64,000 nt of DNA from Aureispira anguillae (lineage in GTDB: Bacteria; Bacteroidota; Bacteroidia; Chitinophagales; Saprospiraceae). This document shows, one piece after another, positions 1 through 64,000 of this stretch. The first letter of the stretch is position 1. Each line of letters begins with the position of its first letter. The DNA lies in NCBI RefSeq assembly GCF_026000115.1, contig NZ_AP026867.1, positions 589,501-653,500 of the forward strand, in the 5' to 3' direction. Under the pieces are notes generated by a model. It ran no database searches and had not been told where the DNA came from. It saw nothing but the letters and a program-made list of their open reading frames with translations. The position numbers and the translations under genes were made by a program.

Positions 1-682
1 GATTCTGAATCCAATAATGACTTTGTTCAACTCCCCAAGCAGCAATTAGTATACTCGTACAAAGAACAAGGTTTAGAAAACGTTTTTGTTGCTGTTGGAA
101 AATACCATACAATAATAAGGGCGTTCCTAGAATGACAATGAGTTGAAACGAATTCCAACGCATCATTTCAACAACCATTAACATCAAAAAACTGGCAAAA
201 AACCAATAGTTGCGCCTTTTGTCCTCAGGATTCGAGATTGCACTAAATAATAAAAAGACAGCTCCCATCCCCAGTACTAGTGCTGATGAGGTATATTGAA
301 GCTCTTGGAGCATAGCAGTTTCGCCAACGATAAAACAAACAACAAAGGTTGCAATACGGAACCAACTCAATTTGAGGAGTACTATACTATATAGAATTGC
401 TGTCATGCCCAATAAATGGGCAGTGGTTAGGTACCAACCATACCAAGGAGCATCAGGAAACCAAGAATAGAGGCTGGAAAGCACTTGTCCAATAAAGATA
501 TGTGTCCAACGAAGATTGGCAGAGGATTCTTGAATAATTCCCTTGCCTGCCAAAACCATTTGCATCTCTACGTCATCCGTTGTACCATAACGAGTATAAA
601 ATAAACCTAAGAATACTAAAAAGAGTCCTAAATTGAGGAGTAAGCTACTAAGGAAAGGTTTGTTTTGGATATATTGGCGCAT
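1..682 (-). CDS. Multi-pass membrane protein, N-terminal part only
   Basis: I translated this frame by hand on the minus strand: it starts MRQYIQNKPFLSSLLLNLGL and stays open for 227 codons to the window edge, so the C-terminus is missing. Several hydrophobic segments alternate with short loops (about residues 10-28, 85-105, 107-123, 131-147, 158-175, 178-195 and 203-218). A charged loop at residues 32-60 (RYGTTDDVEMQMVLAGKGII) follows the first segment, a layout seen in large membrane glycosyltransferase-like or DUF6056-like proteins of this phylum, but I cannot assign a family. The only reasonable start is the ATG at 682, just after an AT-rich leader. Function unknown. Confidence 0.7.
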   Translation of the reverse strand, partial: MRQYIQNKPFLSSLLLNLGLFLVFLGLFYTRYGTTDDVEMQMVLAGKGIIQESSANLRWTHIFIGQVLSSLYSWFPDAPWYGWYLTTAHLLGMTAILYSIVLLKLSWFRIATFVVCFIVGETAMLQELQYTSSALVLGMGAVFLLFSAISNPEDKRRNYWFFASFLMLMVVEMMRWNSFQLIVILGTPLLLYGIFQQQQKRFLNLVLCTSILIAAWGVEQSHYWIQN

Positions 683-1111
683 AAAATTAATTCAAGTTTC
701 CATTTGTCATTCTATTCAACAACAACCTGATTACTTTGTGATTATTATGCAATTGGAATGAATCATAACTCAAGAATCACTATTGGATAATTGCTTTCAA
801 AATTGCACAATATTTAATAGTGCAAATATAGAAATTTATTTGGATTCTTTGTCTATTGTTCCAAAGGTGGTAAGGATATATATGGTAGGAGTAAAAAAGG
901 AAGGGCAAATCATAAAATATACACTAAAAAGTTTTCACGAACTCAAAGGCTCAGCAAACTAACGAGCAGCTTAGTGAATGAACATAGTGAACCGAGCCCT
1001 GCGAGCTCATAAGCACTAGTGCACTAGTTAACCTAGCACCGCAGGAAAGGCTAAGCCCACTAAGAGTGAAGCCCGCATTAATAACAAAACTAATTAGTTT
1101 AGAGTAAGGTC
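683..1111. other. Intergenic stretch with a GC-richer repeat-like segment
   Basis: No convincing gene is present. From about 936 to 1095 the composition changes abruptly to a GC-richer text built of short recurring words (aaggctcagcaaac, ctagtgcactagttaac, accgcagg). Related wording, especially the core CCTGCGGT, recurs near 46550 and 59240. A short minus-strand open frame at 951-1181 lies inside this segment and overlaps the next gene; I do not regard it as real. Confidence 0.4.
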
Positions 1112-2641
1112 TTAATAGTTGCTTTGTGCAGAGGGAATCTGAACTTCTTGCAATAAAGTTTCTCCTATTGATTTCAACCAAGGTTGGTTAATTGTATTGG
1201 CTCCTGTTTTTTCTACATCGCTAATCCATTTGGTAATTTCTTTCCTAGCCTCTTCTTTATCAAAGTTAAATGTGATTCGTTTGGTGAGGTAAGTGTATAA
1301 ACGTTTTAGGAGTTTGAGGAAATTAAAGTTTCTAAGTTTCTTTTGCTCTGAATAAGCCTCTTTTCGTTGTATGAAACGATGGTGTTTTTCTAGGTAACTA
1401 GGAATATCACCCAATTCAATTTTATCTTTGATAAATGCTTGAAAGAGGGTTTTGATTTCTATAATATTGCGTTGAACAATAAAATGAAGACGATGAGCTT
1501 TGTTGGGAAGCTCTTGATTAGAGAATGCCTTAAGTACTGCTTCCCATTTTTCATGAAGAAAGAAGTTATAACTACGAGACAACATAGAAACGAAAGGATG
1601 ATAGCCTTCTGGGATGTATTGTTCGTAATCCGAATCGATTGTCTCTAAAAGAACAGAATCTTTGAAGTCAAATGCCAAGAAAAGCATATTGATGAAATCT
1701 TCAAAATAGATAGAGCCATCATCTTGAACCAACCACAAATTAGTAAAACCAATTTTGTAGACTTGGTAAATATCATAACTAGAAAGGTTGCACTCCTTGA
1801 GTGGGATATAGTAACCAATGATGCCCATTAAAAAATTAAAGATACGCTCTTTATCCTCTTTGGGAATCGTTGGAGAATGATTTGTTATTAATGTTAATAC
1901 CTCTTGAAGATCCTCATGTTGAAAAGGAGCCAATGCAAATTGGTACACACGAGAATAGATACTCAATATATGACTATTATCATTATGAGTATACTGTGTT
2001 AGGTTTGGTAAAACAGGCAATTCTTTGAGCAAATACTTTTCGTGTGCAAGCACAATCCCCCGATTTGCTTTTTCTATTAATAGACGCAATTTACTAATCC
2101 AATAAGACGTATCAAGATTGGCTTCACTTAGATTTAGATAACCTAGTGCTTCGTTTTTTCTTGTATTAGTATTGGGATGTGAGTACAAACTCTTATAAAA
2201 AGCAGCATATTGTTGGTATTCCTGAGGGCTAGGTGTTGTTTTGGTTGTTGTAGAAATTCTATCTCGGATGCTTTGGTGCAAAACTTCAATATATTCCGAT
2301 TCTTCTCGTTTGCAAAGCGCCTTTTGTAATAACAACTCCTGTAGCAATTCTTCTTGCCCCAATTCTGAAAAAATTAGATACCGTTTAATATCATCTATTA
2401 ATTCTCCATAAAGTGGGGTTAATTTTTTAGAACTAGATAACTTTAATGCTTTGGCTAGCTTAGTAGAATTAATTTCATCTATATCATCTAAATTAACAGC
2501 TTTTTCGAGATAACTAAATAGTTTCTCGTGCCGCTCAGCATTTTTTGTTGTTTTGCCGCACTTGATTTTTTGTCTAAATGCCAACCTATCTATATTAGAT
2601 AAAGCTTTTATTAAAAAAAAAGCAACTTTTTTCTTTTCCAT
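1112..2641 (-). CDS. Large helical protein, lineage-type family of unknown function
   Basis: The protein has 509 residues, no signal peptide and no membrane segment. It is rich in Leu, Lys and Glu and is predicted by eye to be all-helical. Its plan (a short N-terminal helical module with 'L(I/L)KALSNIDRLAFRQKI', then long irregular helical repeats) resembles that of the 490-residue protein at 53505-54977, which begins 'LFDLIKSLTSNEKRHFRLI'. I infer that the two belong to one expanded family, perhaps TPR-like scaffolds. It stands alone on the minus strand, with an RNA candidate and two small secreted proteins on its upstream side. I do not recognise a named domain. Confidence 0.75.
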   Translation of the reverse strand: MEKKKVAFFLIKALSNIDRLAFRQKIKCGKTTKNAERHEKLFSYLEKAVNLDDIDEINSTKLAKALKLSSSKKLTPLYGELIDDIKRYLIFSELGQEELLQELLLQKALCKREESEYIEVLHQSIRDRISTTTKTTPSPQEYQQYAAFYKSLYSHPNTNTRKNEALGYLNLSEANLDTSYWISKLRLLIEKANRGIVLAHEKYLLKELPVLPNLTQYTHNDNSHILSIYSRVYQFALAPFQHEDLQEVLTLITNHSPTIPKEDKERIFNFLMGIIGYYIPLKECNLSSYDIYQVYKIGFTNLWLVQDDGSIYFEDFINMLFLAFDFKDSVLLETIDSDYEQYIPEGYHPFVSMLSRSYNFFLHEKWEAVLKAFSNQELPNKAHRLHFIVQRNIIEIKTLFQAFIKDKIELGDIPSYLEKHHRFIQRKEAYSEQKKLRNFNFLKLLKRLYTYLTKRITFNFDKEEARKEITKWISDVEKTGANTINQPWLKSIGETLLQEVQIPSAQSNY

Positions 2642-2783
2642 TTTTGGGGACGTTTTAGAAGATTAAAAATGGTTCTAAAAAATTGATTTACATCTAATTG
2701 TGTTAATTGGAGGGCACCCCAGTTTTTTGCAAAAAAGGGGAAATTAGCGAATTCTTGTCTTAGTCTGTAAAGAGAATCCGACC

Positions 2784-2960
2784 TATATTTGTATTAACAA
2801 CTAAAGCAAATAAGGGGACTTAATTACTTAAATAATAGTTGTTTAATCAATAGGAAATATTCTATTAACATCAAAAAAGGGACATCAATATATGATGATG
2901 ATAGAATGCGAAATCTTATTAAGCTAGTAGTTCAAATCATCTGTTTATTTTAACTGCTAA
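2784..2960 (+). ncRNA. Candidate structured RNA, copy 1 (promoter plus three hairpins, no clear terminator)
   Basis: A Bacteroidota-type -7 box TATATTTG lies at 2784-2791, with TTAG 20 nt upstream. The predicted RNA would begin near 2797. Hairpin 1 pairs 2796-2803 with 2836-2843. Hairpin 2 pairs 2859-2865 with 2901-2907 and carries AAGGGAC in its loop. Hairpin 3 pairs 2925-2932 with 2952-2959, with one G-U pair. The same order of elements recurs at 4147-4314 with different stem sequences, and 37 bases (2782-2818 and 4144-4180) are identical. Unlike copy 2, hairpin 3 here has no T-tract, so this copy may act as the leader of the gene at 3079. No known RNA family was recognised. Confidence 0.5.
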
Positions 2961-3078
2961 ATTATAATAATGAATATATGATGATATACTTATTGTTATA
3001 ATAACCATAAAAATACAAGATTAAATTTAAAAAAACAAGAGTAACACTTCATTTTTTAATAAATAAATAATTTTTGCC

Positions 3079-3459
3079 ATGAATTTCTCTAAGCTTGCTG
3101 CTACAGTATTCACTGTACTTATGACCACTCTATGCTCAATCTCAACTGTTAACGCTACTGCATCTAATAATATTATAGATAAAAACATTTCTGATCATGT
3201 TATAGAATCAATGAGTGCAGATGCAAAAGGAGGACCAAGAGATGTGGTTCAGACAATGACAGATGTAACAGTATTACAAACCGAGACAAACCACTTGCAT
3301 GTAACGGTAATAAAAACAGGTGGAGAGGTTATGTATGAGCTTACTTCTGAAAACTTAGAGACTACTATATCTACAAATGGATGGGAATCTGGTGATTATA
3401 TTGTAGAAACGGTAGATGATTTAGATATTTATCAAGAATTTTCTATTACCGTAGATTAG
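3079..3459 (+). CDS. Small secreted protein, tandem paralogue 1
   Basis: The protein has 126 residues. Residues 1-27 form a signal peptide ending near VNATA. A conserved GGPRDVVQTMTDVTV motif follows at about residues 51-65. The rest alternates short strands and ends 'GDYIVET..DLDIYQEFSITVD', in the style of small beta-sandwich secreted proteins such as DUF3244; that comparison is tentative. It is followed after 105 bases by a close paralogue at 3565, and the leader just before each start codon is also similar (cacttcatttt ... ataa). This indicates a tandem duplication that included upstream sequence. Function unknown; it is probably exported to the periplasm or surface. Confidence 0.8.
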   Translation: MNFSKLAATVFTVLMTTLCSISTVNATASNNIIDKNISDHVIESMSADAKGGPRDVVQTMTDVTVLQTETNHLHVTVIKTGGEVMYELTSENLETTISTNGWESGDYIVETVDDLDIYQEFSITVD

Positions 3460-3564
3460 ATGGTAATAAGTATATATATAGAATACCCTACTTGAACTAG
3501 ACTTTGAAACTTATTTATTCAGACATCAACACTTCATTTTCTAATCAATTAAATAACTTTTGAC

Positions 3565-3936
3565 ATGAATCTATCCAAATTTATTGTTGTAATTAATATT
3601 ATATTCATGATTGTACTTTTTTCTGCATCAACAATTTCAGCTACAAACTCTAATAATGATCCTATAGCCAAAGAAACGCTTTCAGTAGGAGAGGAGAAGG
3701 TGACTGGCGGACCAAGAGATGTGGTTCAAACGATGACAGATGTGACCGTATCACAACAACAAACAGACAATCTATATATAACAATAATAAAAGTAGGAGG
3801 AGGGATTCAATGCAAAGTTACTACTGATCGTTTGCATACTATAATTTCTACTGAAGAATGGGACGCAGGAGATTATAGAATAGAAACAATAGATGATTTT
3901 AACGTCTATCAAGAATTCTATATTACCGTAAATTAA
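3565..3936 (+). CDS. Small secreted protein, tandem paralogue 2
   Basis: This 123-residue protein is a paralogue of the preceding one: a signal peptide (about residues 1-26), the near-identical motif GGPRDVVQTMTDVTV, then 'LYITIIKVGG', and an end 'GDYRIETIDDFNVYQEFYITVN'. The mature regions differ at many positions while the motif is kept, so the motif is probably functional. No lipobox, membrane anchor or T9SS sorting domain is visible. It is bracketed upstream and downstream by the two RNA candidates. Not recognised beyond a loose likeness to DUF3244-type secreted domains. Confidence 0.8.
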   Translation: MNLSKFIVVINIIFMIVLFSASTISATNSNNDPIAKETLSVGEEKVTGGPRDVVQTMTDVTVSQQQTDNLYITIIKVGGGIQCKVTTDRLHTIISTEEWDAGDYRIETIDDFNVYQEFYITVN

Positions 3937-4146
3937 TAACAAAAGACATTAGTTGCCTATTTCTTGGACTAAGAAATGGCAAAAAAACATCGATTTTAAA
4001 AAATATTTTGATGACTTTTTGGGGAAATTAAGGGTGTTTTAACTTACTGATTGTTAGTTGGTTGTGTGCTCTTTAGGCTCCAATAAGTATCTTAAAAAAG
4101 GGAAATAGGAAACCTTTTGTCTTAGTATAGTGTAAAATTGCACCCT

Positions 4147-4314
4147 ATATTTGTATTAACAACTAAAGCAAATAAGGGGATTTGATAATAGTTGTATAAT
4201 GAGATATAAAATACTATCTACACAGTTTAAGGGACGAAACTTCAGATAGAAAAAATCTTGTTAAGCTAGCAGCCATAAATTATCGTCTAGATTTTGGCTG
4301 CTAGCCTTTTTTTT
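4147..4314 (+). ncRNA. Candidate structured RNA, copy 2, free-standing with terminator
   Basis: The promoter-like TATATTTG lies at 4147-4154 with TTAG 20 nt upstream, the same spacing as copy 1. A start near 4160 would give an RNA of about 155 nt. Hairpin 1 pairs 4159-4165 with 4189-4195. Hairpin 2 pairs 4214-4219 with 4244-4249, plus an inner stem 4224-4228 with 4237-4241, around the loop AAGGGACG. A conserved single-stranded AATCTTRTTAAGCTAG precedes hairpin 3, a 10-bp stem (4265-4274 with 4296-4305) followed by eight T. No open reading frame fits inside it. The conserved loops with changed but still paired stems suggest selection on structure. Confidence 0.6.
4265..4314 (+). terminator. 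Intrinsic terminator of RNA candidate copy 2
   Basis: A perfect 10-bp stem (GCTAGCAGCC at 4265-4274 with its complement at 4296-4305, extendable by one pair), a loop of about 20 nt, and a run of eight T. It points rightward. Confidence 0.75.
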
Positions 4315-4425
4315 ATACTAACATTACGATCAAGTAATGATCCTATAAAGATTATGTTTTTAAGTAAACATTGAATGTATTTTGCTAAGTGAGCTACTTT
4401 TCATTTGAAAAGTAGTTTTTTTTTT
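4315..4425 (+). terminator. Second strong terminator behind two small hairpins
   Basis: A 9-bp stem CTACTTTTC (4394-4402) pairs with GAAAAGTAG (4407-4415) across a 4-nt loop and is followed by ten T. Upstream lie two minor hairpins (CATTAC/GTAATG and ATGTTT/AAACAT). There is no gene just upstream, so the terminator either backs up the one at 4265-4314 or ends a short RNA of its own. From 4426 to 4728 I see nothing further. Confidence 0.65.
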
Positions 4426-4728
4426 GCATAAACAAAAATATATAAATTTTTTTATTATTCAAATAAAAAAAAGACTTCTTCTTCGAAAACTAATTCTTAG
4501 ATAGACATATAAACTGTAGTTTTTGGAACGAAGTGGCTTAAAATAAGATTACTTTGTGAGTGATTGAGCCACAGGAGTGGAGGCTAATTATTGTTATTAG
4601 ACCAAAATTTTTCTATAATGTTACCTACTTAAGCTAGCAAGCAGGGTATAATTGCGCCCCAAATTAGCGTTATGATGCCATTAGTTGTGTTCATGGAGGG
4701 ATAAACTTATGTTATTTAGATCTGGTAC

Positions 4729-5454
4729 TTAGAGCCTCAATAAAAAATCTTTGTGGAGTTGCTCAAACTCTGAAGTATAGTTGTGATTATTTTTTCCTTC
4801 TCGGCGAATAATAAGCTCTCCGAGTTGGCATTCTGAAGGAGATAATACGAGTTCAAGCAATAGACGATTGCTAGGTTTTCCAATTCGAGGTATAACTTCT
4901 ATACAACGTTTGAGATAAAAGCCTTTTTCGATGGCCAATTGAGCAAAGGATTTCCCTTCTTTAATAGGCAAAATAACGGAAAAATTGCCCAGAGGGTTAA
5001 GAAGTTGTTGGACACAATCTAATAAAGCATCAAAACTTAATGTATCTGTACTTCTGGCTTGTCGTCTGGCTTGGTCTAGAATATTGGTACTAGCCTCAAT
5101 TTTGAAGTAAGGAGGGTTAGAAATAATGCTATCGTATAGAGGAAGAGAAAAATTTGTGGTGTAAGCTTGGATAGACTGGTGAAATATTTGAATACGTTGT
5201 GACCATTTACTTAGCGTTATGTTTTCCGCTGCTTGAAGATAAGCCTGTTCTTCTATTTCTATAGCATGGATATTTGCTAAGTTATTTCGCTGTGCTGCCA
5301 TGAGTGCTAACAGACCAGTTCCTGTTCCAATATCAAGAATAGAAGAAGCTTGAGCAATAGCTGCCCAAGCTCCTAGTAATACACCATCAGTGCCAATTTT
5401 CATAGCACATTTATCTTGTCTTATGTGGAATTGTTTAAATCTAAAAATAGACAT
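4729..5454 (-). CDS. trmN6: tRNA1(Val) adenine-37 N6-methyltransferase (TrmN6/YfiC family)
   Basis: The protein has 241 residues, the usual length for the family. It opens with the typical FRFKQFHIRQDKCAMKIGTDG stretch (shown here to 20 residues), then the SAM-binding glycine motif DIGTGTGLLALMAAQ (about residues 41-55) and the catalytic NPPYF (about residues 113-117), diagnostic of N6-adenine methylation. The family transfers a methyl group from SAM to A37 of tRNA1(Val) in the cytoplasm. It stands alone, 60 bases downstream of the DUF2158-like gene on the same strand. No anomaly was seen. Confidence 0.88.
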   Translation of the reverse strand: MSIFRFKQFHIRQDKCAMKIGTDGVLLGAWAAIAQASSILDIGTGTGLLALMAAQRNNLANIHAIEIEEQAYLQAAENITLSKWSQRIQIFHQSIQAYTTNFSLPLYDSIISNPPYFKIEASTNILDQARRQARSTDTLSFDALLDCVQQLLNPLGNFSVILPIKEGKSFAQLAIEKGFYLKRCIEVIPRIGKPSNRLLLELVLSPSECQLGELIIRREGKNNHNYTSEFEQLHKDFLLRL

Positions 5455-5514
5455 TAGAATTATTACTTTAAAAAAGCTTATTCTTTGTTAATTTTTGAGA
5501 GAATGCGTAAGGGG

Positions 5515-6345
5515 TTAAAAGTCAAGATCTAGATCATCATCCAAGTCCAAATCCAGATCATCGTCCAAGTCAAGCCCAAGGTCATCATCATCGCTATCAA
5601 GATCAAGCCCAAGGTCTTCTTCATTATCGACCTCAAGATCCAAATCATCCCCAAGGTCAAAATTTAAATCTTCCTCCTCTTCCGAATTATCGTTTTCTTC
5701 TTCTGAATCATCGCCCAAATCAAGGTCATCGTCCAAATCTAGATCATCTAAATCTAAATCGTCCAAATCATCCCCAAAGTTTAGGTCCAAATCATCAAAT
5801 TCGTCATCATCATCTAGGTTCAGATCATCCAAATCTAGGTCATCTTCTAGGTCAAGATCCAAATCTAAGTCATTATCTTCCAAGTCTAAATCCCCTAGAT
5901 CTAAATCGTCTAAATCCAGATCATCGTCTAAATCCAAATCGAGGTCCAAATCATCGTCATCAAGGTCCAAATCTAAGTCAAGATCCAAGTCATCCCCTAA
6001 ATCCAAATCCAAGTCGTCAAGGTCCAAATCTAAATCGTCTAAATCAAGATCAAGATCCAAATCCAAATCGAGATCATCCAAGTCGGAATCATCTGAATCC
6101 GTTCCTGCACCAGCTCCTGTTGGAACCTTATAAACTAAAACATCTAAATCTCTAGACTTAAATACGCCGTAGTTTAAAACAGAGCCATTAAACCACATGC
6201 AAGTAGGATCACCTTGGCTAAAACCTTTGGTTTCCATTCGTCTATCTATAGAAGTAAATGAAGCATTTTCTTCATCTCCAAGCAAACGCATGACAGTCAT
6301 TTGTTGCATGGATTCTTTATGTCGAACTAAATCTCCAATTTTCAT
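5515..6345 (-). CDS. YodC-like (DUF2158) protein with a long Asp/Leu repeat tail
   Basis: The protein has 276 residues. Residues 1-73 resemble the DUF2158/YodC domain: a start IGDLVRHKESMQQMTVMRL, a central FSQGDPTCMWFNGS, and a short strand ending VLVYK. From about residue 84 to the C-terminus the chain is nearly all Asp and Leu, alternating as DLDL with DD interruptions and a few Glu, Ser, Asn and Gly. The tail must be extremely acidic and is probably disordered without a ligand, or forms calcium-dependent strands; both are inference. The underlying DNA is a degenerate 6-15 bp repeat, so length variation between strains is likely. The gene at 6675 encodes a second DUF2158-like protein without a tail. 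Confidence 0.8.
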   Translation of the reverse strand: MKIGDLVRHKESMQQMTVMRLLGDEENASFTSIDRRMETKGFSQGDPTCMWFNGSVLNYGVFKSRDLDVLVYKVPTGAGAGTDSDDSDLDDLDLDLDLDLDLDDLDLDLDDLDLDLGDDLDLDLDLDLDDDDLDLDLDLDDDLDLDDLDLGDLDLEDNDLDLDLDLEDDLDLDDLNLDDDDEFDDLDLNFGDDLDDLDLDDLDLDDDLDLGDDSEEENDNSEEEEDLNFDLGDDLDLEVDNEEDLGLDLDSDDDDLGLDLDDDLDLDLDDDLDLDF

Positions 6346-6674
6346 TTTAATTGAGTTATTCGTTTTATAAGTCTGAAATCACAATTAGTTGCTAATGTTT
6401 TAAAGAGAAATCTTAATTTAAACTAATTATAACCCATACCTACACTTATTTAAGAGAAAGTAATGGCACAAAATTATTTGTAGAATTTGGAGTAAAAGAT
6501 TTTTGATAGTAACAAGGTACCAAATAGCTTGCATCCGTTTATTGTTGCGGTATAAAAGAGACTATTTGTAACCAAAATAAGATCAAAAAAATTACTTGAA
6601 TAAACTATTGATAATTTAGAAGCATTACTCAATATTGGTTATTGTAAAATTAACTGGTTTGAACTAGGACTGGG
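6346..6674 (-). promoter_or_regulatory. Intergenic region with a possible promoter for the Asp/Leu-repeat gene
   Basis: Read on the minus strand, TAATTTTG (6469-6476) fits the Bacteroidota -7 consensus TAnnTTTG and would give a leader of about 120 nt. The -33 box is poor. I see nothing else in this gap. Confidence 0.3.
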
Positions 6675-6968
6675 TTAATCTTCAACAGGAAGGGGAGTCC
6701 CATCGGTATAAACTAGTGTTGCAGCTTTAAAGGATTCTTTTTTGTTTTTAAAGTTGTCCTCATTGATTTGTTGTTGCCATTCGCAAGTAACATCGCCGGG
6801 ACCAAAACCTTTTATTGCGCCTAGTTTGTCACGAGATCCTTCTCCATCTTGAAAAACGTAAATAATAATCATATCTGGACCTCCAGATTTGAGCCGAACT
6901 ACATCTCCTACTGCTGGCATAATAATACGGGAATTAAAATTAGATAATGGTTGCACAGTATTTCCCAA
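6675..6968 (-). CDS. Short YodC-like (DUF2158) protein
   Basis: The protein has 97 residues. It carries the signature VGDVVRLKSGGPDM (about residues 20-33) and 'GFGPGDVTCEWQ' with a following 'F....L' strand, matching the small SH3-like DUF2158/YodC fold. The family function is unknown. It is the second member here, and both share 'KGF.(Q/P)GD.TC.W', so they are probably duplicates of which only one acquired the acidic tail. The N-terminal 18 residues before VGDVV are longer than usual; the start could also be the Met at residue 17 (MPAVGDVV). Confidence 0.75.
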   Translation of the reverse strand: MGNTVQPLSNFNSRIIMPAVGDVVRLKSGGPDMIIIYVFQDGEGSRDKLGAIKGFGPGDVTCEWQQQINEDNFKNKKESFKAATLVYTDGTPLPVED

Positions 6969-7332
6969 TCATTAGATTAGGAATCCTATTGCATTTATAG
7001 TTATGGTAAAATCACTAAGTTTTACTTTCATTTTCTAAAAAAATAATTGTTTTGGATAAGAATAGCCTAACAATAAAAAAGACCTTATTCCTAATAGACA
7101 AATCTTTAGTACTAGAAAGTTAATAAATGATTTTTATTATTTGTAGTCTTATTTATAAGCCCACACTACAATATATAAAATATGTTGTAGATATAATATT
7201 CCTTTATAAAATTTCTTCTTAGAGGAAAAGCTAAATTTTGTTATACCGCAATAAAAAAGGATAGAATACAAACCGTATCCTATCCCTTAATGGTGCTAAT
7301 AAACAAACACCTTTGGTATTTTATCGCTATGC
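6969..7332. other. Intergenic gap between the DUF2158-like gene and pckA
   Basis: AT-rich and without an open frame of note. The only feature seen is the pckA terminator at 7254-7287. Confidence 0.5.
7254..7287 (-). terminator. Intrinsic terminator of pckA
   Basis: On the minus strand an 11-bp stem with one mismatch (7275-7285 with 7259-7269) is followed by six T. It lies about 50 bases past the pckA stop codon. Confidence 0.7.
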
Positions 7333-8943
7333 TTAAGCCGTTGCTGTAGCTTTAGGAGCTGCAGCCATAATCTCTTCGTTAGCTTGAGCTTTGTATTGTT
7401 CAAAGTTGTTGACAAAACCAACAGCTAATTCTTGAGCTTTGCTATCATAAGCAGCCTGATCTTCCCAAGTATTTCTAGGATTAAGTACTTCATCAGGAAC
7501 ATTAGGACAGGTATTTGGCATATTGAGCCCAAAAACAGGAAGCGTAGAAAACTCAACATTATCTAGTGCTCCATTTAATGCAGCAGTAATCATCGAACGA
7601 GTATACTTTAATTTCATACGATTACCTACACCATAAGAGCCACCAGACCAACCTGTGTTGATTAGCCATACATTTACATTATGCTCTTTCATTTTAGTTC
7701 CTAACATCTCAGCATACTGAGTAGGATGCAAAGGAAGGAAAGGAGCACCAAAACAAGCCGAAAATACAGTTACTGGCTCTGTAATCCCTGCTTCTGTTCC
7801 AGCTACTTTAGCCGTGTAACCTGAAATAAAGTGGTACATTGCTTGTCCTGGAGTCAATTTTGAAATGGGAGGCAAAACACCAAATGCATCACAAGTCAAA
7901 AAGAAAATATTTTTAGGAATTCCTCCTTTAGAAGGTTCTAGTGCATTATCGATATGATGGATAGGATAAGAAACACGAGTGTTTTGAGTAATATCAATGT
8001 TTTCATAGTCGGGGGTACGAGTACCTTCATGAAACTTGATATTTTCTAAGATGGCTCCAAATTTAATCGCATTATAAATTTCTGGTTCTTTTTCAGCAGA
8101 CAGATCAATTGTTTTGGCATAACATCCTCCTTCAAAATTGAAGACCCCTTCGTTAGACCAACCGTGCTCGTCATCGCCAATTAGGTTTCGTTTAGGATCA
8201 GCAGAAAGCGTTGTTTTACCTGTTCCAGAAAGCCCAAAAAATACAGCAGTATCTCCTGATTCTCCAACATTAGAAGAACAATGCATTGACAACACATTTC
8301 TGTTGTGTGGCAAAACATAATTTAAAACAGAGAAGATGCCCTTTTTGATTTCGCCAGTATAACCTGTACCACCAATTAGGATTACTTTACGAGTAAAATT
8401 AATGATTGCAAAATTATGTTGACGAGTGCCGTCTTCGTCTGCAACAGCCATAAATTCAGGCGCACACAAAATAGTCCATTCTGGATCTGCATTTTTTATT
8501 TCCTCCTTGCTTGGACGCATAAACATGTTACAAGCAAACATAGCAGACCAAGGTTTTTGAGCTACTAATCGAAGTGTTAGACGGTAGTTTTCATCTGCAC
8601 AAGCATAAGCATCACGTACATAGACATCTTTATCCTCTAAATAAGCAGTAACCTTATTGTATAAAGCATCAAATTTATCAGAATCAAAAGGCATGTTAAT
8701 ATCATTCCAGTCCACTGTATTCGTAGTAATTGCATCCTTTACAATGAAGCGATCTTTGGGTGAACGTCCAGTAAACTCCCCTGTTCTGATAACAAGTGCA
8801 CCAGAATCAGCCAAGACGCCTTCACCCATAGCAATAGTACGTTCTACTAGTTCAGGAACAGGTAAATTCCAGTAAGCGGTTACATTTTTCAGACCAAGCG
8901 TAGTTAAATCTGCGTTGGGATTTTTAAGACCTACGTTCTTCAT
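7333..8943 (-). CDS. pckA: Phosphoenolpyruvate carboxykinase (ATP)
   Basis: The protein has 536 residues, full length for the ATP-dependent enzyme. It converts oxaloacetate and ATP to phosphoenolpyruvate, CO2 and ADP, the first committed step of gluconeogenesis. The kinase loop GLSGTGKTTLSAD (about residues 238-250), the metal-binding 'DDEHGW' and 'FNFEGGCYAKTIDL', the substrate motif TGRSPKDRF near residue 58 and the C-terminal 'NTGWSGGSYG' are all present. It is transcribed alone, with a terminator at 7254-7287 and a palindrome about 215 bases upstream of the start that may be regulatory. Confidence 0.97.
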   Translation of the reverse strand: MKNVGLKNPNADLTTLGLKNVTAYWNLPVPELVERTIAMGEGVLADSGALVIRTGEFTGRSPKDRFIVKDAITTNTVDWNDINMPFDSDKFDALYNKVTAYLEDKDVYVRDAYACADENYRLTLRLVAQKPWSAMFACNMFMRPSKEEIKNADPEWTILCAPEFMAVADEDGTRQHNFAIINFTRKVILIGGTGYTGEIKKGIFSVLNYVLPHNRNVLSMHCSSNVGESGDTAVFFGLSGTGKTTLSADPKRNLIGDDEHGWSNEGVFNFEGGCYAKTIDLSAEKEPEIYNAIKFGAILENIKFHEGTRTPDYENIDITQNTRVSYPIHHIDNALEPSKGGIPKNIFFLTCDAFGVLPPISKLTPGQAMYHFISGYTAKVAGTEAGITEPVTVFSACFGAPFLPLHPTQYAEMLGTKMKEHNVNVWLINTGWSGGSYGVGNRMKLKYTRSMITAALNGALDNVEFSTLPVFGLNMPNTCPNVPDEVLNPRNTWEDQAAYDSKAQELAVGFVNNFEQYKAQANEEIMAAAPKATATA

Positions 8944-9151
8944 TAGTCGTGTTTTTTTTTGTGATACACCTTATAGTCATTGTTTTATTTCTTTGTGATA
9001 ATTTATATTTGTTTAAATATGTAGTGAATCACTTGTTAGTTGTTTAAAACAGTTAAATTAGAGCTACAAAGTAATCTAAATTTAAAAATAAAGTTTTTCT
9101 TTTTTTTGCCAATTGACTTTATGTGCCAATTCACAACTTCTATTTGGGTTT

Positions 9152-9177
9152 GATGTTCTAGGGGAGTATAGAACATC
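9152..9177. promoter_or_regulatory. Palindrome upstream of pckA
   Basis: GATGTTCTA (9152-9160) and TAGAACATC (9169-9177) form a perfect 9-bp inverted repeat with an 8-nt spacer. It could be an operator for a dimeric regulator or a leader hairpin of pckA. The position, about 210-235 bases before the start, allows either. Confidence 0.35.
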
Positions 9178-9526
9178 TGAGAACTATTTAAATAGGACAA
9201 ATATTTAGTTTTATATTTTTGCTTCCCACACAAACCCTTAAAAAATAAGCTTGATCTGCCTTAAATTTGAAAGGCAAACTATTTTTTGTTGGTTAGATGG
9301 TTTTCAAAAAACTTAACATTGATTTGAAGCCTAGCGGATGAATGGGAAAGCTAGGAGATTCAACTCATTTTAAAGAAGTAATTAACAACAACATTGCTTT
9401 TAGACTTAAGTTATTTTTTATCACTTCATTATGTAATTGGACAAAAATAAGCTGGCATTTTCATTATGTTGTATGTTACACTCATTTAGAAAGCCTCATT
9501 TTGCAAGCTAAAAAATTCAACCTACT

Positions 9527-10128
9527 CTTTTGCCCATCTACTTAATTATACAATAGTTCGCTAAAAACGAACGAAATTTGCCACCTAATAAACAGTACAA
9601 TGAGCAGTTTAGTGCAATGCACTAATAAGGCTCAGTAAGTAGTAATGTTGCCAATCTTAGCAAATTGCTTATAGAAGTACTTTATTTAGTTCAAAGTTGA
9701 TTATCAATAATATAACTTTCTGTTGATTGAGTTGCTAAGTTATTGATAAATAGTTTTTTATAAAGTATTTCTGTGAGCAACTAAAAAGGCTACAATCGTA
9801 CCAAAGATAGTTAGCAAATTATTTAACTGTAAAAATACAAAAGTTTAAAGATTAGAAGCGAATTAATTACTAAAAACTTCTTAACCTTAACGCTGTATTA
9901 ATAATCTATTTTGAATATAGAACCCTCTAATCCTGCATTGATTTTTTACAACTTTAGTACAAAAGATGTTTTTGTTATTATTCAACCAAGAGGGGTAAGT
10001 CTTTCTAGGTTTTCAACAAAAAACTAAATGCAAAAAGATTTATTTTTTTCCTGTAAATTATTGTACACAATTAAGTAGATGGACAAAAGATGCCCAATTT
10101 AATGTTAATTATTTTTGTCCACCTACTT
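9527..10128. repeat. Inverted-repeat words, possible decayed transposable element
   Basis: The segment 9527-9554 is the near-complement of 10060-10089 (shared core attaagtagatgg.caaaag), giving inverted ends about 530 bases apart. A third copy at 10113-10128 is inverted relative to 10073-10088 and forms a long hairpin with it. No transposase remnant is visible between them. Confidence 0.4.
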
Positions 10129-10170
10129 ACTTATAGACATCGATTCATTGAATGATCCCTAAACAAAAAA

Positions 10171-10205
10171 AAGCAGTGCGCAATTTATTGCGCACTGCTT
10201 TTTTT
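10171..10205 (-). terminator. Strong intrinsic terminator, able to work in both directions
   Basis: A perfect 13-bp stem (10171-10183 with 10188-10200) with a 4-nt loop is flanked by A and T runs on its two sides. It lies directly at the 3' end of the leftward aminotransferase gene. Confidence 0.85.
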
Positions 10206-11430
10206 AATTTACATTTAGTTCTACTTTATTTTCCTTTATGCGACCAGGATATACCTTTAGAGCTTCTTCTAGACAATCCATTGCAGCATTCAAATCATCT
10301 GAATTTAATACATAAGCAATACGAGCCTCTTGCGTACCTAGTCCATCGGTACCATAAAAACCAGCACCAGGAGCCATCATAACAGTTTGCCCATTGTGAC
10401 TAAACTCTTCTAGCAACCACTGACAAAACTTATCACAATTATCTACTGGGAATTTTACAAAAGCATAAAATGCACCTTTGGGGTTGGGGCAAACAACCCC
10501 TTCCATTCCTTGTAAGCGACGGATAACCGTTTTGCGACGGTTATCATATTCCTCTGTTACCTCTCCAAAATAACTTTGAGGAGTATCAATAAGCCCTTCG
10601 GCAAGAATTTGTGCTAAAGTAGAAGGGCTCAAGCGAGCCTGTGCCAATTTCATTGCTTCTTCCATAAAAGTAGCATTTTTAGAAACAACCACCCCCATAC
10701 GAGCGCCACAAGCACTATAACGCTTAGATATAGAATCTACCATAACAGCATGTTCTTCCATACCTTCAATGGCCAAAATAGAAGTATGCTGTTGACCTTC
10801 ATAACAAAAATCACGGTATACTTCATCCGCAATCAAAAACAAGTCATGTTTTTGAACAATTGTTCTTAATTTTTCTAATTCTTCAACCGAATATAGATAC
10901 CCTGTAGGATTACTAGGGTTGCAAATTAAGATCGCTTTTGTTTTTGAGGTGATTTTCTCTTCAAACGCTTCTATAGGAGGCAAAGCAAACCCGTTTTCGA
11001 TATTTGCTGTAATTGGAATAATATTAATATCTAAACTTTTTGCAAAGCCATTATAGTTGGCATAAAAAGGTTCTGGAACAATAATTTCATCTCCTGCATC
11101 TGCACAAGTAAGGATTGCAAATAATAGGGCTTCTGAACCTCCATTGGTAACAATCATTTGGTCAGTATTGGTTGTTATTCCATAACGACCGTAAAAGTCT
11201 ACCAATTTTTCACGGTAGGAGAGAATCCCTGCCGAATGAGAATAGGCAATAACACCTAAGTCTGCCTCTTGAAGTGCCTTTACACCAGTATCAGGCGTCT
11301 TAATATCTGGTTGTCCAATATTGAGGTGAAATACATGTAAACCTCTTTTTTTTGCGGCTTCTGCATAAGGTACTAATCGACGAATGGGAGAAGCAGGAGT
11401 ATTAATAACTCGTTTTGATGTTATTGGCAT
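10204..11430 (-). CDS. Class I/II pyridoxal-phosphate aminotransferase
   Basis: The protein has 408 residues, fold type I. Seen motifs: 'VTNGGSEALLFAI' (cofactor phosphate loop), 'NPSNPTGYLYS' (substrate and PLP ring contacts), 'ADEVYRDFCYEG' (Asp that pairs with the PLP nitrogen), and 'SISKRYSACGARMG' with the Schiff-base Lys. It most resembles aspartate or other broad-specificity aminotransferases; the exact substrate cannot be read from the sequence. The neighbouring leftward gene is a saccharopine-dehydrogenase-like protein, so a role in lysine or related amino-acid turnover is possible but not shown. The gap to that gene is 181 bases. Confidence 0.88.
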   Translation of the reverse strand: MPITSKRVINTPASPIRRLVPYAEAAKKRGLHVFHLNIGQPDIKTPDTGVKALQEADLGVIAYSHSAGILSYREKLVDFYGRYGITTNTDQMIVTNGGSEALLFAILTCADAGDEIIVPEPFYANYNGFAKSLDINIIPITANIENGFALPPIEAFEEKITSKTKAILICNPSNPTGYLYSVEELEKLRTIVQKHDLFLIADEVYRDFCYEGQQHTSILAIEGMEEHAVMVDSISKRYSACGARMGVVVSKNATFMEEAMKLAQARLSPSTLAQILAEGLIDTPQSYFGEVTEEYDNRRKTVIRRLQGMEGVVCPNPKGAFYAFVKFPVDNCDKFCQWLLEEFSHNGQTVMMAPGAGFYGTDGLGTQEARIAYVLNSDDLNAAMDCLEEALKVYPGRIKENKVELNVN

Positions 11431-11611
11431 AATCCAAAAACTTTTTTATGAAAAATAGTTTATTTTAGTTTAGACTACAAATGTACAAAAGGGTTTTTAT
11501 TAATGGGAATTAAGAAATAAGAATTATCAATTAAATCTTGTGTTTTTATAATTAAAGTGCAACAAAAGGTGGATTTTAGTACTAAAATTAGGAGGACAGT
11601 TATAAAAGTTT

Positions 11612-12745
11612 CTATGTTATTGTTCGTTTATAGTGAACGTTGCGTTCTTTTAAGTAGTTGAGGAAGTAATTAAAGCAAACTTCGTCCTTGCCAACGAGTT
11701 CTGGAGGGAAAACACCTTTCTCAGTAAAAATACCTTCTAGGAATAAATTAGCTGCTGCTGTGGCGGTATAACCTGTTGTTCGTGCCATAGAAGAAGTTTG
11801 TGTGCTAGTGCAATATTCATCGTATAGATTATAAACAACAGTCTTGGTTTGCCCCGTTTCGTCTTTCCCTTTTATGTTTACTTGCATTACAGTAAGTTCT
11901 TCTTCTTGGGGCAAGAGTTTCCACTCTTTAAATAAAATTTGGCTGCTAAAGTCTAAAGGTCGAACCATTACTCCATTTACATTAATTTCTTCTGTATTAA
12001 AGAATCCACTTTCTTTGAGTACCCGAATGTATTCTACATGACCAGGATAACGCAATGTTTTTTCTTTTAAGTTAGGGATATGTGACATCGTAAATAAGAT
12101 AGAACGTAAGCCATCTGAATTAAAGGACTCTAGGGTTCCTATTCCGTCAAAATCTATATATTCACAGTCGGTAAGCGGTTCACGCACAACAATGGTACCT
12201 GCTTCAACATAACGAGCAGGACGGGTGTATTCTTCAATAACATCAATCGGAGAAAAAGGCGCTTTATAGCAAAAAGGCCATTTTTTTATTTTGGGTAAGC
12301 CCCCAACTAAACATTCAAAATCTGTAATTTCTAAAAGCTCATTATAATATCCCAAAATAATATTGTCCATTCCAGGAGCGACTCCACAATCAACAATCGC
12401 AGTCACTTGGTTGGCTTTTGCCAAGGCATCTAACTCCAATGCATTCTCAGGAAAAAAAGAAATATCAATCACATTCATCTTGGCCGTTATAATAGTTTTG
12501 AGTGTTTCAAACCCTAAAAAGCCTGGAACTGCACAAATTACTAAATCATAAACCTTGATAGCATCAACTAAAGCAGCTTTGTCGGTAACGTCTAGCTGTT
12601 GTATTTTTAGAATGGGGTGTTGCTGATGCACTTTGTCGAGTGTGATCTGATTTAGGTCAGTTAGGGTGACTTGGTGTTTTTTGGATAAATCAATGGCCAT
12701 TGCACTACCAACCATACCAGCACCTAACACAATAATTTTGTTCAT
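11612..12745 (-). CDS. Saccharopine dehydrogenase family protein
   Basis: The protein has 377 residues. It begins with an NAD(P)-binding Rossmann motif GAGMVGSAMA (residues 8-17). The central and C-terminal parts ('DCGVAPGMDN', 'GGLPKIKKWPF', 'YPGHVEYIRVLKESG', 'ARTTGYTATAAANLFLEG') match the saccharopine reductase/lysine 6-dehydrogenase group. Members interconvert saccharopine or oxidise lysine at its epsilon amino group in the cytoplasm. Which reaction applies is not decidable here. It precedes the aminotransferase on the same strand. Confidence 0.82.
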   Translation of the reverse strand: MNKIIVLGAGMVGSAMAIDLSKKHQVTLTDLNQITLDKVHQQHPILKIQQLDVTDKAALVDAIKVYDLVICAVPGFLGFETLKTIITAKMNVIDISFFPENALELDALAKANQVTAIVDCGVAPGMDNIILGYYNELLEITDFECLVGGLPKIKKWPFCYKAPFSPIDVIEEYTRPARYVEAGTIVVREPLTDCEYIDFDGIGTLESFNSDGLRSILFTMSHIPNLKEKTLRYPGHVEYIRVLKESGFFNTEEINVNGVMVRPLDFSSQILFKEWKLLPQEEELTVMQVNIKGKDETGQTKTVVYNLYDEYCTSTQTSSMARTTGYTATAAANLFLEGIFTEKGVFPPELVGKDEVCFNYFLNYLKERNVHYKRTIT

Positions 12746-13782
12746 AATAGAAATTTTATAAAAAATAAGAAAGCACTAAATAACTAGACAGAATTAATTC
12801 TACTTCGTTATTTGAGTGTATTGTCCTTTTAAAAGTTTGGCGCTTGGTCGTCTTAGTAGCCAAAGCGAACCAGGGATAAAAATAGCGGTCAAAAGTTACG
12901 CTAAAAAATATAGAGGACAGTGTATTAACGTTAGAAAATAAATACCTTATTTAACTCAAAAATAGGTAGACTTAGTTGCTAGAGTAGCTACAAGCCAGGG
13001 GTTCTGACCCAAGGGAGTTGGTTAATTTTTATGTTTTGTCCAAAGAACATGATAAGAATAGTGATTTGGATATATTTTATTGAAGTAAGAACGCAAAAAA
13101 AGACCAATAATTAAAATTTTAGAATAAGCATTACTCTGTTGAAAACCCGAACAGAGCTTTGTTCTTAATGGAACAGTAATCGAGAATGAAACCTAAGAAA
13201 AAGTATTATTATTTAAATGGGGAGGATAAAAGCTTATCATATGAAAATTTTAGGCATCTTGTCGGGCATTTTTTTTTGATTAAAAAACAGTTTTGATAAG
13301 CTAGAATTAAATCGCTCATTCGTTTTAAATTATTATATTGATAATAATAAGCTATAGAAATTCTGGTAGAAATATAGGGATAAGTTACTTAAACTATACA
13401 GGATTTATTATCTTCGGAGTAAAGCCTAAATAAGCATACACACTGATATTGATAATAATATTGAATCTATATTATTAATAGATAATTAGTGCTTAGATGT
13501 CAACTTTTTTTGCCAATATTTTTTTTGAAATCTAATTCTAAAAAAAGAACTTAGACAGATAAAGTATATCAACTTTAGTGGGGTTGCTAAGAAAGGAAGC
13601 ATCGTAAAACTTTTATAAAGTTTTCATAAATAATCAAAGATATAATGTTGTTATTATAGTAAAGGGAACAAGAAATGGCTAGCATATAGGTTGAAAAACG
13701 ACCTGATAAACTACCTTCCAATTCCTAAGTTATTATTAATTTATGCAGAGAACAAAAAACTCTTCAAAGATAAAAATGTGCT
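12746..13782. other. Intergenic region of about 1 kb, no gene seen
   Basis: This gap separates the divergent saccharopine-dehydrogenase-like and histidine kinase genes. Two structures stand out: an imperfect hairpin near 12840-12870 (cgcttgg.../...ccaaagcg), and a 9-bp inverted repeat AGCTTATCA (13231-13239) with TGATAAGCT (13294-13302). The text is otherwise AT-rich and stop-dense in all frames. No clear promoter was found for the kinase. Confidence 0.4.
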
Positions 13783-15138
13783 ATGATAGACTCAAACTCT
13801 ATTCTAAATTCATTAGATGATGTAGTGTTGTTGATAGATTCTGATTTGATTTTTCGTAAATATTGGGCTAATGATGAGTGTGTTTTATGGGAACCTTTAG
13901 AACAATTCTTGAATAAAAAGATTAAAGAAGTTTTTCCGTGTGATCAAGAGCTCAATATCAGCAAATGTATAGAGCATGCTTTTGCTACTCAAAAAAATAA
14001 CCAGGTTATCTATTATTCTAAAGAGAACGACAAGCATAGGTGTTATAGAGTAAAGCTAAATCTTATTCATACTATTAATAATGTTGGCAAAAAGTATATG
14101 CTTTTGATTGTGGGCGATTGTACCGTAGAAGTTGAGGTAAAAGAACAAAAGCGTATTTTTGAAGGGATTGTTTCTCAGGATTGGGATGCAATTACTTTTG
14201 CCAATTTGGAAGGGATGGTACAGTATATTAATCCCGCTGCGAATCGTTTATATGGCTATAAAGAAAAGGAATTAATTGGGCAGCATGTTGATATTTTTAA
14301 TAGCCAACAAGAGCACGATACCGAAGAAATTATTCAAACTATTATCGATACGGGGGTATGGTCAGGAGAAATGGTACAAATTCGTAAAGATAAAACGGTT
14401 TTTGATGCTTTTTTGTCTGTACAATTAATTAAAGATAGTACAGGAAAACCAATTGGTTATGCTTCTCATAGCAAGGACATATCAGGACGAAAAGAAACGG
14501 CAAAGAAACTCAAAAAAATTATTGAAGAGCGAGAAACCTTACTCAAAGAAATTCACCATAGGGTAAAAAATAACTTACAAGTTGTTACTAGTTTATTAAG
14601 TTTGCAAGCTAATATAATTGATGATAAAAAAATAAAACAAATATTTGAACAAAGTCAATATCGAATTAATGCAATGGCTACGATCCATAAGACGCTTTAT
14701 CAATCGGAGGACTTTTTGACAATTGGCTATGGGCAATACATGAAGGCTTTGGCTCATTATTTAATACTTTCAATTAAAGGAGACGATAAAAATGTTGCGT
14801 TATCAATTGATGCTATTGATGTGAAATTAAATATTGATACTGCAATTCCCTTGGGGTTACTGATTAATGAAATTATTACAAACTCATTAAAATATGGGTT
14901 AAAAGGTGATACCAAAGGCGAAATTTATATTAAATTAAAGTTGCTAGAATATCCCAATTATCTTTTGCATATAGGGGATAATGGGGTAGGTTTTTCCAAT
15001 ACTATTAATTCGAAAACAACAAAATCCTTGGGACTTAAATTGATCTGCAATTTGGTGCGCCAACTAAAAGGAAAAATTACAAAAAAATCTACCCAAAAAG
15101 GAACGCATTATGTTATTGCCTTTCAAGAAATCGTCTAA
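13783..15138 (+). CDS. PAS-domain sensor histidine kinase (HisKA_2 type), cytoplasmic
   Basis: The protein has 451 residues without membrane segments. An N-terminal PAS-like region (about 1-115) is followed by a clear PAS domain (about 125-240, ending 'GYASHSKDISGRKE'), then the HisKA_2 dimerisation motif EIHHRVKNNLQVVTSLLSLQ with the likely phosphoacceptor His259, and an ATPase domain (NEIITNSLKYG, GDNGVGF, 'SLGLKLICNLVRQLKG'). It is a soluble kinase that senses a small ligand, light or redox state. No response regulator is adjacent; the receivers downstream belong to the Che cluster about 4.6 kb away. Confidence 0.9.
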   Translation: MIDSNSILNSLDDVVLLIDSDLIFRKYWANDECVLWEPLEQFLNKKIKEVFPCDQELNISKCIEHAFATQKNNQVIYYSKENDKHRCYRVKLNLIHTINNVGKKYMLLIVGDCTVEVEVKEQKRIFEGIVSQDWDAITFANLEGMVQYINPAANRLYGYKEKELIGQHVDIFNSQQEHDTEEIIQTIIDTGVWSGEMVQIRKDKTVFDAFLSVQLIKDSTGKPIGYASHSKDISGRKETAKKLKKIIEERETLLKEIHHRVKNNLQVVTSLLSLQANIIDDKKIKQIFEQSQYRINAMATIHKTLYQSEDFLTIGYGQYMKALAHYLILSIKGDDKNVALSIDAIDVKLNIDTAIPLGLLINEIITNSLKYGLKGDTKGEIYIKLKLLEYPNYLLHIGDNGVGFSNTINSKTTKSLGLKLICNLVRQLKGKITKKSTQKGTHYVIAFQEIV

Positions 15139-16135
15139 CAGAAGGGGGCTGCTTTCAAACCCAATACCAAGACCTAATTCTTGTTTGATAGGGGGCTATT
15201 AAAATGCATTTTAAAAAATGTACCTCTAGGGAGGAATTGATAAGTTCTATTATATTTAAAAAAAAAATATAGATGATTTGTGGGATCTTGATATTTTTTC
15301 CTTATATTTATAAGGAACGAATTCAGATACTATTGTTTATTAAATGAAAATGAGACTCTTATCTACCTTTGTCCCGCCTTATTATACTTTTAGAGAGATC
15401 GTTTACTAACTACAAAATAAGTACAGGAGAAATAATTATAATTCCCTTTTTGATTTAGATATATACGGTAATCTACTTTTGCGACTAAAAGCAATTAGCC
15501 AAAAACATAAAATAAAAATATACAACTGGTTTGGACTGTTCCAAAAGAACGGGGGTTCTCTTTTGTTATGTTAGAACTTAGGACATTCTAATATTTATGA
15601 ACAATTCCGCCAGTTGTTTTTTTTTGTCAAAAAATCAATTGTTTTATATTTGTTTAACTATATTTAAATTATTATTGAGAATAATTAGGAACTAAAAAAG
15701 TTAATTCATAATTTAATATAATTATATTGCAAGTCCCAATAAAAATCCCCCTCTTTTAATCCCGATATAAGATATTTTAATGCTATAATAATGGTTATTG
15801 ATTATTCCCATAATTAATTAGATAACTGTTTTAATTATTGCAGATGACCTATTTTGTTCATTAATATTTGACCGACCTATAATTGGCTGAAAATGAAGAT
15901 CAAGTGAACCATCAATAAAGTAGGTTGTGTATTGTAAGTAGAAAAGTTATTATGCTGATAATTAGCTGAATATTACTTGTGTAACTTTGTTGAATTAGAG
16001 ACATAACTGTGGAGTACATAATATTAATATCTAAAAAATAAGATGTCCATAAACATAAAATAGTTAATGTTTTTAAAGATGAAGTAAATGATCAGAATTG
16101 ATACAATTGGACATTTGTTTTTAATGTAAAATACC
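15139..16135. other. Intergenic region of about 1 kb holding an RNA candidate
   Basis: Apart from the RNA candidate at 15474-15625, the region is AT-rich without open frames. A TAACTTTG box at 15982-15989 fits the TAnnTTTG consensus and might drive the chemoreceptor gene at 16136 with a leader of about 140 nt, but no good -33 box accompanies it. Confidence 0.4.
15474..15625 (+). ncRNA. Candidate small RNA with its own promoter, branched fold and terminator
   Basis: TTTG ending at 15452 and TACTTTTG at 15474-15481 are spaced by 21 nt, a good Bacteroidota promoter. Transcription from about 15487 would give about 138 nt. A closing stem ACAACTGG (15522-15529) with CCAGTTGT (15610-15617), continued by TGTTC (15537-15541) with GAACA (15599-15603), encloses two small hairpins (AAAAGAAC.../...GTTCTCTTTT and TTAGAA.../...TTCTAA). 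The stem ends in nine T (15617-15625). No open frame fits. Family unknown. Confidence 0.55.
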
Positions 16136-18499
16136 ATGAATAAGAAATTACTAGAGAATATTGGTGGAACAACAACACTTCATTCAATAGTTAATCATTG
16201 GTACGACCGAGTACTAGATGATGTAATGTTAGCGCATTTTTTTGAGTTAGTAAATATGGAGTGGCTGAAGCAAAAAATGGTTCACTTCTTAGAAGTTTTG
16301 CTCACAAATGGGCGTTACGAAATGGGAGGGCAAATTCAGGAATCACATGCTGAATTGGGAATACAGATGGCTCATTTTAATGCTTTTATAGGTCATTTGA
16401 ATATGACTTTGGATGAATTAGAGATTAAGGAAGAATATATAGAAGATATTATAGATCTGGTATTAGAAACCAAGGAAGATGTATTGTCTAAAAAAGTAGA
16501 AGTAGAGGCAAATAATACTCCTCCTAATCAAAATGAAAATATGACTACCCAAAAGAATGGAGACTATGAAGCATTATTGCAAAAAGCATTAGATGCTTCT
16601 TTTGCTAGAATGGAGTTTGATAAAGAGGGACGGATTGTTGATGTTAACCAAAACTTTGCCACTATCTTAGGCTATACAGATCCAAGTGAGATCATTGATA
16701 GTCATCATTCCATTTTTATTGAGAAGGAATACAAGTTATCTATAGACTATGAAGCGTTTTGGACTAATTTAAAAAAAGGTATTGTTCAGGAAGGGACATT
16801 TAAACATACTACAAGAGACAATAGAAATATTTGGGTGCAAGCAGCTTATACTCCTTTGCTTGGGGATAATGGTGAAATCATTCGAGTTATTAAGATTGCT
16901 ACAGATGTTACCAAAGAAAAAGAAAATACAATGAATGCTGTAGGTTTAAAAACAGCTGTGGATACTTCTTTTGCTCGAATTGAGTTTGATAAAAATGGAA
17001 ACATACTTGATGCCAATGACAACTTTACCAAATTATTGGGCTATGGTGATGTTTCTGAATTGAGAGGACAACACCATTCTATTTTTGTCAATGAACGTTA
17101 TAAAGTGTCTGAGGATTATCAGATGTTTTGGGCAAACTTAAACAATGGGAAAAGTCACACAGGCGAATTTGAGCGGGTTCTACGAGATGGAACAGTTGTT
17201 TGGATACAGGCTGTTTATACTCCTATTAGAGATGAAAATGGAGCCATTGAAAAAATAATAAAAATAGCAACCAATATTACCAATCAAAAACAATTCTTAC
17301 AAGAAATTAATAAAGTAATTATTTCGGCAGGGGAGGAAGGTAAGTTAGATGCTCGATTGGATGCTAGTCAAGCTACTGGTGATTGGAAAGAGTTGGCGAG
17401 TTCAGTTAATCTTTTGTTAGAATCTGTAGCAATGCCTGTGATGGAGTTGAGTGAGGTTGTTGGCGCTTTGGCAAAAGGAGATCTAACAGAACGTTTTGAT
17501 TCTTTTATTGAGGGGGATATTAAACAATTGGGGGATGAACTGAATACAGCAATTGATAGTATCAATGTTTTGATGGGTCAAATTTCTCAGATTGGCAATT
17601 TAGTTGCCGCTTCAGCAGAAGAAATGTTGGTGAAGGGAGAAGAAATGAAAAATACGACCCAAGAGGTGGCTTCTGCTACTCAGCAAATGGCAGAGGGAGC
17701 GCAACAACAGGCACAGCAGACGGATGAGGCGAGTAAAATGATGGATAATGTGCTTAAGGCTGTAGATATTATGGCCGAAAAAGCAGGCTTGATCAATGAA
17801 TCAGCCGTGGAAGGGCAAAAAAATTCTACCGAAGGTTTGTCTACCATCAAACTGGTTGCCAACAGCATGAATGAAATTCAGGATTCTGCGGTTAGTACTT
17901 CAGAGTCTATTGAGATATTATCTGAACGTTCTGAGGAAATTGCCAGTGCGTTGTCTGTGATTACAGATATTGCTGCACAAACAAACTTATTGGCGTTGAA
18001 TGCTGCAATTGAAGCCGCTAGGGCTGGGGATGCTGGTAGAGGATTTGCGGTTGTTGCTGAAGAAATTCGAAAATTGGCAGAGGGCTCTAGAAAATCTGCT
18101 GTGGATATCGAAAAGGTAATTAAGGAAGTCCAAAAAGATATTTTGGCAGCCTCCAAAGCGATTGATAGCATGGAATCAAATGTGAAAAGTGGAATGGCAG
18201 CTTCTAGAGAGGCAGAGGCGGTATTCGAAAACATTGAAAGCGCCAGTAACGAAACACTTGATTTGTCAAAAGAAATTGTAGAAGCAACAGAAGACCAAAA
18301 GGAGTCGATTAATGCTACTGCCAAAAATATAGAAAAGATTGTAGTGGTTGCTGAAGAAACGGCTTCGGGAACAGAACAAGTCGCTAGTTCTAGTAAGGTG
18401 TTGAGCCAAGGAATGAACGAGGTAACGGCTACTAGTGAGGACTTGGCAAATGTTGCCAATCAGTTACAAGAAAGTATTTCTAAATTCAAACTTCAATAA
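16136..18499 (+). CDS. Soluble chemoreceptor: truncated haemoglobin - PAS - PAS - MCP
   Basis: The protein has 787 residues and no membrane segment. Residues 1-125 resemble a truncated (2/2) haemoglobin: '[19 protein letters not shown]', '[18 protein letters not shown]' and the proximal-histidine motif '[17 protein letters not shown]' with His71. Two similar PAS domains follow (about 146-260 and 268-382), then a HAMP-like segment (about 430-480) and an MCP signalling domain whose tip reads '[20 protein letters not shown]'. The C-terminus (ISKFKLQ) lacks a CheR/CheB tethering pentapeptide. It probably senses oxygen, NO or redox state in the cytoplasm and signals to CheA through CheW. It is the first gene of the cluster. 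Confidence 0.9.
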
Positions 18500-18526
18500 C
18501 AGGTCGAATAATTAAAATTGAAATGA

Positions 18527-19060
18527 ATGTCTGATAAAACAGAATATACTATTGAAGATGTCAAGCGGGAAGCGGCAAATCATCAACAAAACAAAGAGCA
18601 GTCAGAGCTGATGCAGTTGATTATTTTTAAGCTTGGAGGAGAAGAATATGGGCTTTCTATTGACCAAATCAAGGAGGTTGTACTCACTCCTAAAGTAGCA
18701 AAAATGCCACAAACGCCTCCTTATATCAAAGGCGTTGCCAATATCCGTGGAACCATTATTGCCATTATGGATTTGGAGCAAAAATTTGGTTTGGGAGAGG
18801 AACAGGAAGAGGAACAAGCACTTAATTATACGCTGGTGGTAGAAAATGAGACGGTTAAAGTTGGGATATTGGTCAAAGAGGTTCCCAATACATTAACTAT
18901 AGAGGTGGATGATATTGACAAGGCATCTACCTTGGTTCAGTATTCTTCTTTGGATGCAAGTTGTTTGATTGGGGTGGTTAATGTTGGTGAACGGATGATT
19001 ATTTTAATGGATATGATAAAATTGATAGAAACAGAAGGCGTAAAAACTTCTTACACTTAG
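18527..19060 (+). CDS. cheW: Chemotaxis coupling protein CheW
   Basis: The protein has 177 residues. After a charged N-terminal extension of about 28 residues, the CheW fold starts at 'LIIFKLGGEEYGLSIDQIKEVV' and carries the typical 'PYIKGVANIRGTIIAIMDL' and 'LIGVVNVGERMIILMDM'. CheW bridges chemoreceptor tips to CheA in the signalling array. The gene begins 27 bases after the receptor stop codon. Confidence 0.95.
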   Translation: MSDKTEYTIEDVKREAANHQQNKEQSELMQLIIFKLGGEEYGLSIDQIKEVVLTPKVAKMPQTPPYIKGVANIRGTIIAIMDLEQKFGLGEEQEEEQALNYTLVVENETVKVGILVKEVPNTLTIEVDDIDKASTLVQYSSLDASCLIGVVNVGERMIILMDMIKLIETEGVKTSYT

Positions 19061-19175
19061 TAAGGTACTTTAGGGAATTGTCATAGTTATATACAAAGTC
19101 AGGTGAAGTTTTTATTTCATAAAGGACTTAAGGCTAATAGGGTTTATATTTTTTATAACAAATAAATTAAGACTT

Positions 19176-19589
19176 ATGGAGTATAAAACAAGATCGATAC
19201 AAATTACTGTTCGACCAGATGACATTGTTGAGGTTACAAACCTAGAGAACTGGAATGAGCCAGATACCTTAGAAACTGCCCAAGAGAATATAGCAATGAT
19301 GGAAACTGCGATGGATGGAAAACGTCGGGCTATTATGGTACATCTTCCTAATACTTATACCAGTAAGGAAATTTTGGAATATTATTATAATGCCAATGTA
19401 GGTGAAATTGCTAGAGCTTTTGTAGCGAATTCGTTTGCTTCTAAGGTGGTTGGAAATCTTTATTTGAAATTGGCAGGAAAGGCGACTAAACCTACTGGAG
19501 TACAGTTTAAGATTTTTTCTCAAAGAACGAAGGCTATTAAATGGTTGTTAGAAAGAATTAAAGAGGACAAGGGCAACAAACTAGCCTGA
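19176..19589 (+). CDS. STAS/SpoIIAA-like protein (DUF7793-like)
   Basis: The protein has 137 residues, with no signal peptide. The C-terminal half ('AFVANSFASKVVGNLYLKLAGKAT', then 'PTGVQFKIFSQRTKAIKWLLERI') matches the small STAS/SEC14-like family often annotated DUF7793 in Bacteroidota, in which a strand-helix fold ends in 'A..WL'. Its function is unknown. Its place between cheW and cheY suggests a role in this signalling cluster, perhaps as a partner of the STAS/RsbW module further along. Confidence 0.65.
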   Translation: MEYKTRSIQITVRPDDIVEVTNLENWNEPDTLETAQENIAMMETAMDGKRRAIMVHLPNTYTSKEILEYYYNANVGEIARAFVANSFASKVVGNLYLKLAGKATKPTGVQFKIFSQRTKAIKWLLERIKEDKGNKLA

Positions 19590-19793
19590 AAAAATACAGC
19601 ATTACCCTAGTGGTAATAGAAAAGCATAAAGATCCGATGGAATAATAGTGTGGATATATTTTGAGTTCAAAAGATTCCTATCTGTTGTTTGCATTGTGTT
19701 ATCTTATAAAAAAAAACATCATAGACAAAAGTGTTTCAAAAGAGGAAATATTTTGTAACAACGGTCTAGGAATTAAATAAACAAATAGATAAA

Positions 19794-20162
19794 ATGAGTA
19801 AACGAGTTTTAATTGTAGATGATTCTTTATACATGCGTACGATGATTAATTCAGCATTAACATCGGCAGGGTATGAGGTGGTTGGTCAAGCAGCAAATGG
19901 AGAATCTGCAATTGATATGGCAATGGACTTGCTTCCTGATTTGATTACCTTGGATAATATTTTGCCAGATATGATTGGAACAGATATATTAAGGGTATTA
20001 AAAGAAGATGAAAATATTCCATCGAAAGTGATTATGATTAGTGCTGTAGGACAAGATTCTGTCATTCAAGAAGGAATGAGTTTGGGAGCAGCTGCTTATA
20101 TTGTCAAACCTTTTACGACCGAAAGCTTATTGGAAATAATTAATAAGGAAATGGAAGATTAA
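19794..20162 (+). CDS. cheY: CheY-type response regulator
   Basis: The protein has 122 residues: a single receiver domain with acidic pocket 'VDDS' (residues 8-11), phosphoacceptor Asp54 in 'LITLDNILPDM', switch residue Ser in 'VIMISAVG', and conserved Lys in 'YIVKPF'. With no output domain it is presumably phosphorylated by CheA and binds a motility apparatus or another target. It lies 11 bases before cheB. Confidence 0.92.
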   Translation: MSKRVLIVDDSLYMRTMINSALTSAGYEVVGQAANGESAIDMAMDLLPDLITLDNILPDMIGTDILRVLKEDENIPSKVIMISAVGQDSVIQEGMSLGAAAYIVKPFTTESLLEIINKEMED

Positions 20163-20173
20163 ACGAATTATAA

Positions 20174-21217
20174 GTGGACAGTAAAAAACAGATTAATGTA
20201 TTGGTTGCAGATGATTCTGCATTGATGCGTATTCTGATAAGCGACATTATTGAAAAGGATAAATCTATCCATGTGATTGGCCAGGTTAATAATGGCAAAG
20301 CTGCTTATTGGTCAACCAAAGAATTGAAACCCGATGTAGTTTTGATGGATATGACGATGGGAGAATATGATGGAATTTATGGCGTTACCAAAATAATGGA
20401 AGATTGTCCAACACCTATTATCATTTTATCGGCTGTTGGTAATACAGATATGGAACCCATCATGAAAAGCTTGGAATTGGGAGCTATTGATTATCTCAAT
20501 AAACCAGCTAAAAATCGGGTGAATATGAATGAGGTAAAGGTAGCCTTGATTAACAAGATAAAAATGGCAAGCCAAATTGTTTTACCTCAACCAGACAAGA
20601 GCGACCATGCAGTAAATATCAATGAGCATTCTTTTGGCTCAGAAATATCTTATGACTGTATTGTTTTAGGGGCTTCTACTGGTGGTCCTAGAGCAATTGA
20701 AAAAATATTGACACAGTTGCCTAGAAATTTAACGGTTCCTGTCATTATTGCACAACATATGCCAGCCAGCTTTGTGGCTTCTTTTGCCGAAAGGTTAAAT
20801 CTATTGACTCCATTGAATGTTGTGGTTGCCTCTAATGAGGCTGTTGTAGAGGGAGGAAATGTCTACTTGGCGCCAGGAGATGCTAATTTGGTGGTTATTA
20901 AGAAAGGAGGAACGATGGTTTTTGGATCAACCTCTAAACTGTTTTTAGCCTATAATAACCCTTCTGTAGATGGTTTGATGCTTTCTGTTGCAAAAGCTTA
21001 CAAACACAAGGCAATAGGGATTGTGCTAACAGGAATGGGAAAGGATGGTTCTATAGGGCTCAAGGCAATTAAGGATGCAGGAGGCTATACGATTGCTCAG
21101 AGTGAAGCATCTTGTATTGTTTATGGAATGCCCAAAGCGGCATGGGCTAATGGAGCGGTTCAGCAGATGGTTCATTTAGACGAAATTGCTGGTTTTTTAG
21201 TTAGTTGTTTGGCTTAA
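20174..21217 (+). CDS. cheB: Chemotaxis protein-glutamate methylesterase CheB
   Basis: The protein has 347 residues: a receiver domain with Asp59 in 'VVLMDMTMGEYDG', a linker, and the methylesterase domain with the active-site Ser in 'GASTGGPRAIEK', His in 'AQHMPASFVASF' and Asp in 'GMGKDGSIG'. It removes methyl groups from receptors after activation by CheA. The best start is a GTG at 20174 (MDSKKQINVLVAD), since no in-frame ATG lies before the receiver. This non-ATG start sits 11 bases after the cheY stop codon. Confidence 0.93.
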   Translation: MDSKKQINVLVADDSALMRILISDIIEKDKSIHVIGQVNNGKAAYWSTKELKPDVVLMDMTMGEYDGIYGVTKIMEDCPTPIIILSAVGNTDMEPIMKSLELGAIDYLNKPAKNRVNMNEVKVALINKIKMASQIVLPQPDKSDHAVNINEHSFGSEISYDCIVLGASTGGPRAIEKILTQLPRNLTVPVIIAQHMPASFVASFAERLNLLTPLNVVVASNEAVVEGGNVYLAPGDANLVVIKKGGTMVFGSTSKLFLAYNNPSVDGLMLSVAKAYKHKAIGIVLTGMGKDGSIGLKAIKDAGGYTIAQSEASCIVYGMPKAAWANGAVQQMVHLDEIAGFLVSCLA

Positions 21218-21260
21218 TAACCAAAATAAAAATAGGCATTAGTTGTACGATGTGTTTATT

Positions 21261-21350
21261 GGAGTTGTTTACAATGGCTGTAACGCTGTTGGTTGTTATA
21301 ATCGGATCACAGGTGTTGAGCTTATTTGCTTCGATTCTTAAATAACTTCA
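21261..21350. repeat. Degenerate MITE-like element, family B, in the cheB-cheA gap
   Basis: It starts GGAGTTGTTTACAATG and ends ATTCTTAAATAACTTCA, the decayed terminal repeats of the element at 30390-30556. The interior shares 'ggatc.caggtgtt.ag' with it. About 90 bases long. Confidence 0.5.
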
Positions 21351-21390
21351 TTATTAGAAGATAAAAAAATGGCATTTTTAAAGATTAATA

Positions 21391-23163
21391 ATGGCAAAAG
21401 AAGAGGAATATAAAGAAATGTTTCTAGCGGAGGCTCAAGAAAGTTATGAGGAGCTGAATCGCTTATTTACAGAGCTGGAAAAAAACAACCAGAGCCAATC
21501 TGCTGTGCATGCTATTTTTAGAATTACGCATACGTTAAAAGGGAATGCAATGGGTATGGGCTTTGAGCCTATTTCTGAACTGAGCCATGTGATGGAGGAC
21601 ATCTTCAATGAAGTGAAATTAGGGCGAATGACATTGGACAGTGCCTTGTTTCAGTCTCTATTTAGAGCAAATGATGTTTTAGGTGCATTAATAGAGGCGA
21701 TTAAAACCAACGAAGTTGTTCGTTACAAAGGTATTCGAACAAAGTTACAAGTTGCTCTAAGAAAAGCTAAGGCTTTTTATGAAGCGCAAAATGCTTCTAC
21801 TGTTGCTAAAGAGGAGACTACTACTACCGAACCTGTCGAAACGAAGGAAGCGGAAAAAGTTGTTGATGCTCAGGATGAAGAAGAAGATGACGAAATAGAA
21901 CCTACAGAGGCAGGACCTAAAATTATTTTGTCGGACATGGTTCAGGTGCCTGTCCGAAAGTTGGATGATTTGCTAAATATAGTAGGAGAGTTGATTATTG
22001 AAAAAGATACACTGCTCTCACGATTTTCAGAAGAGAATAGAAGTAGTAGCGAACTGGCAAGATTACACCGTCTAACTTCGGATTTGCAATATAGTGTAAT
22101 GGATGTGCGCTTGGTGCAGGTTGGTTTTTTGTTTAATAAATTTCATCGAGTTTTAAGAGATGCTGCTGTTGCAGAGAAGAAGAAAGTAGATTTGGTCTTG
22201 GAGGGCACAGAAAGCGAGATAGACCGAAATGTGTTGAAAACAATGAGTGACTCTTTAGTTCATTTGGTGAGAAATGCAGTAAGTCATGGTATCGAGCCAC
22301 CTGAGGAACGTATTCGATTGGGAAAACCTGAACGAGGAACCGTTACCTTACGAGCAAGAAATGAAAAAGATACTGTATTTATAGAAATTTGTGATGATGG
22401 TTATGGGATTAATGTAGAAAAAATTAAACAAAAGGCAATTAGCAAAGGCTTGATTCCTAAAGATTATGCTCCTTTGATTACAGATGATGAAGTCTTGCTT
22501 TGCATTTTTGAACCTGGTTTCTCAAATGCTGAAGTGGTGACTGAAATTTCTGGACGTGGTGTAGGACTTGATGTTGTACGAATGGCGGTAGAATCCATTG
22601 GAGGAAAAATATCCATAGAGACCGAATTGGGAAAAGGGAGCACTTTTATTTTGGGCTTGCCTTCTTCAATGGCTGTCAAAGCTGCTTTGTTATTTGAATT
22701 GGGAGGACAGGAGTTTGCAATTGCATTGGCTTATACGAGTGCGGTTGTAGCTATGCAGAAATCAGAGATTCACAAGATGAACACTGGGTTGATCGCAACG
22801 TATTTAGGAAAAACAATTTCAATTGTTTTCTTAAGTGATTTGTTTGCCATGGAATCGATGAAAGAAATAGATAAAAAGGGAGCTTTTTATCAACAATTTG
22901 ATCAACTAGAGGGCGATCCTAAGTTGGATATTGTTATTGTAAGTTATAATAATCGTTTGGTTGGACTTGTCGTTGATAAATTGATGCAACAAAAAGAAAT
23001 TGTAGAAAAAAAATTACCACCACCTATTGATAATGTAGCCTTGTTTAGTGGAGTTACTATTTTAGGTACAGGACGTATGTGTTTGGTGTTGGATATTGTG
23101 AGTATTTTGTCGCATCTATTTAGAGAAAAACGTATTAGTGCTAATATGGCTATCTTGAGATAG
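21391..23163 (+). CDS. cheA: Chemotaxis histidine kinase CheA
   Basis: The protein has 590 residues. Domain order: Hpt with phosphorylatable His47 in 'FRITHTLKGNAMGMGF'; an acidic linker (about residues 135-175) in place of a recognisable P2 CheY/CheB-binding domain; dimerisation helices from about 190; the ATPase with 'HLVRNAVSHGIEPPEER', 'CDDGYGI' and 'GRGVGLDVVRMAVESIGG'; and the CheW-like P5 domain to the end. The lack of a P2 domain makes it shorter than the E. coli enzyme. It transfers phosphate to CheY and CheB. It lies 26 bases before the CheC-like gene. Confidence 0.95.
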   Translation: MAKEEEYKEMFLAEAQESYEELNRLFTELEKNNQSQSAVHAIFRITHTLKGNAMGMGFEPISELSHVMEDIFNEVKLGRMTLDSALFQSLFRANDVLGALIEAIKTNEVVRYKGIRTKLQVALRKAKAFYEAQNASTVAKEETTTTEPVETKEAEKVVDAQDEEEDDEIEPTEAGPKIILSDMVQVPVRKLDDLLNIVGELIIEKDTLLSRFSEENRSSSELARLHRLTSDLQYSVMDVRLVQVGFLFNKFHRVLRDAAVAEKKKVDLVLEGTESEIDRNVLKTMSDSLVHLVRNAVSHGIEPPEERIRLGKPERGTVTLRARNEKDTVFIEICDDGYGINVEKIKQKAISKGLIPKDYAPLITDDEVLLCIFEPGFSNAEVVTEISGRGVGLDVVRMAVESIGGKISIETELGKGSTFILGLPSSMAVKAALLFELGGQEFAIALAYTSAVVAMQKSEIHKMNTGLIATYLGKTISIVFLSDLFAMESMKEIDKKGAFYQQFDQLEGDPKLDIVIVSYNNRLVGLVVDKLMQQKEIVEKKLPPPIDNVALFSGVTILGTGRMCLVLDIVSILSHLFREKRISANMAILR

Positions 23164-23188
23164 TCGCATAAATAAGGATAGTTAAGAT

Positions 23189-23800
23189 ATGGAGGTTTTT
23201 AATAAAACAGAATTACAAACTGCGGAGTCGATCATTAATCAAGGGCTAAAAAGTGCAGCAGAAACGCTCTCTTTTTTTATGAAAGAGTCGATTGAGGTGA
23301 AACAGATTGGAGTGAATGATTTGGGGATTGCCAATAAAGGCCCCCTAAAACTAAAATGCACTACCAATGCTCATTTGTTGACCACTCATGTAGTTGGTGA
23401 ACTAGAGGGGTTTTGTTGTTTGGTGTTTAGTGAGGAAGAAGCCCAGCTTTTGCAAAAAACGGCTCTGCCGCCAGAGGTAGTAAATGATCCTGTGATGTTT
23501 GAGGGAATGAAGGATGCTATTTTATTAGAAGTAGATAATATTATTGCTGCCGCTGTTATTACACAATTTGCCAACTTGTTAAAACGAAAAATGCACGGGT
23601 CTGTTCCTGAATTAAGCGTGATAGATGCAACAAAATTTGATGCATTTATTAAAGAACATTTGGATGATCGTTCACATGTTATTAATTTTAGAACTAATTT
23701 TGTTGCTCCCCAGAAGTCTTTTAGTCCTATGTTTTTGTGGTTTATGAACCAGCCTTTTATTGATGATATAAAACAACTTAGCGCACAAGGAAGCCGTTAA
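23189..23800 (+). CDS. CheC/CheX-like chemotaxis phosphatase
   Basis: The protein has 203 residues. The segment 'GMKDAILLEVDNIIAAAVITQFANLL' (20 of its residues: ILLEVDNIIAAAVITQFANL) carries the E-x-x-N signature of CheC-family phosphatases. An N-terminal helix 'AESIINQGLKSAAETL' may be a degenerate second site, with E-x3-N spacing. The family dephosphorylates CheY. Its position between cheA and cheR fits, and no CheZ or CheD is present. I rate the family call as likely rather than certain because only one site matches exactly. Confidence 0.7.
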   Translation: MEVFNKTELQTAESIINQGLKSAAETLSFFMKESIEVKQIGVNDLGIANKGPLKLKCTTNAHLLTTHVVGELEGFCCLVFSEEEAQLLQKTALPPEVVNDPVMFEGMKDAILLEVDNIIAAAVITQFANLLKRKMHGSVPELSVIDATKFDAFIKEHLDDRSHVINFRTNFVAPQKSFSPMFLWFMNQPFIDDIKQLSAQGSR

Positions 23801-23880
23801 TGATTGATTGATAAGGTTTAATGTTTACTGTAGTGTTCGATAATTCATTGCAGTGTTAACTAAATAAATAGGGTCCAAAT

Positions 23881-24735
23881 ATGACAAAGCAGTCTCAACG
23901 ATTACAAATAACAGATGAAGAATTGGAAGCATTTACGTTGGCCGTTAAGACTCGTTTTGGATTAGATTTTACTAGTTATGAAAAAAAATCTTTAAAGAGA
24001 GGCTTAGTTCGGTTAATTTCTAAACAAGACTTGAAGTCAATGATTGGTTTGTGGAGCAAGATGTTGAGAGATAAAACCTTGATCGTTAGTTATATTGATG
24101 AGCTATTGGTCAATTTGACCGAATTTTTTAGAAATTATGACCTTTGGCAAAAACTAAAAGATGAGGTGCTAAAAAAAATATGGCATCACGATCATTTGAC
24201 TTTCTGGCATGCTGGCTGCTCTACTGGAGAAGAAATTTATACCATGGCAATTGTCCTAAAAGAGAGCTTTATGTTGCACAAAGCACAAACTTTGGCAACC
24301 GATCTTAGTTCAAAGGCTTTGGCGCAGGCAATAGAAGGAAAGTACAATACGATACTTTGGAATAAGTATATGAATTCTTATGCTTTGTACAACCCCAAAG
24401 GCAATGGGGATCGTTATTTTACAAAAGGGGAGCAAGTTTTTTATGTGAGAGAACAGCTCAAAAAACATGTAAGGTTTCAGCGCCATAATTTGGTGCAAGA
24501 TGAAATGAAAGAAACATTTAAGGTGATTTTTTGCCGAAATGTAATGATCTATTTTGACAATGTGTTAAAAATGAAAGTTTTAGAGCTTTTTTATGATGCA
24601 CTGGAGGATGATGGCTTTTTCATTATAGGTTATTACGACATGTTGCCTTATGAATCTAGAGAGATGTTTACCTTATATTGTCCTTCAACTAGAATTTACA
24701 CTAAAAATTTAAACTATAAAAAAGAAAACGCTTAA
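23881..24735 (+). CDS. cheR: Chemotaxis protein methyltransferase CheR
   Basis: The protein has 284 residues. The N-terminal helical domain (about 1-80, ending 'LLVNLTEFFRNYDLW') precedes a SAM-binding domain with 'FWHAGCSTGEEIYTMAI' and the catalytic-site 'VIFCRNVMIYFDNVLK'. It methylates Glu residues of chemoreceptors. The receptor here has no C-terminal tether, so CheR must dock directly. The STAS gene follows after 16 bases. Confidence 0.94.
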   Translation: MTKQSQRLQITDEELEAFTLAVKTRFGLDFTSYEKKSLKRGLVRLISKQDLKSMIGLWSKMLRDKTLIVSYIDELLVNLTEFFRNYDLWQKLKDEVLKKIWHHDHLTFWHAGCSTGEEIYTMAIVLKESFMLHKAQTLATDLSSKALAQAIEGKYNTILWNKYMNSYALYNPKGNGDRYFTKGEQVFYVREQLKKHVRFQRHNLVQDEMKETFKVIFCRNVMIYFDNVLKMKVLELFYDALEDDGFFIIGYYDMLPYESREMFTLYCPSTRIYTKNLNYKKENA

Positions 24736-24751
24736 ATAAGATTTTATAAAA

Positions 24752-25081
24752 ATGGAAATTGTCAGTACAAAACATGAGGATAAGTTGGTTTTGGGGTTTA
24801 ATGGTCAGTTGGATACAGGAACTGCACCCAAAGTCGAGATTGAGGTAAATAAATATTTAGAAAATAATCAAAAAGTTATTTTTAACTTAGAAGCAACTAC
24901 CTTTGTTAGTAGTGCAGGTTTACGTGTCTTTTTGGGTACTGCTAAGAAATTAAAAGCATCTGGTGGCTTGTTTAGAATTTGCAATGCAAATGATGTTGTG
25001 CAAGAAATTTTGGATATTTCAGGATTTAGCCAAATTTTAGATATTAAAGGAAATCTAGAGGAAGCATTAATGGACTTTTAA
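24752..25081 (+). CDS. STAS-domain anti-sigma factor antagonist (SpoIIAA/RsbV type)
   Basis: The protein has 109 residues, a single STAS domain. The phosphorylation loop 'TTFVSSAGLRVFL' places the target serine at Ser53. In the partner-switching mechanism the unphosphorylated form binds the RsbW-type kinase and releases its target; phosphorylation reverses this. The phosphatase (25106) and kinase (25939) follow directly, so the three form a complete module. Confidence 0.9.
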   Translation: MEIVSTKHEDKLVLGFNGQLDTGTAPKVEIEVNKYLENNQKVIFNLEATTFVSSAGLRVFLGTAKKLKASGGLFRICNANDVVQEILDISGFSQILDIKGNLEEALMDF

Positions 25082-25105
25082 TCATAAATATATAATCCTT
25101 AACAA

Positions 25106-25933
25106 ATGGCAGAGCAATCTAAACGATATGATCAAATTGATGAATTGTTAGCTCAGAAAGAGCAAGAAATAGCAATTCTGAAGGAAGAAAAGGTAAGGAT
25201 GGAGAAAGAGCTGAATCTAGCTAAAGATATTCAGTTGAATATGATTCCAATCAGTCACCCCAATTTTTCAGGGAGAACCGATTTTGAGTTATATGCAAAA
25301 CTAATTTCAGCTAGAGAAGTTGGTGGGGATTTTTATGATTATTATCTGTTAGACGATGATCATTTGGGGATTGTGATTGGAGATGTTTCGGGAAAAGGAG
25401 TTGCTGCAGGATTTATGATGGCGGTTTGTAAGGCGCTCCTAAAATCTAGGGCAACTACTGATTTTTCTCCTGCTAGTATTATCAGTCATGTCAATCAAGA
25501 AATGGCAGTCAATAACCCCAATTATATGTTTACGACTGTTTTTTTTGGAATGCTAAACTTGACAACTAGAGAATTGGTCTATACAAATGCAGGGCATAAT
25601 CCTACTTATATTCGAAAAAAGGATGGAACATTACTAAAGTTAGGAACTTTGCATGGTCCAGTAGTCGCTGCAATGGAAGATCTAGTTTATGGCGAAACAA
25701 AAGTTCAGTTGGATCATGGAGATGTGATTTTTGCTTATACAGATGGTATTACAGAAGCGCATAATAGTGCTTCTGAGTTATTCTCAGAATTGCGATTGTG
25801 CCAATCTTTGGAAAAACCATTTAAAAATGTCAAAGAGACGGTAGAGCAAATTTTTATGGATATTTTATTATTTGAAAGAGGCGCAGAGCAATTTGATGAT
25901 ATTACAGCTCTATGTGTTGAATTAAAAGGATAA
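25106..25933 (+). CDS. PP2C-type serine phosphatase (RsbU/SpoIIE family)
   Basis: The protein has 275 residues. An N-terminal coiled coil (about 1-55, ending 'LNLAKDIQLNMIP') leads into a SpoIIE phosphatase domain with metal-binding motifs 'AREVGGDFYDYY', 'GDVSGKGVAAGFMMA', 'NAGHNPTYI' and 'YTDGITEAHN', ending 'DDITALCVE'. It should dephosphorylate the STAS protein encoded just upstream. There is no receiver or PAS input domain, so the signal must come through the coiled coil or a partner, possibly a Che component. Confidence 0.92.
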   Translation: MAEQSKRYDQIDELLAQKEQEIAILKEEKVRMEKELNLAKDIQLNMIPISHPNFSGRTDFELYAKLISAREVGGDFYDYYLLDDDHLGIVIGDVSGKGVAAGFMMAVCKALLKSRATTDFSPASIISHVNQEMAVNNPNYMFTTVFFGMLNLTTRELVYTNAGHNPTYIRKKDGTLLKLGTLHGPVVAAMEDLVYGETKVQLDHGDVIFAYTDGITEAHNSASELFSELRLCQSLEKPFKNVKETVEQIFMDILLFERGAEQFDDITALCVELKG

Positions 25934-25938
25934 AGACC

Positions 25939-26364
25939 ATGGCAGAGGTTCATTCTAAGAAAATTATAATAAAAAATACGATAGAAGAGGTACAGAAAGC
26001 AATTGCTGCTTTTGAATCTTTTGCAATGATTCATTCTGTGTCTAAGCCAATTATGATAAAAGTCAATATTGTGCTGGATGAATTGCTATCGAATATAGTA
26101 AAATATAGTTTCCCCGATGGGGAAGAACATGATATTGATATTATGTTGGAATTGTTTACAACTGGAAAATTGACCATTCAGCTGACGGATGCAGGAGTCC
26201 CCTTTAACCCCTTTGACGCTCCTGAGCCTGATTTGTCTATTCCGTTAGAAGATCGAGACATAGGAGGTCTAGGAATTTTATTGGTCAAGAAACTAATGGA
26301 TGAATACAGTTATAAGCGACAGGTAAATTTGAATATAACTTCAATGATTAAAAATAACGTTTAA
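25939..26364 (+). CDS. RsbW-type serine kinase / anti-sigma factor
   Basis: The protein has 141 residues, a GHKL ATPase domain with N-box 'VLDELLSNIVKYSF', 'LTDAGVPFNPFDAPEPD' and 'DIGGLGILLVKKLMDEYSY'. It would phosphorylate the STAS protein at 24752 and bind a client when that partner is phosphorylated. No sigma factor lies nearby, so the client may be unlinked or not a sigma factor. It starts 5 bases after the phosphatase gene ends. Confidence 0.9.
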   Translation: MAEVHSKKIIIKNTIEEVQKAIAAFESFAMIHSVSKPIMIKVNIVLDELLSNIVKYSFPDGEEHDIDIMLELFTTGKLTIQLTDAGVPFNPFDAPEPDLSIPLEDRDIGGLGILLVKKLMDEYSYKRQVNLNITSMIKNNV

Positions 26365-26475
26365 AGGAATATTAGCCCATTTTCAAATACCAGTAGGTAA
26401 TGTTCCCGACCTATAAAGTGAAGATGCAGTGATACACAAATGACAGATTCTATTTGTGTTAAATGAAAATAATAA

Positions 26476-28710
26476 ATGATACAAAAGTTAGGAACAATAA
26501 GAACCTATTTCAAAGAGGATGTTACAGCAGCTCTAGGCTTGGCATTGGTTGTCTTGCCAATTGCCTTGGGGATTGCTATTGCTTCTGGGGTTCCTCCTAT
26601 GGCGGGGGTGATCTCGGCGGTAATTGGGGGGATTGTTGCTACTTTTTTTAGAAGTAGCCAAATTACGATCAATGGTCCTTCTGCTGGTTTGATTACAGTG
26701 ATGTTGTCTGGAGTAATTGTCTTGGGCGAGGGCGAACCGCTGGTTGGTTTTCAATATATTTTGGCGGCTACTGTAGTGGCGGGAATTGGTCAAATGATAC
26801 TGGGGCTTTTGAGATTTGGAGAAATTGCTGATATTACGCCAGCAGCGGCGATTAATGGGATGCTTGCTGCGGTAGGTTTAACGATTATAGGAACACAAGG
26901 GCATGTTATTTTTGGGCACTCTACCCAAAGTGATAATGCTTATGAAAGTCTGCAACAACTTCAATACAGCATTCAAAATTTAAATCCAATTATTACTTTG
27001 ATTGGTGGAATTGCTACTATTGTATTGATTACCTACAATAAGGTAAATATCAAAGTTGCTCAATACTTGCCTGCTCCAATATGGATCATTCTATTTACCA
27101 TTCCTATTGTTTATTACTTCAATTTTTTTGAAACACATTATGTTCCAATGTTTGGAACTGCTTTTGATGTTGGTCCGAGTTATTTAGTTGATATTCCTGT
27201 AGAGATTACGAGTTATATGTTTGACCCTAATTTTTCTAAAATAGGGGAGTTGCACTTTTGGGGTGTTTCTTTGAGTATACTCATTGTCTCAACCATAGAA
27301 ACTTTGGTGAGTGCTAGGGTAGTTGATAAACTAGATCCTTTGGAACGACACACCAACCTAAATAAAGAATTGTTTGCCGTTGGGTTGAGCTCGATTATTT
27401 CTGGTTGCCTTGGTGGTTTGCCTGTTATTACCGCTATTCCTGTGCATAATGGGGCAAAAACAAAATGGTCTAATCTATATTATGGACTTATTTTAGGCTT
27501 TTTTGTTCTATTGATGGCGCCTTTGATTCGATTGATTCCTTTGGCGGCATTGGCTGTTTTATTGGTTTATACTGGTTATAAATTGGCTACTCTAAAAATA
27601 TGGAAAGATACGTACAGAAAAGGCGACGATCAGTTCTTGATCTTTTTGACGACTCTTTTGGCAACATTGGTCTATGACTTATTGATTGGTTTAGTTGTTG
27701 GCGCAACAATTACATTGTTTATTCATTATGTGAAATCAAACTTGGGGCGCAAGCAATTTGTTCATTACTTGATCAATCCATCCATTGATACTACTCGAAC
27801 AGAAAATACCCATGAATTATACATCAAGTTAAAAGGGATTGTAAATTTTGTTAATATCCCCAAATTAAAAAGAGTATTGAGGGATAGTGCTAAAGAAGAA
27901 AAACACATTATTGTGGATATGTCTCATGCTCGATTAATTGACTATACGGTACTGGAGTACCTGCATGACGATGCTCCAAGATACGATTTGATGAATGTTC
28001 AATTTGAAATTGTTGGCTTAGGAGCGCACGATGCCTCTTCTCGTCATCCCAATGCCACTAGAATTTTGCCAGAAGATAAGAAACCTCAGCTTAACCAACG
28101 GCAAAGTGCATTAAAAGTATTGTGTGAAGAAAATAATGGTACATTTTGGCCAGAAGTCCGTTGGGATTTTCACCAATTCAAAGATTTTGAGTTTTTCAAA
28201 ACGAGAACAATTGAATATACTTTTAATACAGCTAAAGGCCATTATAAAATGTTTTTTGAATGGGAAACTTGCGATATAACCTTCGAAGAAGGAGGGCTGT
28301 TTTCCAACCAAGAACGCTATACGAGTGTATTGGCACTGCACTTACCATTTAATGCCCCTCAATTTGTTTTGCAAAGAGAAGCCCTTCTGGATAAAATTGG
28401 CGTAAAATTAGCATTACGTGATGAAGATATCAATTTGGAAGGGTATCCAGATTTTTCAGAAAAGTTTTTGTTAGAGGGCAATAACCCTGCGGAAGTTCGA
28501 AAATTCTTTAATGATTCGCTAGTTCGTTATCTCAATAATAACCCTAATTATCACATGGAATGTAATGGGGCTATGTTGCTTATTTTTAGAGAAATGCGCT
28601 TTGCTACACCTACTGCAATGACCCGTATTCATGAGTTTAGTCACGAATTGGCAGAGATATTGCTAGAGAGTTGGAAAGCACAACCTTTAGATTTAGAGGC
28701 GATGTTGTAA
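26476..28710 (+). CDS. SulP family anion transporter with STAS domain and an extra C-terminal domain
   Basis: The protein has 744 residues. The SulP membrane domain (about 1-425) carries the family start 'DVTAALGLALVVLPIALGIA' and 'QITINGPSAGLITVML'. A STAS-like domain follows (about 446-535, 'HIIVDMSHARLIDYTVLEYLH'). About 200 further residues (540-744) form a soluble region I do not recognise, containing 'FEFFKTRTIEYTFNTAKGHYK' (20 residues FEFFKTRTIEYTFNTAKGHY). BicA-like relatives end soon after the STAS domain, so the tail is unusual. The substrate may be sulfate, bicarbonate or another anion. It is the last gene of the Che/Rsb cluster. Confidence 0.85.
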   Translation: MIQKLGTIRTYFKEDVTAALGLALVVLPIALGIAIASGVPPMAGVISAVIGGIVATFFRSSQITINGPSAGLITVMLSGVIVLGEGEPLVGFQYILAATVVAGIGQMILGLLRFGEIADITPAAAINGMLAAVGLTIIGTQGHVIFGHSTQSDNAYESLQQLQYSIQNLNPIITLIGGIATIVLITYNKVNIKVAQYLPAPIWIILFTIPIVYYFNFFETHYVPMFGTAFDVGPSYLVDIPVEITSYMFDPNFSKIGELHFWGVSLSILIVSTIETLVSARVVDKLDPLERHTNLNKELFAVGLSSIISGCLGGLPVITAIPVHNGAKTKWSNLYYGLILGFFVLLMAPLIRLIPLAALAVLLVYTGYKLATLKIWKDTYRKGDDQFLIFLTTLLATLVYDLLIGLVVGATITLFIHYVKSNLGRKQFVHYLINPSIDTTRTENTHELYIKLKGIVNFVNIPKLKRVLRDSAKEEKHIIVDMSHARLIDYTVLEYLHDDAPRYDLMNVQFEIVGLGAHDASSRHPNATRILPEDKKPQLNQRQSALKVLCEENNGTFWPEVRWDFHQFKDFEFFKTRTIEYTFNTAKGHYKMFFEWETCDITFEEGGLFSNQERYTSVLALHLPFNAPQFVLQREALLDKIGVKLALRDEDINLEGYPDFSEKFLLEGNNPAEVRKFFNDSLVRYLNNNPNYHMECNGAMLLIFREMRFATPTAMTRIHEFSHELAEILLESWKAQPLDLEAML

Positions 28711-29028
28711 ACAAATGTAGTGAATTGCTCGTATTAAATAATAACACCATATAGTAACACACCCGTTAAATCTAAATATCATTTTGAATTATTTTAGGAG
28801 TTTCTATTGGCATTGGAGTTATTATAAATGTGGAAAGAGCGTTTATTGTTTTTTACTTCCTCTTTTTTTATAAGTCAAACGTTTATATACGATTATAGTT
28901 TCCTTTGTTACCCCCAATCTTAAAAATACCTAATTAAATTATTTAATGATTAAAACAGAAGTGATTGACTTCTCAATTCTAATCTCTTGCCCACGGAGAG
29001 ATTAATTATTTAAACAAAATAACGTATT
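28711..29028. other. Intergenic gap after the SulP gene
   Basis: AT-rich with no gene. An 8-bp hairpin TAATCTCT (28980-28987) with AGAGATTA (28997-29004) sits 25 bases before the next start codon and may lie in its leader. Confidence 0.4.
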
Positions 29029-29841
29029 ATGAGTTACTATTTACTAACTAGTAAAACCCCCGATTCTAAGCTATGGATGTTAGGAAATATGCGTCTTTGG
29101 GTATTAGGCTTAATTACTATCTTCTGTCTTGGAACTACGACGAATTCTTATGGGCAAAAAAGGGACAAAAGAAAGAACAGAAAGTATAAGTTGCCCTACC
29201 TAAAAGATATTAAAACCGCAAAAGAAATAGCAGAAATTTACAACAAGTTTGAACGATTTAAATACCAAATTTTAGGACATTTTAGCAATAAAGATCAAGT
29301 CGATGAAGGCACAACTACAGAACCTTTGCAAGAGTTTATTGTGATGCCTATTTTCCAAGATCGCCCCAATGAGTTTTGGGTTTACTTAGAGTTTTTCTCG
29401 CCAGAATTAGTAGATGCTCCCTTAGATCAACGGGTAGAGCAATATGTACAAGTTAGCCGTGATTCTTTTAGAATGGAAGTTTATTACCTGAAAGATCCTA
29501 AAAAATACATCAATGCTTGGAAAAAAGAAACGTTTCCAGCAACAAGTATACGAAAAGACCTAATTAGAGGAGATGCTTGTGACTTAATTATTGCCCACCA
29601 AGAGGACAAACCAGGTACCTACAAGACCGTAACGCCAGAAGAAATTACTTGTGAAATGTTAACGGCAAAAGGGGCTGCACGCTATGTTGATTTGGAATTT
29701 GAATTGAGTGACGATCAATATTTGATGTGGTTTCATTTTTATGACATCAATAAGGAACATTTAAAAAAGAGCGCACAAAACGGATTACAGTTTAGACGAC
29801 TCAAAGAAAAAGAAATGGGACATCTTTTGACCAAAAAATAA
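29029..29841 (+). CDS. Secreted CpcT/CpeT-like protein
   Basis: The protein has 270 residues. A signal peptide ends at 'TTNSYGQ' (about residue 43); Met21 (MRLWVLGLI) would give a more typical signal length and is an alternative start. The mature part matches the CpcT/CpeT (DUF1001) fold: 'GHFSNKDQ', 'FWVYLEFFSPELVDAPLDQRV' (20 residues FWVYLEFFSPELVDAPLDQR), 'GDACDLII' and 'TCEMLTAKGAARYVDLEFEL'. In cyanobacteria the family attaches bilins to phycobiliproteins. In non-photosynthetic Bacteroidota the role is unknown; here it is probably periplasmic. A terminator at 29850 follows. Confidence 0.75.
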   Translation: MSYYLLTSKTPDSKLWMLGNMRLWVLGLITIFCLGTTTNSYGQKRDKRKNRKYKLPYLKDIKTAKEIAEIYNKFERFKYQILGHFSNKDQVDEGTTTEPLQEFIVMPIFQDRPNEFWVYLEFFSPELVDAPLDQRVEQYVQVSRDSFRMEVYYLKDPKKYINAWKKETFPATSIRKDLIRGDACDLIIAHQEDKPGTYKTVTPEEITCEMLTAKGAARYVDLEFELSDDQYLMWFHFYDINKEHLKKSAQNGLQFRRLKEKEMGHLLTKK

Positions 29842-29849
29842 GCCCAGTT

Positions 29850-29886
29850 AATCCTCCCGAATTTTTGTAGTATTCGGGAGGATTTT
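29850..29886 (+). terminator. Intrinsic terminator after the CpcT/CpeT-like gene
   Basis: A perfect 13-bp stem (29850-29862 with 29872-29884), a 9-nt loop and a following ttttattttatt run. It lies between convergent genes, but the T-run favours the rightward direction. Confidence 0.8.
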
Positions 29887-29889
29887 ATT

Positions 29890-30363
29890 TTATTGCTTTT
29901 CTTCCTTAGGTTCTTCTTCTTCCTCTTCTTCTTCTGCAAAGAACACACTATAAGCAATAAAAGCTCCAATCACCACCACGAATAATAATTTCCCACCTAT
30001 AGAGTGCCAAAAAGAGAGCGTAGGAGTTGCTGGCAATGTAATCGAAGCTTCTTGAGCAATTGCATCCAATTCTTCTTTGCTTAGAATTACATAGTTGCCA
30101 TCTTCGCCAGTATAGCCACACCAACGGATGTCATAGTTCCAAACAGGAATAAAAAAGATGGACACTTGTTTGTAAATACAACCTGCATCTACATAACTGC
30201 CATTTTCCATTTGGAACAATTCTGTATCTGGAAAGTCTTGGACTTTAATAATTGTTTCACCTCCAAAACTAAAAAAAGCAGACTTTCTAGCTGCTGCGGT
30301 TTGGTAATTAAATAGAGAAAGTACAAAAATTAAAATGCTGATTTTTAAAAATTTGTTGGTCAT
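29890..30363 (-). CDS. Exported membrane-anchored protein with a poly-Glu tail
   Basis: The protein has 157 residues. A signal peptide or first membrane segment (residues 5-24, ending TAAARKS) is followed by a small domain with two Cys pairs ('DAGCIYKQVSIFFIPVWNYD', 'RWCGYTGEDGNYVIL'), a transmembrane helix (about 124-142), then a cytoplasmic tail with eight consecutive Glu and PKEEKQ. No family recognised. It is convergent with the CpcT/CpeT-like gene. Confidence 0.7.
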   Translation of the reverse strand: MTNKFLKISILIFVLSLFNYQTAAARKSAFFSFGGETIIKVQDFPDTELFQMENGSYVDAGCIYKQVSIFFIPVWNYDIRWCGYTGEDGNYVILSKEELDAIAQEASITLPATPTLSFWHSIGGKLLFVVVIGAFIAYSVFFAEEEEEEEEPKEEKQ

Positions 30364-30389
30364 AGAGTTTGTGTTAAGATATTAGAAAA

Positions 30390-30556
30390 TGAAGTTGTTT
30401 AAAAATGTTGTTGATTTTCGAGATCAAAGCTAGTAGTTATCGGGCAAAGCTCGTTTTTTGTTTCGTAGCTGGAAGCTACGGGGCTAAAAATAGCTGCTGA
30501 TCCGATGGCTGCTATGGTTGGATCGTAGGTGTTAAGATCATTTTTAAACAACTTCA
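30390..30556. repeat. MITE-like element, family B (best copy)
   Basis: The ends TGAAGTTGTTTAAAAATG (30390-30407) and its exact complement (30539-30556) are perfect 18-bp terminal inverted repeats. The 167-bp interior contains a GC-richer hairpin (cgtagctggaagctacg). No coding capacity. Related copies: 39893-40103 and 21261-21350. Confidence 0.75.
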
Positions 30557-30668
30557 ATGATTAAGTTATAATAGTAAACTTATATAAGTGATAAGTTATT
30601 GTAATATAGTGATTTCTGAATAAAAGAATAATGTTTAGGCTATTCTTCTTCTTTTTTTGATTTAAGAA

Positions 30669-30840
30669 CATGTTTAAATTCTATCTTCGAGCTGCAAATG
30701 TTTGCTTTTGCCCCTATCTACAGCTTTTTTGAGCCTTGATAGCGTTGCTATCAGCCTAAAAAAGAGCTTTGTTAGGCACTAAAATCAAATCATTTTCGCA
30801 AAAACCATTGGTATTGAAGAACATAAATTTTAAACATGCC
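30669..30840. repeat. MITE-like element, family A, copy 1
   Basis: It starts CATGTTTAAATTCTATCTTC and ends with the near-complementary GAAGAACATAAATTTTAAACATG (last 20: GAACATAAATTTTAAACATG). An internal hairpin gatagcgttgctatc lies at its centre. An inverted second copy lies at 53327-53472, with long stretches matching. The element sits between a MITE of family B and the nucleoside hydrolase gene. Confidence 0.7.
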
Positions 30841-30912
30841 CTAATGGTATTTTCGGTCTAAACAAGTATTGTAATAATTTTTTATTTGTGTCTGAATTGA
30901 TGAACTGAGATA

Positions 30913-31854
30913 ATGATGAAAGAATTAGTTTTAATGGATCATGATGGTGGAATAGATGATTTGCTATCTGTATTGTTGTTGTTGTTAATGCCCAAGATTG
31001 AGTTGATAGGGATCACTGTAACTCCTGCTGATTGTTACTTGGAGCCAGCTATAGAATCTACTTACAAATTATTACAAAAAACAGGCAAAGAACATATTCC
31101 TATAGGAAGAGGTGTTTTTCATGGAGTCAATGCTTTTCCAAGTGAATGGCGAGCTAGACCTGAGATTGTTAATGTATTGCCCATGTTGATTAATTTGCCT
31201 CCTGCTCCTAATCCTTATGATTTGCCATTGGCTGTTGATTTAATGATAGAATTGCTGCACAAGGCAAGCCAACCTGTAAAAATTGTCATGACAGGACCCT
31301 GCTCTAATTTGGTACTTGCTATTGAGAAAGATCCTACAATTATTTCTAAAATAAAAGAAATAATCTGGATGGGAGGGGCATTTAGAACGTCAGGCAATGT
31401 ACAAACCTATCAACATAATGGAACCGCAGAATGGAATGTTTACTGGGATCCGTTCCATGCCCAAAAATTATTAGAACTGGAATTACCATTGGTTATGGTT
31501 CCTTTAGACGTAACCAACCATGTACCCGTAGACAAGGCGTTTTTATCGAAATTAGCCCAGCAATCAAAATACGAACTCTCCAATTTGGCAGCGCAATTGT
31601 GGGCCTTAACAATAGACAATATCCCTAGTTATCATTACATTTATTATATGTGGGATATTTTGGCAACCAGCTATGTTGCTCTAGAAGCATTTTTTACAGT
31701 AGAAGAACTCCGTGCAAAGGTGCTTGTACAACCCCCAAATGCAGGGCAAACCTTAATCCATGATTCAGGACATCGTGTTCGAATTGCCACAGATGTGAAT
31801 AAGGCTGTTTTTTATGAATATCTATTTAGCCAATTTAAAGCGGATTTTGACTAG
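30913..31854 (+). CDS. Nucleoside hydrolase (inosine/uridine-preferring family)
   Basis: The protein has 313 residues. The calcium-binding signature MDHDGGIDD lies at residues 8-16 (Asp9, Asp11, Asp15, Asp16). Also seen are 'MTGPCSNLVLAIEKDP', 'IWMGGAF', 'EWNVYWDP' and a C-terminal 'HRVRIATDVNKAVFYEYL'. The family hydrolyses the N-glycosidic bond of ribonucleosides to base and ribose for salvage. No signal peptide is seen, so it is cytoplasmic. Met1 or Met2 (30916) could start translation. Confidence 0.9.
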   Translation: MMKELVLMDHDGGIDDLLSVLLLLLMPKIELIGITVTPADCYLEPAIESTYKLLQKTGKEHIPIGRGVFHGVNAFPSEWRARPEIVNVLPMLINLPPAPNPYDLPLAVDLMIELLHKASQPVKIVMTGPCSNLVLAIEKDPTIISKIKEIIWMGGAFRTSGNVQTYQHNGTAEWNVYWDPFHAQKLLELELPLVMVPLDVTNHVPVDKAFLSKLAQQSKYELSNLAAQLWALTIDNIPSYHYIYYMWDILATSYVALEAFFTVEELRAKVLVQPPNAGQTLIHDSGHRVRIATDVNKAVFYEYLFSQFKADFD

Positions 31855-31884
31855 CATAAATAAGCATTAGCATGGATTATCCGA

Positions 31885-32259
31885 TTACTGGTTTAGCATG
31901 TTTAATAAGCCTTCTAATACAACACCTGTGGTAACCGCAGCTGCCTCGTACAAAAATTGATGTTTTATAGGCCTTACCTGAACCAATTCCCAACCATTAG
32001 AGGTATTAAAACACAATGGATTGGCTGGATGATTATTGTAATAATGCGTCGTGCCAATATTGTATTTCCAAATAAAGTTAGGCTCCTTCGGAAGTGTAAC
32101 ATTGGGTTGATTAAGGGAAGGAGAGGGAGTAGCAACAACAAGTGGAGCCTTAACATATTCCTTCTTAAAAGAAATATCCGTTAATTTAATAGTAGTTGTT
32201 TGGGCATGGCTAACTTGAAAACTGATAAGGATGAAAAAAAATAGGGTCAATAATTTCAT
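31885..32259 (-). CDS. Small secreted protein of unknown function
   Basis: The frame is open from 32325, but the Met at 32259 begins a perfect signal peptide (MKLLTLFFFILISFQVSHAQ), so I place the start there, giving 124 residues. The mature part has no recognised domain; it contains 'FIWKYNIGTTHYYNNHPANP' and 'GWELVQVRPIKHQFLYEAAA'. It ends 31 bases from the convergent nucleoside hydrolase gene. Confidence 0.7.
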   Translation of the reverse strand: MKLLTLFFFILISFQVSHAQTTTIKLTDISFKKEYVKAPLVVATPSPSLNQPNVTLPKEPNFIWKYNIGTTHYYNNHPANPLCFNTSNGWELVQVRPIKHQFLYEAAAVTTGVVLEGLLNMLNQ

Positions 32260-32360
32260 AGTATTATAATTTAATTGGAGAACTATAGAAGTCTTAAGTA
32301 TATGACAAATAGCATTTAAAGTCAAGTTTCAAAAGTTAAAGTTGTAGTGAGCGACTATTT

Positions 32361-33254
32361 TTAACAATCCATCAGACTACTATAAAAGTTAAATCGATCA
32401 ATTCCATCAGGCAAGCCAGACACTTGTCCATCACCCAATTCTACAATAATCCAATTTCCATCTTTTTGTTGGGCAATATCAATGCTAAAGAAGTTGCTCT
32501 TTATACAGGGAATAACGGCTTTTAAAAAAATAAGGTTGGGAGCAACTAAGTCATAATCTCCTTGATCCCAGTAATTAGCAGCAGCAATGATTTTTCCATT
32601 TTTGACAAATAACCTGAATTCTTTAGTTAGCGGCATTCCACTAATAGCGTGCGTGGTTAACGGTTCTAGTTCCACAAAAGCACGATAGACAATCCCTACA
32701 TTTAGGTCTACATCTTGTAGTTCAATAAAACGTTTGGTGATTTTTTCAACTTGTTTCAAATCACTGGCATCGGGAATAAAGCAAGCCTCTTTCCAATAGT
32801 GTTTTTGAGATTTGACATAATCTTTGACGATAATGGGATGGTTACCAAAAACGGCTAGCGCTTCTTTGAAATTATTGATGTCAAAAGAAGAAGCCAAGGG
32901 TTTGAAGATGCTCAGAGGGGTATAGTTCTTTATGGTGGTATAATTAGCAGGCAAATAGTGGCAAAATCGATACGCTTCAGGAGTATTAATCAATTGAATA
33001 TTTTTAGCCAGCAAGGCTTGATAAAACTGTTGATACAATTCATAAGAAAGCATCCAACCTCTATAAATCGCCAATGATTTGGAGGGAAGCACAGGAACGG
33101 ACTGGAGGGCAAGATCCATTTGCTGCTTTTTTAGAGCTTCAAAGGAAATTAAAAAACAGGGAATTTGATGCGCTTTGGCAGCTTGATATTCTTCCTGATA
33201 CAAATAATCTACTTCTTTAGGACTAAAGCCGCTATCACAAAATAATAATCTCAT
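32361..33254 (-). CDS. ATP-grasp domain protein
   Basis: The protein has 297 residues with no signal peptide. The C-terminal two thirds fit the ATP-grasp fold: 'HPIIVKDYVKSQKHYWKEAC' (ATP-binding lysines), 'RAFVELEPLTTHA' and the metal-binding end 'DGNWIIVELGDGQVSGLPD'. Related proteins ligate a carboxylate to an amine, often in peptide modification; the substrate here is unknown. It starts 15 bases downstream of the RsmB/NOP-like gene end, so the two may be co-transcribed. Confidence 0.75.
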   Translation of the reverse strand: MRLLFCDSGFSPKEVDYLYQEEYQAAKAHQIPCFLISFEALKKQQMDLALQSVPVLPSKSLAIYRGWMLSYELYQQFYQALLAKNIQLINTPEAYRFCHYLPANYTTIKNYTPLSIFKPLASSFDINNFKEALAVFGNHPIIVKDYVKSQKHYWKEACFIPDASDLKQVEKITKRFIELQDVDLNVGIVYRAFVELEPLTTHAISGMPLTKEFRLFVKNGKIIAAANYWDQGDYDLVAPNLIFLKAVIPCIKSNFFSIDIAQQKDGNWIIVELGDGQVSGLPDGIDRFNFYSSLMDC

Positions 33255-33269
33255 GGGTATAGGATTGTT

Positions 33270-34490
33270 TTAGATACGTTCTAGTAAAGCCATGTAAAAG
33301 CCATCAAACCCTTCATTGGGTAAGATTTGTTTTTCACGAATTAGACGAAAATTAGTTCCTGCAGGACTCTTTAAAAAGGTTTGCACCTGTTCTTGATTCT
33401 CAGAAGGCAAAACGCTGCAAGTTGCATAAACCATTTTTCCACCCGATTGACAGATTGGGCTATATTCTTGTAGAATTTGTTGTTGAGTAGCCTTGATCTG
33501 CTCCAAAAAATCAGGTTTTAGCCTCCATTTAATATGCGGACTTCTTTTTAGTGTGCCTAGCCCCGAACAAGGAACATCCAAGAGTAAGCGATCTGCTGTA
33601 TTGTGAAGCGCCTGAATGGTTTGGTTATTTTGTATTGTTTGAGTGGTAATAATAGAAATCGCTGCCCGTTTTGATCGCTTTTGCAATTGTTCTAATTTAG
33701 CTTTTTCTACATCCAACGAAATAATGGAGCCTTTGTTTTCCATCAAGGCAGCCAAGTGTAAGCTTTTTCCACCTGCTCCTGCACAGGCATCTACCACAGC
33801 CATTCCCTTTTTGACTTCCAAAAAAGGGGCAACTTCTTGAGAAGAGGCATCTTGAATTTCAAAATATCCCCGTTCATAACTGGGCAGTTGGGTTAGTTTT
33901 TGGCGTTTAGGAACCAAAACAGCATCAGGAAGAGACATTAGTTGACCTTTGACACCTTTTTTATCGAGGTTAATAATTAATTCTTCGGGGCTTGTTTTGA
34001 GTTGATTGGCTCGCAAAACCAAAGCAGCAGGTTCATTGGATGCACGGATACAAGCAGCCCATTGCTCTCCCAGTTCTTGGCGACCCAATTCATCCAACCA
34101 GTCGGGAATAGAGGCTTGTATTTTAAGAATTTGAGAAAAGTCTTGTTCTTTTTGTTTTATCTCTATTGGATTTAAACCCACAAAAGCATCCCAATCTGGT
34201 AATTCAAGCCCTTGCAAAATCCACATGATTCCAAGAATTTGCCACCAATCTTCTGTTGTTTGGGGCTCTTTTCCATATATTTCGTAATGCAGCCGATACC
34301 ATCGAACCGCATCGTAAATAGTAGCAGCCAAAAAACGTCTGTCTTTGGATCCCCATTTTCGATTGGAACGCAACATGGTTTGAACAACACGGTCAGCCAA
34401 CTGATTTTCGGAAAAGATTTTTTTTAATGCCTTGACAGACGCCTCTACTAAATTTCGGTATAGTCTCAATTTTTCGTATTTTTGTGCCAT
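33270..34490 (-). CDS. RsmB/NOP family RNA cytosine-5 methyltransferase
   Basis: The protein has 406 residues. An N-terminal NusB-like helical region (about 1-150) is followed by a methyltransferase domain with SAM motif 'VVDACAGAGGKSLHLA', 'LLLDVPCSGLGTLKRSPHIKW' (20 residues LLDVPCSGLGTLKRSPHIKW) and 'MVYATCSVLPSENQ', which supply the two catalytic cysteines of the m5C family. It probably methylates 16S rRNA. Transcribed leftward together with the ATP-grasp gene. Confidence 0.9.
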   Translation of the reverse strand: MAQKYEKLRLYRNLVEASVKALKKIFSENQLADRVVQTMLRSNRKWGSKDRRFLAATIYDAVRWYRLHYEIYGKEPQTTEDWWQILGIMWILQGLELPDWDAFVGLNPIEIKQKEQDFSQILKIQASIPDWLDELGRQELGEQWAACIRASNEPAALVLRANQLKTSPEELIINLDKKGVKGQLMSLPDAVLVPKRQKLTQLPSYERGYFEIQDASSQEVAPFLEVKKGMAVVDACAGAGGKSLHLAALMENKGSIISLDVEKAKLEQLQKRSKRAAISIITTQTIQNNQTIQALHNTADRLLLDVPCSGLGTLKRSPHIKWRLKPDFLEQIKATQQQILQEYSPICQSGGKMVYATCSVLPSENQEQVQTFLKSPAGTNFRLIREKQILPNEGFDGFYMALLERI

Positions 34491-34643
34491 TCTCTAGGAG
34501 AAAATGGTTGAGTGAATCGTTCTAAATGATTTAATCATAGTAGCCTTTTGGTAAAAATCTATCACAAGATTATTATCATTGCTACAGCAAATTTATAAAG
34601 AATAAAGCAGTTTTAGCTAAAAAAATCTAAAATTACAATTAAT

Positions 34644-35897
34644 ATGGAAACGACAACAAATACATTGAGCTCGCAAGATCTAATGGAGCTAGAAGATAAG
34701 CATGGTGCACACAACTATCATCCATTGGGCGTTGTGTTGGCTAAAGGAGAAGGTGTTTATGTCTGGGATGTAGAAGGGAAACGTTATTTTGACTTTTTGT
34801 CAGCTTATTCTGCTGTTAACCAAGGGCATTGTCACCCAAGGTTGGTAGAAGCTATCACCCAACAAGCGGCTACGCTAAATCTTACTTCTAGAGCATTCTA
34901 TAACGACAAGTTAGGGGTCTTTGAAAAATTTGCTACAGAATATTTTGGCTATGATAAGTTGTTGCCTATGAACACTGGAGCAGAAGGAGTAGAGACAGCA
35001 ATTAAAATTTGCCGCAAATGGGGCTATGAAAAAAAGGGAATAGAAACCAATAAGGCTAAGATTATTGTTTGTGGAGAAAACTTTCATGGACGTACTGTAA
35101 CCATTATTTCTTTTTCTAGCGATCCAGATGCTAGAGGGAATTTTGGTCCTTATACCCCTGGTTTTGAGGCGATCCCTTACAATGATATTTCTGCTTTAAA
35201 AGCTGCTTTAGAAGCGGATGCTGAGAATATTGCAGGTTTCTTGGTAGAGCCGATTCAGGGAGAAGCGGGAGTAAACGTTCCTGATGATGAATTTTTATCA
35301 AAGGCTTACCAATTGTGTAAGACACACAATGTATTGTTTATTGGAGATGAAATTCAGACGGGAATTGCTCGCACAGGTAGAATGTTGGCTTGTGAATACG
35401 ATAATGTGCGTCCAGATATTTTAATTTTGGGAAAGGCTCTTTCGGGAGGAATGTACCCTGTTGCTGCAGTATTGGCGGACAATGAAATTATGGAAGTGAT
35501 TAAGCCTGGACAGCATGGTTCTACTTATGGAGGAAACCCAATGGCTTGCGCTGTTGCAATGGAAGCGTTAAAAATTGTAAAGGAAGAACAATTGGCTGAA
35601 AATGCTTTTGATTTGGGGATGGTATTCCGTGATAGAATGAGCAAATTAGCAGAAAAAACAGAGCTAGTTTCAAAGGTAAGAGGGAAAGGTTTGTTAAATG
35701 CTATTTTGGTTAACGATACGCCCGATAGTTCTACGGCAATGGATATCTGTATCGCTTTGTCTAAAAATGGCTTACTGGCAAAACCTACTCATGGAAACAT
35801 CATTCGTTTTGCTCCTCCATTGGTGATGAATCAAGCTCAATTAGAGGAATGTTGTAAGATTATTGAGGACACTATTTTGAATTTCAAAAAAGCATAA
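34644..35897 (+). CDS. rocD: Ornithine aminotransferase
   Basis: The protein has 417 residues, a class III PLP aminotransferase. Motifs typical of ornithine-oxo-acid transaminase are seen: '[12 protein letters not shown]', '[20 protein letters not shown]', '[12 protein letters not shown]', '[14 protein letters not shown]' and the Schiff-base Lys in '[16 protein letters not shown]'. It converts ornithine and 2-oxoglutarate to glutamate semialdehyde and glutamate, linking arginine and proline metabolism. It is monocistronic, with a terminator at 35927. Confidence 0.95.
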
Positions 35898-35926
35898 TCT
35901 ACACTTATAGTAAGAAAATATAGTTT

Positions 35927-35967
35927 AAAATAGGTCTACTCTCATGGGGTAGACCTATTTTATTTTT
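35927..35967 (+). terminator. Intrinsic terminator of rocD
   Basis: A 13-bp perfect stem (35927-35939 with 35949-35961), a 9-nt loop, and a following T-rich run. Confidence 0.85.
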
Positions 35968-36197
35968 TAGTCTAAAAAATATTGAGAAAAATATATTGAA
36001 ATTACTTTAAAAAGATGATTGAGTTATAATATTAAATTGAGAAATATTAAATTATGTTTTTTTTAATTGCTACTTATTCAGCTAGTATTGTAGACAAGAA
36101 ATTGAAGCGTTAAAAGCAACGGGTATCAATAAAAATGGGCTAGATATCTAAGTAGCAGCTTTTCAATTAGTTAAAATCAATAAAAAATGAATACAAT
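35968..36197. other. Gap upstream of the T9SS protein, with a possible tiny gene remnant
   Basis: A short in-frame stretch at about 36095-36151 reads 'CRQEIEALKATGINKNGLDI' and then a stop, after an upstream stop codon, with coding-like composition. It may be the end of a decayed gene. Nothing else is seen. Confidence 0.25.
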
Positions 36198-38702
36198 ATG
36201 ATAAAAGGTCAATTCATAATTACAACTACACTACTTTTAATTTTTGGCTATAAAAGCATGCAGGCTCAACACTGTACAGAATCTATGGCACAAGAATACA
36301 TTGAAAATACAGATATGAAGATCATGTTCCGAAACGGAGGGGATATGTTTTGGGATGGGAATTCCTCAGCTCAATATTCGGTGCCTCATGTTTACGGACA
36401 GCCACAAACCAATACGATTTTTGCAGGAGGAGTATGGATGGGAGCCTATGATGATGGGGGAAATTTGCGCTTAGCAGCACAAACTTATCGATCGAGTGGC
36501 AATGATTATTGGGCGGGACCATTAGACCCTACAACAGGACTGCCAATTACCAATTCTTGCACAAACTTTGATCAGATTTGGAAAGTGAAACGTTGGGCGA
36601 TAGAACAACATATTGCCGATATAAATGATAATGGGGTTGTTGATGGACCAACAGATCTTAGTTTATTAAAATGGCCAGGAAGAGGAAACCCTCATTTTGC
36701 AGCTCAAATGGGATTTAACCTACCCGACCAAGATTTAGCACCTTTTTATGATGCAAATGGAGATGGGGTTTATACTCCTTTGCATGGAGATTACCCTGTG
36801 TTTGAACATGGAAATCCCAATGCCATAGCAGAAGAAATTTTGTGGTCTGTATTTAATGACAATGGCAATCTACATACGCAGACAAATGGCATGAATTTGA
36901 TGGTAGAGGTACAACAAACTGCTTATGTATTTAATTGTGGAAATGATCCTTTATTAGACAAAACGCTTTTTGTTAAACACAAAGTTATCAATAAAAATGC
37001 GCTAGTGTTAAGAGACTATTATTATGGTATTTGGACAGATTTTGACTTGGGCTGTAGCGTTGATGATTATGTAGGAACCATCCCAGCTAAAAATACGATT
37101 TATGCATACAATGCAGATAATAATGACGATAACCCTTGTGGCGTAGCAGGAACGACGGGGTATGGTTCGAATCCGCCTGTACAAGCTGTTACGATTTTAA
37201 ATCATTCTCTAGAGCATTCTATTTATCATACCAATAGTAATTCAAGTCCTACAGGAGATCCTCAAGCTACTTTAAGTTATTATTACTTACTGGAAGGGAA
37301 ATTCCCTAATGGTACTCCGCTAACAACAGGAGGAGATGGCTATGATCCCGCTAATCCCAATGCTGTTGTTACCAACCATATTTTTCCAGACAATCCTAAT
37401 GATCCTTCTGGCTGGTCAATGGCTACAGCAGGTTTAGCAGGTTTAGATCAGCGAGTATTAGGATCTATTTATAAAGATAGTTTAATGCCTGGAGAATCTT
37501 TTATGGTTGATTTGGCTTATTCCTATCATCACGACCCAGATAGCAATCACCTTCAGAATGTTAACTTGCTATATCAGCAAGTTGATTTAGTACAGCAATA
37601 TTACGATAATAACTTTGTCTTGACAGGTTGTGCAACGCCTACCTATTGCACTGCTAATTGTGTTTATCCAGGAGATGCGAATAACAATGGAATTGCCAAT
37701 GATTTTGATATTTTGGAAATGGGCTTAAATTATAATAATACTGCAAGCACTCGTACTATTGTTGGAGATAGATGGATGCCACATACTCCTCCAACTCCTG
37801 CGACCAATGCTTATGTAGATGCCAACGGAGATGCTACGGTTGACTTGTTGGATATGGCAACCAATACTACTAATTTTAATAGCACACATGCTTTGTATAC
37901 AGGAGCCGCAGAAGGTGCCAATACCATAGGAACAGATTTATTCTTCGAACGTTATTATCCTACTACTCCAATATTGCCTGGTACCGATACGATTGTAGAT
38001 TTGAACAGATATGCTATTTTGGATGTCTATTTTGGAGAGGCTTTGCAACAGATTAATAATGTTTTGGGCGTAACGTATAGAATTGATTATGATGAAACTG
38101 TTTTTGATTTACAAACTACTGGGACTTTTGGTACCTTGGGAACTATTTTAAATAATGGCTGGTTGGATGATGACGGTGCTGCTGTATATTCGAGAGCCCT
38201 ATACGAAACAGGAAAAGTACATTATGTGGCTACTCGACTAGACCAGACCAATTATACAGGAGGTGGAACGATGGGACGTTTGCTTTTGAGAGTAAAACCT
38301 ACCGCCCCTATCTCTGCAAACGTAATGTCTACGCAAATTTGTTTTGAAGATTTTAAAGCGATTCGTGCTGATGGATCAACCATTTCTATCGGTGGACAAT
38401 GTGGGACTATTCTATATAGAGACACCAATTTTGTATCGAATTCTGTACAAAGAGTCACTGCCTATACGCCTGCTGTTGAGATTTATCCAAACCCTTCAAC
38501 CCATTATATCAATGTTGATTTGGGAGGAGAACAAGCAAAAAACATTCAGTTGTTTAATGTCTTGGGAGAATTGGTAGAGCAAGTAGAAAATGTAAGTGGT
38601 GTTACTCAATTTGCCAAAAACAATTTAGCAAAAGGAATGTATACCATTGCGATTCAATTCGAAAATGGAATGAGATCTAGCCATAAAGTAATTTTTAACT
38701 AG
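36198..38702 (+). CDS. Large secreted protein with dockerin-like repeats and a T9SS sorting domain
   Basis: The protein has 834 residues. A signal peptide (about 1-23, ending SMQAQ) is followed by a long extracellular region that begins 'YIENTDMKIMFRNGGDMFWD'. Calcium-binding, dockerin-like loops occur ('DANGDGVYTPLHGDYP', 'PGDANNNGIANDFDILEMGL', 'DANGDATVDLLDMATN'). The last 80 residues ('VEIYPNPSTHYINVDL ... GMYTIAIQFENGMRSSHKVIFN') are a type A T9SS sorting domain, which directs export across the outer membrane and attachment to the surface. The function is probably structural or adhesive; no catalytic domain was recognised. Confidence 0.88.
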   Translation: MIKGQFIITTTLLLIFGYKSMQAQHCTESMAQEYIENTDMKIMFRNGGDMFWDGNSSAQYSVPHVYGQPQTNTIFAGGVWMGAYDDGGNLRLAAQTYRSSGNDYWAGPLDPTTGLPITNSCTNFDQIWKVKRWAIEQHIADINDNGVVDGPTDLSLLKWPGRGNPHFAAQMGFNLPDQDLAPFYDANGDGVYTPLHGDYPVFEHGNPNAIAEEILWSVFNDNGNLHTQTNGMNLMVEVQQTAYVFNCGNDPLLDKTLFVKHKVINKNALVLRDYYYGIWTDFDLGCSVDDYVGTIPAKNTIYAYNADNNDDNPCGVAGTTGYGSNPPVQAVTILNHSLEHSIYHTNSNSSPTGDPQATLSYYYLLEGKFPNGTPLTTGGDGYDPANPNAVVTNHIFPDNPNDPSGWSMATAGLAGLDQRVLGSIYKDSLMPGESFMVDLAYSYHHDPDSNHLQNVNLLYQQVDLVQQYYDNNFVLTGCATPTYCTANCVYPGDANNNGIANDFDILEMGLNYNNTASTRTIVGDRWMPHTPPTPATNAYVDANGDATVDLLDMATNTTNFNSTHALYTGAAEGANTIGTDLFFERYYPTTPILPGTDTIVDLNRYAILDVYFGEALQQINNVLGVTYRIDYDETVFDLQTTGTFGTLGTILNNGWLDDDGAAVYSRALYETGKVHYVATRLDQTNYTGGGTMGRLLLRVKPTAPISANVMSTQICFEDFKAIRADGSTISIGGQCGTILYRDTNFVSNSVQRVTAYTPAVEIYPNPSTHYINVDLGGEQAKNIQLFNVLGELVEQVENVSGVTQFAKNNLAKGMYTIAIQFENGMRSSHKVIFN

Positions 38703-38731
38703 CTTAATTGTCCCCTAATTTACCCCCTTTG

Positions 38732-38765
38732 TGCCATTGCAGTTATTATCTGCAATGGCATTTTT
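38732..38765 (+). terminator. Intrinsic terminator of the T9SS protein gene
   Basis: An 11-bp perfect stem (38732-38742 with 38750-38760), a 7-nt loop, and a T-run on the right side. It ends 4 bases before the stop codon of the convergent TPR gene. Confidence 0.8.
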
Positions 38766-38768
38766 ATT

Positions 38769-39530
38769 TTATTGATCCAATAGTATGCGAATATTTTCAA
38801 TCATATTCCTTGCCTCTTGATCTTGAGGATGCCGTTGAAAATACTGGTTGTAATAACTAAGTGCCAAAACAAGATTATTGCGATTATTAGCGCCAGGATC
38901 TGCTTCATAAAGCTTGGTATGCAATAAACCTAAAGCACTTAAGGCGACATCTTTATAGTGAGGTTCAGCAAGCAGTTTTTTGTGTAATTCAATGCTTTTT
39001 TGAGGATTAATATTGATATAAATGGTAGCGAGCTGATGAAGAACATCTGTACTTTGAGGGTAATGTTCCAATGCTGTATTGAGCGTTTGAATCACTTTGG
39101 CATTATCGTTTAGTTTTTGGTATAAACCAGCACGATGAAGCAATAATGTTTTGCTAGTTTTGTGTTTCAATTCAGCTTTGGTCAACATTGCCAAACCATC
39201 ATTATAAAGGCGTTGTTTTTTGGCAAGCTGGACATAAGTAATATAAACATCTAGAGGAAGGGGATGCTCTAAGCCTTCTAATTGGTGAATGGTGCGTTTA
39301 AAGATCGATAAATCTCGTTTTTGGATGGCGACTTCCATTTGTCTTAAATAAGGCTCAATGTCTCTAGGAGCTAATTTAATGGCTTGCCCATAATGCTGAA
39401 TGGCTTGAGAAAATTGTCGGCTGGCTGCGGCATGTTCGCCAAGTGCCATAGCTTGGTGATAGTCTTCTGATTGTGCAAAACAAGCAAAGGGGAGAAGAAG
39501 GCAAGCATAAAAAAATAAGACGTTGAGCAT
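38769..39530 (-). CDS. Exported tetratricopeptide-repeat protein
   Basis: The protein has 253 residues. A signal peptide (about 1-19, ending CFAQS) is followed by about five TPR-like helical pairs ('ALGEHAAASRQFSQAIQHYG', 'DGLAMLTKAELKHKTSKTLL', 'AKVIQTLNTALEHYPQSTDV'). It probably acts in the periplasm as a protein-binding scaffold. Monocistronic and convergent with the T9SS gene. Confidence 0.8.
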   Translation of the reverse strand: MLNVLFFYACLLLPFACFAQSEDYHQAMALGEHAAASRQFSQAIQHYGQAIKLAPRDIEPYLRQMEVAIQKRDLSIFKRTIHQLEGLEHPLPLDVYITYVQLAKKQRLYNDGLAMLTKAELKHKTSKTLLLHRAGLYQKLNDNAKVIQTLNTALEHYPQSTDVLHQLATIYININPQKSIELHKKLLAEPHYKDVALSALGLLHTKLYEADPGANNRNNLVLALSYYNQYFQRHPQDQEARNMIENIRILLDQ

Positions 39531-39710
39531 TTGAATCGTTTTTACTAGAGGGGCTAATTCCCTTTGTTTGGAGTGAAGTTGTTCTACAAAAATAGCAATT
39601 TTAGAAGGAGTTTTTCAAAAAAATTAACGTTCTTGTTAGAATGCAGGATTATGGCTTAATTTTTAATTGATAGGGATTAGGAAGGATTAAAAATAGAGAA
39701 AGAATAATTA

Positions 39711-39868
39711 CTCTACCCGACAGTTTTAAAAATTTAATAGAATGCTTAGACGCTAGATATTAGATCCCAATTAAGTTGTAATTGGGATCTAATTTCTAAG
39801 AGCAAAGCGATCTAAAAATAGATAAAAGCTGTCCTGATTTTAATTTTTACAAAAATCATCGGGTAGAG
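39711..39868. repeat. Nested inverted-repeat element of about 158 bp
   Basis: The outer ends CTCTACCCGA (39711-39720) and TCGGGTAGAG (39859-39868) are perfectly complementary. Inside lie GACAG/CTGTC arms and a perfect 15-bp palindrome (39759-39773 with 39779-39793) with a 5-nt loop. Similar words gagaa(a)agaataa flank both sides. It could be a MITE or a long structured RNA. No coding capacity. Confidence 0.55.
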
Positions 39869-39892
39869 AAAAGAATAACACATTTTAATACA

Positions 39893-40103
39893 GAAGTTGT
39901 TTAAGAATAGCCTTACATTGCTAATGAATTGTAAAATCAGCGAAGCTAAAGCTAATTTTCAGTTACTCTGCGTTAAAAATTTACCCCATAGCGCTGCTAT
40001 GAACTAGATTTTTGCCTCGATTATCTAAAAATTTAGTACTCATTATACTTACGTGAGTTCGCCATAGGCTCAGTTCAACAAAAATCCATTTTTAAACAAC
40101 TTC
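39893..40103. repeat. MITE-like element, family B, long copy
   Basis: Starts GAAGTTGTTTAAGAAT and ends ATTTTTAAACAACTTC, the same terminal inverted repeats as 30390-30556, here 211 bp long with a different interior. It lies directly beside the nested repeat element and ends 10 bases before the start of the lipoprotein gene, so it may supply or disturb that gene's promoter. Confidence 0.65.
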
Positions 40104-40113
40104 ACAAAAAAAC

Positions 40114-40500
40114 ATGAGATCTATATTGGTTCTTGGGCTATTTATTTTACTTTTTGTAGCTTGTAACACAACCCATAAAACAACCTCAAAGGACAAGGGA
40201 TTAAATTTAGAGTGGTTTTATGGTGTTTGGAAGGTAACGGCTTTTCGATTTCACGACGGACGGGTGATGCCTGGTCCTTATATGGGAAACCCTCAATATG
40301 AATTTGATAAAGACGGAAAGCGAACCAAAACGCTAAATGAAGAACCTGCTCCACCACCAGAAATTGTAGAATATAAATTGGAAGGAGATAGCATTAGTTA
40401 TCCCAATAAACCTAAGTTTCCAGGAATGAAAATTATGAAATTAACTCAAGATTCTATGGTTTTAAGAACGGCTAAATTGAGTTGGTATTTACATCGATAA
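40114..40500 (+). CDS. Lipocalin-like lipoprotein
   Basis: The protein has 128 residues. The N-terminus MRSILVLGLFILLFVACNTT has a lipobox (LFVAC), so Cys17 is the likely lipidated residue. The mature part starts 'LEWFYGVWKVTAFRFHDGR' and ends 'DSMVLRTAKLSWYLHR', in the style of short lipocalin-like domains of this phylum, which bind small hydrophobic ligands or have unknown roles. It begins just behind a MITE end. Confidence 0.7.
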   Translation: MRSILVLGLFILLFVACNTTHKTTSKDKGLNLEWFYGVWKVTAFRFHDGRVMPGPYMGNPQYEFDKDGKRTKTLNEEPAPPPEIVEYKLEGDSISYPNKPKFPGMKIMKLTQDSMVLRTAKLSWYLHR

Positions 40501-40801
40501 ATGAAATATAATAGCTTGATAAATAAGCTGTAAAAGCAATGTTTTGTTGGCTTAGTAACAAAATATTAACTAATATTGCAGTCGATTTTAAATTTTTGGT
40601 ACAAAAATAGAATAAGAGTTTATAGAACGTGAAATTGTTGACATTTTTGTAGTTTGGTCATGTAAATTGCTTCTTTGTTGTTGTGTGTTGCTGCTTGATA
40701 GCATCTTTATTAATAGAACAATAATTTATATTATTGACTACAAGGCAAACTTAAAATAAAAACAATAGAAACGTTTGTTTCAAAAAGTAAAACTAGATGT
40801 T
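40501..40801. other. Intergenic gap, nothing seen
   Basis: AT-rich and without hairpins, clear promoter boxes or open frames. A TTG start for the next gene at 40775 is possible but less likely than the ATG at 40802. Confidence 0.4.
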
Positions 40802-41296
40802 ATGCAAAAAACTTTTAACGTAAGTATGTTGGTATGGGGAATGATTTTATTGTTGGGTGTTCAACAGTCATTTGCTCAAGATAAAGAAGATAAAAAAGCT
40901 GCCAAGACTATTGCCAAAGTAGGCAAATGGGAATGCAAAAAGCTTCAAAAAGATGGTCGGGAAATTAACCTTAAAGCTATTGCAGGAATCGTTACAATGG
41001 ATTTTTCTGTTCGAAAAGAAAAAGTAACTAAAAAAGTTACGGATGCTAAAGGAGTGGAAAAAAAGAAAAAAGTAATGGAAGTTACCAATGTATTTAAGAT
41101 GGAAATGGGGGGAAACGATCGTATCTTTAATTACCACATTAAGAACGATTCTATTCAATTTGTAGGCTTAAACGGTTGGAACGATTATAGAATAGTGCGC
41201 ATCGAAAAAGATGAAATTGTTCTAGAACATAGCTTAGACAATAGCCTTTTTCGTTGGACAATGATTCCAAGTCCTAAAGAAAAGAAAAAGAAATAA
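40802..41296 (+). CDS. Secreted lipocalin-like protein of unknown function
   Basis: I place the start at the ATG at 40802, where a clean signal peptide begins (MQKTFNVSMLVWGMILLLGV, cleaved after SFAQ); upstream extension to a TTG adds only nine residues. The result is 164 residues. The mature region ('VGKWECKKLQKDGREINLKA', a very Lys-rich centre, 'NDSIQFVGLNGWNDYRIVRI') resembles lipocalin-like domains, as does the preceding lipoprotein. The C-terminus is poly-Lys. Confidence 0.7.
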   Translation: MQKTFNVSMLVWGMILLLGVQQSFAQDKEDKKAAKTIAKVGKWECKKLQKDGREINLKAIAGIVTMDFSVRKEKVTKKVTDAKGVEKKKKVMEVTNVFKMEMGGNDRIFNYHIKNDSIQFVGLNGWNDYRIVRIEKDEIVLEHSLDNSLFRWTMIPSPKEKKKK

Positions 41297-41334
41297 AAGT
41301 TTATTCTACTGATTTTTTCAGCAACTTTATAGAT

Positions 41335-41370
41335 AGCCATAGATAGAACCCTTCTATTTATGGCTTTTTT
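41335..41370 (+). terminator. Intrinsic terminator overlapping the end of the aquaporin gene
   Basis: A 12-bp stem with one G-T pair (41335-41346 with 41354-41365) followed by six T. It serves the rightward gene at 40802. Its right arm overlaps the stop codon of the convergent aquaporin gene. Confidence 0.75.
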
Positions 41371-42002
41371 GAGTTAAAATATTTCCACGTTAAAGTAGCT
41401 ATAATTGCTCCTATAATTGGAGCAAGAATATAAACCCACAAGGCAGCCAGATTGCCAGAAACCAAAGCTGGTGCAATCGAACGAGCAGGGTTCATCGAGG
41501 CGCCACAAATAGGGCCTGCAAACAAGGCTTCTAGCATTACAGTAGCTCCTACTGCAATGCCCGTAAATTTACTAATTTCAGGGTTTTGACTAACACAGAG
41601 TATCACCAGCATCAGAAAATAAGTCAAGATCATTTCGAGTACAAACGATTGCATTATGGTACCTGATGGTTGGGTGCTGCCCAAGTTTCCATGGTTGACA
41701 AAAAGAAAAAATAAAACAAAAGAGGCTGCAATAGCTCCTGTGGTTTGAGCAATAAGGTAGGGGGCTAAATCTTTTTTATGGAAGCGATTGGTAAAACAAA
41801 AACCTATACTAACGGCTGGATTAATATGCGCTCCAGAGATACTCCCTAGTGCATAAATCATAATTGTTACAATTAAACCAAATGAAAGTGCCACACCAAG
41901 ATGACTTATAGCTCCATGTGTAATGTGATCAACAACAATTGCTCCTGTTCCAAAGAATACCAATGCAAAGGTTCCAATTAGTTCGGCGATATATTTTTTC
42001 AT
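41358..42002 (-). CDS. Aquaporin / MIP family channel
   Basis: The protein has 214 residues and six membrane segments. Both pore motifs are intact: 'SGAHINPAVSIGF' (NPA at residues 61-63) and 'GASMNPARSIAPALVSG', including the selectivity-filter Arg after the second NPA. It conducts water or small neutral solutes across the inner membrane. Specificity between water and glycerol cannot be settled by eye. It is divergent from the phosphate porin gene. Confidence 0.92.
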   Translation of the reverse strand: MKKYIAELIGTFALVFFGTGAIVVDHITHGAISHLGVALSFGLIVTIMIYALGSISGAHINPAVSIGFCFTNRFHKKDLAPYLIAQTTGAIAASFVLFFLFVNHGNLGSTQPSGTIMQSFVLEMILTYFLMLVILCVSQNPEISKFTGIAVGATVMLEALFAGPICGASMNPARSIAPALVSGNLAALWVYILAPIIGAIIATLTWKYFNSKKP

Positions 42003-42326
42003 ATAGAATTTTACTAAAAATAAACACCTTCAATACTTCTGGTTCTTTATCCAATTAAATCTTGGTGTAAGAATTAAAGTAAGCATTTTTGAGATGTAAT
42101 AAAAATGCGTCTAAATTATGTTTAGTTATTGTTAATCAAGTTTTAATTTAACATTAAGTCTTGTTTTTGAGTTGCAAAAAGCGAAAGAAAATAAATGCTT
42201 CATTATTAAATAGTTTATAGGAAGAGTTTGTTTTTTTGATAATATTAAGTTAACATTAAATTAACATTGGGGGTTTATTTTTGCGCCCAGTTAAATTAAA
42301 TGTAATATTAACTTAACAATGAATTA
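42003..42326. other. Divergent promoter region of aquaporin and phosphate porin
   Basis: The gap is rich in TTAACA-like words. Besides the repeat at 42250-42266, related words occur at about 42140-42150 (tttaacattaag) and 42307-42320 (aatattaacttaac). Confidence 0.5.
42250..42283 (+). promoter_or_regulatory. Pho-box-like repeat and promoter of the phosphate uptake genes
   Basis: TTAACA occurs at 42250-42255 and again at 42261-42266, an 11-bp period like PhoP/PhoB boxes (TT[ACT]ACA repeats). TATTTTTG at 42276-42283 fits the -7 consensus TAnnTTTG, so the repeats would overlap the -33 region, as activators of this family do. The downstream genes are a phosphate porin and a Na/Pi symporter. Confidence 0.55.
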
Positions 42327-43544
42327 ATGAATAAGCCAACGATTAGAAGAGGATTTAGAAGTATTTTTGCAGTCTGTTTCTTCGTATTGATGACCTGTAA
42401 TGTAAGCGCTCAATTTAAAATGCCTAGGTTTGGCAAAGGGCTTTCTTTCGTGGCAAAAGATTCAACTTTTAAGCTGAAATTTAATGCAAGAATTCAGAGT
42501 TTATTTGTAGTAGAGTATGATGCAGCAAATAAAGACAGCTCTATTAGTAATACAAGTTCTAACTTTATGATAAGGCGAGCTCGAATTAAATTTGGAGGCT
42601 ATGCTTTTTCTCCCAAAATTGCCTATAAAATTGAGCTTGGGCTTTCTGCTAACGATATTAGTTCAAGCCAAGAAGACGGATTGGGAGGGGATGCTGCTAG
42701 AATAATTTTGGATGCTGTTGTTCAATGGAAATTTGCTAAAAACTACGAATTGTGGGTTGGTCAAACAAAATTGCCTGGTAATCGTGAACGGATTATATCG
42801 TCTGCCAGCTTGCAATTGGTGGATCGCTCATTGGTTAATAGCAGGTTTAATATTGATCGTGATATGGGGCTTCAATTAAGAGGAAAGTGGACGTTTGGAA
42901 ATTTTGTAGTAAAACCTGCTCTTGCATTTACACAAGGAGAAGGAAGAAATATTACTGCTGGAAATTTTGGTGGCTTTTCGTATACAGCTCGTTTGGATTT
43001 TAATCCTTTTGGCGAATTTGCTAAGAAAGGAGATTACATAGGGGGAGATTTGACTCGTGAAGATAAACCTAAGCTTGCTTTTGCCATTGCGGGAAATTAC
43101 AATGATCGGGCAATTCGGCAAGGAGGGCAACTAGGCGCTTTTGTAAAAGATACTTTGGGGAATTATATCGAAAACTCATTGGCTTCTTGTTTGATTGATT
43201 TAATGTTCAAATATAAAGGTTTTTCTATTCATTCAGAATTTGGATATAGAGTAGCATTGAACCAGTTTGATGCTACAACAAAAAAGTTTAACACTGGGTA
43301 TGGATTTAATGTCCAAATGGGATATTTATTCATGAAAAATTATGAACTTGCAGCGCGTTTTACAATGATAAGAAAAGATGGTGCTTATTCTGGCTTAAAA
43401 AATATCAATGAATATACATTAGGGTTTTCTAAATATATTGTAGGGCATAATTTAAAAGTACAAACAGATTTGGGCTATGCCCATGATCCAATTGAACCAC
43501 TGGGTGTTTTTCGTTTTAGGTTGCAGGTAGAAATGCAGTTCTAA
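42327..43544 (+). CDS. Phosphate-selective porin O/P family outer-membrane protein
   Basis: The protein has 405 residues. A signal peptide (about 1-28, ending NVSAQ) precedes a beta-barrel with 'FKLKFNARIQSLFVVEYD', 'SNFMIRRARIKFGGYAFSPK', 'YELWVGQTKLPGNRERI' and a C-terminal aromatic strand ending 'FRFRLQVEMQF'. These match the OprO/OprP family, which forms anion- or polyphosphate-selective pores. The Na/Pi symporter gene follows 44 bases later, which supports a phosphate role. Confidence 0.88.
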   Translation: MNKPTIRRGFRSIFAVCFFVLMTCNVSAQFKMPRFGKGLSFVAKDSTFKLKFNARIQSLFVVEYDAANKDSSISNTSSNFMIRRARIKFGGYAFSPKIAYKIELGLSANDISSSQEDGLGGDAARIILDAVVQWKFAKNYELWVGQTKLPGNRERIISSASLQLVDRSLVNSRFNIDRDMGLQLRGKWTFGNFVVKPALAFTQGEGRNITAGNFGGFSYTARLDFNPFGEFAKKGDYIGGDLTREDKPKLAFAIAGNYNDRAIRQGGQLGAFVKDTLGNYIENSLASCLIDLMFKYKGFSIHSEFGYRVALNQFDATTKKFNTGYGFNVQMGYLFMKNYELAARFTMIRKDGAYSGLKNINEYTLGFSKYIVGHNLKVQTDLGYAHDPIEPLGVFRFRLQVEMQF

Positions 43545-43588
43545 ATTTTTATACAAAAATCAATTATTTTAAAATAAACAAAATCAAA

Positions 43589-45271
43589 ATGGAGTTTGGA
43601 ATTTGGGAAATTGTTCAAATTTTAGGATCGCTTGCTTTTTTTATCTACGGGATGAAAATGATGAGCGATGGGATTCAAAGAGCTGCAGGTTCTCAGCTTA
43701 GAAAAATCTTAAGAGGGATGACGAGAAATCGCTTTTTAGGCGTATTTACTGGTTTTCTTGTTACTGCTTTGGTGCAATCTTCTTCTGCAACAACCGTTAT
43801 GACGGTAAGTTTTGTTAATGCGGGTTTGCTTTCTTTGGTAGAATCAGCGGGGGTAATGATGGGGGCTAATATTGGTACAACAATTACAGGTTGGATTGTT
43901 TCTATCTTAGGTTTTAAAGTTAAGCTTGCACATTATTCTATTCCTCTATTTGCCATAGGTGTTCCTATGTTTTTAATTGCCAAAGGCAAAACTAAATATT
44001 GGGGAGAATTTGTGATTGGGTTTGCGATTTTATTTATGGGATTGAGCGCTTTGAAAGGTGCTGTGCCAGATATTAAGCACAATCCTGAGGTATTGGACTT
44101 CTTGCAAAACTTTACAGAATGGGGGATACTTTCTCGTATATTCTTTGTTTTTGTTGGAGCTTTATTGACCGTTGTTGTGCAATCTTCAAGTGCATCTATG
44201 GCGATTACACTAACCATGTGTGCCCAAGGATGGTTGCCTCTTGATGTGGCTGCTGCAATGATTCTTGGAGAGAATGTTGGAACAACAATTACGGCAGAGT
44301 TGGCCTCTATGATTGCCAATACGAATGCAAAACGATCGGCTAGAATTCATTCTTTGTTTAACCTTATAGGGGTTACATGGATGGTGCTTATTTTGCCTTA
44401 CTATCTTCCTGTTTTGACAAGCATGGCTGAAAGTGTTATGCAAGTTGATGCTAGTAAGGCTGGAGATGTGCCATTGATTTTAGCGGCTTTCCACACTACT
44501 TTTAATACCTTAAACGTACTGATTATGTTAGCTTTTGTACCTTGGTTGGTAAAAGTAGCTACAGTATCGGTAAAAGAGGAAGAGGACGAGTCATACGAAC
44601 GATTGAAATTTATCAAAAATCCACCCATTACTCCTGAGTTAAGTACAGAAGCGCTTCAAAAAGAAACGGCTCATTTTGGTGAGGTAGTTAGTCGTATGAA
44701 TGGCTTTTTGAAAACCGTAATCAACTCTATTGATAAAAAAGAAAAGGCAGAAGCAATTAAAAGATTGGCAAAATACGAAGCAATTAGTGATACGATGGAG
44801 ATTGAAATTACAGAGTATATTACCAATCTAATTGATAAAAAAGCTACTCATGAAACATCAACCAAACTGCGTAGTTTTATGAATATTGCGAATGACTTAG
44901 AGCGAATTGGGGACATCTATTACCAAATATCTAAGACATTAGAAGAAAAGAGCAATACAAAAGCTTACTTTTTGCCAGAACAACGAAATGGTCTGAATGA
45001 AATGATTGGAATGATCTCTAATGCATTCAATCAAATGAATGCCAATCTTTCTTCTTCTTCTTATTCTACGGTAGAAAAAGACAGTGCAAGAACGCTAGAA
45101 GATCAAATCAATTCGCTTAGAAATAAACTTAAGGCAAATAACCTAGATCGTTTAGGAGATTCAGATTATAAGGTTGAAGCGGCTATGATTTATAATAATA
45201 TCTTTTCTTCTTTAGAACGTGTTGGTGATCATATCATAAACGTAACAGAATCTATTTTAGGAGAGATTTAA
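43589..45271 (+). CDS. Na+/phosphate cotransporter with C-terminal PhoU-like domain
   Basis: The protein has 560 residues. Two inverted membrane repeats carry the substrate motif QSSSA ('TALVQSSSATTVMTVSFVNA' and 'VVVQSSSASMAITLTMCAQG'). After about residue 335 a helical PhoU-like domain runs to the end ('RSFMNIANDLERIGDIYYQI', 'SSLERVGDHIINVTESIL'). It imports phosphate with sodium across the inner membrane, and the PhoU-like part may regulate this. Terminated by the hairpin at 45303. Confidence 0.94.
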   Translation: MEFGIWEIVQILGSLAFFIYGMKMMSDGIQRAAGSQLRKILRGMTRNRFLGVFTGFLVTALVQSSSATTVMTVSFVNAGLLSLVESAGVMMGANIGTTITGWIVSILGFKVKLAHYSIPLFAIGVPMFLIAKGKTKYWGEFVIGFAILFMGLSALKGAVPDIKHNPEVLDFLQNFTEWGILSRIFFVFVGALLTVVVQSSSASMAITLTMCAQGWLPLDVAAAMILGENVGTTITAELASMIANTNAKRSARIHSLFNLIGVTWMVLILPYYLPVLTSMAESVMQVDASKAGDVPLILAAFHTTFNTLNVLIMLAFVPWLVKVATVSVKEEEDESYERLKFIKNPPITPELSTEALQKETAHFGEVVSRMNGFLKTVINSIDKKEKAEAIKRLAKYEAISDTMEIEITEYITNLIDKKATHETSTKLRSFMNIANDLERIGDIYYQISKTLEEKSNTKAYFLPEQRNGLNEMIGMISNAFNQMNANLSSSSYSTVEKDSARTLEDQINSLRNKLKANNLDRLGDSDYKVEAAMIYNNIFSSLERVGDHIINVTESILGEI

Positions 45272-45302
45272 TACAACCTAAATCAATCGTTAGGTTTAAT
45301 TT

Positions 45303-45367
45303 AATTGGATGGTTTGGGATGGGAAGATTAAAATTTATTTCCTTTACTCAAATCATCCAATTTTTTT
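45303..45367 (+). terminator. Terminator of the phosphate uptake genes
   Basis: A 14-bp stem with one G-T pair (45303-45316 with 45349-45362), a 32-nt loop and a seven-T run. Confidence 0.7.
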
Positions 45368-45573
45368 GAACGATCTTGTTCCTTTTTAAGAATGAGGCGA
45401 GTCCTTAATCCCACAAAATTTTGCAAAATTTAAGGTGAAAGGGGAAGAGAGGATTGCAAGAAAAGCAATGAATAAAAATAGGAAAATGCTGCTTTTTTTA
45501 ATATAAAATATCTTTTTTTGATAAGTAAACTATATTTTTGAAAATAGTTTTTGGGTTTTTATAAAATATTTCA

Positions 45574-45720
45574 TACTTTCGAGCTAACGTTTTAAAACAT
45601 TAGGTGTTCTTCAACAAAAAGAAGCCGAAAAAACAACTAATGTTTTAAAAATTTAATTGATTGATTTTTGGTGATTAAAAGGTTTGTTAAATGAAAATTT
45701 GGCAAACCTTTCTTCTTTTT
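45574..45720 (+). ncRNA. Candidate small RNA between the Na/Pi gene and the next gene
   Basis: TTTG ending at 45553 and TACTTTCG at 45574-45581 are spaced by 20 nt, a near-consensus promoter. Close to the predicted start, a perfect 14-bp inverted repeat pairs 45590-45603 with 45637-45650 and encloses a small TTCTT/AAGAA hairpin. Then a 9-bp stem (45678-45686 with 45703-45711) is followed by a T-rich tail, a plausible terminator. No open frame. Family unknown. Confidence 0.45.
45678..45720 (+). terminator. Probable terminator of the RNA candidate
   Basis: AAAGGTTTG (45678-45686) pairs with CAAACCTTT (45703-45711); the tail ttcttcttttt is T-rich but broken by C. Confidence 0.5.
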
Positions 45721-45734
45721 CGGAGGGTATATGA

Positions 45735-46442
45735 TTACCTTTTTTGCTTTTTTAGTTTGATGCTGCTTCCTTCTTCGTGGATAAATTTGCCATCCGAAAT
45801 AAATTCAACGCCATTCATATAATGATAGGCTGCATTAGGTGCAAAGGCTGTTGTAATAGTAATTTTATTCGCTTTGGGGTTTTTAATTTCAAAGGTTAAC
45901 TCTCTTAAGTCAAATACCATCGTAATAGACTTTATCTCTTTTTTGCCTTCGTACTTATAATATCTAGGAGAGTCGCTATTTTTTAGGCTATCTCGGACTT
46001 CAAGCGAGGCAGACATGGTTAGCTTTTGTCGTTCTTCTAACATCGCTAAAACAGCTTCTCCATCCATCTCAAAACTAGCCGTTTCATCCTCATTCATAAA
46101 GATAGTAGAAATAGTAGTTGGGCTTTGCCCTTTTCCTTTGCCTTGAATAATAATGCGGATGGCTTTTTGGTCGGGATCTTCAATTTCTTCAATGGTATAA
46201 TCGCCCAATTGGTAATCACTAGTCAAGATGACTTTTCCGCTGCCCAATGGCCGCCATTTTCCTTGAGTGACACAGTTGGTCCATTCTTTATTATAGGTAT
46301 AAAAAAAGACACCATCACGTCGAAGATTTAGCTCAATATCTTCTTTGTTTGCCTTGCTGGTATATTGGTAGACACCTGTTTGTGCTCGCATATCTAGCGT
46401 AAAAAAAAGAGAAATAGAAACGAGGATGAGGATTGATTTCAT
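45735..46442 (-). CDS. Secreted protein of unknown function
   Basis: The protein has 235 residues. A signal peptide (MKSILILVSISLFFTLDMRA, cleaved before QTG) precedes a region beginning 'GVYQYTSKANKEDIELNLRR', 'KWRPLGSGKVILTSDY'. The first half has the strand pattern of lipocalin-like or META-like domains; the C-terminal half ends with a Lys-rich tail. I do not recognise a family. Confidence 0.7.
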   Translation of the reverse strand: MKSILILVSISLFFTLDMRAQTGVYQYTSKANKEDIELNLRRDGVFFYTYNKEWTNCVTQGKWRPLGSGKVILTSDYQLGDYTIEEIEDPDQKAIRIIIQGKGKGQSPTTISTIFMNEDETASFEMDGEAVLAMLEERQKLTMSASLEVRDSLKNSDSPRYYKYEGKKEIKSITMVFDLRELTFEIKNPKANKITITTAFAPNAAYHYMNGVEFISDGKFIHEEGSSIKLKKQKR

Positions 46443-46913
46443 ACTTGGTAATTTTGGTAGTGTGAATATTGCTTTTTTGTGGGAACATGCATTCGAATAA
46501 CGATCATCATGGATAGTTTCGTATAGAAAAAAATAGGTAATTTATTCCCTGCGGTTATGAGATTGCTTCGCTTTGTTGTGAACATAATCGAGGTAGCACA
46601 TAAGCCCTAGCAAACTGGGTATGCTTGTGCTAACAGCACAAAAGACTAACCCTAGCAGTTTTAGCTACGCCGTTGAGTACTTAACGAAAAGTATTACAAA
46701 AAGCAGTGTTTTTAGCATATAGAATTATTTGTGATAATCGTTAATGATTAGCAAGCTTTCTAGTCTCATGGGTTCGTATTAATGGGGCTAACCCTAAATT
46801 GGGATGTAGCCTTGTCAGTCCTTATTGTTATTTTTTAGGGGCAAAAATAGCAATGCAACAAACCTACTATGGCTAATTCTAAAACCATTGGATTAATATA
46901 TTTATAACTTAAA
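46443..46913. other. Intergenic gap with a GC-richer repeat-like segment
   Basis: From about 46550 to 46680 the text is GC-richer and uses words such as CCTGCGGTTATGAGATTGCTT (20 of them: CTGCGGTTATGAGATTGCTT), 'cctagca' and 'ctacgcc'. It resembles segments near 936-1095 and 59220-59265 (CCTGCGGTT core on one strand or the other). No gene seen. Confidence 0.4.
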
Positions 46914-48092
46914 TTATGCCAAATTTTGTACATTCTTGCGAATGCTGCTGATATTGATCCATATAAACAAGATACAAAAAAGTAAGCCAACGAACCAAAC
47001 TATTGGATGTAAACTAAAACTTAAATGGTAGCCCTGTTCTGTAATCAGGGAGGAAAGGAGGTATTTGATAGGAACCAATAGCGCAAAAACAGCTACCACC
47101 ACTATGCCAAAGAGTTTTAGTAAATTTTTAGCTAGTATTTTGGCAATTTGCTGATCTTTGTACCCCAGTTGAATTAACAATTGTATATCTTGGCTAGCTT
47201 GCGCAATGAGTACTTGAAAATTTAGAATGAAAACTAACATGGCTAAGCCTACAATAGTCAAACCTATTGCTACCAATAAGAAAACAAGCATAAATAAAGT
47301 GGTTTTGAGTTCACCACCAATTAAACCACCTCTTGATATTTCATAATTTTTTTCTGCTAAGAATTTTTCTAAACCAACGCTATAAGGGTTATCGGTAGAC
47401 GCAATGAGTTGAGTGGGCAATTTAGTTTTGCTGCTTTCGCCAAATTTTTGGTTCGCATAGCGCATAAAGGATTTTGGAACCAAGATGGAATTAACATTTG
47501 GTGTAAAACCACAAACATAACCATCAAAAATTTCTTGTTGTCCATTGCCAGAGACTGCAATCTTAAAGTCAACCAAACTAATGGTATTGGCTGAAAATTT
47601 GGGCAAGCCCTGACTGGGAGCAAAACCAAAGTTATACAGTGCCAGATAATCGCTCGATAAAACAATCGGAATTTTATCACCAGGTTTCCACTGAAACAAA
47701 ACAGAGTCTACATCTAAAAATTCTTGTGGCAGTGCTTGAAAAAAAAGCAAGGTTCTAAACCCCATGGTTTGGCTCGAAAGAGAAACCTTGTAGTCATTGG
47801 ATTCAAAGGCATCAACTTGATTAAAAAAGGGCTGCTGACGAATCTCATTAAATTCTTCTTGTGAAAAAGTCAATGGCTTGCCGTAGTTTTTTTCAAATAG
47901 TTTGTTGATGACCAAAAAATTATTATCCTTGGCTCCTTTGGTCAGTATTTGCACATCTAAATAAACTTGCAGGGCAAACAACAACAAAAACAAACCTATA
48001 AATATCCCTATAGATGCTCCAGTTGTTTGCCAACGGCTTTTATTTTTCCAAAGTACTTTATTAAGCATTCTTTTGCAAATTAGATGATACAA
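46914..48092 (-). CDS. FtsX-like ABC transporter permease
   Basis: The protein has 392 residues. One N-terminal membrane helix (about 24-46), a long periplasmic domain (about 50-270), then three helices (about 275-305, 322-345 and 358-385) form the MacB/FtsX permease topology. The start 'RMLNKVLWKNKSRWQTTGAS' is typical for the cytoplasmic N-terminus. No ATPase lies next to it, so a partner must be encoded elsewhere. It begins 36 bases after the preceding gene on the same strand. Confidence 0.72.
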   Translation of the reverse strand: MYHLICKRMLNKVLWKNKSRWQTTGASIGIFIGLFLLLFALQVYLDVQILTKGAKDNNFLVINKLFEKNYGKPLTFSQEEFNEIRQQPFFNQVDAFESNDYKVSLSSQTMGFRTLLFFQALPQEFLDVDSVLFQWKPGDKIPIVLSSDYLALYNFGFAPSQGLPKFSANTISLVDFKIAVSGNGQQEIFDGYVCGFTPNVNSILVPKSFMRYANQKFGESSKTKLPTQLIASTDNPYSVGLEKFLAEKNYEISRGGLIGGELKTTLFMLVFLLVAIGLTIVGLAMLVFILNFQVLIAQASQDIQLLIQLGYKDQQIAKILAKNLLKLFGIVVVAVFALLVPIKYLLSSLITEQGYHLSFSLHPIVWFVGLLFCILFIWINISSIRKNVQNLA

Positions 48093-48128
48093 TTAGAATC
48101 AAAAGATTACGATAACCTAATGAGTTGG

Positions 48129-48896
48129 TTATAGATATCTACGGCGAATTAATTTTACAAAATCCTTCGCAACAGGTTTCTTTAATTTTTTCATCCATTC
48201 ATATTGCTCGACCAAATTTGACTCGATATAAGTACGAGCTTCCTCAAAATCACCTCCATTATTTAGTGCTTTAATTGCCGTCTGGAATTTGGCAACATCA
48301 CCTCCAAATAATTCATTGATGTATAAGAATTTTTCATTTAATCCCAATGCTTTGTTAAGGTCTTTTAATGGAGCAGCACTCAATTTTTGAGACAAGTCGG
48401 TTGCTGCCTTAAACAAGAACAATTCTTCAAACTCTTCCTTAAAGCTATTGGTTGGTTGAGTAGGCGTTTCTTCTGTAGCAGTGGTGGGCTCAACAACAGG
48501 TTCTACCGATACAACAGGTTCCTGTTTGGGAACTTCCTCTTTGGGCGTTTCTTTTATTACAGTTGCTTCTTCTTTGGCTGGTTTGGTCGCCTCTGGAGTA
48601 GTATTAGTGGTATTAAAAACTAGCTTAGGGCGCTTTTTCTTAGGTGTTTCAACGACAGGCTCAGGTTTAGGAGTGTTATCACTAACTGTTGTCGTTACCG
48701 TTTGCTGAATAGGCTCAACTTCTGGAGCTTCTTTTACTACCGTGTTCCCTTCTTCAAAACAAGCATCGTATAATTCTCTAATGGATGCAAGCAAAGCATC
48801 TCGGTCTACTCTAGAAATGATTTCTTGATTGGCTTCTAAATAAGCATAAAAACGGTTAATCTTGTCTAATTTTTGTTTTATATTTTGCAAGTTCAT
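48129..48896 (-). CDS. Protein with conserved ends and a Pro/Glu/Thr-rich centre, unknown function
   Basis: I place the start at Met7 of the longest frame (MNLQNIKQKLDKINRFYAYL), giving 255 residues. The N-terminal helix pair (about 1-50) and the C-terminal helical domain (about 160-255, 'LFLFKAATDLSQKLSAAPLK' to 'VKLIRRRYL') flank a Pro/Glu/Thr/Val-rich linker that is probably disordered. No signal peptide. Likely co-transcribed with the permease gene. The ends look conserved, but I cannot name the family. Confidence 0.65.
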   Translation of the reverse strand: MNLQNIKQKLDKINRFYAYLEANQEIISRVDRDALLASIRELYDACFEEGNTVVKEAPEVEPIQQTVTTTVSDNTPKPEPVVETPKKKRPKLVFNTTNTTPEATKPAKEEATVIKETPKEEVPKQEPVVSVEPVVEPTTATEETPTQPTNSFKEEFEELFLFKAATDLSQKLSAAPLKDLNKALGLNEKFLYINELFGGDVAKFQTAIKALNNGGDFEEARTYIESNLVEQYEWMKKLKKPVAKDFVKLIRRRYL

Positions 48897-49040
48897 AAAC
48901 GATACAATGGACACTGGTTAGTAATCAAATTTGGTGAAAGATAAGTTTTTTCAATCAAAAACCTAAAATTATCTACTATAAGGTTCTTGAAAATGATTTT
49001 TGTTAGGAAGCAAAGAAAGTGCCGTTTGTAAGGAGGGATA

Positions 49041-49084
49041 GAAAAAACCGCTCAAAAACTTATTTAAATAAGTTTTGAGCGGTT
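49041..49084 (-). terminator. Intrinsic terminator for the leftward cluster
   Basis: A long stem (49046-49060 with 49070-49084, one bulged base) followed on the minus strand by six T. It lies 47 bases past the stop codon of the gene at 49131. Confidence 0.75.
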
Positions 49085-49130
49085 CAAAAATAACAGGTAT
49101 AGCGGTATGCTAATATTGAAAAAGAATGAA

Positions 49131-50453
49131 TTATTTGATCGGTATGTTGTAAGAAATTCCAAGAAACCAACCCAAATGAGCAGTAGGTTTTAGTAAGTTC
49201 TGGTCTTTTAATACAGCAGTAGGATAGGGTTTATCTGTTTCATACTTTTCATCTAATTCATTGATCCCTTGTCCTAAACTTATCCCTGTAGATAAGACAA
49301 AACGCCTTTTTTTGCCTAAAATGAAACTATTGCCAAGATGCCATCTCATGCTGCCTGTTTCTACTTGGGTGCTAATACCCGCACTAATGGCAAAATCAAG
49401 ATCGGAGCACCCACCAAAAGAAACATGAACCAAAGCGCCAATAGAAGGGATTAAACTTTTGTCATCAAAACTGCTATGAATAGTGATGGAGTCGGTCGCT
49501 TGATTGTTTAGTTTATAATCTTTTAAGGTATACGTTTTTGCCCCTGGAAAATGATTAAAAAATAGACTAGGGCTAAAGCTAATCTTGACTCCTTTTATGG
49601 CATATACTAGTGGCAATTTTTCGGGTTGTAGATTTAAACCTTGTTTCGGCTTTGCTTCTAAATCTAACACTAATTCGGAGGCACTTTCAAGTGGAATTGT
49701 TGTAAAAAAACTATAATTCCTAGGATTGCTTACTTGCTCGTAGAGTGTGGTTATATCATTGATTGCTTTTAAACTATTGCTATTGGTCATCAATGCGGTA
49801 TAACTCGTTTCAAGCTTTGCTAGGTCAACTTTGTCTTCCACAGAGGCTCCAGCAGGCAATGGAGGCAAATTGCCATGCGCTATTTTTATGTTGTTAAACG
49901 CCATACTCATATTAGCACCAATATCAGCCTTACTGTAACTTTTACCTAAGTTTTGTTGCATACAGGCATCTCGATCTTTTTCTGCTTGTTGGTGCCCTAC
50001 GTTGCTGTTTAAGATGTCATTAAAGCAAGTTGCACAAGCTAGATATTTTTGGAGCTCTTGAATGGCAGTTGTTAAGTTGTCAATGGGATCTGGATTTACA
50101 CCTTTACGATCTTTGATGCCTTGATGAGCATTGCCTGACACTTTTGAGGCAACAGCAGCATCTGTTTTCATCTTTTCAATATCTAGAATTTCAGGGCGTG
50201 TGGTATGGTATGATTTTAACTGCTTATTGATGCTAATCTCATAGGCATTCCGATTGATGTTTATGATATGTATTTTGACATTTTTCCCTTTTTTGAGACA
50301 ACAAGGCTCGTCTAATTGATCGGAACCTGTCTTAGAAAAGTCCCAAATGATGGTGTTTTTGATGCAGTCTGGGCGATTATCCTTTTGTGCCCAAAGGGAA
50401 CAATTACAGCACAAAATACTAAGCGATAAAAGTAATTTAATGAATGTTTTCAT
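49131..50453 (-). CDS. Exported protein with a C-terminal beta-barrel-like region
   Basis: The protein has 440 residues. A signal peptide (about 1-22, ending CSLWAQ) is followed by a Cys-containing N-terminal domain ('DEPCCLKKGKNVKIHIININ'), a helical middle with 'CATCFNDIL' and 'DACMQQNL', and from about residue 290 alternating amphipathic strands ending 'HLGWFLGISYNIPIK', as in outer-membrane barrels. Function unknown. It is the last gene of a leftward cluster that includes a deiminase-like enzyme, 164 bases after the previous gene. Confidence 0.7.
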   Translation of the reverse strand: MKTFIKLLLSLSILCCNCSLWAQKDNRPDCIKNTIIWDFSKTGSDQLDEPCCLKKGKNVKIHIININRNAYEISINKQLKSYHTTRPEILDIEKMKTDAAVASKVSGNAHQGIKDRKGVNPDPIDNLTTAIQELQKYLACATCFNDILNSNVGHQQAEKDRDACMQQNLGKSYSKADIGANMSMAFNNIKIAHGNLPPLPAGASVEDKVDLAKLETSYTALMTNSNSLKAINDITTLYEQVSNPRNYSFFTTIPLESASELVLDLEAKPKQGLNLQPEKLPLVYAIKGVKISFSPSLFFNHFPGAKTYTLKDYKLNNQATDSITIHSSFDDKSLIPSIGALVHVSFGGCSDLDFAISAGISTQVETGSMRWHLGNSFILGKKRRFVLSTGISLGQGINELDEKYETDKPYPTAVLKDQNLLKPTAHLGWFLGISYNIPIK

Positions 50454-50617
50454 AAGTCTAAAATTAATACGTGTTTACATAAAATTAGGCATGGGAGGGG
50501 CTTGCTGCTCTTGGAGCAGTTTTGAATTCTTTGTTGTAAATAGAAAAGGAAAATAAGAAGCAAAATTTAGATTAGTAACCTATAATTTTGCTTCTATATG
50601 AGTGTATAATAAACTTG

Positions 50618-51178
50618 TTATAGAGTACTGTATTGAACAATAAGATCTTTTTCTCCTGATTCTGAATTAGGGGTGTCTTTTAGTTGTATAAAAATAACTT
50701 GTTCCGTTAAGGAATATAATTGAACATAATCTGCATCATTATTGATTTCTGCTCGAATATCATCAACTCCAATAATTGATAGATAAAGTTTATCTGTAGC
50801 ACCTAATTTTAATGGTTTGATAGTATCTGTTTCGTTCGGATCAGTTCCTTTTTCCTTTATATTAATATTCCCTGCAGTTCCTCTTTGAGGGGTTGGGAGG
50901 CAAGAATAGTACATTTCACCACCATATAATTTACCATATTGATGTTTTTGAGGTACTTGAAATCGAATGGTAGAATCAACTTTAGGTGTAGGTAATAAAG
51001 AAGCATTTTCTTCTACAAAAAGGGAAGAAGAATTAGAAGGTTGATAGAGTTTTAATCCTTTTGCTAAGTCAAATTTAAGGGGTTGGGTACTATTACTACA
51101 GTTAACATATAGATATGTTTTACCTGCATCTTTATTAGAATGGAGTAATACCGTGTTAAAGCATTCTGTTGTTGCCAT
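50618..51178 (-). CDS. Unknown protein, cluster member
   Basis: The protein has 186 residues, no signal peptide and no membrane segment, with a mostly beta pattern: 'NTVLLHSNKDAGKTYLYVNC', 'STIRFQVPQKHQYGKLYGGE', 'DKLYLSIIGVDDIRAEINND', 'EKDLIVQYSTL'. It lies between the deiminase-like gene and the barrel protein on the same strand, 75 bases from the former. No family recognised. Confidence 0.65.
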   Translation of the reverse strand: MATTECFNTVLLHSNKDAGKTYLYVNCSNSTQPLKFDLAKGLKLYQPSNSSSLFVEENASLLPTPKVDSTIRFQVPQKHQYGKLYGGEMYYSCLPTPQRGTAGNINIKEKGTDPNETDTIKPLKLGATDKLYLSIIGVDDIRAEINNDADYVQLYSLTEQVIFIQLKDTPNSESGEKDLIVQYSTL

Positions 51179-51253
51179 AATAATTTATTATTTATGTGTT
51201 TAGTGCTTACTCTATTTTAGGCTTTTCAGCAATCGCCTTATAGTAGAACAATT

Positions 51254-52636
51254 TTATCCTCTTTTAATACAATTGGTAATACAATTTAAGGAACCTCTTC
51301 CGTGAATTAGGGGAATATAATTGTTTTGTAATAAGCAAACTTCAAACCCTAAATCTGTCCAAATTTTCTGATTTTGGTGATCATATTTTGATAAATTAGA
51401 CCAATCGCCATAGCCAACGTCACTTGTTGGTATATCCATCTGTTTAGCAAATGTTGAGCGTTCAGAATAGGGCATAGTATACTCAGAATAATCTGCATTA
51501 GAACCACCATAAGATGGAAGCCAAACTTTTTTAGAGGTTGTTTGCTTATATTTATTTTCTATAATTTCAACCAAACAATTATTATAGGTTGCCCACATCC
51601 AGTTTCTTTCTCTATTTTTATTATCCTCATAAATGAGAACTAAAGGATTCCTGACAATTTTAAATTTTATATTTGGTGTGTTAAGTAATTGATCAATAAT
51701 AGAATTAATAGAGGAACTAATTTGAGAAAACCAATGGTAGAATCGTTTAATTTCAGAGTTATTTATATCCATTGGTAAATCGACTCCTAAAGTAGGTTCA
51801 CCTACTACCAATATGTATTCTCCTTTTTTATTGAATCCAGCTAAGGATATAAACATATCAATGTGAAAGAGGGGTTGCATAGATTGTTTGGAGTTAGGAG
51901 GAATCTTGTTAGTGACGTTATTAAAAATGAATTCTTTTGGAAGATTATCTATTGGAATTCTAGATTTTAAAAATATGGGAGTAATTCCAAACCATGTTTC
52001 ATATGATGTTGTGTAATCTAAGCCGTTTTGATATTGAGAATCTGCTCCCATCAATATAAAACCACTACCAACTAACATGTTTCCTCCTTGAAAAGGGAGT
52101 GGGCTGTCACGAAGAATTAAGTGATCTTCGGAAGGCGAATTGGATCCAAAGTATTTTTTTAAAATAGAATTTAGCGCTACTGTTGAAGAATATAGATAGG
52201 TAGAGCTAGAAACTAAACAAGTGATAGGTGGATGATTAGGTTTAGTATAGATAACAGGATAAAAAAGATCTTGTATCCAGTGGCTAATTTCATGGGAAGG
52301 TTTGGTGATCTCTACGGGATAGATTCTATTGTTATTATAAGGAATTCTTGGAACAATTCCATCCTGATTAAATTCATTCTCATGATAAATGACAATTATT
52401 TTTTCAACGGTATCCATTTTTTGTACAAGTTCCTTGAATATTTCCCAATAGTTATAATTTTTAGTTTTTCCATCTTTAGGGAATACCAAAAGTAATGTTT
52501 TGATTTTACCATGGGCAGAAGAAATTATTTGGGGTTTGCCTGGAGGTAAGCCATATTTCAATGATTTATCTCTTATTCCAAAATCATTGTTTTTATCACT
52601 TCCTTTTAAAAATGGAGGTAATATTTTCAATTCCAT
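51254..52636 (-). CDS. Guanidine-modifying enzyme superfamily protein (peptidylarginine/agmatine deiminase-like)
   Basis: The protein has 460 residues and no signal peptide. The order of motifs fits the family: 'SHWIQDLFYP' (Asp123, compare W-x-R-D of agmatine deiminase), 'LPFQGGNMLVG' (Gly184-Asn186), 'PLFHIDMFISLAGF' (His258 and Asp260) and the C-terminal 'GRGSLNCITNCIKRG' with the likely catalytic Cys452. These enzymes deiminate or transfer amidino groups from free or peptidyl arginine and related guanidines. The Arg-to-Gln change in the W-x-Q-D motif and the low overall likeness suggest an unusual substrate. It begins 20 bases after the upstream gene. Confidence 0.68.
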   Translation of the reverse strand: MELKILPPFLKGSDKNNDFGIRDKSLKYGLPPGKPQIISSAHGKIKTLLLVFPKDGKTKNYNYWEIFKELVQKMDTVEKIIVIYHENEFNQDGIVPRIPYNNNRIYPVEITKPSHEISHWIQDLFYPVIYTKPNHPPITCLVSSSTYLYSSTVALNSILKKYFGSNSPSEDHLILRDSPLPFQGGNMLVGSGFILMGADSQYQNGLDYTTSYETWFGITPIFLKSRIPIDNLPKEFIFNNVTNKIPPNSKQSMQPLFHIDMFISLAGFNKKGEYILVVGEPTLGVDLPMDINNSEIKRFYHWFSQISSSINSIIDQLLNTPNIKFKIVRNPLVLIYEDNKNRERNWMWATYNNCLVEIIENKYKQTTSKKVWLPSYGGSNADYSEYTMPYSERSTFAKQMDIPTSDVGYGDWSNLSKYDHQNQKIWTDLGFEVCLLQNNYIPLIHGRGSLNCITNCIKRG

Positions 52637-52656
52637 AATGTGTATTTTTTAAGGGG

Positions 52657-53214
52657 TTAAAACAACTCATGCATGCTTAATTTTAATTGAATAACATCAT
52701 TGGACAAAGCAATAGAAAGCGGATGATGAGTGGTTGGTAAATCAATCGTTTGGTTTAGGATTATACAATGGGGAGATTGGAGCTTTTTGAATATTTTTTG
52801 AGCTTGATGAATAATTTGTTGACTTTCGAATGGGAATGTTGAAGGCATTGAATCTTTGGTTTGAAACGCTTTGCTTATTTCTTGTAAAACGGATGAAAGC
52901 TTAGGCGACTCATCGTTTAATTCAACTAGAAAAAATAGAAAATGCAATTTTTCTTTAGGTACTTGAGCGAAAGGATAATTCAATCGAAATTTTTTTAGAA
53001 TCCTTTCATTGTTTTTTTCAATAAAAGTAATATATTTTGAAATAGAATTTTTAGTGTTCGGAACAATAAGCAACTGATTGTTACTTGTGTCAAAGGCAAT
53101 GGTTAGCAAAAAAAGCATTGAAGCAGGATTGTAAAAGTGCGGAAAATTGGAAGCGATCTTTTGCTTTAACCGCAATTCATTAACCCTAATTTGATATAAG
53201 TATTTTTTTTGCAT
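52657..53214 (-). CDS. Unknown protein, first gene of the deiminase-like cluster
   Basis: The protein has 185 residues and no signal peptide; it begins 'MQKKYLYQIRVNELRLKQKI' and ends 'SIALSNDVIQLKLSMHELF'. Mixed alpha and beta pattern. It directly precedes the deiminase-like gene and is likely co-transcribed with it. No family recognised. Confidence 0.65.
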   Translation of the reverse strand: MQKKYLYQIRVNELRLKQKIASNFPHFYNPASMLFLLTIAFDTSNNQLLIVPNTKNSISKYITFIEKNNERILKKFRLNYPFAQVPKEKLHFLFFLVELNDESPKLSSVLQEISKAFQTKDSMPSTFPFESQQIIHQAQKIFKKLQSPHCIILNQTIDLPTTHHPLSIALSNDVIQLKLSMHELF

Positions 53215-53326
53215 ATTGATACAAGGTTTATAACTTCTGTTCTTAATTCAAAGGTAATTGAGATAGAAGAAGATAGAAAACCAACTTTTTAAAAAATGTA
53301 AATTCCCATTTTTACAAGGCTTAGAG

Positions 53327-53472
53327 CAGGTTTAAATTTTATGTTCTTCAAAACCAACGGTTTTTACAAAAATGATTTGATTTTGGTGCCTAGTAAAGCT
53401 CTTTTTTAGGCTGATAGCAGCATTATCAAGGCTCAAAAGCATTACAGCTTGAAGATAGAATTTAAACATGCC
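53327..53472. repeat. MITE-like element, family A, copy 2 (inverted)
   Basis: Read on the minus strand it follows copy 1 at 30669-30840 for most of its length, including the aaaaaagagcttt and gaagaacataaa segments and the ends. It is about 146 bp, shorter than copy 1 by an internal deletion near one end. It sits between two divergent genes and ends about 33 bases before the start at 53505. Confidence 0.7.
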
Positions 53473-53504
53473 CTTAATCCAAGAATCGTCCTAAACTAAA
53501 CTAA

Positions 53505-54977
53505 ATGGCTTCCTCCCTCGAATTGTTTGACTTGATTAAATCATTAACCAGTAATGAAAAACGACATTTTAGATTAATAACAGAACTGCAAACAGGCAAA
53601 AAAAACTATGTCCGTTTATTTGAAGAGATGGATGCCTTGGAGGTCTATGATAAGCAGCAGATCATTGCTAATTTGAAAGGAAATAAGTTTCTGAAAAGTC
53701 TGCACGTAACCGAAAATTATCTCTATCAGCGCATTATGGAAAGTTTGAGAACGTTTCATGCCGATCATTCCATCATGGCAAAATTGTACAACCTACTCTT
53801 AGATGCCGAACTGCTAAAAGGAAGGGGCTTTTACAAGTTGTCTATGGAGGTCTTGAATAGAGCTGAGAAGTTGGCAAAAAAGCAGTGCAAAAACTTTCTA
53901 CTGACAGAAATTGCCACTAAAAAAATAGAACTTATTGTAGCAGATAGGGATCGATTATTGTTGGAGCAATTGGACGACTTGTATCAACAAACTCAACAGA
54001 ACCATCAGCAATTAGAAGAAGAAAGCCTTTATATTTATTGGCACCATTGGTTTGTCTTGGTATTTAGGAAATGGCGGCACCCCAAAGATCCTCAAATTAT
54101 ACAAAGAATGGAAGAAGGCTATCAATTGGTTCAAGCTCAAGCTTTTCCTCAGCATGGAACCTTCCAAGCTCAATATTATTATTATACCATACAGAGTATT
54201 TATTGGCAAATAAAAAAGGATTACCTAAAAGGAAATGCTATTCATGCCAAAATATTGGAGGTGTGGGAAGCCAACCCTAGCATTATCAAAGAAAAGTTAT
54301 CGGTTTATATGGCTCGTTTGGCAAACTATATCAACAATAGCCTTACTTGTCAAAAGTATGAATTGGTAGCTGTTTTGATCCAAAAAATGGAAGGACTAAA
54401 AACGACAAGTTTTGATGAAGCAGGGGAGCAATTTCAGAATGTTTATTTTTATAAGCAATTGTATTATTTAAATGCCAAACAGTTGGAGGCTGCTAAGGAT
54501 TTGATTCCCTTAATTGAAAAGGGAGTGAAAAAATATGCAGCCAAAGTTAATCCTGCTCGAAAATTAGCCTTGTATTATAACTCAACAACAACACTTTTTT
54601 TGCTGGAAGAATATGAGGCTGCTGCTGATTGGTTGAACAAAATTTTGGCTGTGTCCAGAACCCATGAACCCAGAAAAGATGTACAGCGATTTGCCCGTAT
54701 TTTGCAATTGGCAATTTATTATAAATTATCTAGTTATGAGGTCTTAGAATATTTGTTTAGAAGCGTTTATCGAAACAAAAAACTAAAAGCCGAAATGCAT
54801 GAATTTGAAAAAATTGTGCTGCATTATTTTAAGCAACTCATAAAGGGAACCGTCAGTGAAAAAGCCGAAAAAACACTTTTTCAAGCATTTAGAGCAGCAT
54901 TAGAAAACCTAAGTCCTATAGAAAAGAATACAACGGGATTTGAAGAATTTTTAATTTGGGTAAATGCAATGTGTTGA
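53505..54977 (+). CDS. Large helical protein, paralogous in style to the one at 1112-2641
   Basis: The protein has 490 residues, with no signal peptide or membrane segment. It begins 'SSLELFDLIKSLTSNEKRHF' and continues with helical repeats ('KGRGFYKLSMEVLNRAEKLA', 'EEYEAAADWLNKILAVSRTH') that look TPR-like. It shares overall length, helical make-up and N-terminal pattern with the 509-residue protein at the left. It may be a scaffold in a lineage-specific family. It converges with rsgA with a gap of only 9 bases and no terminator hairpin. Confidence 0.78.
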   Translation: MASSLELFDLIKSLTSNEKRHFRLITELQTGKKNYVRLFEEMDALEVYDKQQIIANLKGNKFLKSLHVTENYLYQRIMESLRTFHADHSIMAKLYNLLLDAELLKGRGFYKLSMEVLNRAEKLAKKQCKNFLLTEIATKKIELIVADRDRLLLEQLDDLYQQTQQNHQQLEEESLYIYWHHWFVLVFRKWRHPKDPQIIQRMEEGYQLVQAQAFPQHGTFQAQYYYYTIQSIYWQIKKDYLKGNAIHAKILEVWEANPSIIKEKLSVYMARLANYINNSLTCQKYELVAVLIQKMEGLKTTSFDEAGEQFQNVYFYKQLYYLNAKQLEAAKDLIPLIEKGVKKYAAKVNPARKLALYYNSTTTLFLLEEYEAAADWLNKILAVSRTHEPRKDVQRFARILQLAIYYKLSSYEVLEYLFRSVYRNKKLKAEMHEFEKIVLHYFKQLIKGTVSEKAEKTLFQAFRAALENLSPIEKNTTGFEEFLIWVNAMC

Positions 54978-54986
54978 CCCTTTAAA

Positions 54987-55931
54987 CTACCAATCGGTTT
55001 GGCGTTCCCAAGAATTTTGTCCCATAACATCTTCCAAAATAGAAAGATAACTTTGATAGCGAAGAATGCTAATAGCACCAGATTCCACCGCATCTTTAAC
55101 GGCACAATTGGGTTCGTTGACATGCATGCAATTGCCGTATTTGCAATGCTCTGAAGTATCAAAAATCTCTCTAAAATTATGCGCTACATCAACAGGATCC
55201 ATATTGATAAAGCCCATTTCTTTGATGCCAGGAGTATCTATAATTAATCCTCCTGTTTCTAATTCATACATTTGTGCAAAAGTGGTGGTATGCATACCTT
55301 TTCCTGAATAGTCAGATACCTCCTGCGTGTCTAATTCCAAGCCTGCTTGAATGGCATTAACCAAAGAAGATTTACCAACTCCAGAATGCCCAGAAAGCAA
55401 TGTTTTTTTGTTTTGCAATAGGGCTTTTAATTGATCAATACCATCTCCTGTTTGTGCAGATACTAAAATAGTTGGATAGCCAATTTCCCCATACATCTGT
55501 GCCAATCCTTTTTGAATGGCAATATCATCTTCCGTATAAATATCAGATTTATTAACAATGATATAGGTTGGGATATTGTGCGATTCGGTGGTCAACAAAA
55601 AGCGATCGATAAACCCTGGTTTTAGCATAGGGTCTTGAATGGTCACAATAATAAAGGCTTGATCAATATTCGCAGCAATTAAATGCATATAATGCTTTCG
55701 TCGAGTAGATTGCCGCAAGACATAATTTTGTCTAGGAAATAGTTTGGAAATCATACCTGTATCTAAACCTTTCTCCTGATCTACCCACACCTTATCGCCA
55801 ACAGCAATAGGGTTGGTAAGCTTAATCTTTCCTAATCTAAACTTACCTTTTATGCGACAATTCATCAATCGTCCATCTTCCAGTTTGACAATATACCACT
55901 TGCCAGTTGATTTTGTTACTATTCCTTCCAA
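54987..55931 (-). CDS. rsgA: Ribosome small-subunit biogenesis GTPase RsgA
   Basis: The protein has 314 residues. It has an N-terminal OB-fold (about 1-70), a circularly permuted GTPase domain with 'NKSDIYTEDD' (G4) before 'GHSGVGKSSLVNAI' (G1) and 'DTPGIKEMGF' (G3), and a C-terminal zinc motif 'CKYGNCMHVNEPNCAV'. It binds the 30S subunit and checks late maturation. All key residues are intact. Confidence 0.95.
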   Translation of the reverse strand: MEGIVTKSTGKWYIVKLEDGRLMNCRIKGKFRLGKIKLTNPIAVGDKVWVDQEKGLDTGMISKLFPRQNYVLRQSTRRKHYMHLIAANIDQAFIIVTIQDPMLKPGFIDRFLLTTESHNIPTYIIVNKSDIYTEDDIAIQKGLAQMYGEIGYPTILVSAQTGDGIDQLKALLQNKKTLLSGHSGVGKSSLVNAIQAGLELDTQEVSDYSGKGMHTTTFAQMYELETGGLIIDTPGIKEMGFINMDPVDVAHNFREIFDTSEHCKYGNCMHVNEPNCAVKDAVESGAISILRYQSYLSILEDVMGQNSWERQTDW

Positions 55932-56598
55932 TCTAAATCATTTATTAAAAATCACGAATTACCTCTTTAGACAGCCTAACACCAGAAAGACTTATAATCG
56001 TTCCCTTAAATAGCAGGTAAAATAAATTTCTTTCATTTTTACAATGCATTAGTTCGTTTCACGCATGCGCTCGCTCTGCTTGGTTTTGTTGGCTGGAGAC
56101 TGCTTAGTGTTTGATGGCAATGTTACCAAAATGAGAGCAGACAATATTGTGCAGCAACGAACAAAACAAACAAAGGACTTGCTTAAAAATCCCTTACACA
56201 CTACTAAGGTACGCTTATTTGTTAATATTAGCAGTATATCGCCCAGTAGTCCCTTATTTTTTTGACTTTTTTACAGAAAATTGGAGAAGGGAACAAGTTG
56301 TTTTGTTGGTTCATTAGTGCTTTACCCTTATTTTGGTATCAAGGAACCTAAGGAGAATAACCGACTTAAGATAACTTTTTGGTAGAGGCTTGTTTTGGGA
56401 TAATAGATTGAATTAAGAATTCTTTAAATATTTAGCCAACTTCTTTTTCTTTTTTTTAGACAAAAGCACTACATTTAAGAAGTCCTATCTTATACATAAA
56501 TTTATAGCTAGAAATAAATAATCAATTAATTGATAGATTGTTGTAGTTGTAAGTTGATGATTCATAATTAACTAAAGCACCTAATAAATTTTTCTTTC
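55932..56598. other. Intergenic gap between rsgA and the TIR fusion gene
   Basis: No convincing gene. A GC-richer stretch at about 56050-56130 ('cgcatgcgctcgctctgc') contains a 66-codon frame that I consider spurious. The remainder is AT-rich with no clear promoter boxes. Confidence 0.35.
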
Positions 56599-58956
56599 AT
56601 GCAAAAGCAGACTGTTTACGTATTCTTTTCGGAAGCGAACTCAATTGAGGCGAACCAAATTATAACAGATTTAAAGAAGGCAAATGTCAATTGTATTATT
56701 GATTTGCCAACGGTCGAGAAGGTAGAACACATAACTCAAAATAAAGAGGCAACAGGACTTCTTCTTGTAAGTGACAATTATTTAAAATCTATTGATGAAA
56801 CACGACATTTGGATCAATTGTTAGCGGAAGAATACACCGACCAGTTAATTCCTATTTTAACACACGGTCGCCGCCCCAAAAATGGTGCTGTTGACCAAGT
56901 AGAAGTTTATCCTACCCAGATCCAAACGCTTAATAACGTCATGTATTATCGTGATTTTTGGTATGAGGAATGGATTGCTTTGCGCAAAAAATCTAAAAAT
57001 GCGACGAGTGAAGAAAGAGAGGAGTTAGACGAACTAAAAGAGATTGCTAAAAAAATGTCTGTTGGTAGTATTTCTACTTTCATTCGAAAGATCAATAATA
57101 TTCCCACTGTTGATTGGGATGATTTCTGTGCAAATGATTATCAAGTGTTTTTTGATAAAACGGGATTGGACAAAACTGCTTTGAAAGAACAGGAAGAAAA
57201 TGTCGTTGAAAATGAGTTTGTTGATGAAACGCCTCAGGAAGAAATAAGCAAAGAGTTGGAAACACCTACTGTTGAACAAGAGGAAGTGGTTGTAGCAGCT
57301 GCGCCTATCGTAGGAACGGAAGAAAACAAAGAAGAGCAAGAAGAAATACCTGCTATAGAGGAAGAAATTGATGAGGAAATTCTTGAAGAAATTGAAGAAG
57401 AAGTAACCGCTTTTGTAGAGGAAACGAATACTATTGAAGAAGAACTATCTGAAGAAGAAGAACCTTTAGAATTGGAAGAAGCTGTTGTTGCTGAAATGTT
57501 AGAAGAAGTGGTCGAGCAGGAAGAAGAACAAGAGGCAATAGTGGAGCAAGAGGAAGAGGCTCCTTTTAGTTTGGAGGGACTAGAGAATTTAGAGGAAGTA
57601 GATGCAGATGCCATTTTGGAACAATATACCATTGATGAAGTAGAAGATGTTGACATCTTGTTTCATATTGCAGAGAGCCAAGCAGAGGACGGTGAGTTTG
57701 ATGAAGCTAGACATTGTTACGAACGTATTCTAAAAATAGATCCTTATAATGGACGTGCTTTGATTTGGTTGGCTCGTTTGCTGACTCGTCATTATGAGGA
57801 TGAAATCTTAGAAGCGGCGCAGATGTATCGCAAAGCAATTATGGTGAACGATGAAAATGCAGGGTTGTATTATGAATATGCTTTGGTTCAAAAAGATCAT
57901 TTTCAGGCTTATAATAAGGCGAGCGACTCTTTTAGAGAGGCTTTGTTGATTGACTCTTCTTACGAAGATGCTTATTTGGGCTTGGCGCAATGCCAGCGAG
58001 AAATGGGCATGCTTGACCAAGCAAAAGCAAATTATCTGCAAGCCTGTGTTTTGGACGCTCCTAGATTTCAAACCACAGAAAACGACGACTATTTTGGTGT
58101 GATTCGAATGGTAGAAGCAGTCGAAGAAGAGGAAATTGACGCTACGGTCTTAGAGGAGCGTGAATATCCTGCTAGCCCAAATGCCAATACTGTTGTTATG
58201 GTAACAGGAGCAAGCTCAGGTATAGGTCGAGCTATTGCTGGTCAGTTTATTATGGGAGGGTATAAGGTCATTATAACAGGACGTAGAACCGAACGATTGA
58301 ATGATTTTAAAGAGATGATGGAAGAGCATTTGGAAGAAGCGCAAATTCATACCTTATCGTTTGATGTGGGCGATTTGGATGCTGTCAAAGCGGCTGTGGA
58401 TAGCCTTCCTGAAGGTTGGGCAGATATTGACATTTTGATTAATAATGCAGGTCTAGCAAAAGGTTTTGCTCCTGTGCATGAGGGGAATGTAGAGCATTGG
58501 GAAACAATGATTGATACCAATATCAAAGGCTTGTTGTACATGAGTAGAGTCATAACCCCTGAAATGGTAAAACGCCAAAAAGGGCATGTGATTAATTTAG
58601 GTTCTGTAGCTGGCACACAAGTATATGCAGGTGGCGGCGTTTATTGTGCGACCAAAGCGGCTGTTGATTCATTGACTCGTTCTATGCGTTTGGATTTATA
58701 CGAGCACAACATCAAGGTAACTTCTGTTAGCCCAGGGCATGTTGATGCTACAGAATTTGCTACTGTACGTTATGAGGATAGCGACAAAGCAAAAATTTAT
58801 GAAGATTTCAAACCACTATCAGCAAAAGACGTTGCCGATACAGTTTATTATATAGCCACTCGTCCTGAGCATGTTAATATTCAAGATGTTTTGATGTTTG
58901 GAACACAACAAGCCTCTGTTAGAGATGTTAATAGAAGCGGTCGCAAAGAAGACTAA
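56599..58956 (+). CDS. TIR-like - acidic linker - TPR - short-chain dehydrogenase fusion
   Basis: The protein has 785 residues and no signal peptide. Residues 1-170 look like a TIR domain: 'QTVYVFFSEANSIEANQIIT', 'ATGLLLVSDNYLKSIDETRH', 'LAEEYTDQLIPILTHGRRPK'. Residues about 205-345 are a Glu-rich, probably disordered linker. TPR repeats span about 350-490. From about 530 a complete classical SDR follows: cofactor motif TGASSGIGRAIA (536 on), NNAG, and the catalytic Ser669, Tyr682 and Lys686. TIR domains in bacteria often cleave NAD+ and SDRs bind NAD(P), so a nicotinamide-linked role is possible. A terminator lies at 58983. I know of no named protein with this order. Confidence 0.85.
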   Translation: MQKQTVYVFFSEANSIEANQIITDLKKANVNCIIDLPTVEKVEHITQNKEATGLLLVSDNYLKSIDETRHLDQLLAEEYTDQLIPILTHGRRPKNGAVDQVEVYPTQIQTLNNVMYYRDFWYEEWIALRKKSKNATSEEREELDELKEIAKKMSVGSISTFIRKINNIPTVDWDDFCANDYQVFFDKTGLDKTALKEQEENVVENEFVDETPQEEISKELETPTVEQEEVVVAAAPIVGTEENKEEQEEIPAIEEEIDEEILEEIEEEVTAFVEETNTIEEELSEEEEPLELEEAVVAEMLEEVVEQEEEQEAIVEQEEEAPFSLEGLENLEEVDADAILEQYTIDEVEDVDILFHIAESQAEDGEFDEARHCYERILKIDPYNGRALIWLARLLTRHYEDEILEAAQMYRKAIMVNDENAGLYYEYALVQKDHFQAYNKASDSFREALLIDSSYEDAYLGLAQCQREMGMLDQAKANYLQACVLDAPRFQTTENDDYFGVIRMVEAVEEEEIDATVLEEREYPASPNANTVVMVTGASSGIGRAIAGQFIMGGYKVIITGRRTERLNDFKEMMEEHLEEAQIHTLSFDVGDLDAVKAAVDSLPEGWADIDILINNAGLAKGFAPVHEGNVEHWETMIDTNIKGLLYMSRVITPEMVKRQKGHVINLGSVAGTQVYAGGGVYCATKAAVDSLTRSMRLDLYEHNIKVTSVSPGHVDATEFATVRYEDSDKAKIYEDFKPLSAKDVADTVYYIATRPEHVNIQDVLMFGTQQASVRDVNRSGRKED

Positions 58957-58982
58957 TTAATTGCCAATTAGGCATTGGAATA

Positions 58983-59022
58983 AAGGTGTTTAGCTATTTT
59001 TAATGGTTAAACACTTTTTTAT
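58983..59022 (+). terminator. Intrinsic terminator of the TIR-SDR fusion gene
   Basis: A 10-bp stem with one G-T pair (58983-58992 with 59008-59017) running into a T-run. Confidence 0.7.
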
Positions 59023-59113
59023 TTTATACGACATCCTTTATTCAATTCCGTATTAATAACACTTTTTGTACAAAGTATAGGAGTTTGAATTCCTTAGTAT
59101 AAGGGAATAAAGG

Positions 59114-59121
59114 TATATTTG
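59114..59121 (+). promoter_or_regulatory. Possible promoter of the Hint protein gene
   Basis: TATATTTG matches the -7 consensus exactly. TTTG occurs 26 nt upstream and TTAG 16 nt upstream, so the -33 assignment is uncertain. It would give a leader of about 220 nt that includes the GC-richer CCGCAGG segment at about 59220-59265. Confidence 0.4.
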
Positions 59122-59346
59122 TAATCCCAATTTAACACTTTATAATAGCTTGTTGAAAATCTATATTTGATTGATAGATAGTTTTTTTTATTGTTTTGTG
59201 CCCAAAAAGGTACTGATAATGAGAGGCAAGCATTCATGCAACCGCAGGAGCGGTAGTTAGCGAACAAAAATATCTAATATAAAAATAAGGTTCTTTGATA
59301 ATGCCATTCATTAACGATGGTAGCAATTAATTAGAGAACAAAAAAG

Positions 59347-60411
59347 ATGAAACGTATGAATTTTAAATTAATCCTAAGTGCTTTATTGGTGACAAATGTC
59401 TGGATGACTGCAAAAGCTCAGTTACCTGTTGTACAAGCAAAAGGAGGGGAAGGAATTGCTATTGATTGGAATACAATGGCAGAAAAAGGAACGGCAGAAG
59501 ATGGACTTGGTTTTTTTCATAATCCTTGTGCGCAAGGAACAACTCCTATGCATGTATCTTCTACACTCAAGGGACAAGGATCAAAAACGTATAAGCTGCA
59601 AAATTTAGCAGATGATAACCCAATGACGGCTTGGGTAGAAGGGGTCTTGGGCTATGGAATAGGAGAGTGGTTCGAAGTCAAAGCAATTACGGTCAATAGG
59701 ATTTATAATGGCTATCAATCCAGTGCTAAAAATTGGAAAGATAATTCTAGAGTAAAACGATTTAAGGTCTATTTAGATGGTGCTCCAATTTGTTTTTTGG
59801 ATTTAACGGATGAAATGGGAGCACAGCATTTTGAATTGCCTCATCGTCCTAATTGGGAGACAAAAGCGAATTTTAAATTTGAAATCGTGGAAGTGTACAA
59901 AGGAGATAAATGGGACGATGTTTGCATTTCTCATGTTGATCATGTGGCTTGTTGTTTTGCCCCAACTACCCAGATTAGTTTAGCGAACAATTGGAGTCAA
60001 GCGATTAATACAATAAAAGAAGGAACACCCTTGTTGGGGATAGATTTGAATACTGCCACGACCTTTGAGTCTAATGTTCAGCTGACAACCAATCAACGCC
60101 ATTTAACCTTACTAGAAGTCGCAACAGCATCTCATGAGATTGCTATTACCCCAGACCATCCGCTTTATATTGAAGGGCGTGGCTTTATTTCCTTGGGGCA
60201 GTTGATGGTAGATCAAAATTATAAGGATTGGGATGCATTAGAACAGGCTGAACTTAACGTTATGGTTTATGACAAAGCGTTGGGAAAAACAAAATTTGAA
60301 AAAATTAATACCATCAAAAAAATAGAGGGTGATTTTGATACCTATACCATTCTTTCTATTGCTAAAGGAAGCACCTATATTGCCAATGGTTTTGTTAATA
60401 AAGTTTATTGA
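59347..60411 (+). CDS. Secreted protein: NADase-type glycan-binding-like domain plus terminal Hint domain
   Basis: The protein has 354 residues. A signal peptide (about 1-24, ending TAKAQ) is followed by a discoidin-like region matching the NADase-type glycan-binding domain: 'VSSTLKGQGSKTYKLQNLAD', 'TAWVEGVLGYGIGEWF', 'NGYQSSAKNWKDNSRVKRF', 'DKWDDVCISH'. From Cys202/Cys203 a Hint domain follows ('CFAPTTQISLANNW', 'ITPDHPLYIEGRG' with Thr268 and His271), ending 'YIANGFVNKVY' with no C-terminal extein. Hint domains self-cleave at the N-terminal Cys, so the binding domain could be released or attached to a nucleophile. The next gene encodes a secreted nuclease. Confidence 0.8.
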   Translation: MKRMNFKLILSALLVTNVWMTAKAQLPVVQAKGGEGIAIDWNTMAEKGTAEDGLGFFHNPCAQGTTPMHVSSTLKGQGSKTYKLQNLADDNPMTAWVEGVLGYGIGEWFEVKAITVNRIYNGYQSSAKNWKDNSRVKRFKVYLDGAPICFLDLTDEMGAQHFELPHRPNWETKANFKFEIVEVYKGDKWDDVCISHVDHVACCFAPTTQISLANNWSQAINTIKEGTPLLGIDLNTATTFESNVQLTTNQRHLTLLEVATASHEIAITPDHPLYIEGRGFISLGQLMVDQNYKDWDALEQAELNVMVYDKALGKTKFEKINTIKKIEGDFDTYTILSIAKGSTYIANGFVNKVY

Positions 60412-60561
60412 TTTTTGTGTTGTCAATTGATTTAGAATGATAAATGAGCAGGCGTTTATTTGTCATTCTAAATTTTATAATTAAATAAAACGGATATTAC
60501 AGTTGAAAAGAATTTTAATGTTAAATTAATTGATCTAATCATTCATTAAAATTACACTGAA

Positions 60562-61974
60562 ATGAAAATACTAATACTTGTTTTAGCTTTATTGTTGCAA
60601 ATTTCGAGCACAGCACAAATTCCTGCTTATTATAACAATGTGAACCTGAATGCAACAGGGCAAACGTTAAAAAATAACTTAGCAAACAAGGTCGTCCACT
60701 CTCAAACCAATACGATTTCTTATACTCCTGGTGTTTGGAATGCCTTGAAACAAACAGATTTAGATCCAACCAATACTGCTAATGTTATTTTAATTTATGG
60801 ATACAGTAATACCGATGGAAATTCAACCACGGATCGAACCCGCTCAAAATATAGCAATGGAGGAGGTAGCACCGACTGGAATAGAGAACATGTATATCCT
60901 AAATCTTTGGGTACTCCCAATCTAGGAAGTTCTGGACCTGGGGCAGATCCCCATCACATTCGTTCTGCGGATGTAAATAGAAATGCTTCTCGTGGTAGTA
61001 GAAAATTTGCTAGTGGATCAGGAAATTCTAAAATAACAGCGCAAGGCTTTTGGTATCCTGGGGATGAATTTAAGGGCGATGTTGCTAGGATGATTATGTA
61101 CATGTATCTTAGATACGGAAGCCGTTGTTTGCCCAAAAATGTAGGGATTGGAAGTACGGTGTCCAATGATCCCAATATGCTCCAATTATTTTTGCAATGG
61201 AATGTAGATGACCCCGTTTCTACCCTCGAATTACAACGCAATGGAATTATAGAAAACTTGCAAGGAAACAGAAATCCTTTTATTGATAATCCAGCTTTTG
61301 CGACTCAAATTTGGGGTGGACAACAAGCAGAAGATCGTTTTGGGAATGGTGGAGGGACTTCTCCTACAACAATTGATGTGAATCTAAGGCTTACCTTCGA
61401 TAATTATCCAGAAGAAACGAGTTGGGAAATTACCAATAGTTCCAATCAAGTTGTTTATTCGGGCGGCAATTATGGCAATCAGGCAGATGGCTCAACCATC
61501 AACATCGCCAAAACATTAAGCTCTGGTTGTTATTACTTGACGATTAGAGATAGTTATGGAGATGGCATGTGCTGTTCTTATGGAAATGGGTCTTTTTTGT
61601 TTACCAATACTTCTACTGGAAATACGATTACTTCGGGTGGTTCATTTCAGACAGCAGATACCAAGGCGTTTTGCTTAGGTGGTGGAGCAGCAAGAAACAA
61701 TAGCAATACCCTAAGGGAAACAAGGGAGGCAGAGTTGGTTAACGATGAAGGGGCAACACTGGCTATTTATCCAAATCCAGTGCATGAGGTGCTTTATATG
61801 AAGTTGGGAACCCAAGCAGCAACATTCGAGCTGTTGAACCAAGTAGGGCAAATCGTTGATCGTGGGACGGTAATCAATCAAAGGGTGCCTGTAGAAGGTC
61901 TGGCAAAGGGATTGTATTGGATTCGTATCCAAATTGGAGAAGAGAAAATTGTAAAAAAGTTTATTAAAGCCTAA
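60562..61974 (+). CDS. Secreted endonuclease I family protein with T9SS sorting domain
   Basis: The protein has 470 residues. A signal peptide (about 1-19, ending STAQ) is followed by an EndI nuclease domain (about 20-265): 'NREHVYPKSLG' (His110), 'GADPHHIRSADVNRNASRGS' (Asp129, His131, His132). A beta domain ('YLTIRDSYGDGMCCSYGNGS') and a T9SS type A sorting domain ('LAIYPNPVHEVLYMKLG' to the end) complete it. It probably degrades extracellular DNA or RNA for nutrients or defence and is displayed at the cell surface. A terminator follows at 61985. Confidence 0.92.
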   Translation: MKILILVLALLLQISSTAQIPAYYNNVNLNATGQTLKNNLANKVVHSQTNTISYTPGVWNALKQTDLDPTNTANVILIYGYSNTDGNSTTDRTRSKYSNGGGSTDWNREHVYPKSLGTPNLGSSGPGADPHHIRSADVNRNASRGSRKFASGSGNSKITAQGFWYPGDEFKGDVARMIMYMYLRYGSRCLPKNVGIGSTVSNDPNMLQLFLQWNVDDPVSTLELQRNGIIENLQGNRNPFIDNPAFATQIWGGQQAEDRFGNGGGTSPTTIDVNLRLTFDNYPEETSWEITNSSNQVVYSGGNYGNQADGSTINIAKTLSSGCYYLTIRDSYGDGMCCSYGNGSFLFTNTSTGNTITSGGSFQTADTKAFCLGGGAARNNSNTLRETREAELVNDEGATLAIYPNPVHEVLYMKLGTQAATFELLNQVGQIVDRGTVINQRVPVEGLAKGLYWIRIQIGEEKIVKKFIKA

Positions 61975-61984
61975 AGGGTGGTCG

Positions 61985-62027
61985 CAGTCCGCTAATTTTT
62001 TCTAAGAAATTGGCGGACTGTTGCCTT
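61985..62027 (+). terminator. Intrinsic terminator of the nuclease gene
   Basis: A stem of up to 14 bp with one G-T pair (61985-61998 with 62007-62020), an 8-nt loop, then a short T-rich run. The following 190 bases before the next gene show nothing else. Confidence 0.6.
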
Positions 62028-62219
62028 AAAATTGTTTAAAATCAAATTGTTAGTTTAGTTCACGCCTAAGATTAACAAATGTAAAATATAAAACTTTATA
62101 AGTTTTTCATAGTGAGCGAAAAATGGGGTGTGTGAGGGAACTTTTTGAACTCAAAAAGCGTATTGTTAGCACAACATTTAGAAAAAGTATATTCTTTTTT
62201 ATAAAAGCCACTAAAATAC

Positions 62220-64000
62220 ATGAAAACAAACGTCCTATTGGTATTCCTCTTGTTGGGAATGCAGTTTGTTAATGCCCAACACCCTTATGAATCGGCATTA
62301 AATCCCCTAAAAGATGTTTTACCTCCCTCTCCAACGGCTGCTGCCTTAGGAACCTATGGCGAAATTCCTGTCAGTTTACACACAGGGGTTCCCAATGTTT
62401 CTGTTCCGCTTTGTGTTCTTAGCGGGAAGCGTCTATCCGTACCCATTTCATTGACTTATCATGGAGGAGGCAATCAAGTTGATGCTGTATCTTCTTGGGT
62501 AGGCTTAGGCTGGAGTTTGAACGCAGGTGGCGTTATTAGTCGTACCGTAAATGGAATTGCGGATGATGAGCAATTTGGTTATTGGAATTATGCTGTACCC
62601 GACGATTTTTTAGCGCAAGGAATTAGCAACCCAGCTACTCAACAAGAAGCTTATGAAGCGAATGATTATTATAATTATCTCCAAGGAGCTGTAGATGGAG
62701 AACGGGACGGACAGCCTGACCAATTTAATTTTAACATTAATGGTTATGCAGGTCGTTTTTATATTGAAAACACAGGCGATGCAACAAACCCCTTGGTTGC
62801 TCGCCTAGTTCCTCATCAAGATATAAAAATAGAACTTATTAAGCCTGGTAGTAAATTAGAGGGTTTTACCTTAACGACACCAGATGGTATCAAATATAAG
62901 TTTGGGGGTCTTGATATGACGGGAGTGAAATGTGTTGAAAAGAGCAAAAATAACTCCACGATTAGTTGTGGTAGAAACTACAATATACCCATTATTACCA
63001 GTTGGTATTTACGAGAAATTGAAGCCCCTAATCAAACGGAAGTAATCCAGTTTGTTTATGAATCGCATCTATTAACTTATGAAGCAGGAATTTCACAAAC
63101 TATTTCAACAGTGATTGACCAGTATCAAAATTCGTCAATGCCATCTCCTTGTCCCGTAGGAGTTCAATCCAATGATTGTATCCGTAATTTGAGCGTCGAG
63201 GGAATTCATTTAAAGCGCATCGAAGCATTGGGTGGACGGGTAGAATTTGTTAGTACGGGCGGAAGAGATGATCTTTTGACAGGTGGCGTTCAATTAAGGG
63301 AAGTTCAACAGTATGGAAAGGATAATGGGAATGCCTATCTTAAAAAATACGTGCTAAACCAAGATTATTCGTTAAGCAACAGTCCTGGAGCTCTAAGTTA
63401 TCGACACAAGCGATTGCGTTTGTTGGGCGTTCAAGAAATTGCTGCCAATAATAATACAAGTAAGCCTCCACATGTTTTTGAATACGAACAGACCGCTTTA
63501 CCTCCTCGTTTATCTAAGGCAAGAGATTTTTGGGGCTATTACAATGGTAAAATGAACAATACAAGTCTGATTCCAGCGAGTCTTTCTACCAGTCCTAATT
63601 TTTATCAAGGAGGAGGAGATCGCTATCCTGATTTTACCTATGCAAAAGCAGGTGTGCTACAAAAAATAACCTACCCAACAGGAGGGCATACGCTTTTGGA
63701 ATACGAGGGGCATGAGTTAAGCTACGATGTTCCAATCCCTGAACTAATTGTTCAGAATGCAGGTGCAGGGGTTTCTTATTATCAACCTACTAGCCCAAAT
63801 GAGTATAGCTCAACCTTTACCCTAAATCATGCTCAAGATGTCACCGTTACGGTAAATGTATCGTACCGATGTGGCGCTCCTGCTGCTGCGGTTTCCTATT
63901 TGCGAATCGATGAAAAAATTAATGGCGCTTGGCAACCCTTGACAACAAGCAATCCAAACATTAACCCTTCAGGAACGGGAAATGATGGAAAGGGCACTCT
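62220..64000 (+). CDS. RHS/YD-repeat family secreted protein, 5' part
   Basis: I translated this frame by hand; it is open from the ATG at 62220 to the window end (593 codons) and continues beyond it. A signal peptide (MKTNVLLVFLLLGMQFVNAQ) is followed by the N-terminal module typical of Bacteroidota RHS proteins: 'LGTYGEIPVSLHTGVPNVSV', 'VPISLTYHGGGNQVDAVSSW', 'VGLGWSLNAGGVISRTVNG'. Such proteins build a large shell of YD repeats and often carry a variable toxin at the C-terminus, which lies outside this window. Its toxin, if any, cannot be judged here. Confidence 0.88.
   Translation, partial: MKTNVLLVFLLLGMQFVNAQHPYESALNPLKDVLPPSPTAAALGTYGEIPVSLHTGVPNVSVPLCVLSGKRLSVPISLTYHGGGNQVDAVSSWVGLGWSLNAGGVISRTVNGIADDEQFGYWNYAVPDDFLAQGISNPATQQEAYEANDYYNYLQGAVDGERDGQPDQFNFNINGYAGRFYIENTGDATNPLVARLVPHQDIKIELIKPGSKLEGFTLTTPDGIKYKFGGLDMTGVKCVEKSKNNSTISCGRNYNIPIITSWYLREIEAPNQTEVIQFVYESHLLTYEAGISQTISTVIDQYQNSSMPSPCPVGVQSNDCIRNLSVEGIHLKRIEALGGRVEFVSTGGRDDLLTGGVQLREVQQYGKDNGNAYLKKYVLNQDYSLSNSPGALSYRHKRLRLLGVQEIAANNNTSKPPHVFEYEQTALPPRLSKARDFWGYYNGKMNNTSLIPASLSTSPNFYQGGGDRYPDFTYAKAGVLQKITYPTGGHTLLEYEGHELSYDVPIPELIVQNAGAGVSYYQPTSPNEYSSTFTLNHAQDVTVTVNVSYRCGAPAAAVSYLRIDEKINGAWQPLTTSNPNINPSGTGNDGKGT

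Follow-up and report, generated by a model that had tools for sequence, protein, structure and literature searches.

In the portions of the literature cited here, bacterial TIR domains appear chiefly as NAD+-consuming enzymes of immunity or virulence, and the enzymatic members require a catalytic glutamate (PMC7282519 and PMC8635717, in the parts relied on). The cited part of PMC7282519 reports no NADase activity for the TIR domains of MyD88 and TLR4, and scaffold TIRs are reported in the corresponding part of PMC8635717 to work through cooperative assembly. Our literature search for a protein joining TIR, TPR and short-chain dehydrogenase (SDR) domains found no description of such a fusion. 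Here we describe one from Aureispira anguillae, in which a TIR domain that has lost its catalytic residue shares a chain with an SDR whose catalytic residues are intact.

The gene lies in a 64,000-nucleotide stretch of the A. anguillae chromosome (the window), where positions 56599–58956 of the plus strand form a single open reading frame of 785 residues; the opposite strand carries many stops across the same interval in the frame shown. In order, and all on the plus strand, the chain comprises a degenerate TIR domain with a C-terminal helical extension (residues 1–188; 56599–57162), a Glu-rich linker that is predicted to be disordered (residues ~196–333; 57184–57597), TPR-type helical repeats (residues ~336–498; 57604–58092) and a classical SDR (residues 530–785; 58186–58953). 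An earlier note on this DNA had proposed a 785-residue chain joining a TIR-like domain, a Glu-rich linker and TPRs, and the open reading frame, Pfam matches, model confidence and composition all bear this out. Several Pfam TPR models match residues 352–484 (E down to 1.3e-10), and the repeat block is modeled well, with pLDDT values of 87–96 from residue 351 to 500. In the linker the pLDDT falls below 50, 57 of the 138 residues are Glu, and Glu and Asp together make up 43%. In 54 fused proteins a median of 176 residues (86–377) separates the TIR match from the TPR match, with medians of 23% acidic and 5% basic residues, these lengths being upper bounds because some members (e.g., L057) have extra repeats before the TPR profile match. 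Nearly all complete fused chains match the family TPR profile, the exceptions being L045 and L189, in which TIR and SDR are present and the profile gave no match. Confidence in the full-length model is low (pLDDT 70.4, pTM 0.36) and the packing of the domains therefore cannot be read from it. The whole chain occurs once in the window's genome, other matches there being partial, to SDRs or TPR proteins at no more than 34% identity, and the closest named records are from Aureispira (66–76% identity over the best segments).

The descent of the N-terminus from a TIR domain is firm, and rests on family profiles, a structural model and bona fide TIRs that link the family to known ones. The window sequence alone scores 18.1 bits with TIR_2 (PF13676; residues 6–93, E 0.0039), short of the 28-bit cut-off, and this is its only N-terminal Pfam match. 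Among 59 homologous domains, 43 match TIR_2 at E ≤ 0.1 (best 6.7e-10), and TIR models are the sole Pfam models to match more than three of these 59 family members. When the 59-row profile was compared with the PDB, the MyD88 TIR came out best (E 2.5e-6), a match spanning only profile positions 6–93, followed by weak matches to TIRAP (from 0.016) and TRAM (from 0.05) with some designed proteins mixed among them; against 13 canonical TIRs from related genomes, hhalign gave the family profile a probability of 98.4%. An AlphaFold2 model of the N-terminal domain, built from 11 sequences, has a mean pLDDT of 92.6. Its leading Foldseek matches are plant RPS4 (4c6r; probability 1.00, TMq 0.51, E 1.3e-3) and the RPS4–RRS1 pair (4c6t; probability 1.00, TMq 0.48, E 1.6e-3), with BtpA, TIR-STING, RPP1, Cat1, SARM1 and MyD88 within the first 40 ranks; the E-values for this model all stay above 0.001, and from rank 3 onward receiver domains are mixed in with the TIRs. 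The earlier reading of residues ~1–170 as TIR-like is thus upheld by the family profiles and the model, the window sequence on its own staying below the cut-off.

The link to bona fide TIRs comes from nine proteins of the same bacterial family (L175–L183; frames of 292–1187 residues; L184 and L190 left out of the set), found by the family profile. Two of these were scanned and both match TIR_2 above the cut-off (8.4e-14 and 1.1e-15), and the set resembles the fused TIRs in its SxxCM motif and in a Trp of the helical extension. Among the 59 fused-family TIRs, W121 is present in every member, and L62, T106 and Y117 are structural positions kept in at least 90%. By eye, the linking proteins have a long C-terminal helical extension, several carry a hydrophobic stretch resembling a membrane anchor, and one is an LRR-GTPase of the ROCO type.

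The 59-row alignment contains the window once (L001), the split-form rows L068 and L076 and several chains truncated at contig ends (L046, L049, L061 and L072); L043 and L047 (same contigs as L059 and L067) and L066 (a near-copy of L065) were left out. Three DUF6909 proteins (L082, L083 and L087; Pfam family from L083) had entered through the first N-terminal searches and the iterated profile and were rejected as family members, as a profile built without them gave an hhalign probability of 0.1% and no hmmsearch match. The TIR-profile E-values of the iterated search are circular for its own members and were excluded as evidence. As canonical controls we tried 18 out of 25 available TIR_2 loci (L145–L157 and L165–L169), mostly the best-scoring; five of them, cut by contig ends, were dropped and 13 used.

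The column of the catalytic glutamate falls at residue 70, an assignment reached both by profile alignment and by alignment with the linking TIRs, and in the window this residue is a histidine (His70, codon CAT, 56806–56808). Glutamate occupies the column in 13/13 canonical TIRs, a figure that the choice of high-scoring controls favors, and in 9/9 linking TIRs, as against 2/59 members of the fused family. The earlier note had envisaged a system that senses, makes or consumes a nicotinamide cofactor alongside a redox step; production or consumption of this cofactor by the TIR is not supported, since the residue on which such chemistry would be expected to depend is absent from the window protein and from nearly all members of the fused family.

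The C-terminal half, described earlier as a complete SDR with Ser-Tyr-Lys and a cofactor motif, proved to be exactly that. Pfam adh_short covers residues 532–724 (E 2.7e-55), and Asn641 (58519–58521), Ser669 (58603–58605), Tyr682 and Lys686 (58642–58656) are invariant in all 97 aligned SDRs, comprising 56 fused, two split, 30 stand-alone and nine outgroup sequences. The three glycines of the TGxxxGxG cofactor motif are likewise found in 97/97, the window having G537-A-S-S-G-I-G543 (58207–58227) preceded by T536, which is kept as Thr here and replaced by Ser in 15/97. After the second strand the window carries G561-R562-R563 (58279–58287), in common with the solved structure 3asu, with R562 in 97/97 rows and R563 in 96/97. 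An arginine following the second SDR strand is typical of NADP(H) users, and the SDR half is probably NADP(H)-dependent. Among solved structures 3asu, which we take to be the E. coli YdfG/serine dehydrogenase, is the nearest relative (E 1.6e-65), followed by the sulfoacetaldehyde reductase 6ixj and yeast YMR226C (3rku). YdfG is also the best NCBIfam model (NF007829; 258.5 bits, residues 532–772), and as this score lies below the equivalog cut-off of 411 the SDR is of the same type as YdfG without being a certified YdfG. By homology to this YdfG/3-hydroxy-acid dehydrogenase family, a substrate of the 3-hydroxy-acid or malonic-semialdehyde type and a preference for NADP(H) would be expected. With the SDR catalytic residues kept and the TIR glutamate lost, the chain resembles one enzyme with a binding module, and not two enzymes sharing a cofactor.

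The fusion recurs well beyond the window, which confirms that the observation is more general than first seen: the earlier note had considered whether it might be unique to one sequence, and it is present in 49 of 86 genomes of the family and 20 of 40 genera. The rest of the 86 family genomes searched for the SDR comprise two in which the halves are neighboring genes, 30 whose SDR stands alone and five that lack an orthologue-level match, with nothing better than E 2.1e-28. Two loci cut by contig ends, L134 (G294) and L135 (G278), are counted as fused, the TIR end of each genome lying at another contig end, and one more fused genome (G296), found by the N-terminal search only, lies outside the 86. 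The 40 SDR-carrying genera, 25 of them represented by one genome, divide into 20 fused only, 19 stand-alone only and one split only, with none mixed; in the two genomes of the split genus (g28) the SDR gene comes immediately after a TIR-TPR gene, whose frames there have 550 and 566 residues. Six of nine genomes in the window's genus have a near-complete chain, the window counted, while G532 and G537 yield pieces and G284 no orthologue.

The SDR itself occurs throughout the phylum, with matches at E ≤ 1e-50 in 256/296 genomes of the order and 161/247 of the phylum, two samples that overlap. A search with the window's N-terminal domain returned 38/298 genomes of the order, all in the window's family. 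The 59-row profile finds the domain in 91/150 family genomes; in four (G123, G151, G566 and G596) the matches are linking TIRs, and the architecture was checked in a subset of the other 87. Among the matches listed, SDR frames in other families do not exceed 387 residues, bar two that we rejected as fusions: the 771-residue frame of G310 has 276 residues in the fetched stretch, and the 711-residue frame of G396 has no TIR or TPR match upstream.

The SDR tree of 97 rows places fused sequences on the first two branches within the family, L052 followed by a six-row Aureispira–Saprospira group (supports 97/87, 97/81 and 95/80), with stand-alone SDRs scattered deeper within the family part. The fused label requires nine changes on this tree, against 31.2 in shuffles, and well-supported branches force at least three, which excludes a single fused clade. 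We read these patterns as a fusion of early origin that was later lost more than once, repeated gain being a formal alternative. Both ends of the chain have been inherited together: across 53 fused rows TIR distances track SDR distances (r = 0.73, a value reached in 0 of 2000 permutations), the median identity being 26% for the TIR and 61% for the SDR. One family genome (G270; L129) has a stand-alone SDR that groups with outgroup sequences and was possibly acquired from outside. The median genome size is 5.6 Mb for fused genomes against 4.15 Mb, a difference confounded by ancestry.

The earlier note had seen no defense gene nearby, and this held true for the six window neighbors scanned with PADLOC, where only RsgA was matched, by seven weak matches (best E 3.9e-4); the fusion protein itself gave 0 matches. 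RsgA lies upstream of the fusion gene in divergent orientation, and adjoins the orthologue in the Aureispira-type loci L039, L040, L041, L046 and L185. Downstream in the window, the product of 59347–60408 (+) matches PF25302 (NAD glycohydrolase translocation F5/8 type C domain) at E 2.3e-33 and, weakly, the Hint domain; genes for its homologues adjoin the fusion gene in L039, L040 and L185. The gene at 60562–61971 (+) encodes an endonuclease I whose C-terminal tail is of the Por secretion-system kind. The 490-residue product of 53505–54974 (+) has no Pfam match, and a 74% identical protein occupies the same place in the Aureispira-type loci L040 and L185.

In 59/97 loci (30 fused, 27 stand-alone and two split) the SDR is preceded on its own strand by a redoxin (AhpC/TSA) lipoprotein-like gene, often adjoining it (median distance 0; e.g., L053:10246–11592, minus strand). 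A WCxxC motif is present in 55 of these 59 redoxin genes. The window's genome has its best match to this gene elsewhere (C1:5082778, 45%). Next come a 174-residue protein, in 36 loci, and, in 23 loci, an SDF dicarboxylate symporter. We rejected the redoxin gene as a functional clue to the N-terminal module: it lies upstream of fused and stand-alone SDRs alike, and the redoxin link therefore leaves the module unexplained. We found no neighbor common to the fused form across genera, and those seen with the fused form only are local. A thymidylate-kinase-like gene, identified by eye, adjoins the fusion gene in 14 loci, all of them in genus g5 (e.g., L133:7857–8474).

We propose that a degenerate, adaptor-like TIR and the TPRs assemble, dock or regulate a probably NADP(H)-dependent dehydrogenase, a reading to which we assign a probability of about one half and in which the assembly and the partners are what we infer. 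In this model, a TIR lacking the NADase glutamate, a disordered acidic tether and TPR repeats would have been added as one module to the N-terminus of an SDR of the phylum-wide YdfG type, probably early in the history of the Saprospiraceae. The TIR may bind other proteins or assemble with itself, much as MyD88 and other scaffold TIRs do; the MyD88-type profile match and the lost glutamate suggest such self-assembly or TIR–TIR binding. The TPRs would bind a partner, and TIR and TPRs together would cluster, localize or regulate the dehydrogenase. The SDR core is usually tetrameric in its family, and were it so here, each particle would bear TIR and TPR arms, four of each, held on acidic tethers that are flexible. 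A more specific form of this proposal can be put forward only tentatively: a non-enzymatic, MyD88-like TIR scaffold in bacterial metabolism, with cooperative TIR contacts assembling or docking a housekeeping dehydrogenase, the TPRs selecting the partner and the acidic tether spacing the parts. The rapid divergence of the TIR relative to the SDR means that a common binding surface is not evident, and the apparent loss of the module on several occasions indicates that it is dispensable to the SDR. From the first interpretation of this locus, the TIR-derived domain, the TPRs, the intact SDR, the conserved fusion and the lack of a defense gene among the neighbors scanned have all been retained, whereas the TIR that consumes or makes a cofactor (Glu in 2/59) is not supported.

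The main rival to assembly or docking is ligand-regulated control of the SDR, which we consider unlikely. Here the N-terminal module would be an autoinhibitory or ligand-sensing regulator acting without assembly or a partner, the degenerate TIR pocket binding a nucleotide and the linker and TPRs relaying the effect. TIR pockets bind NAD-type ligands by descent, and both the intact SDR and the adjacency of the parts in the split form suit such control. However, the 138-residue linker of the window, with its pLDDT below 50, would make a poor allosteric path, and long acidic stretches part the TIR and TPR matches across the family.

It is improbable that the protein acts in phage defense or cell suicide, with the TPRs or the TIR sensing infection and the SDR as effector. 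TIR and TPR domains are known from bacterial conflict systems (PMC7159879, in the part cited), but the chain is present in a single copy in the window's genome, is inherited jointly with its SDR and shows no genus of mixed state, while orthologue-level SDR matches extend to 161/247 genomes of the phylum and PADLOC found nothing for the protein and nothing convincing among the six neighbors.

We find it very improbable that the TIR still hydrolyzes or cyclizes NAD(P)+ by means of a catalytic acid at another position, in a chain that both consumes and uses a nicotinamide cofactor. Its TIR descent is firm and glutamates are scattered near the catalytic column (E67 in the window, 9/59 members at position 73 and 9/59 at position 77), yet positions 66–77 contain no acidic column conserved across the 59 fused-family members, with Glu in at most 9/59 at any of them, and the controls retain their glutamate (13/13 and 9/9). 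There is similarly little to recommend the fusion as a neutral accident with a functionless N-terminal module: fast TIR divergence and repeated loss would fit, but the fused frame persists in 49/86 genomes, W121 is kept in 59/59 and L62, T106 and Y117 in at least 90%, and the fold is predicted with confidence (pLDDT 92.6). That the N-terminus is a receiver-like (CheY-type) flavodoxin fold and not a TIR is barely credible, for although receiver domains appear in the Foldseek list (StyR at rank 3, E 8e-3) and the TIR E-values are modest, only TIR Pfam models match more than three of the 59 members, TIRs lead the PDB profile search, and nine linking proteins have the domain with its SxxCM motif and then the glutamate, the two that were scanned being TIR_2 above the cut-off.

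Returning to a degenerate TIR that helps to assemble, dock or regulate the dehydrogenase, the family is lineage-wide and lacks the catalytic residue, related TIRs of the same bacterial family possess it, and the loss accompanies fusion to a metabolic enzyme. This suggests the reuse of an immune-type part to place or control a metabolic enzyme. If the MyD88-like scaffold reading is true, scaffold TIRs would have arisen independently in bacteria out of catalytic TIRs. Setting linking TIRs, which keep the glutamate, against fused TIRs, and fused SDRs against stand-alone orthologues, makes possible a before-and-after comparison of how an enzymatic TIR might turn into a scaffold.

The solved SDRs 3asu and 3rku, of the YdfG/3-hydroxy-acid dehydrogenase type, have the same catalytic set as the window SDR; unlike the window protein, their chains of 248 and 287 residues are without TIR, linker or TPR. 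SARM1, the TIRs of plant TNL proteins and Thoeris ThsB have the TIR fold in common with the window domain, plant RPS4 being its top Foldseek match, whereas the catalytic glutamate that they require (PMC7282519 and PMC8635717, in the parts cited) is absent from it. Bacterial TIR_2 domains (PF13676), the linking proteins L175–L183 included, are homologous to the window TIR and have the SxxCM motif and the Trp of the helical extension in common with it; the linking proteins differ from the fused family in keeping the glutamate (9/9) and in having no SDR in the chain (0/9). As they keep it, the loss of activity in the fused TIRs would appear to be independent. The animal adaptors MyD88, TIRAP and TRAM resemble the window TIR in giving its best PDB profile matches (MyD88 at E 2.5e-6, the others weak), and MyD88 is reported in the cited part of PMC7282519 to show no NADase activity. 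These are immune adaptors with other partner domains, whereas the window TIR is tied to TPRs and a dehydrogenase.
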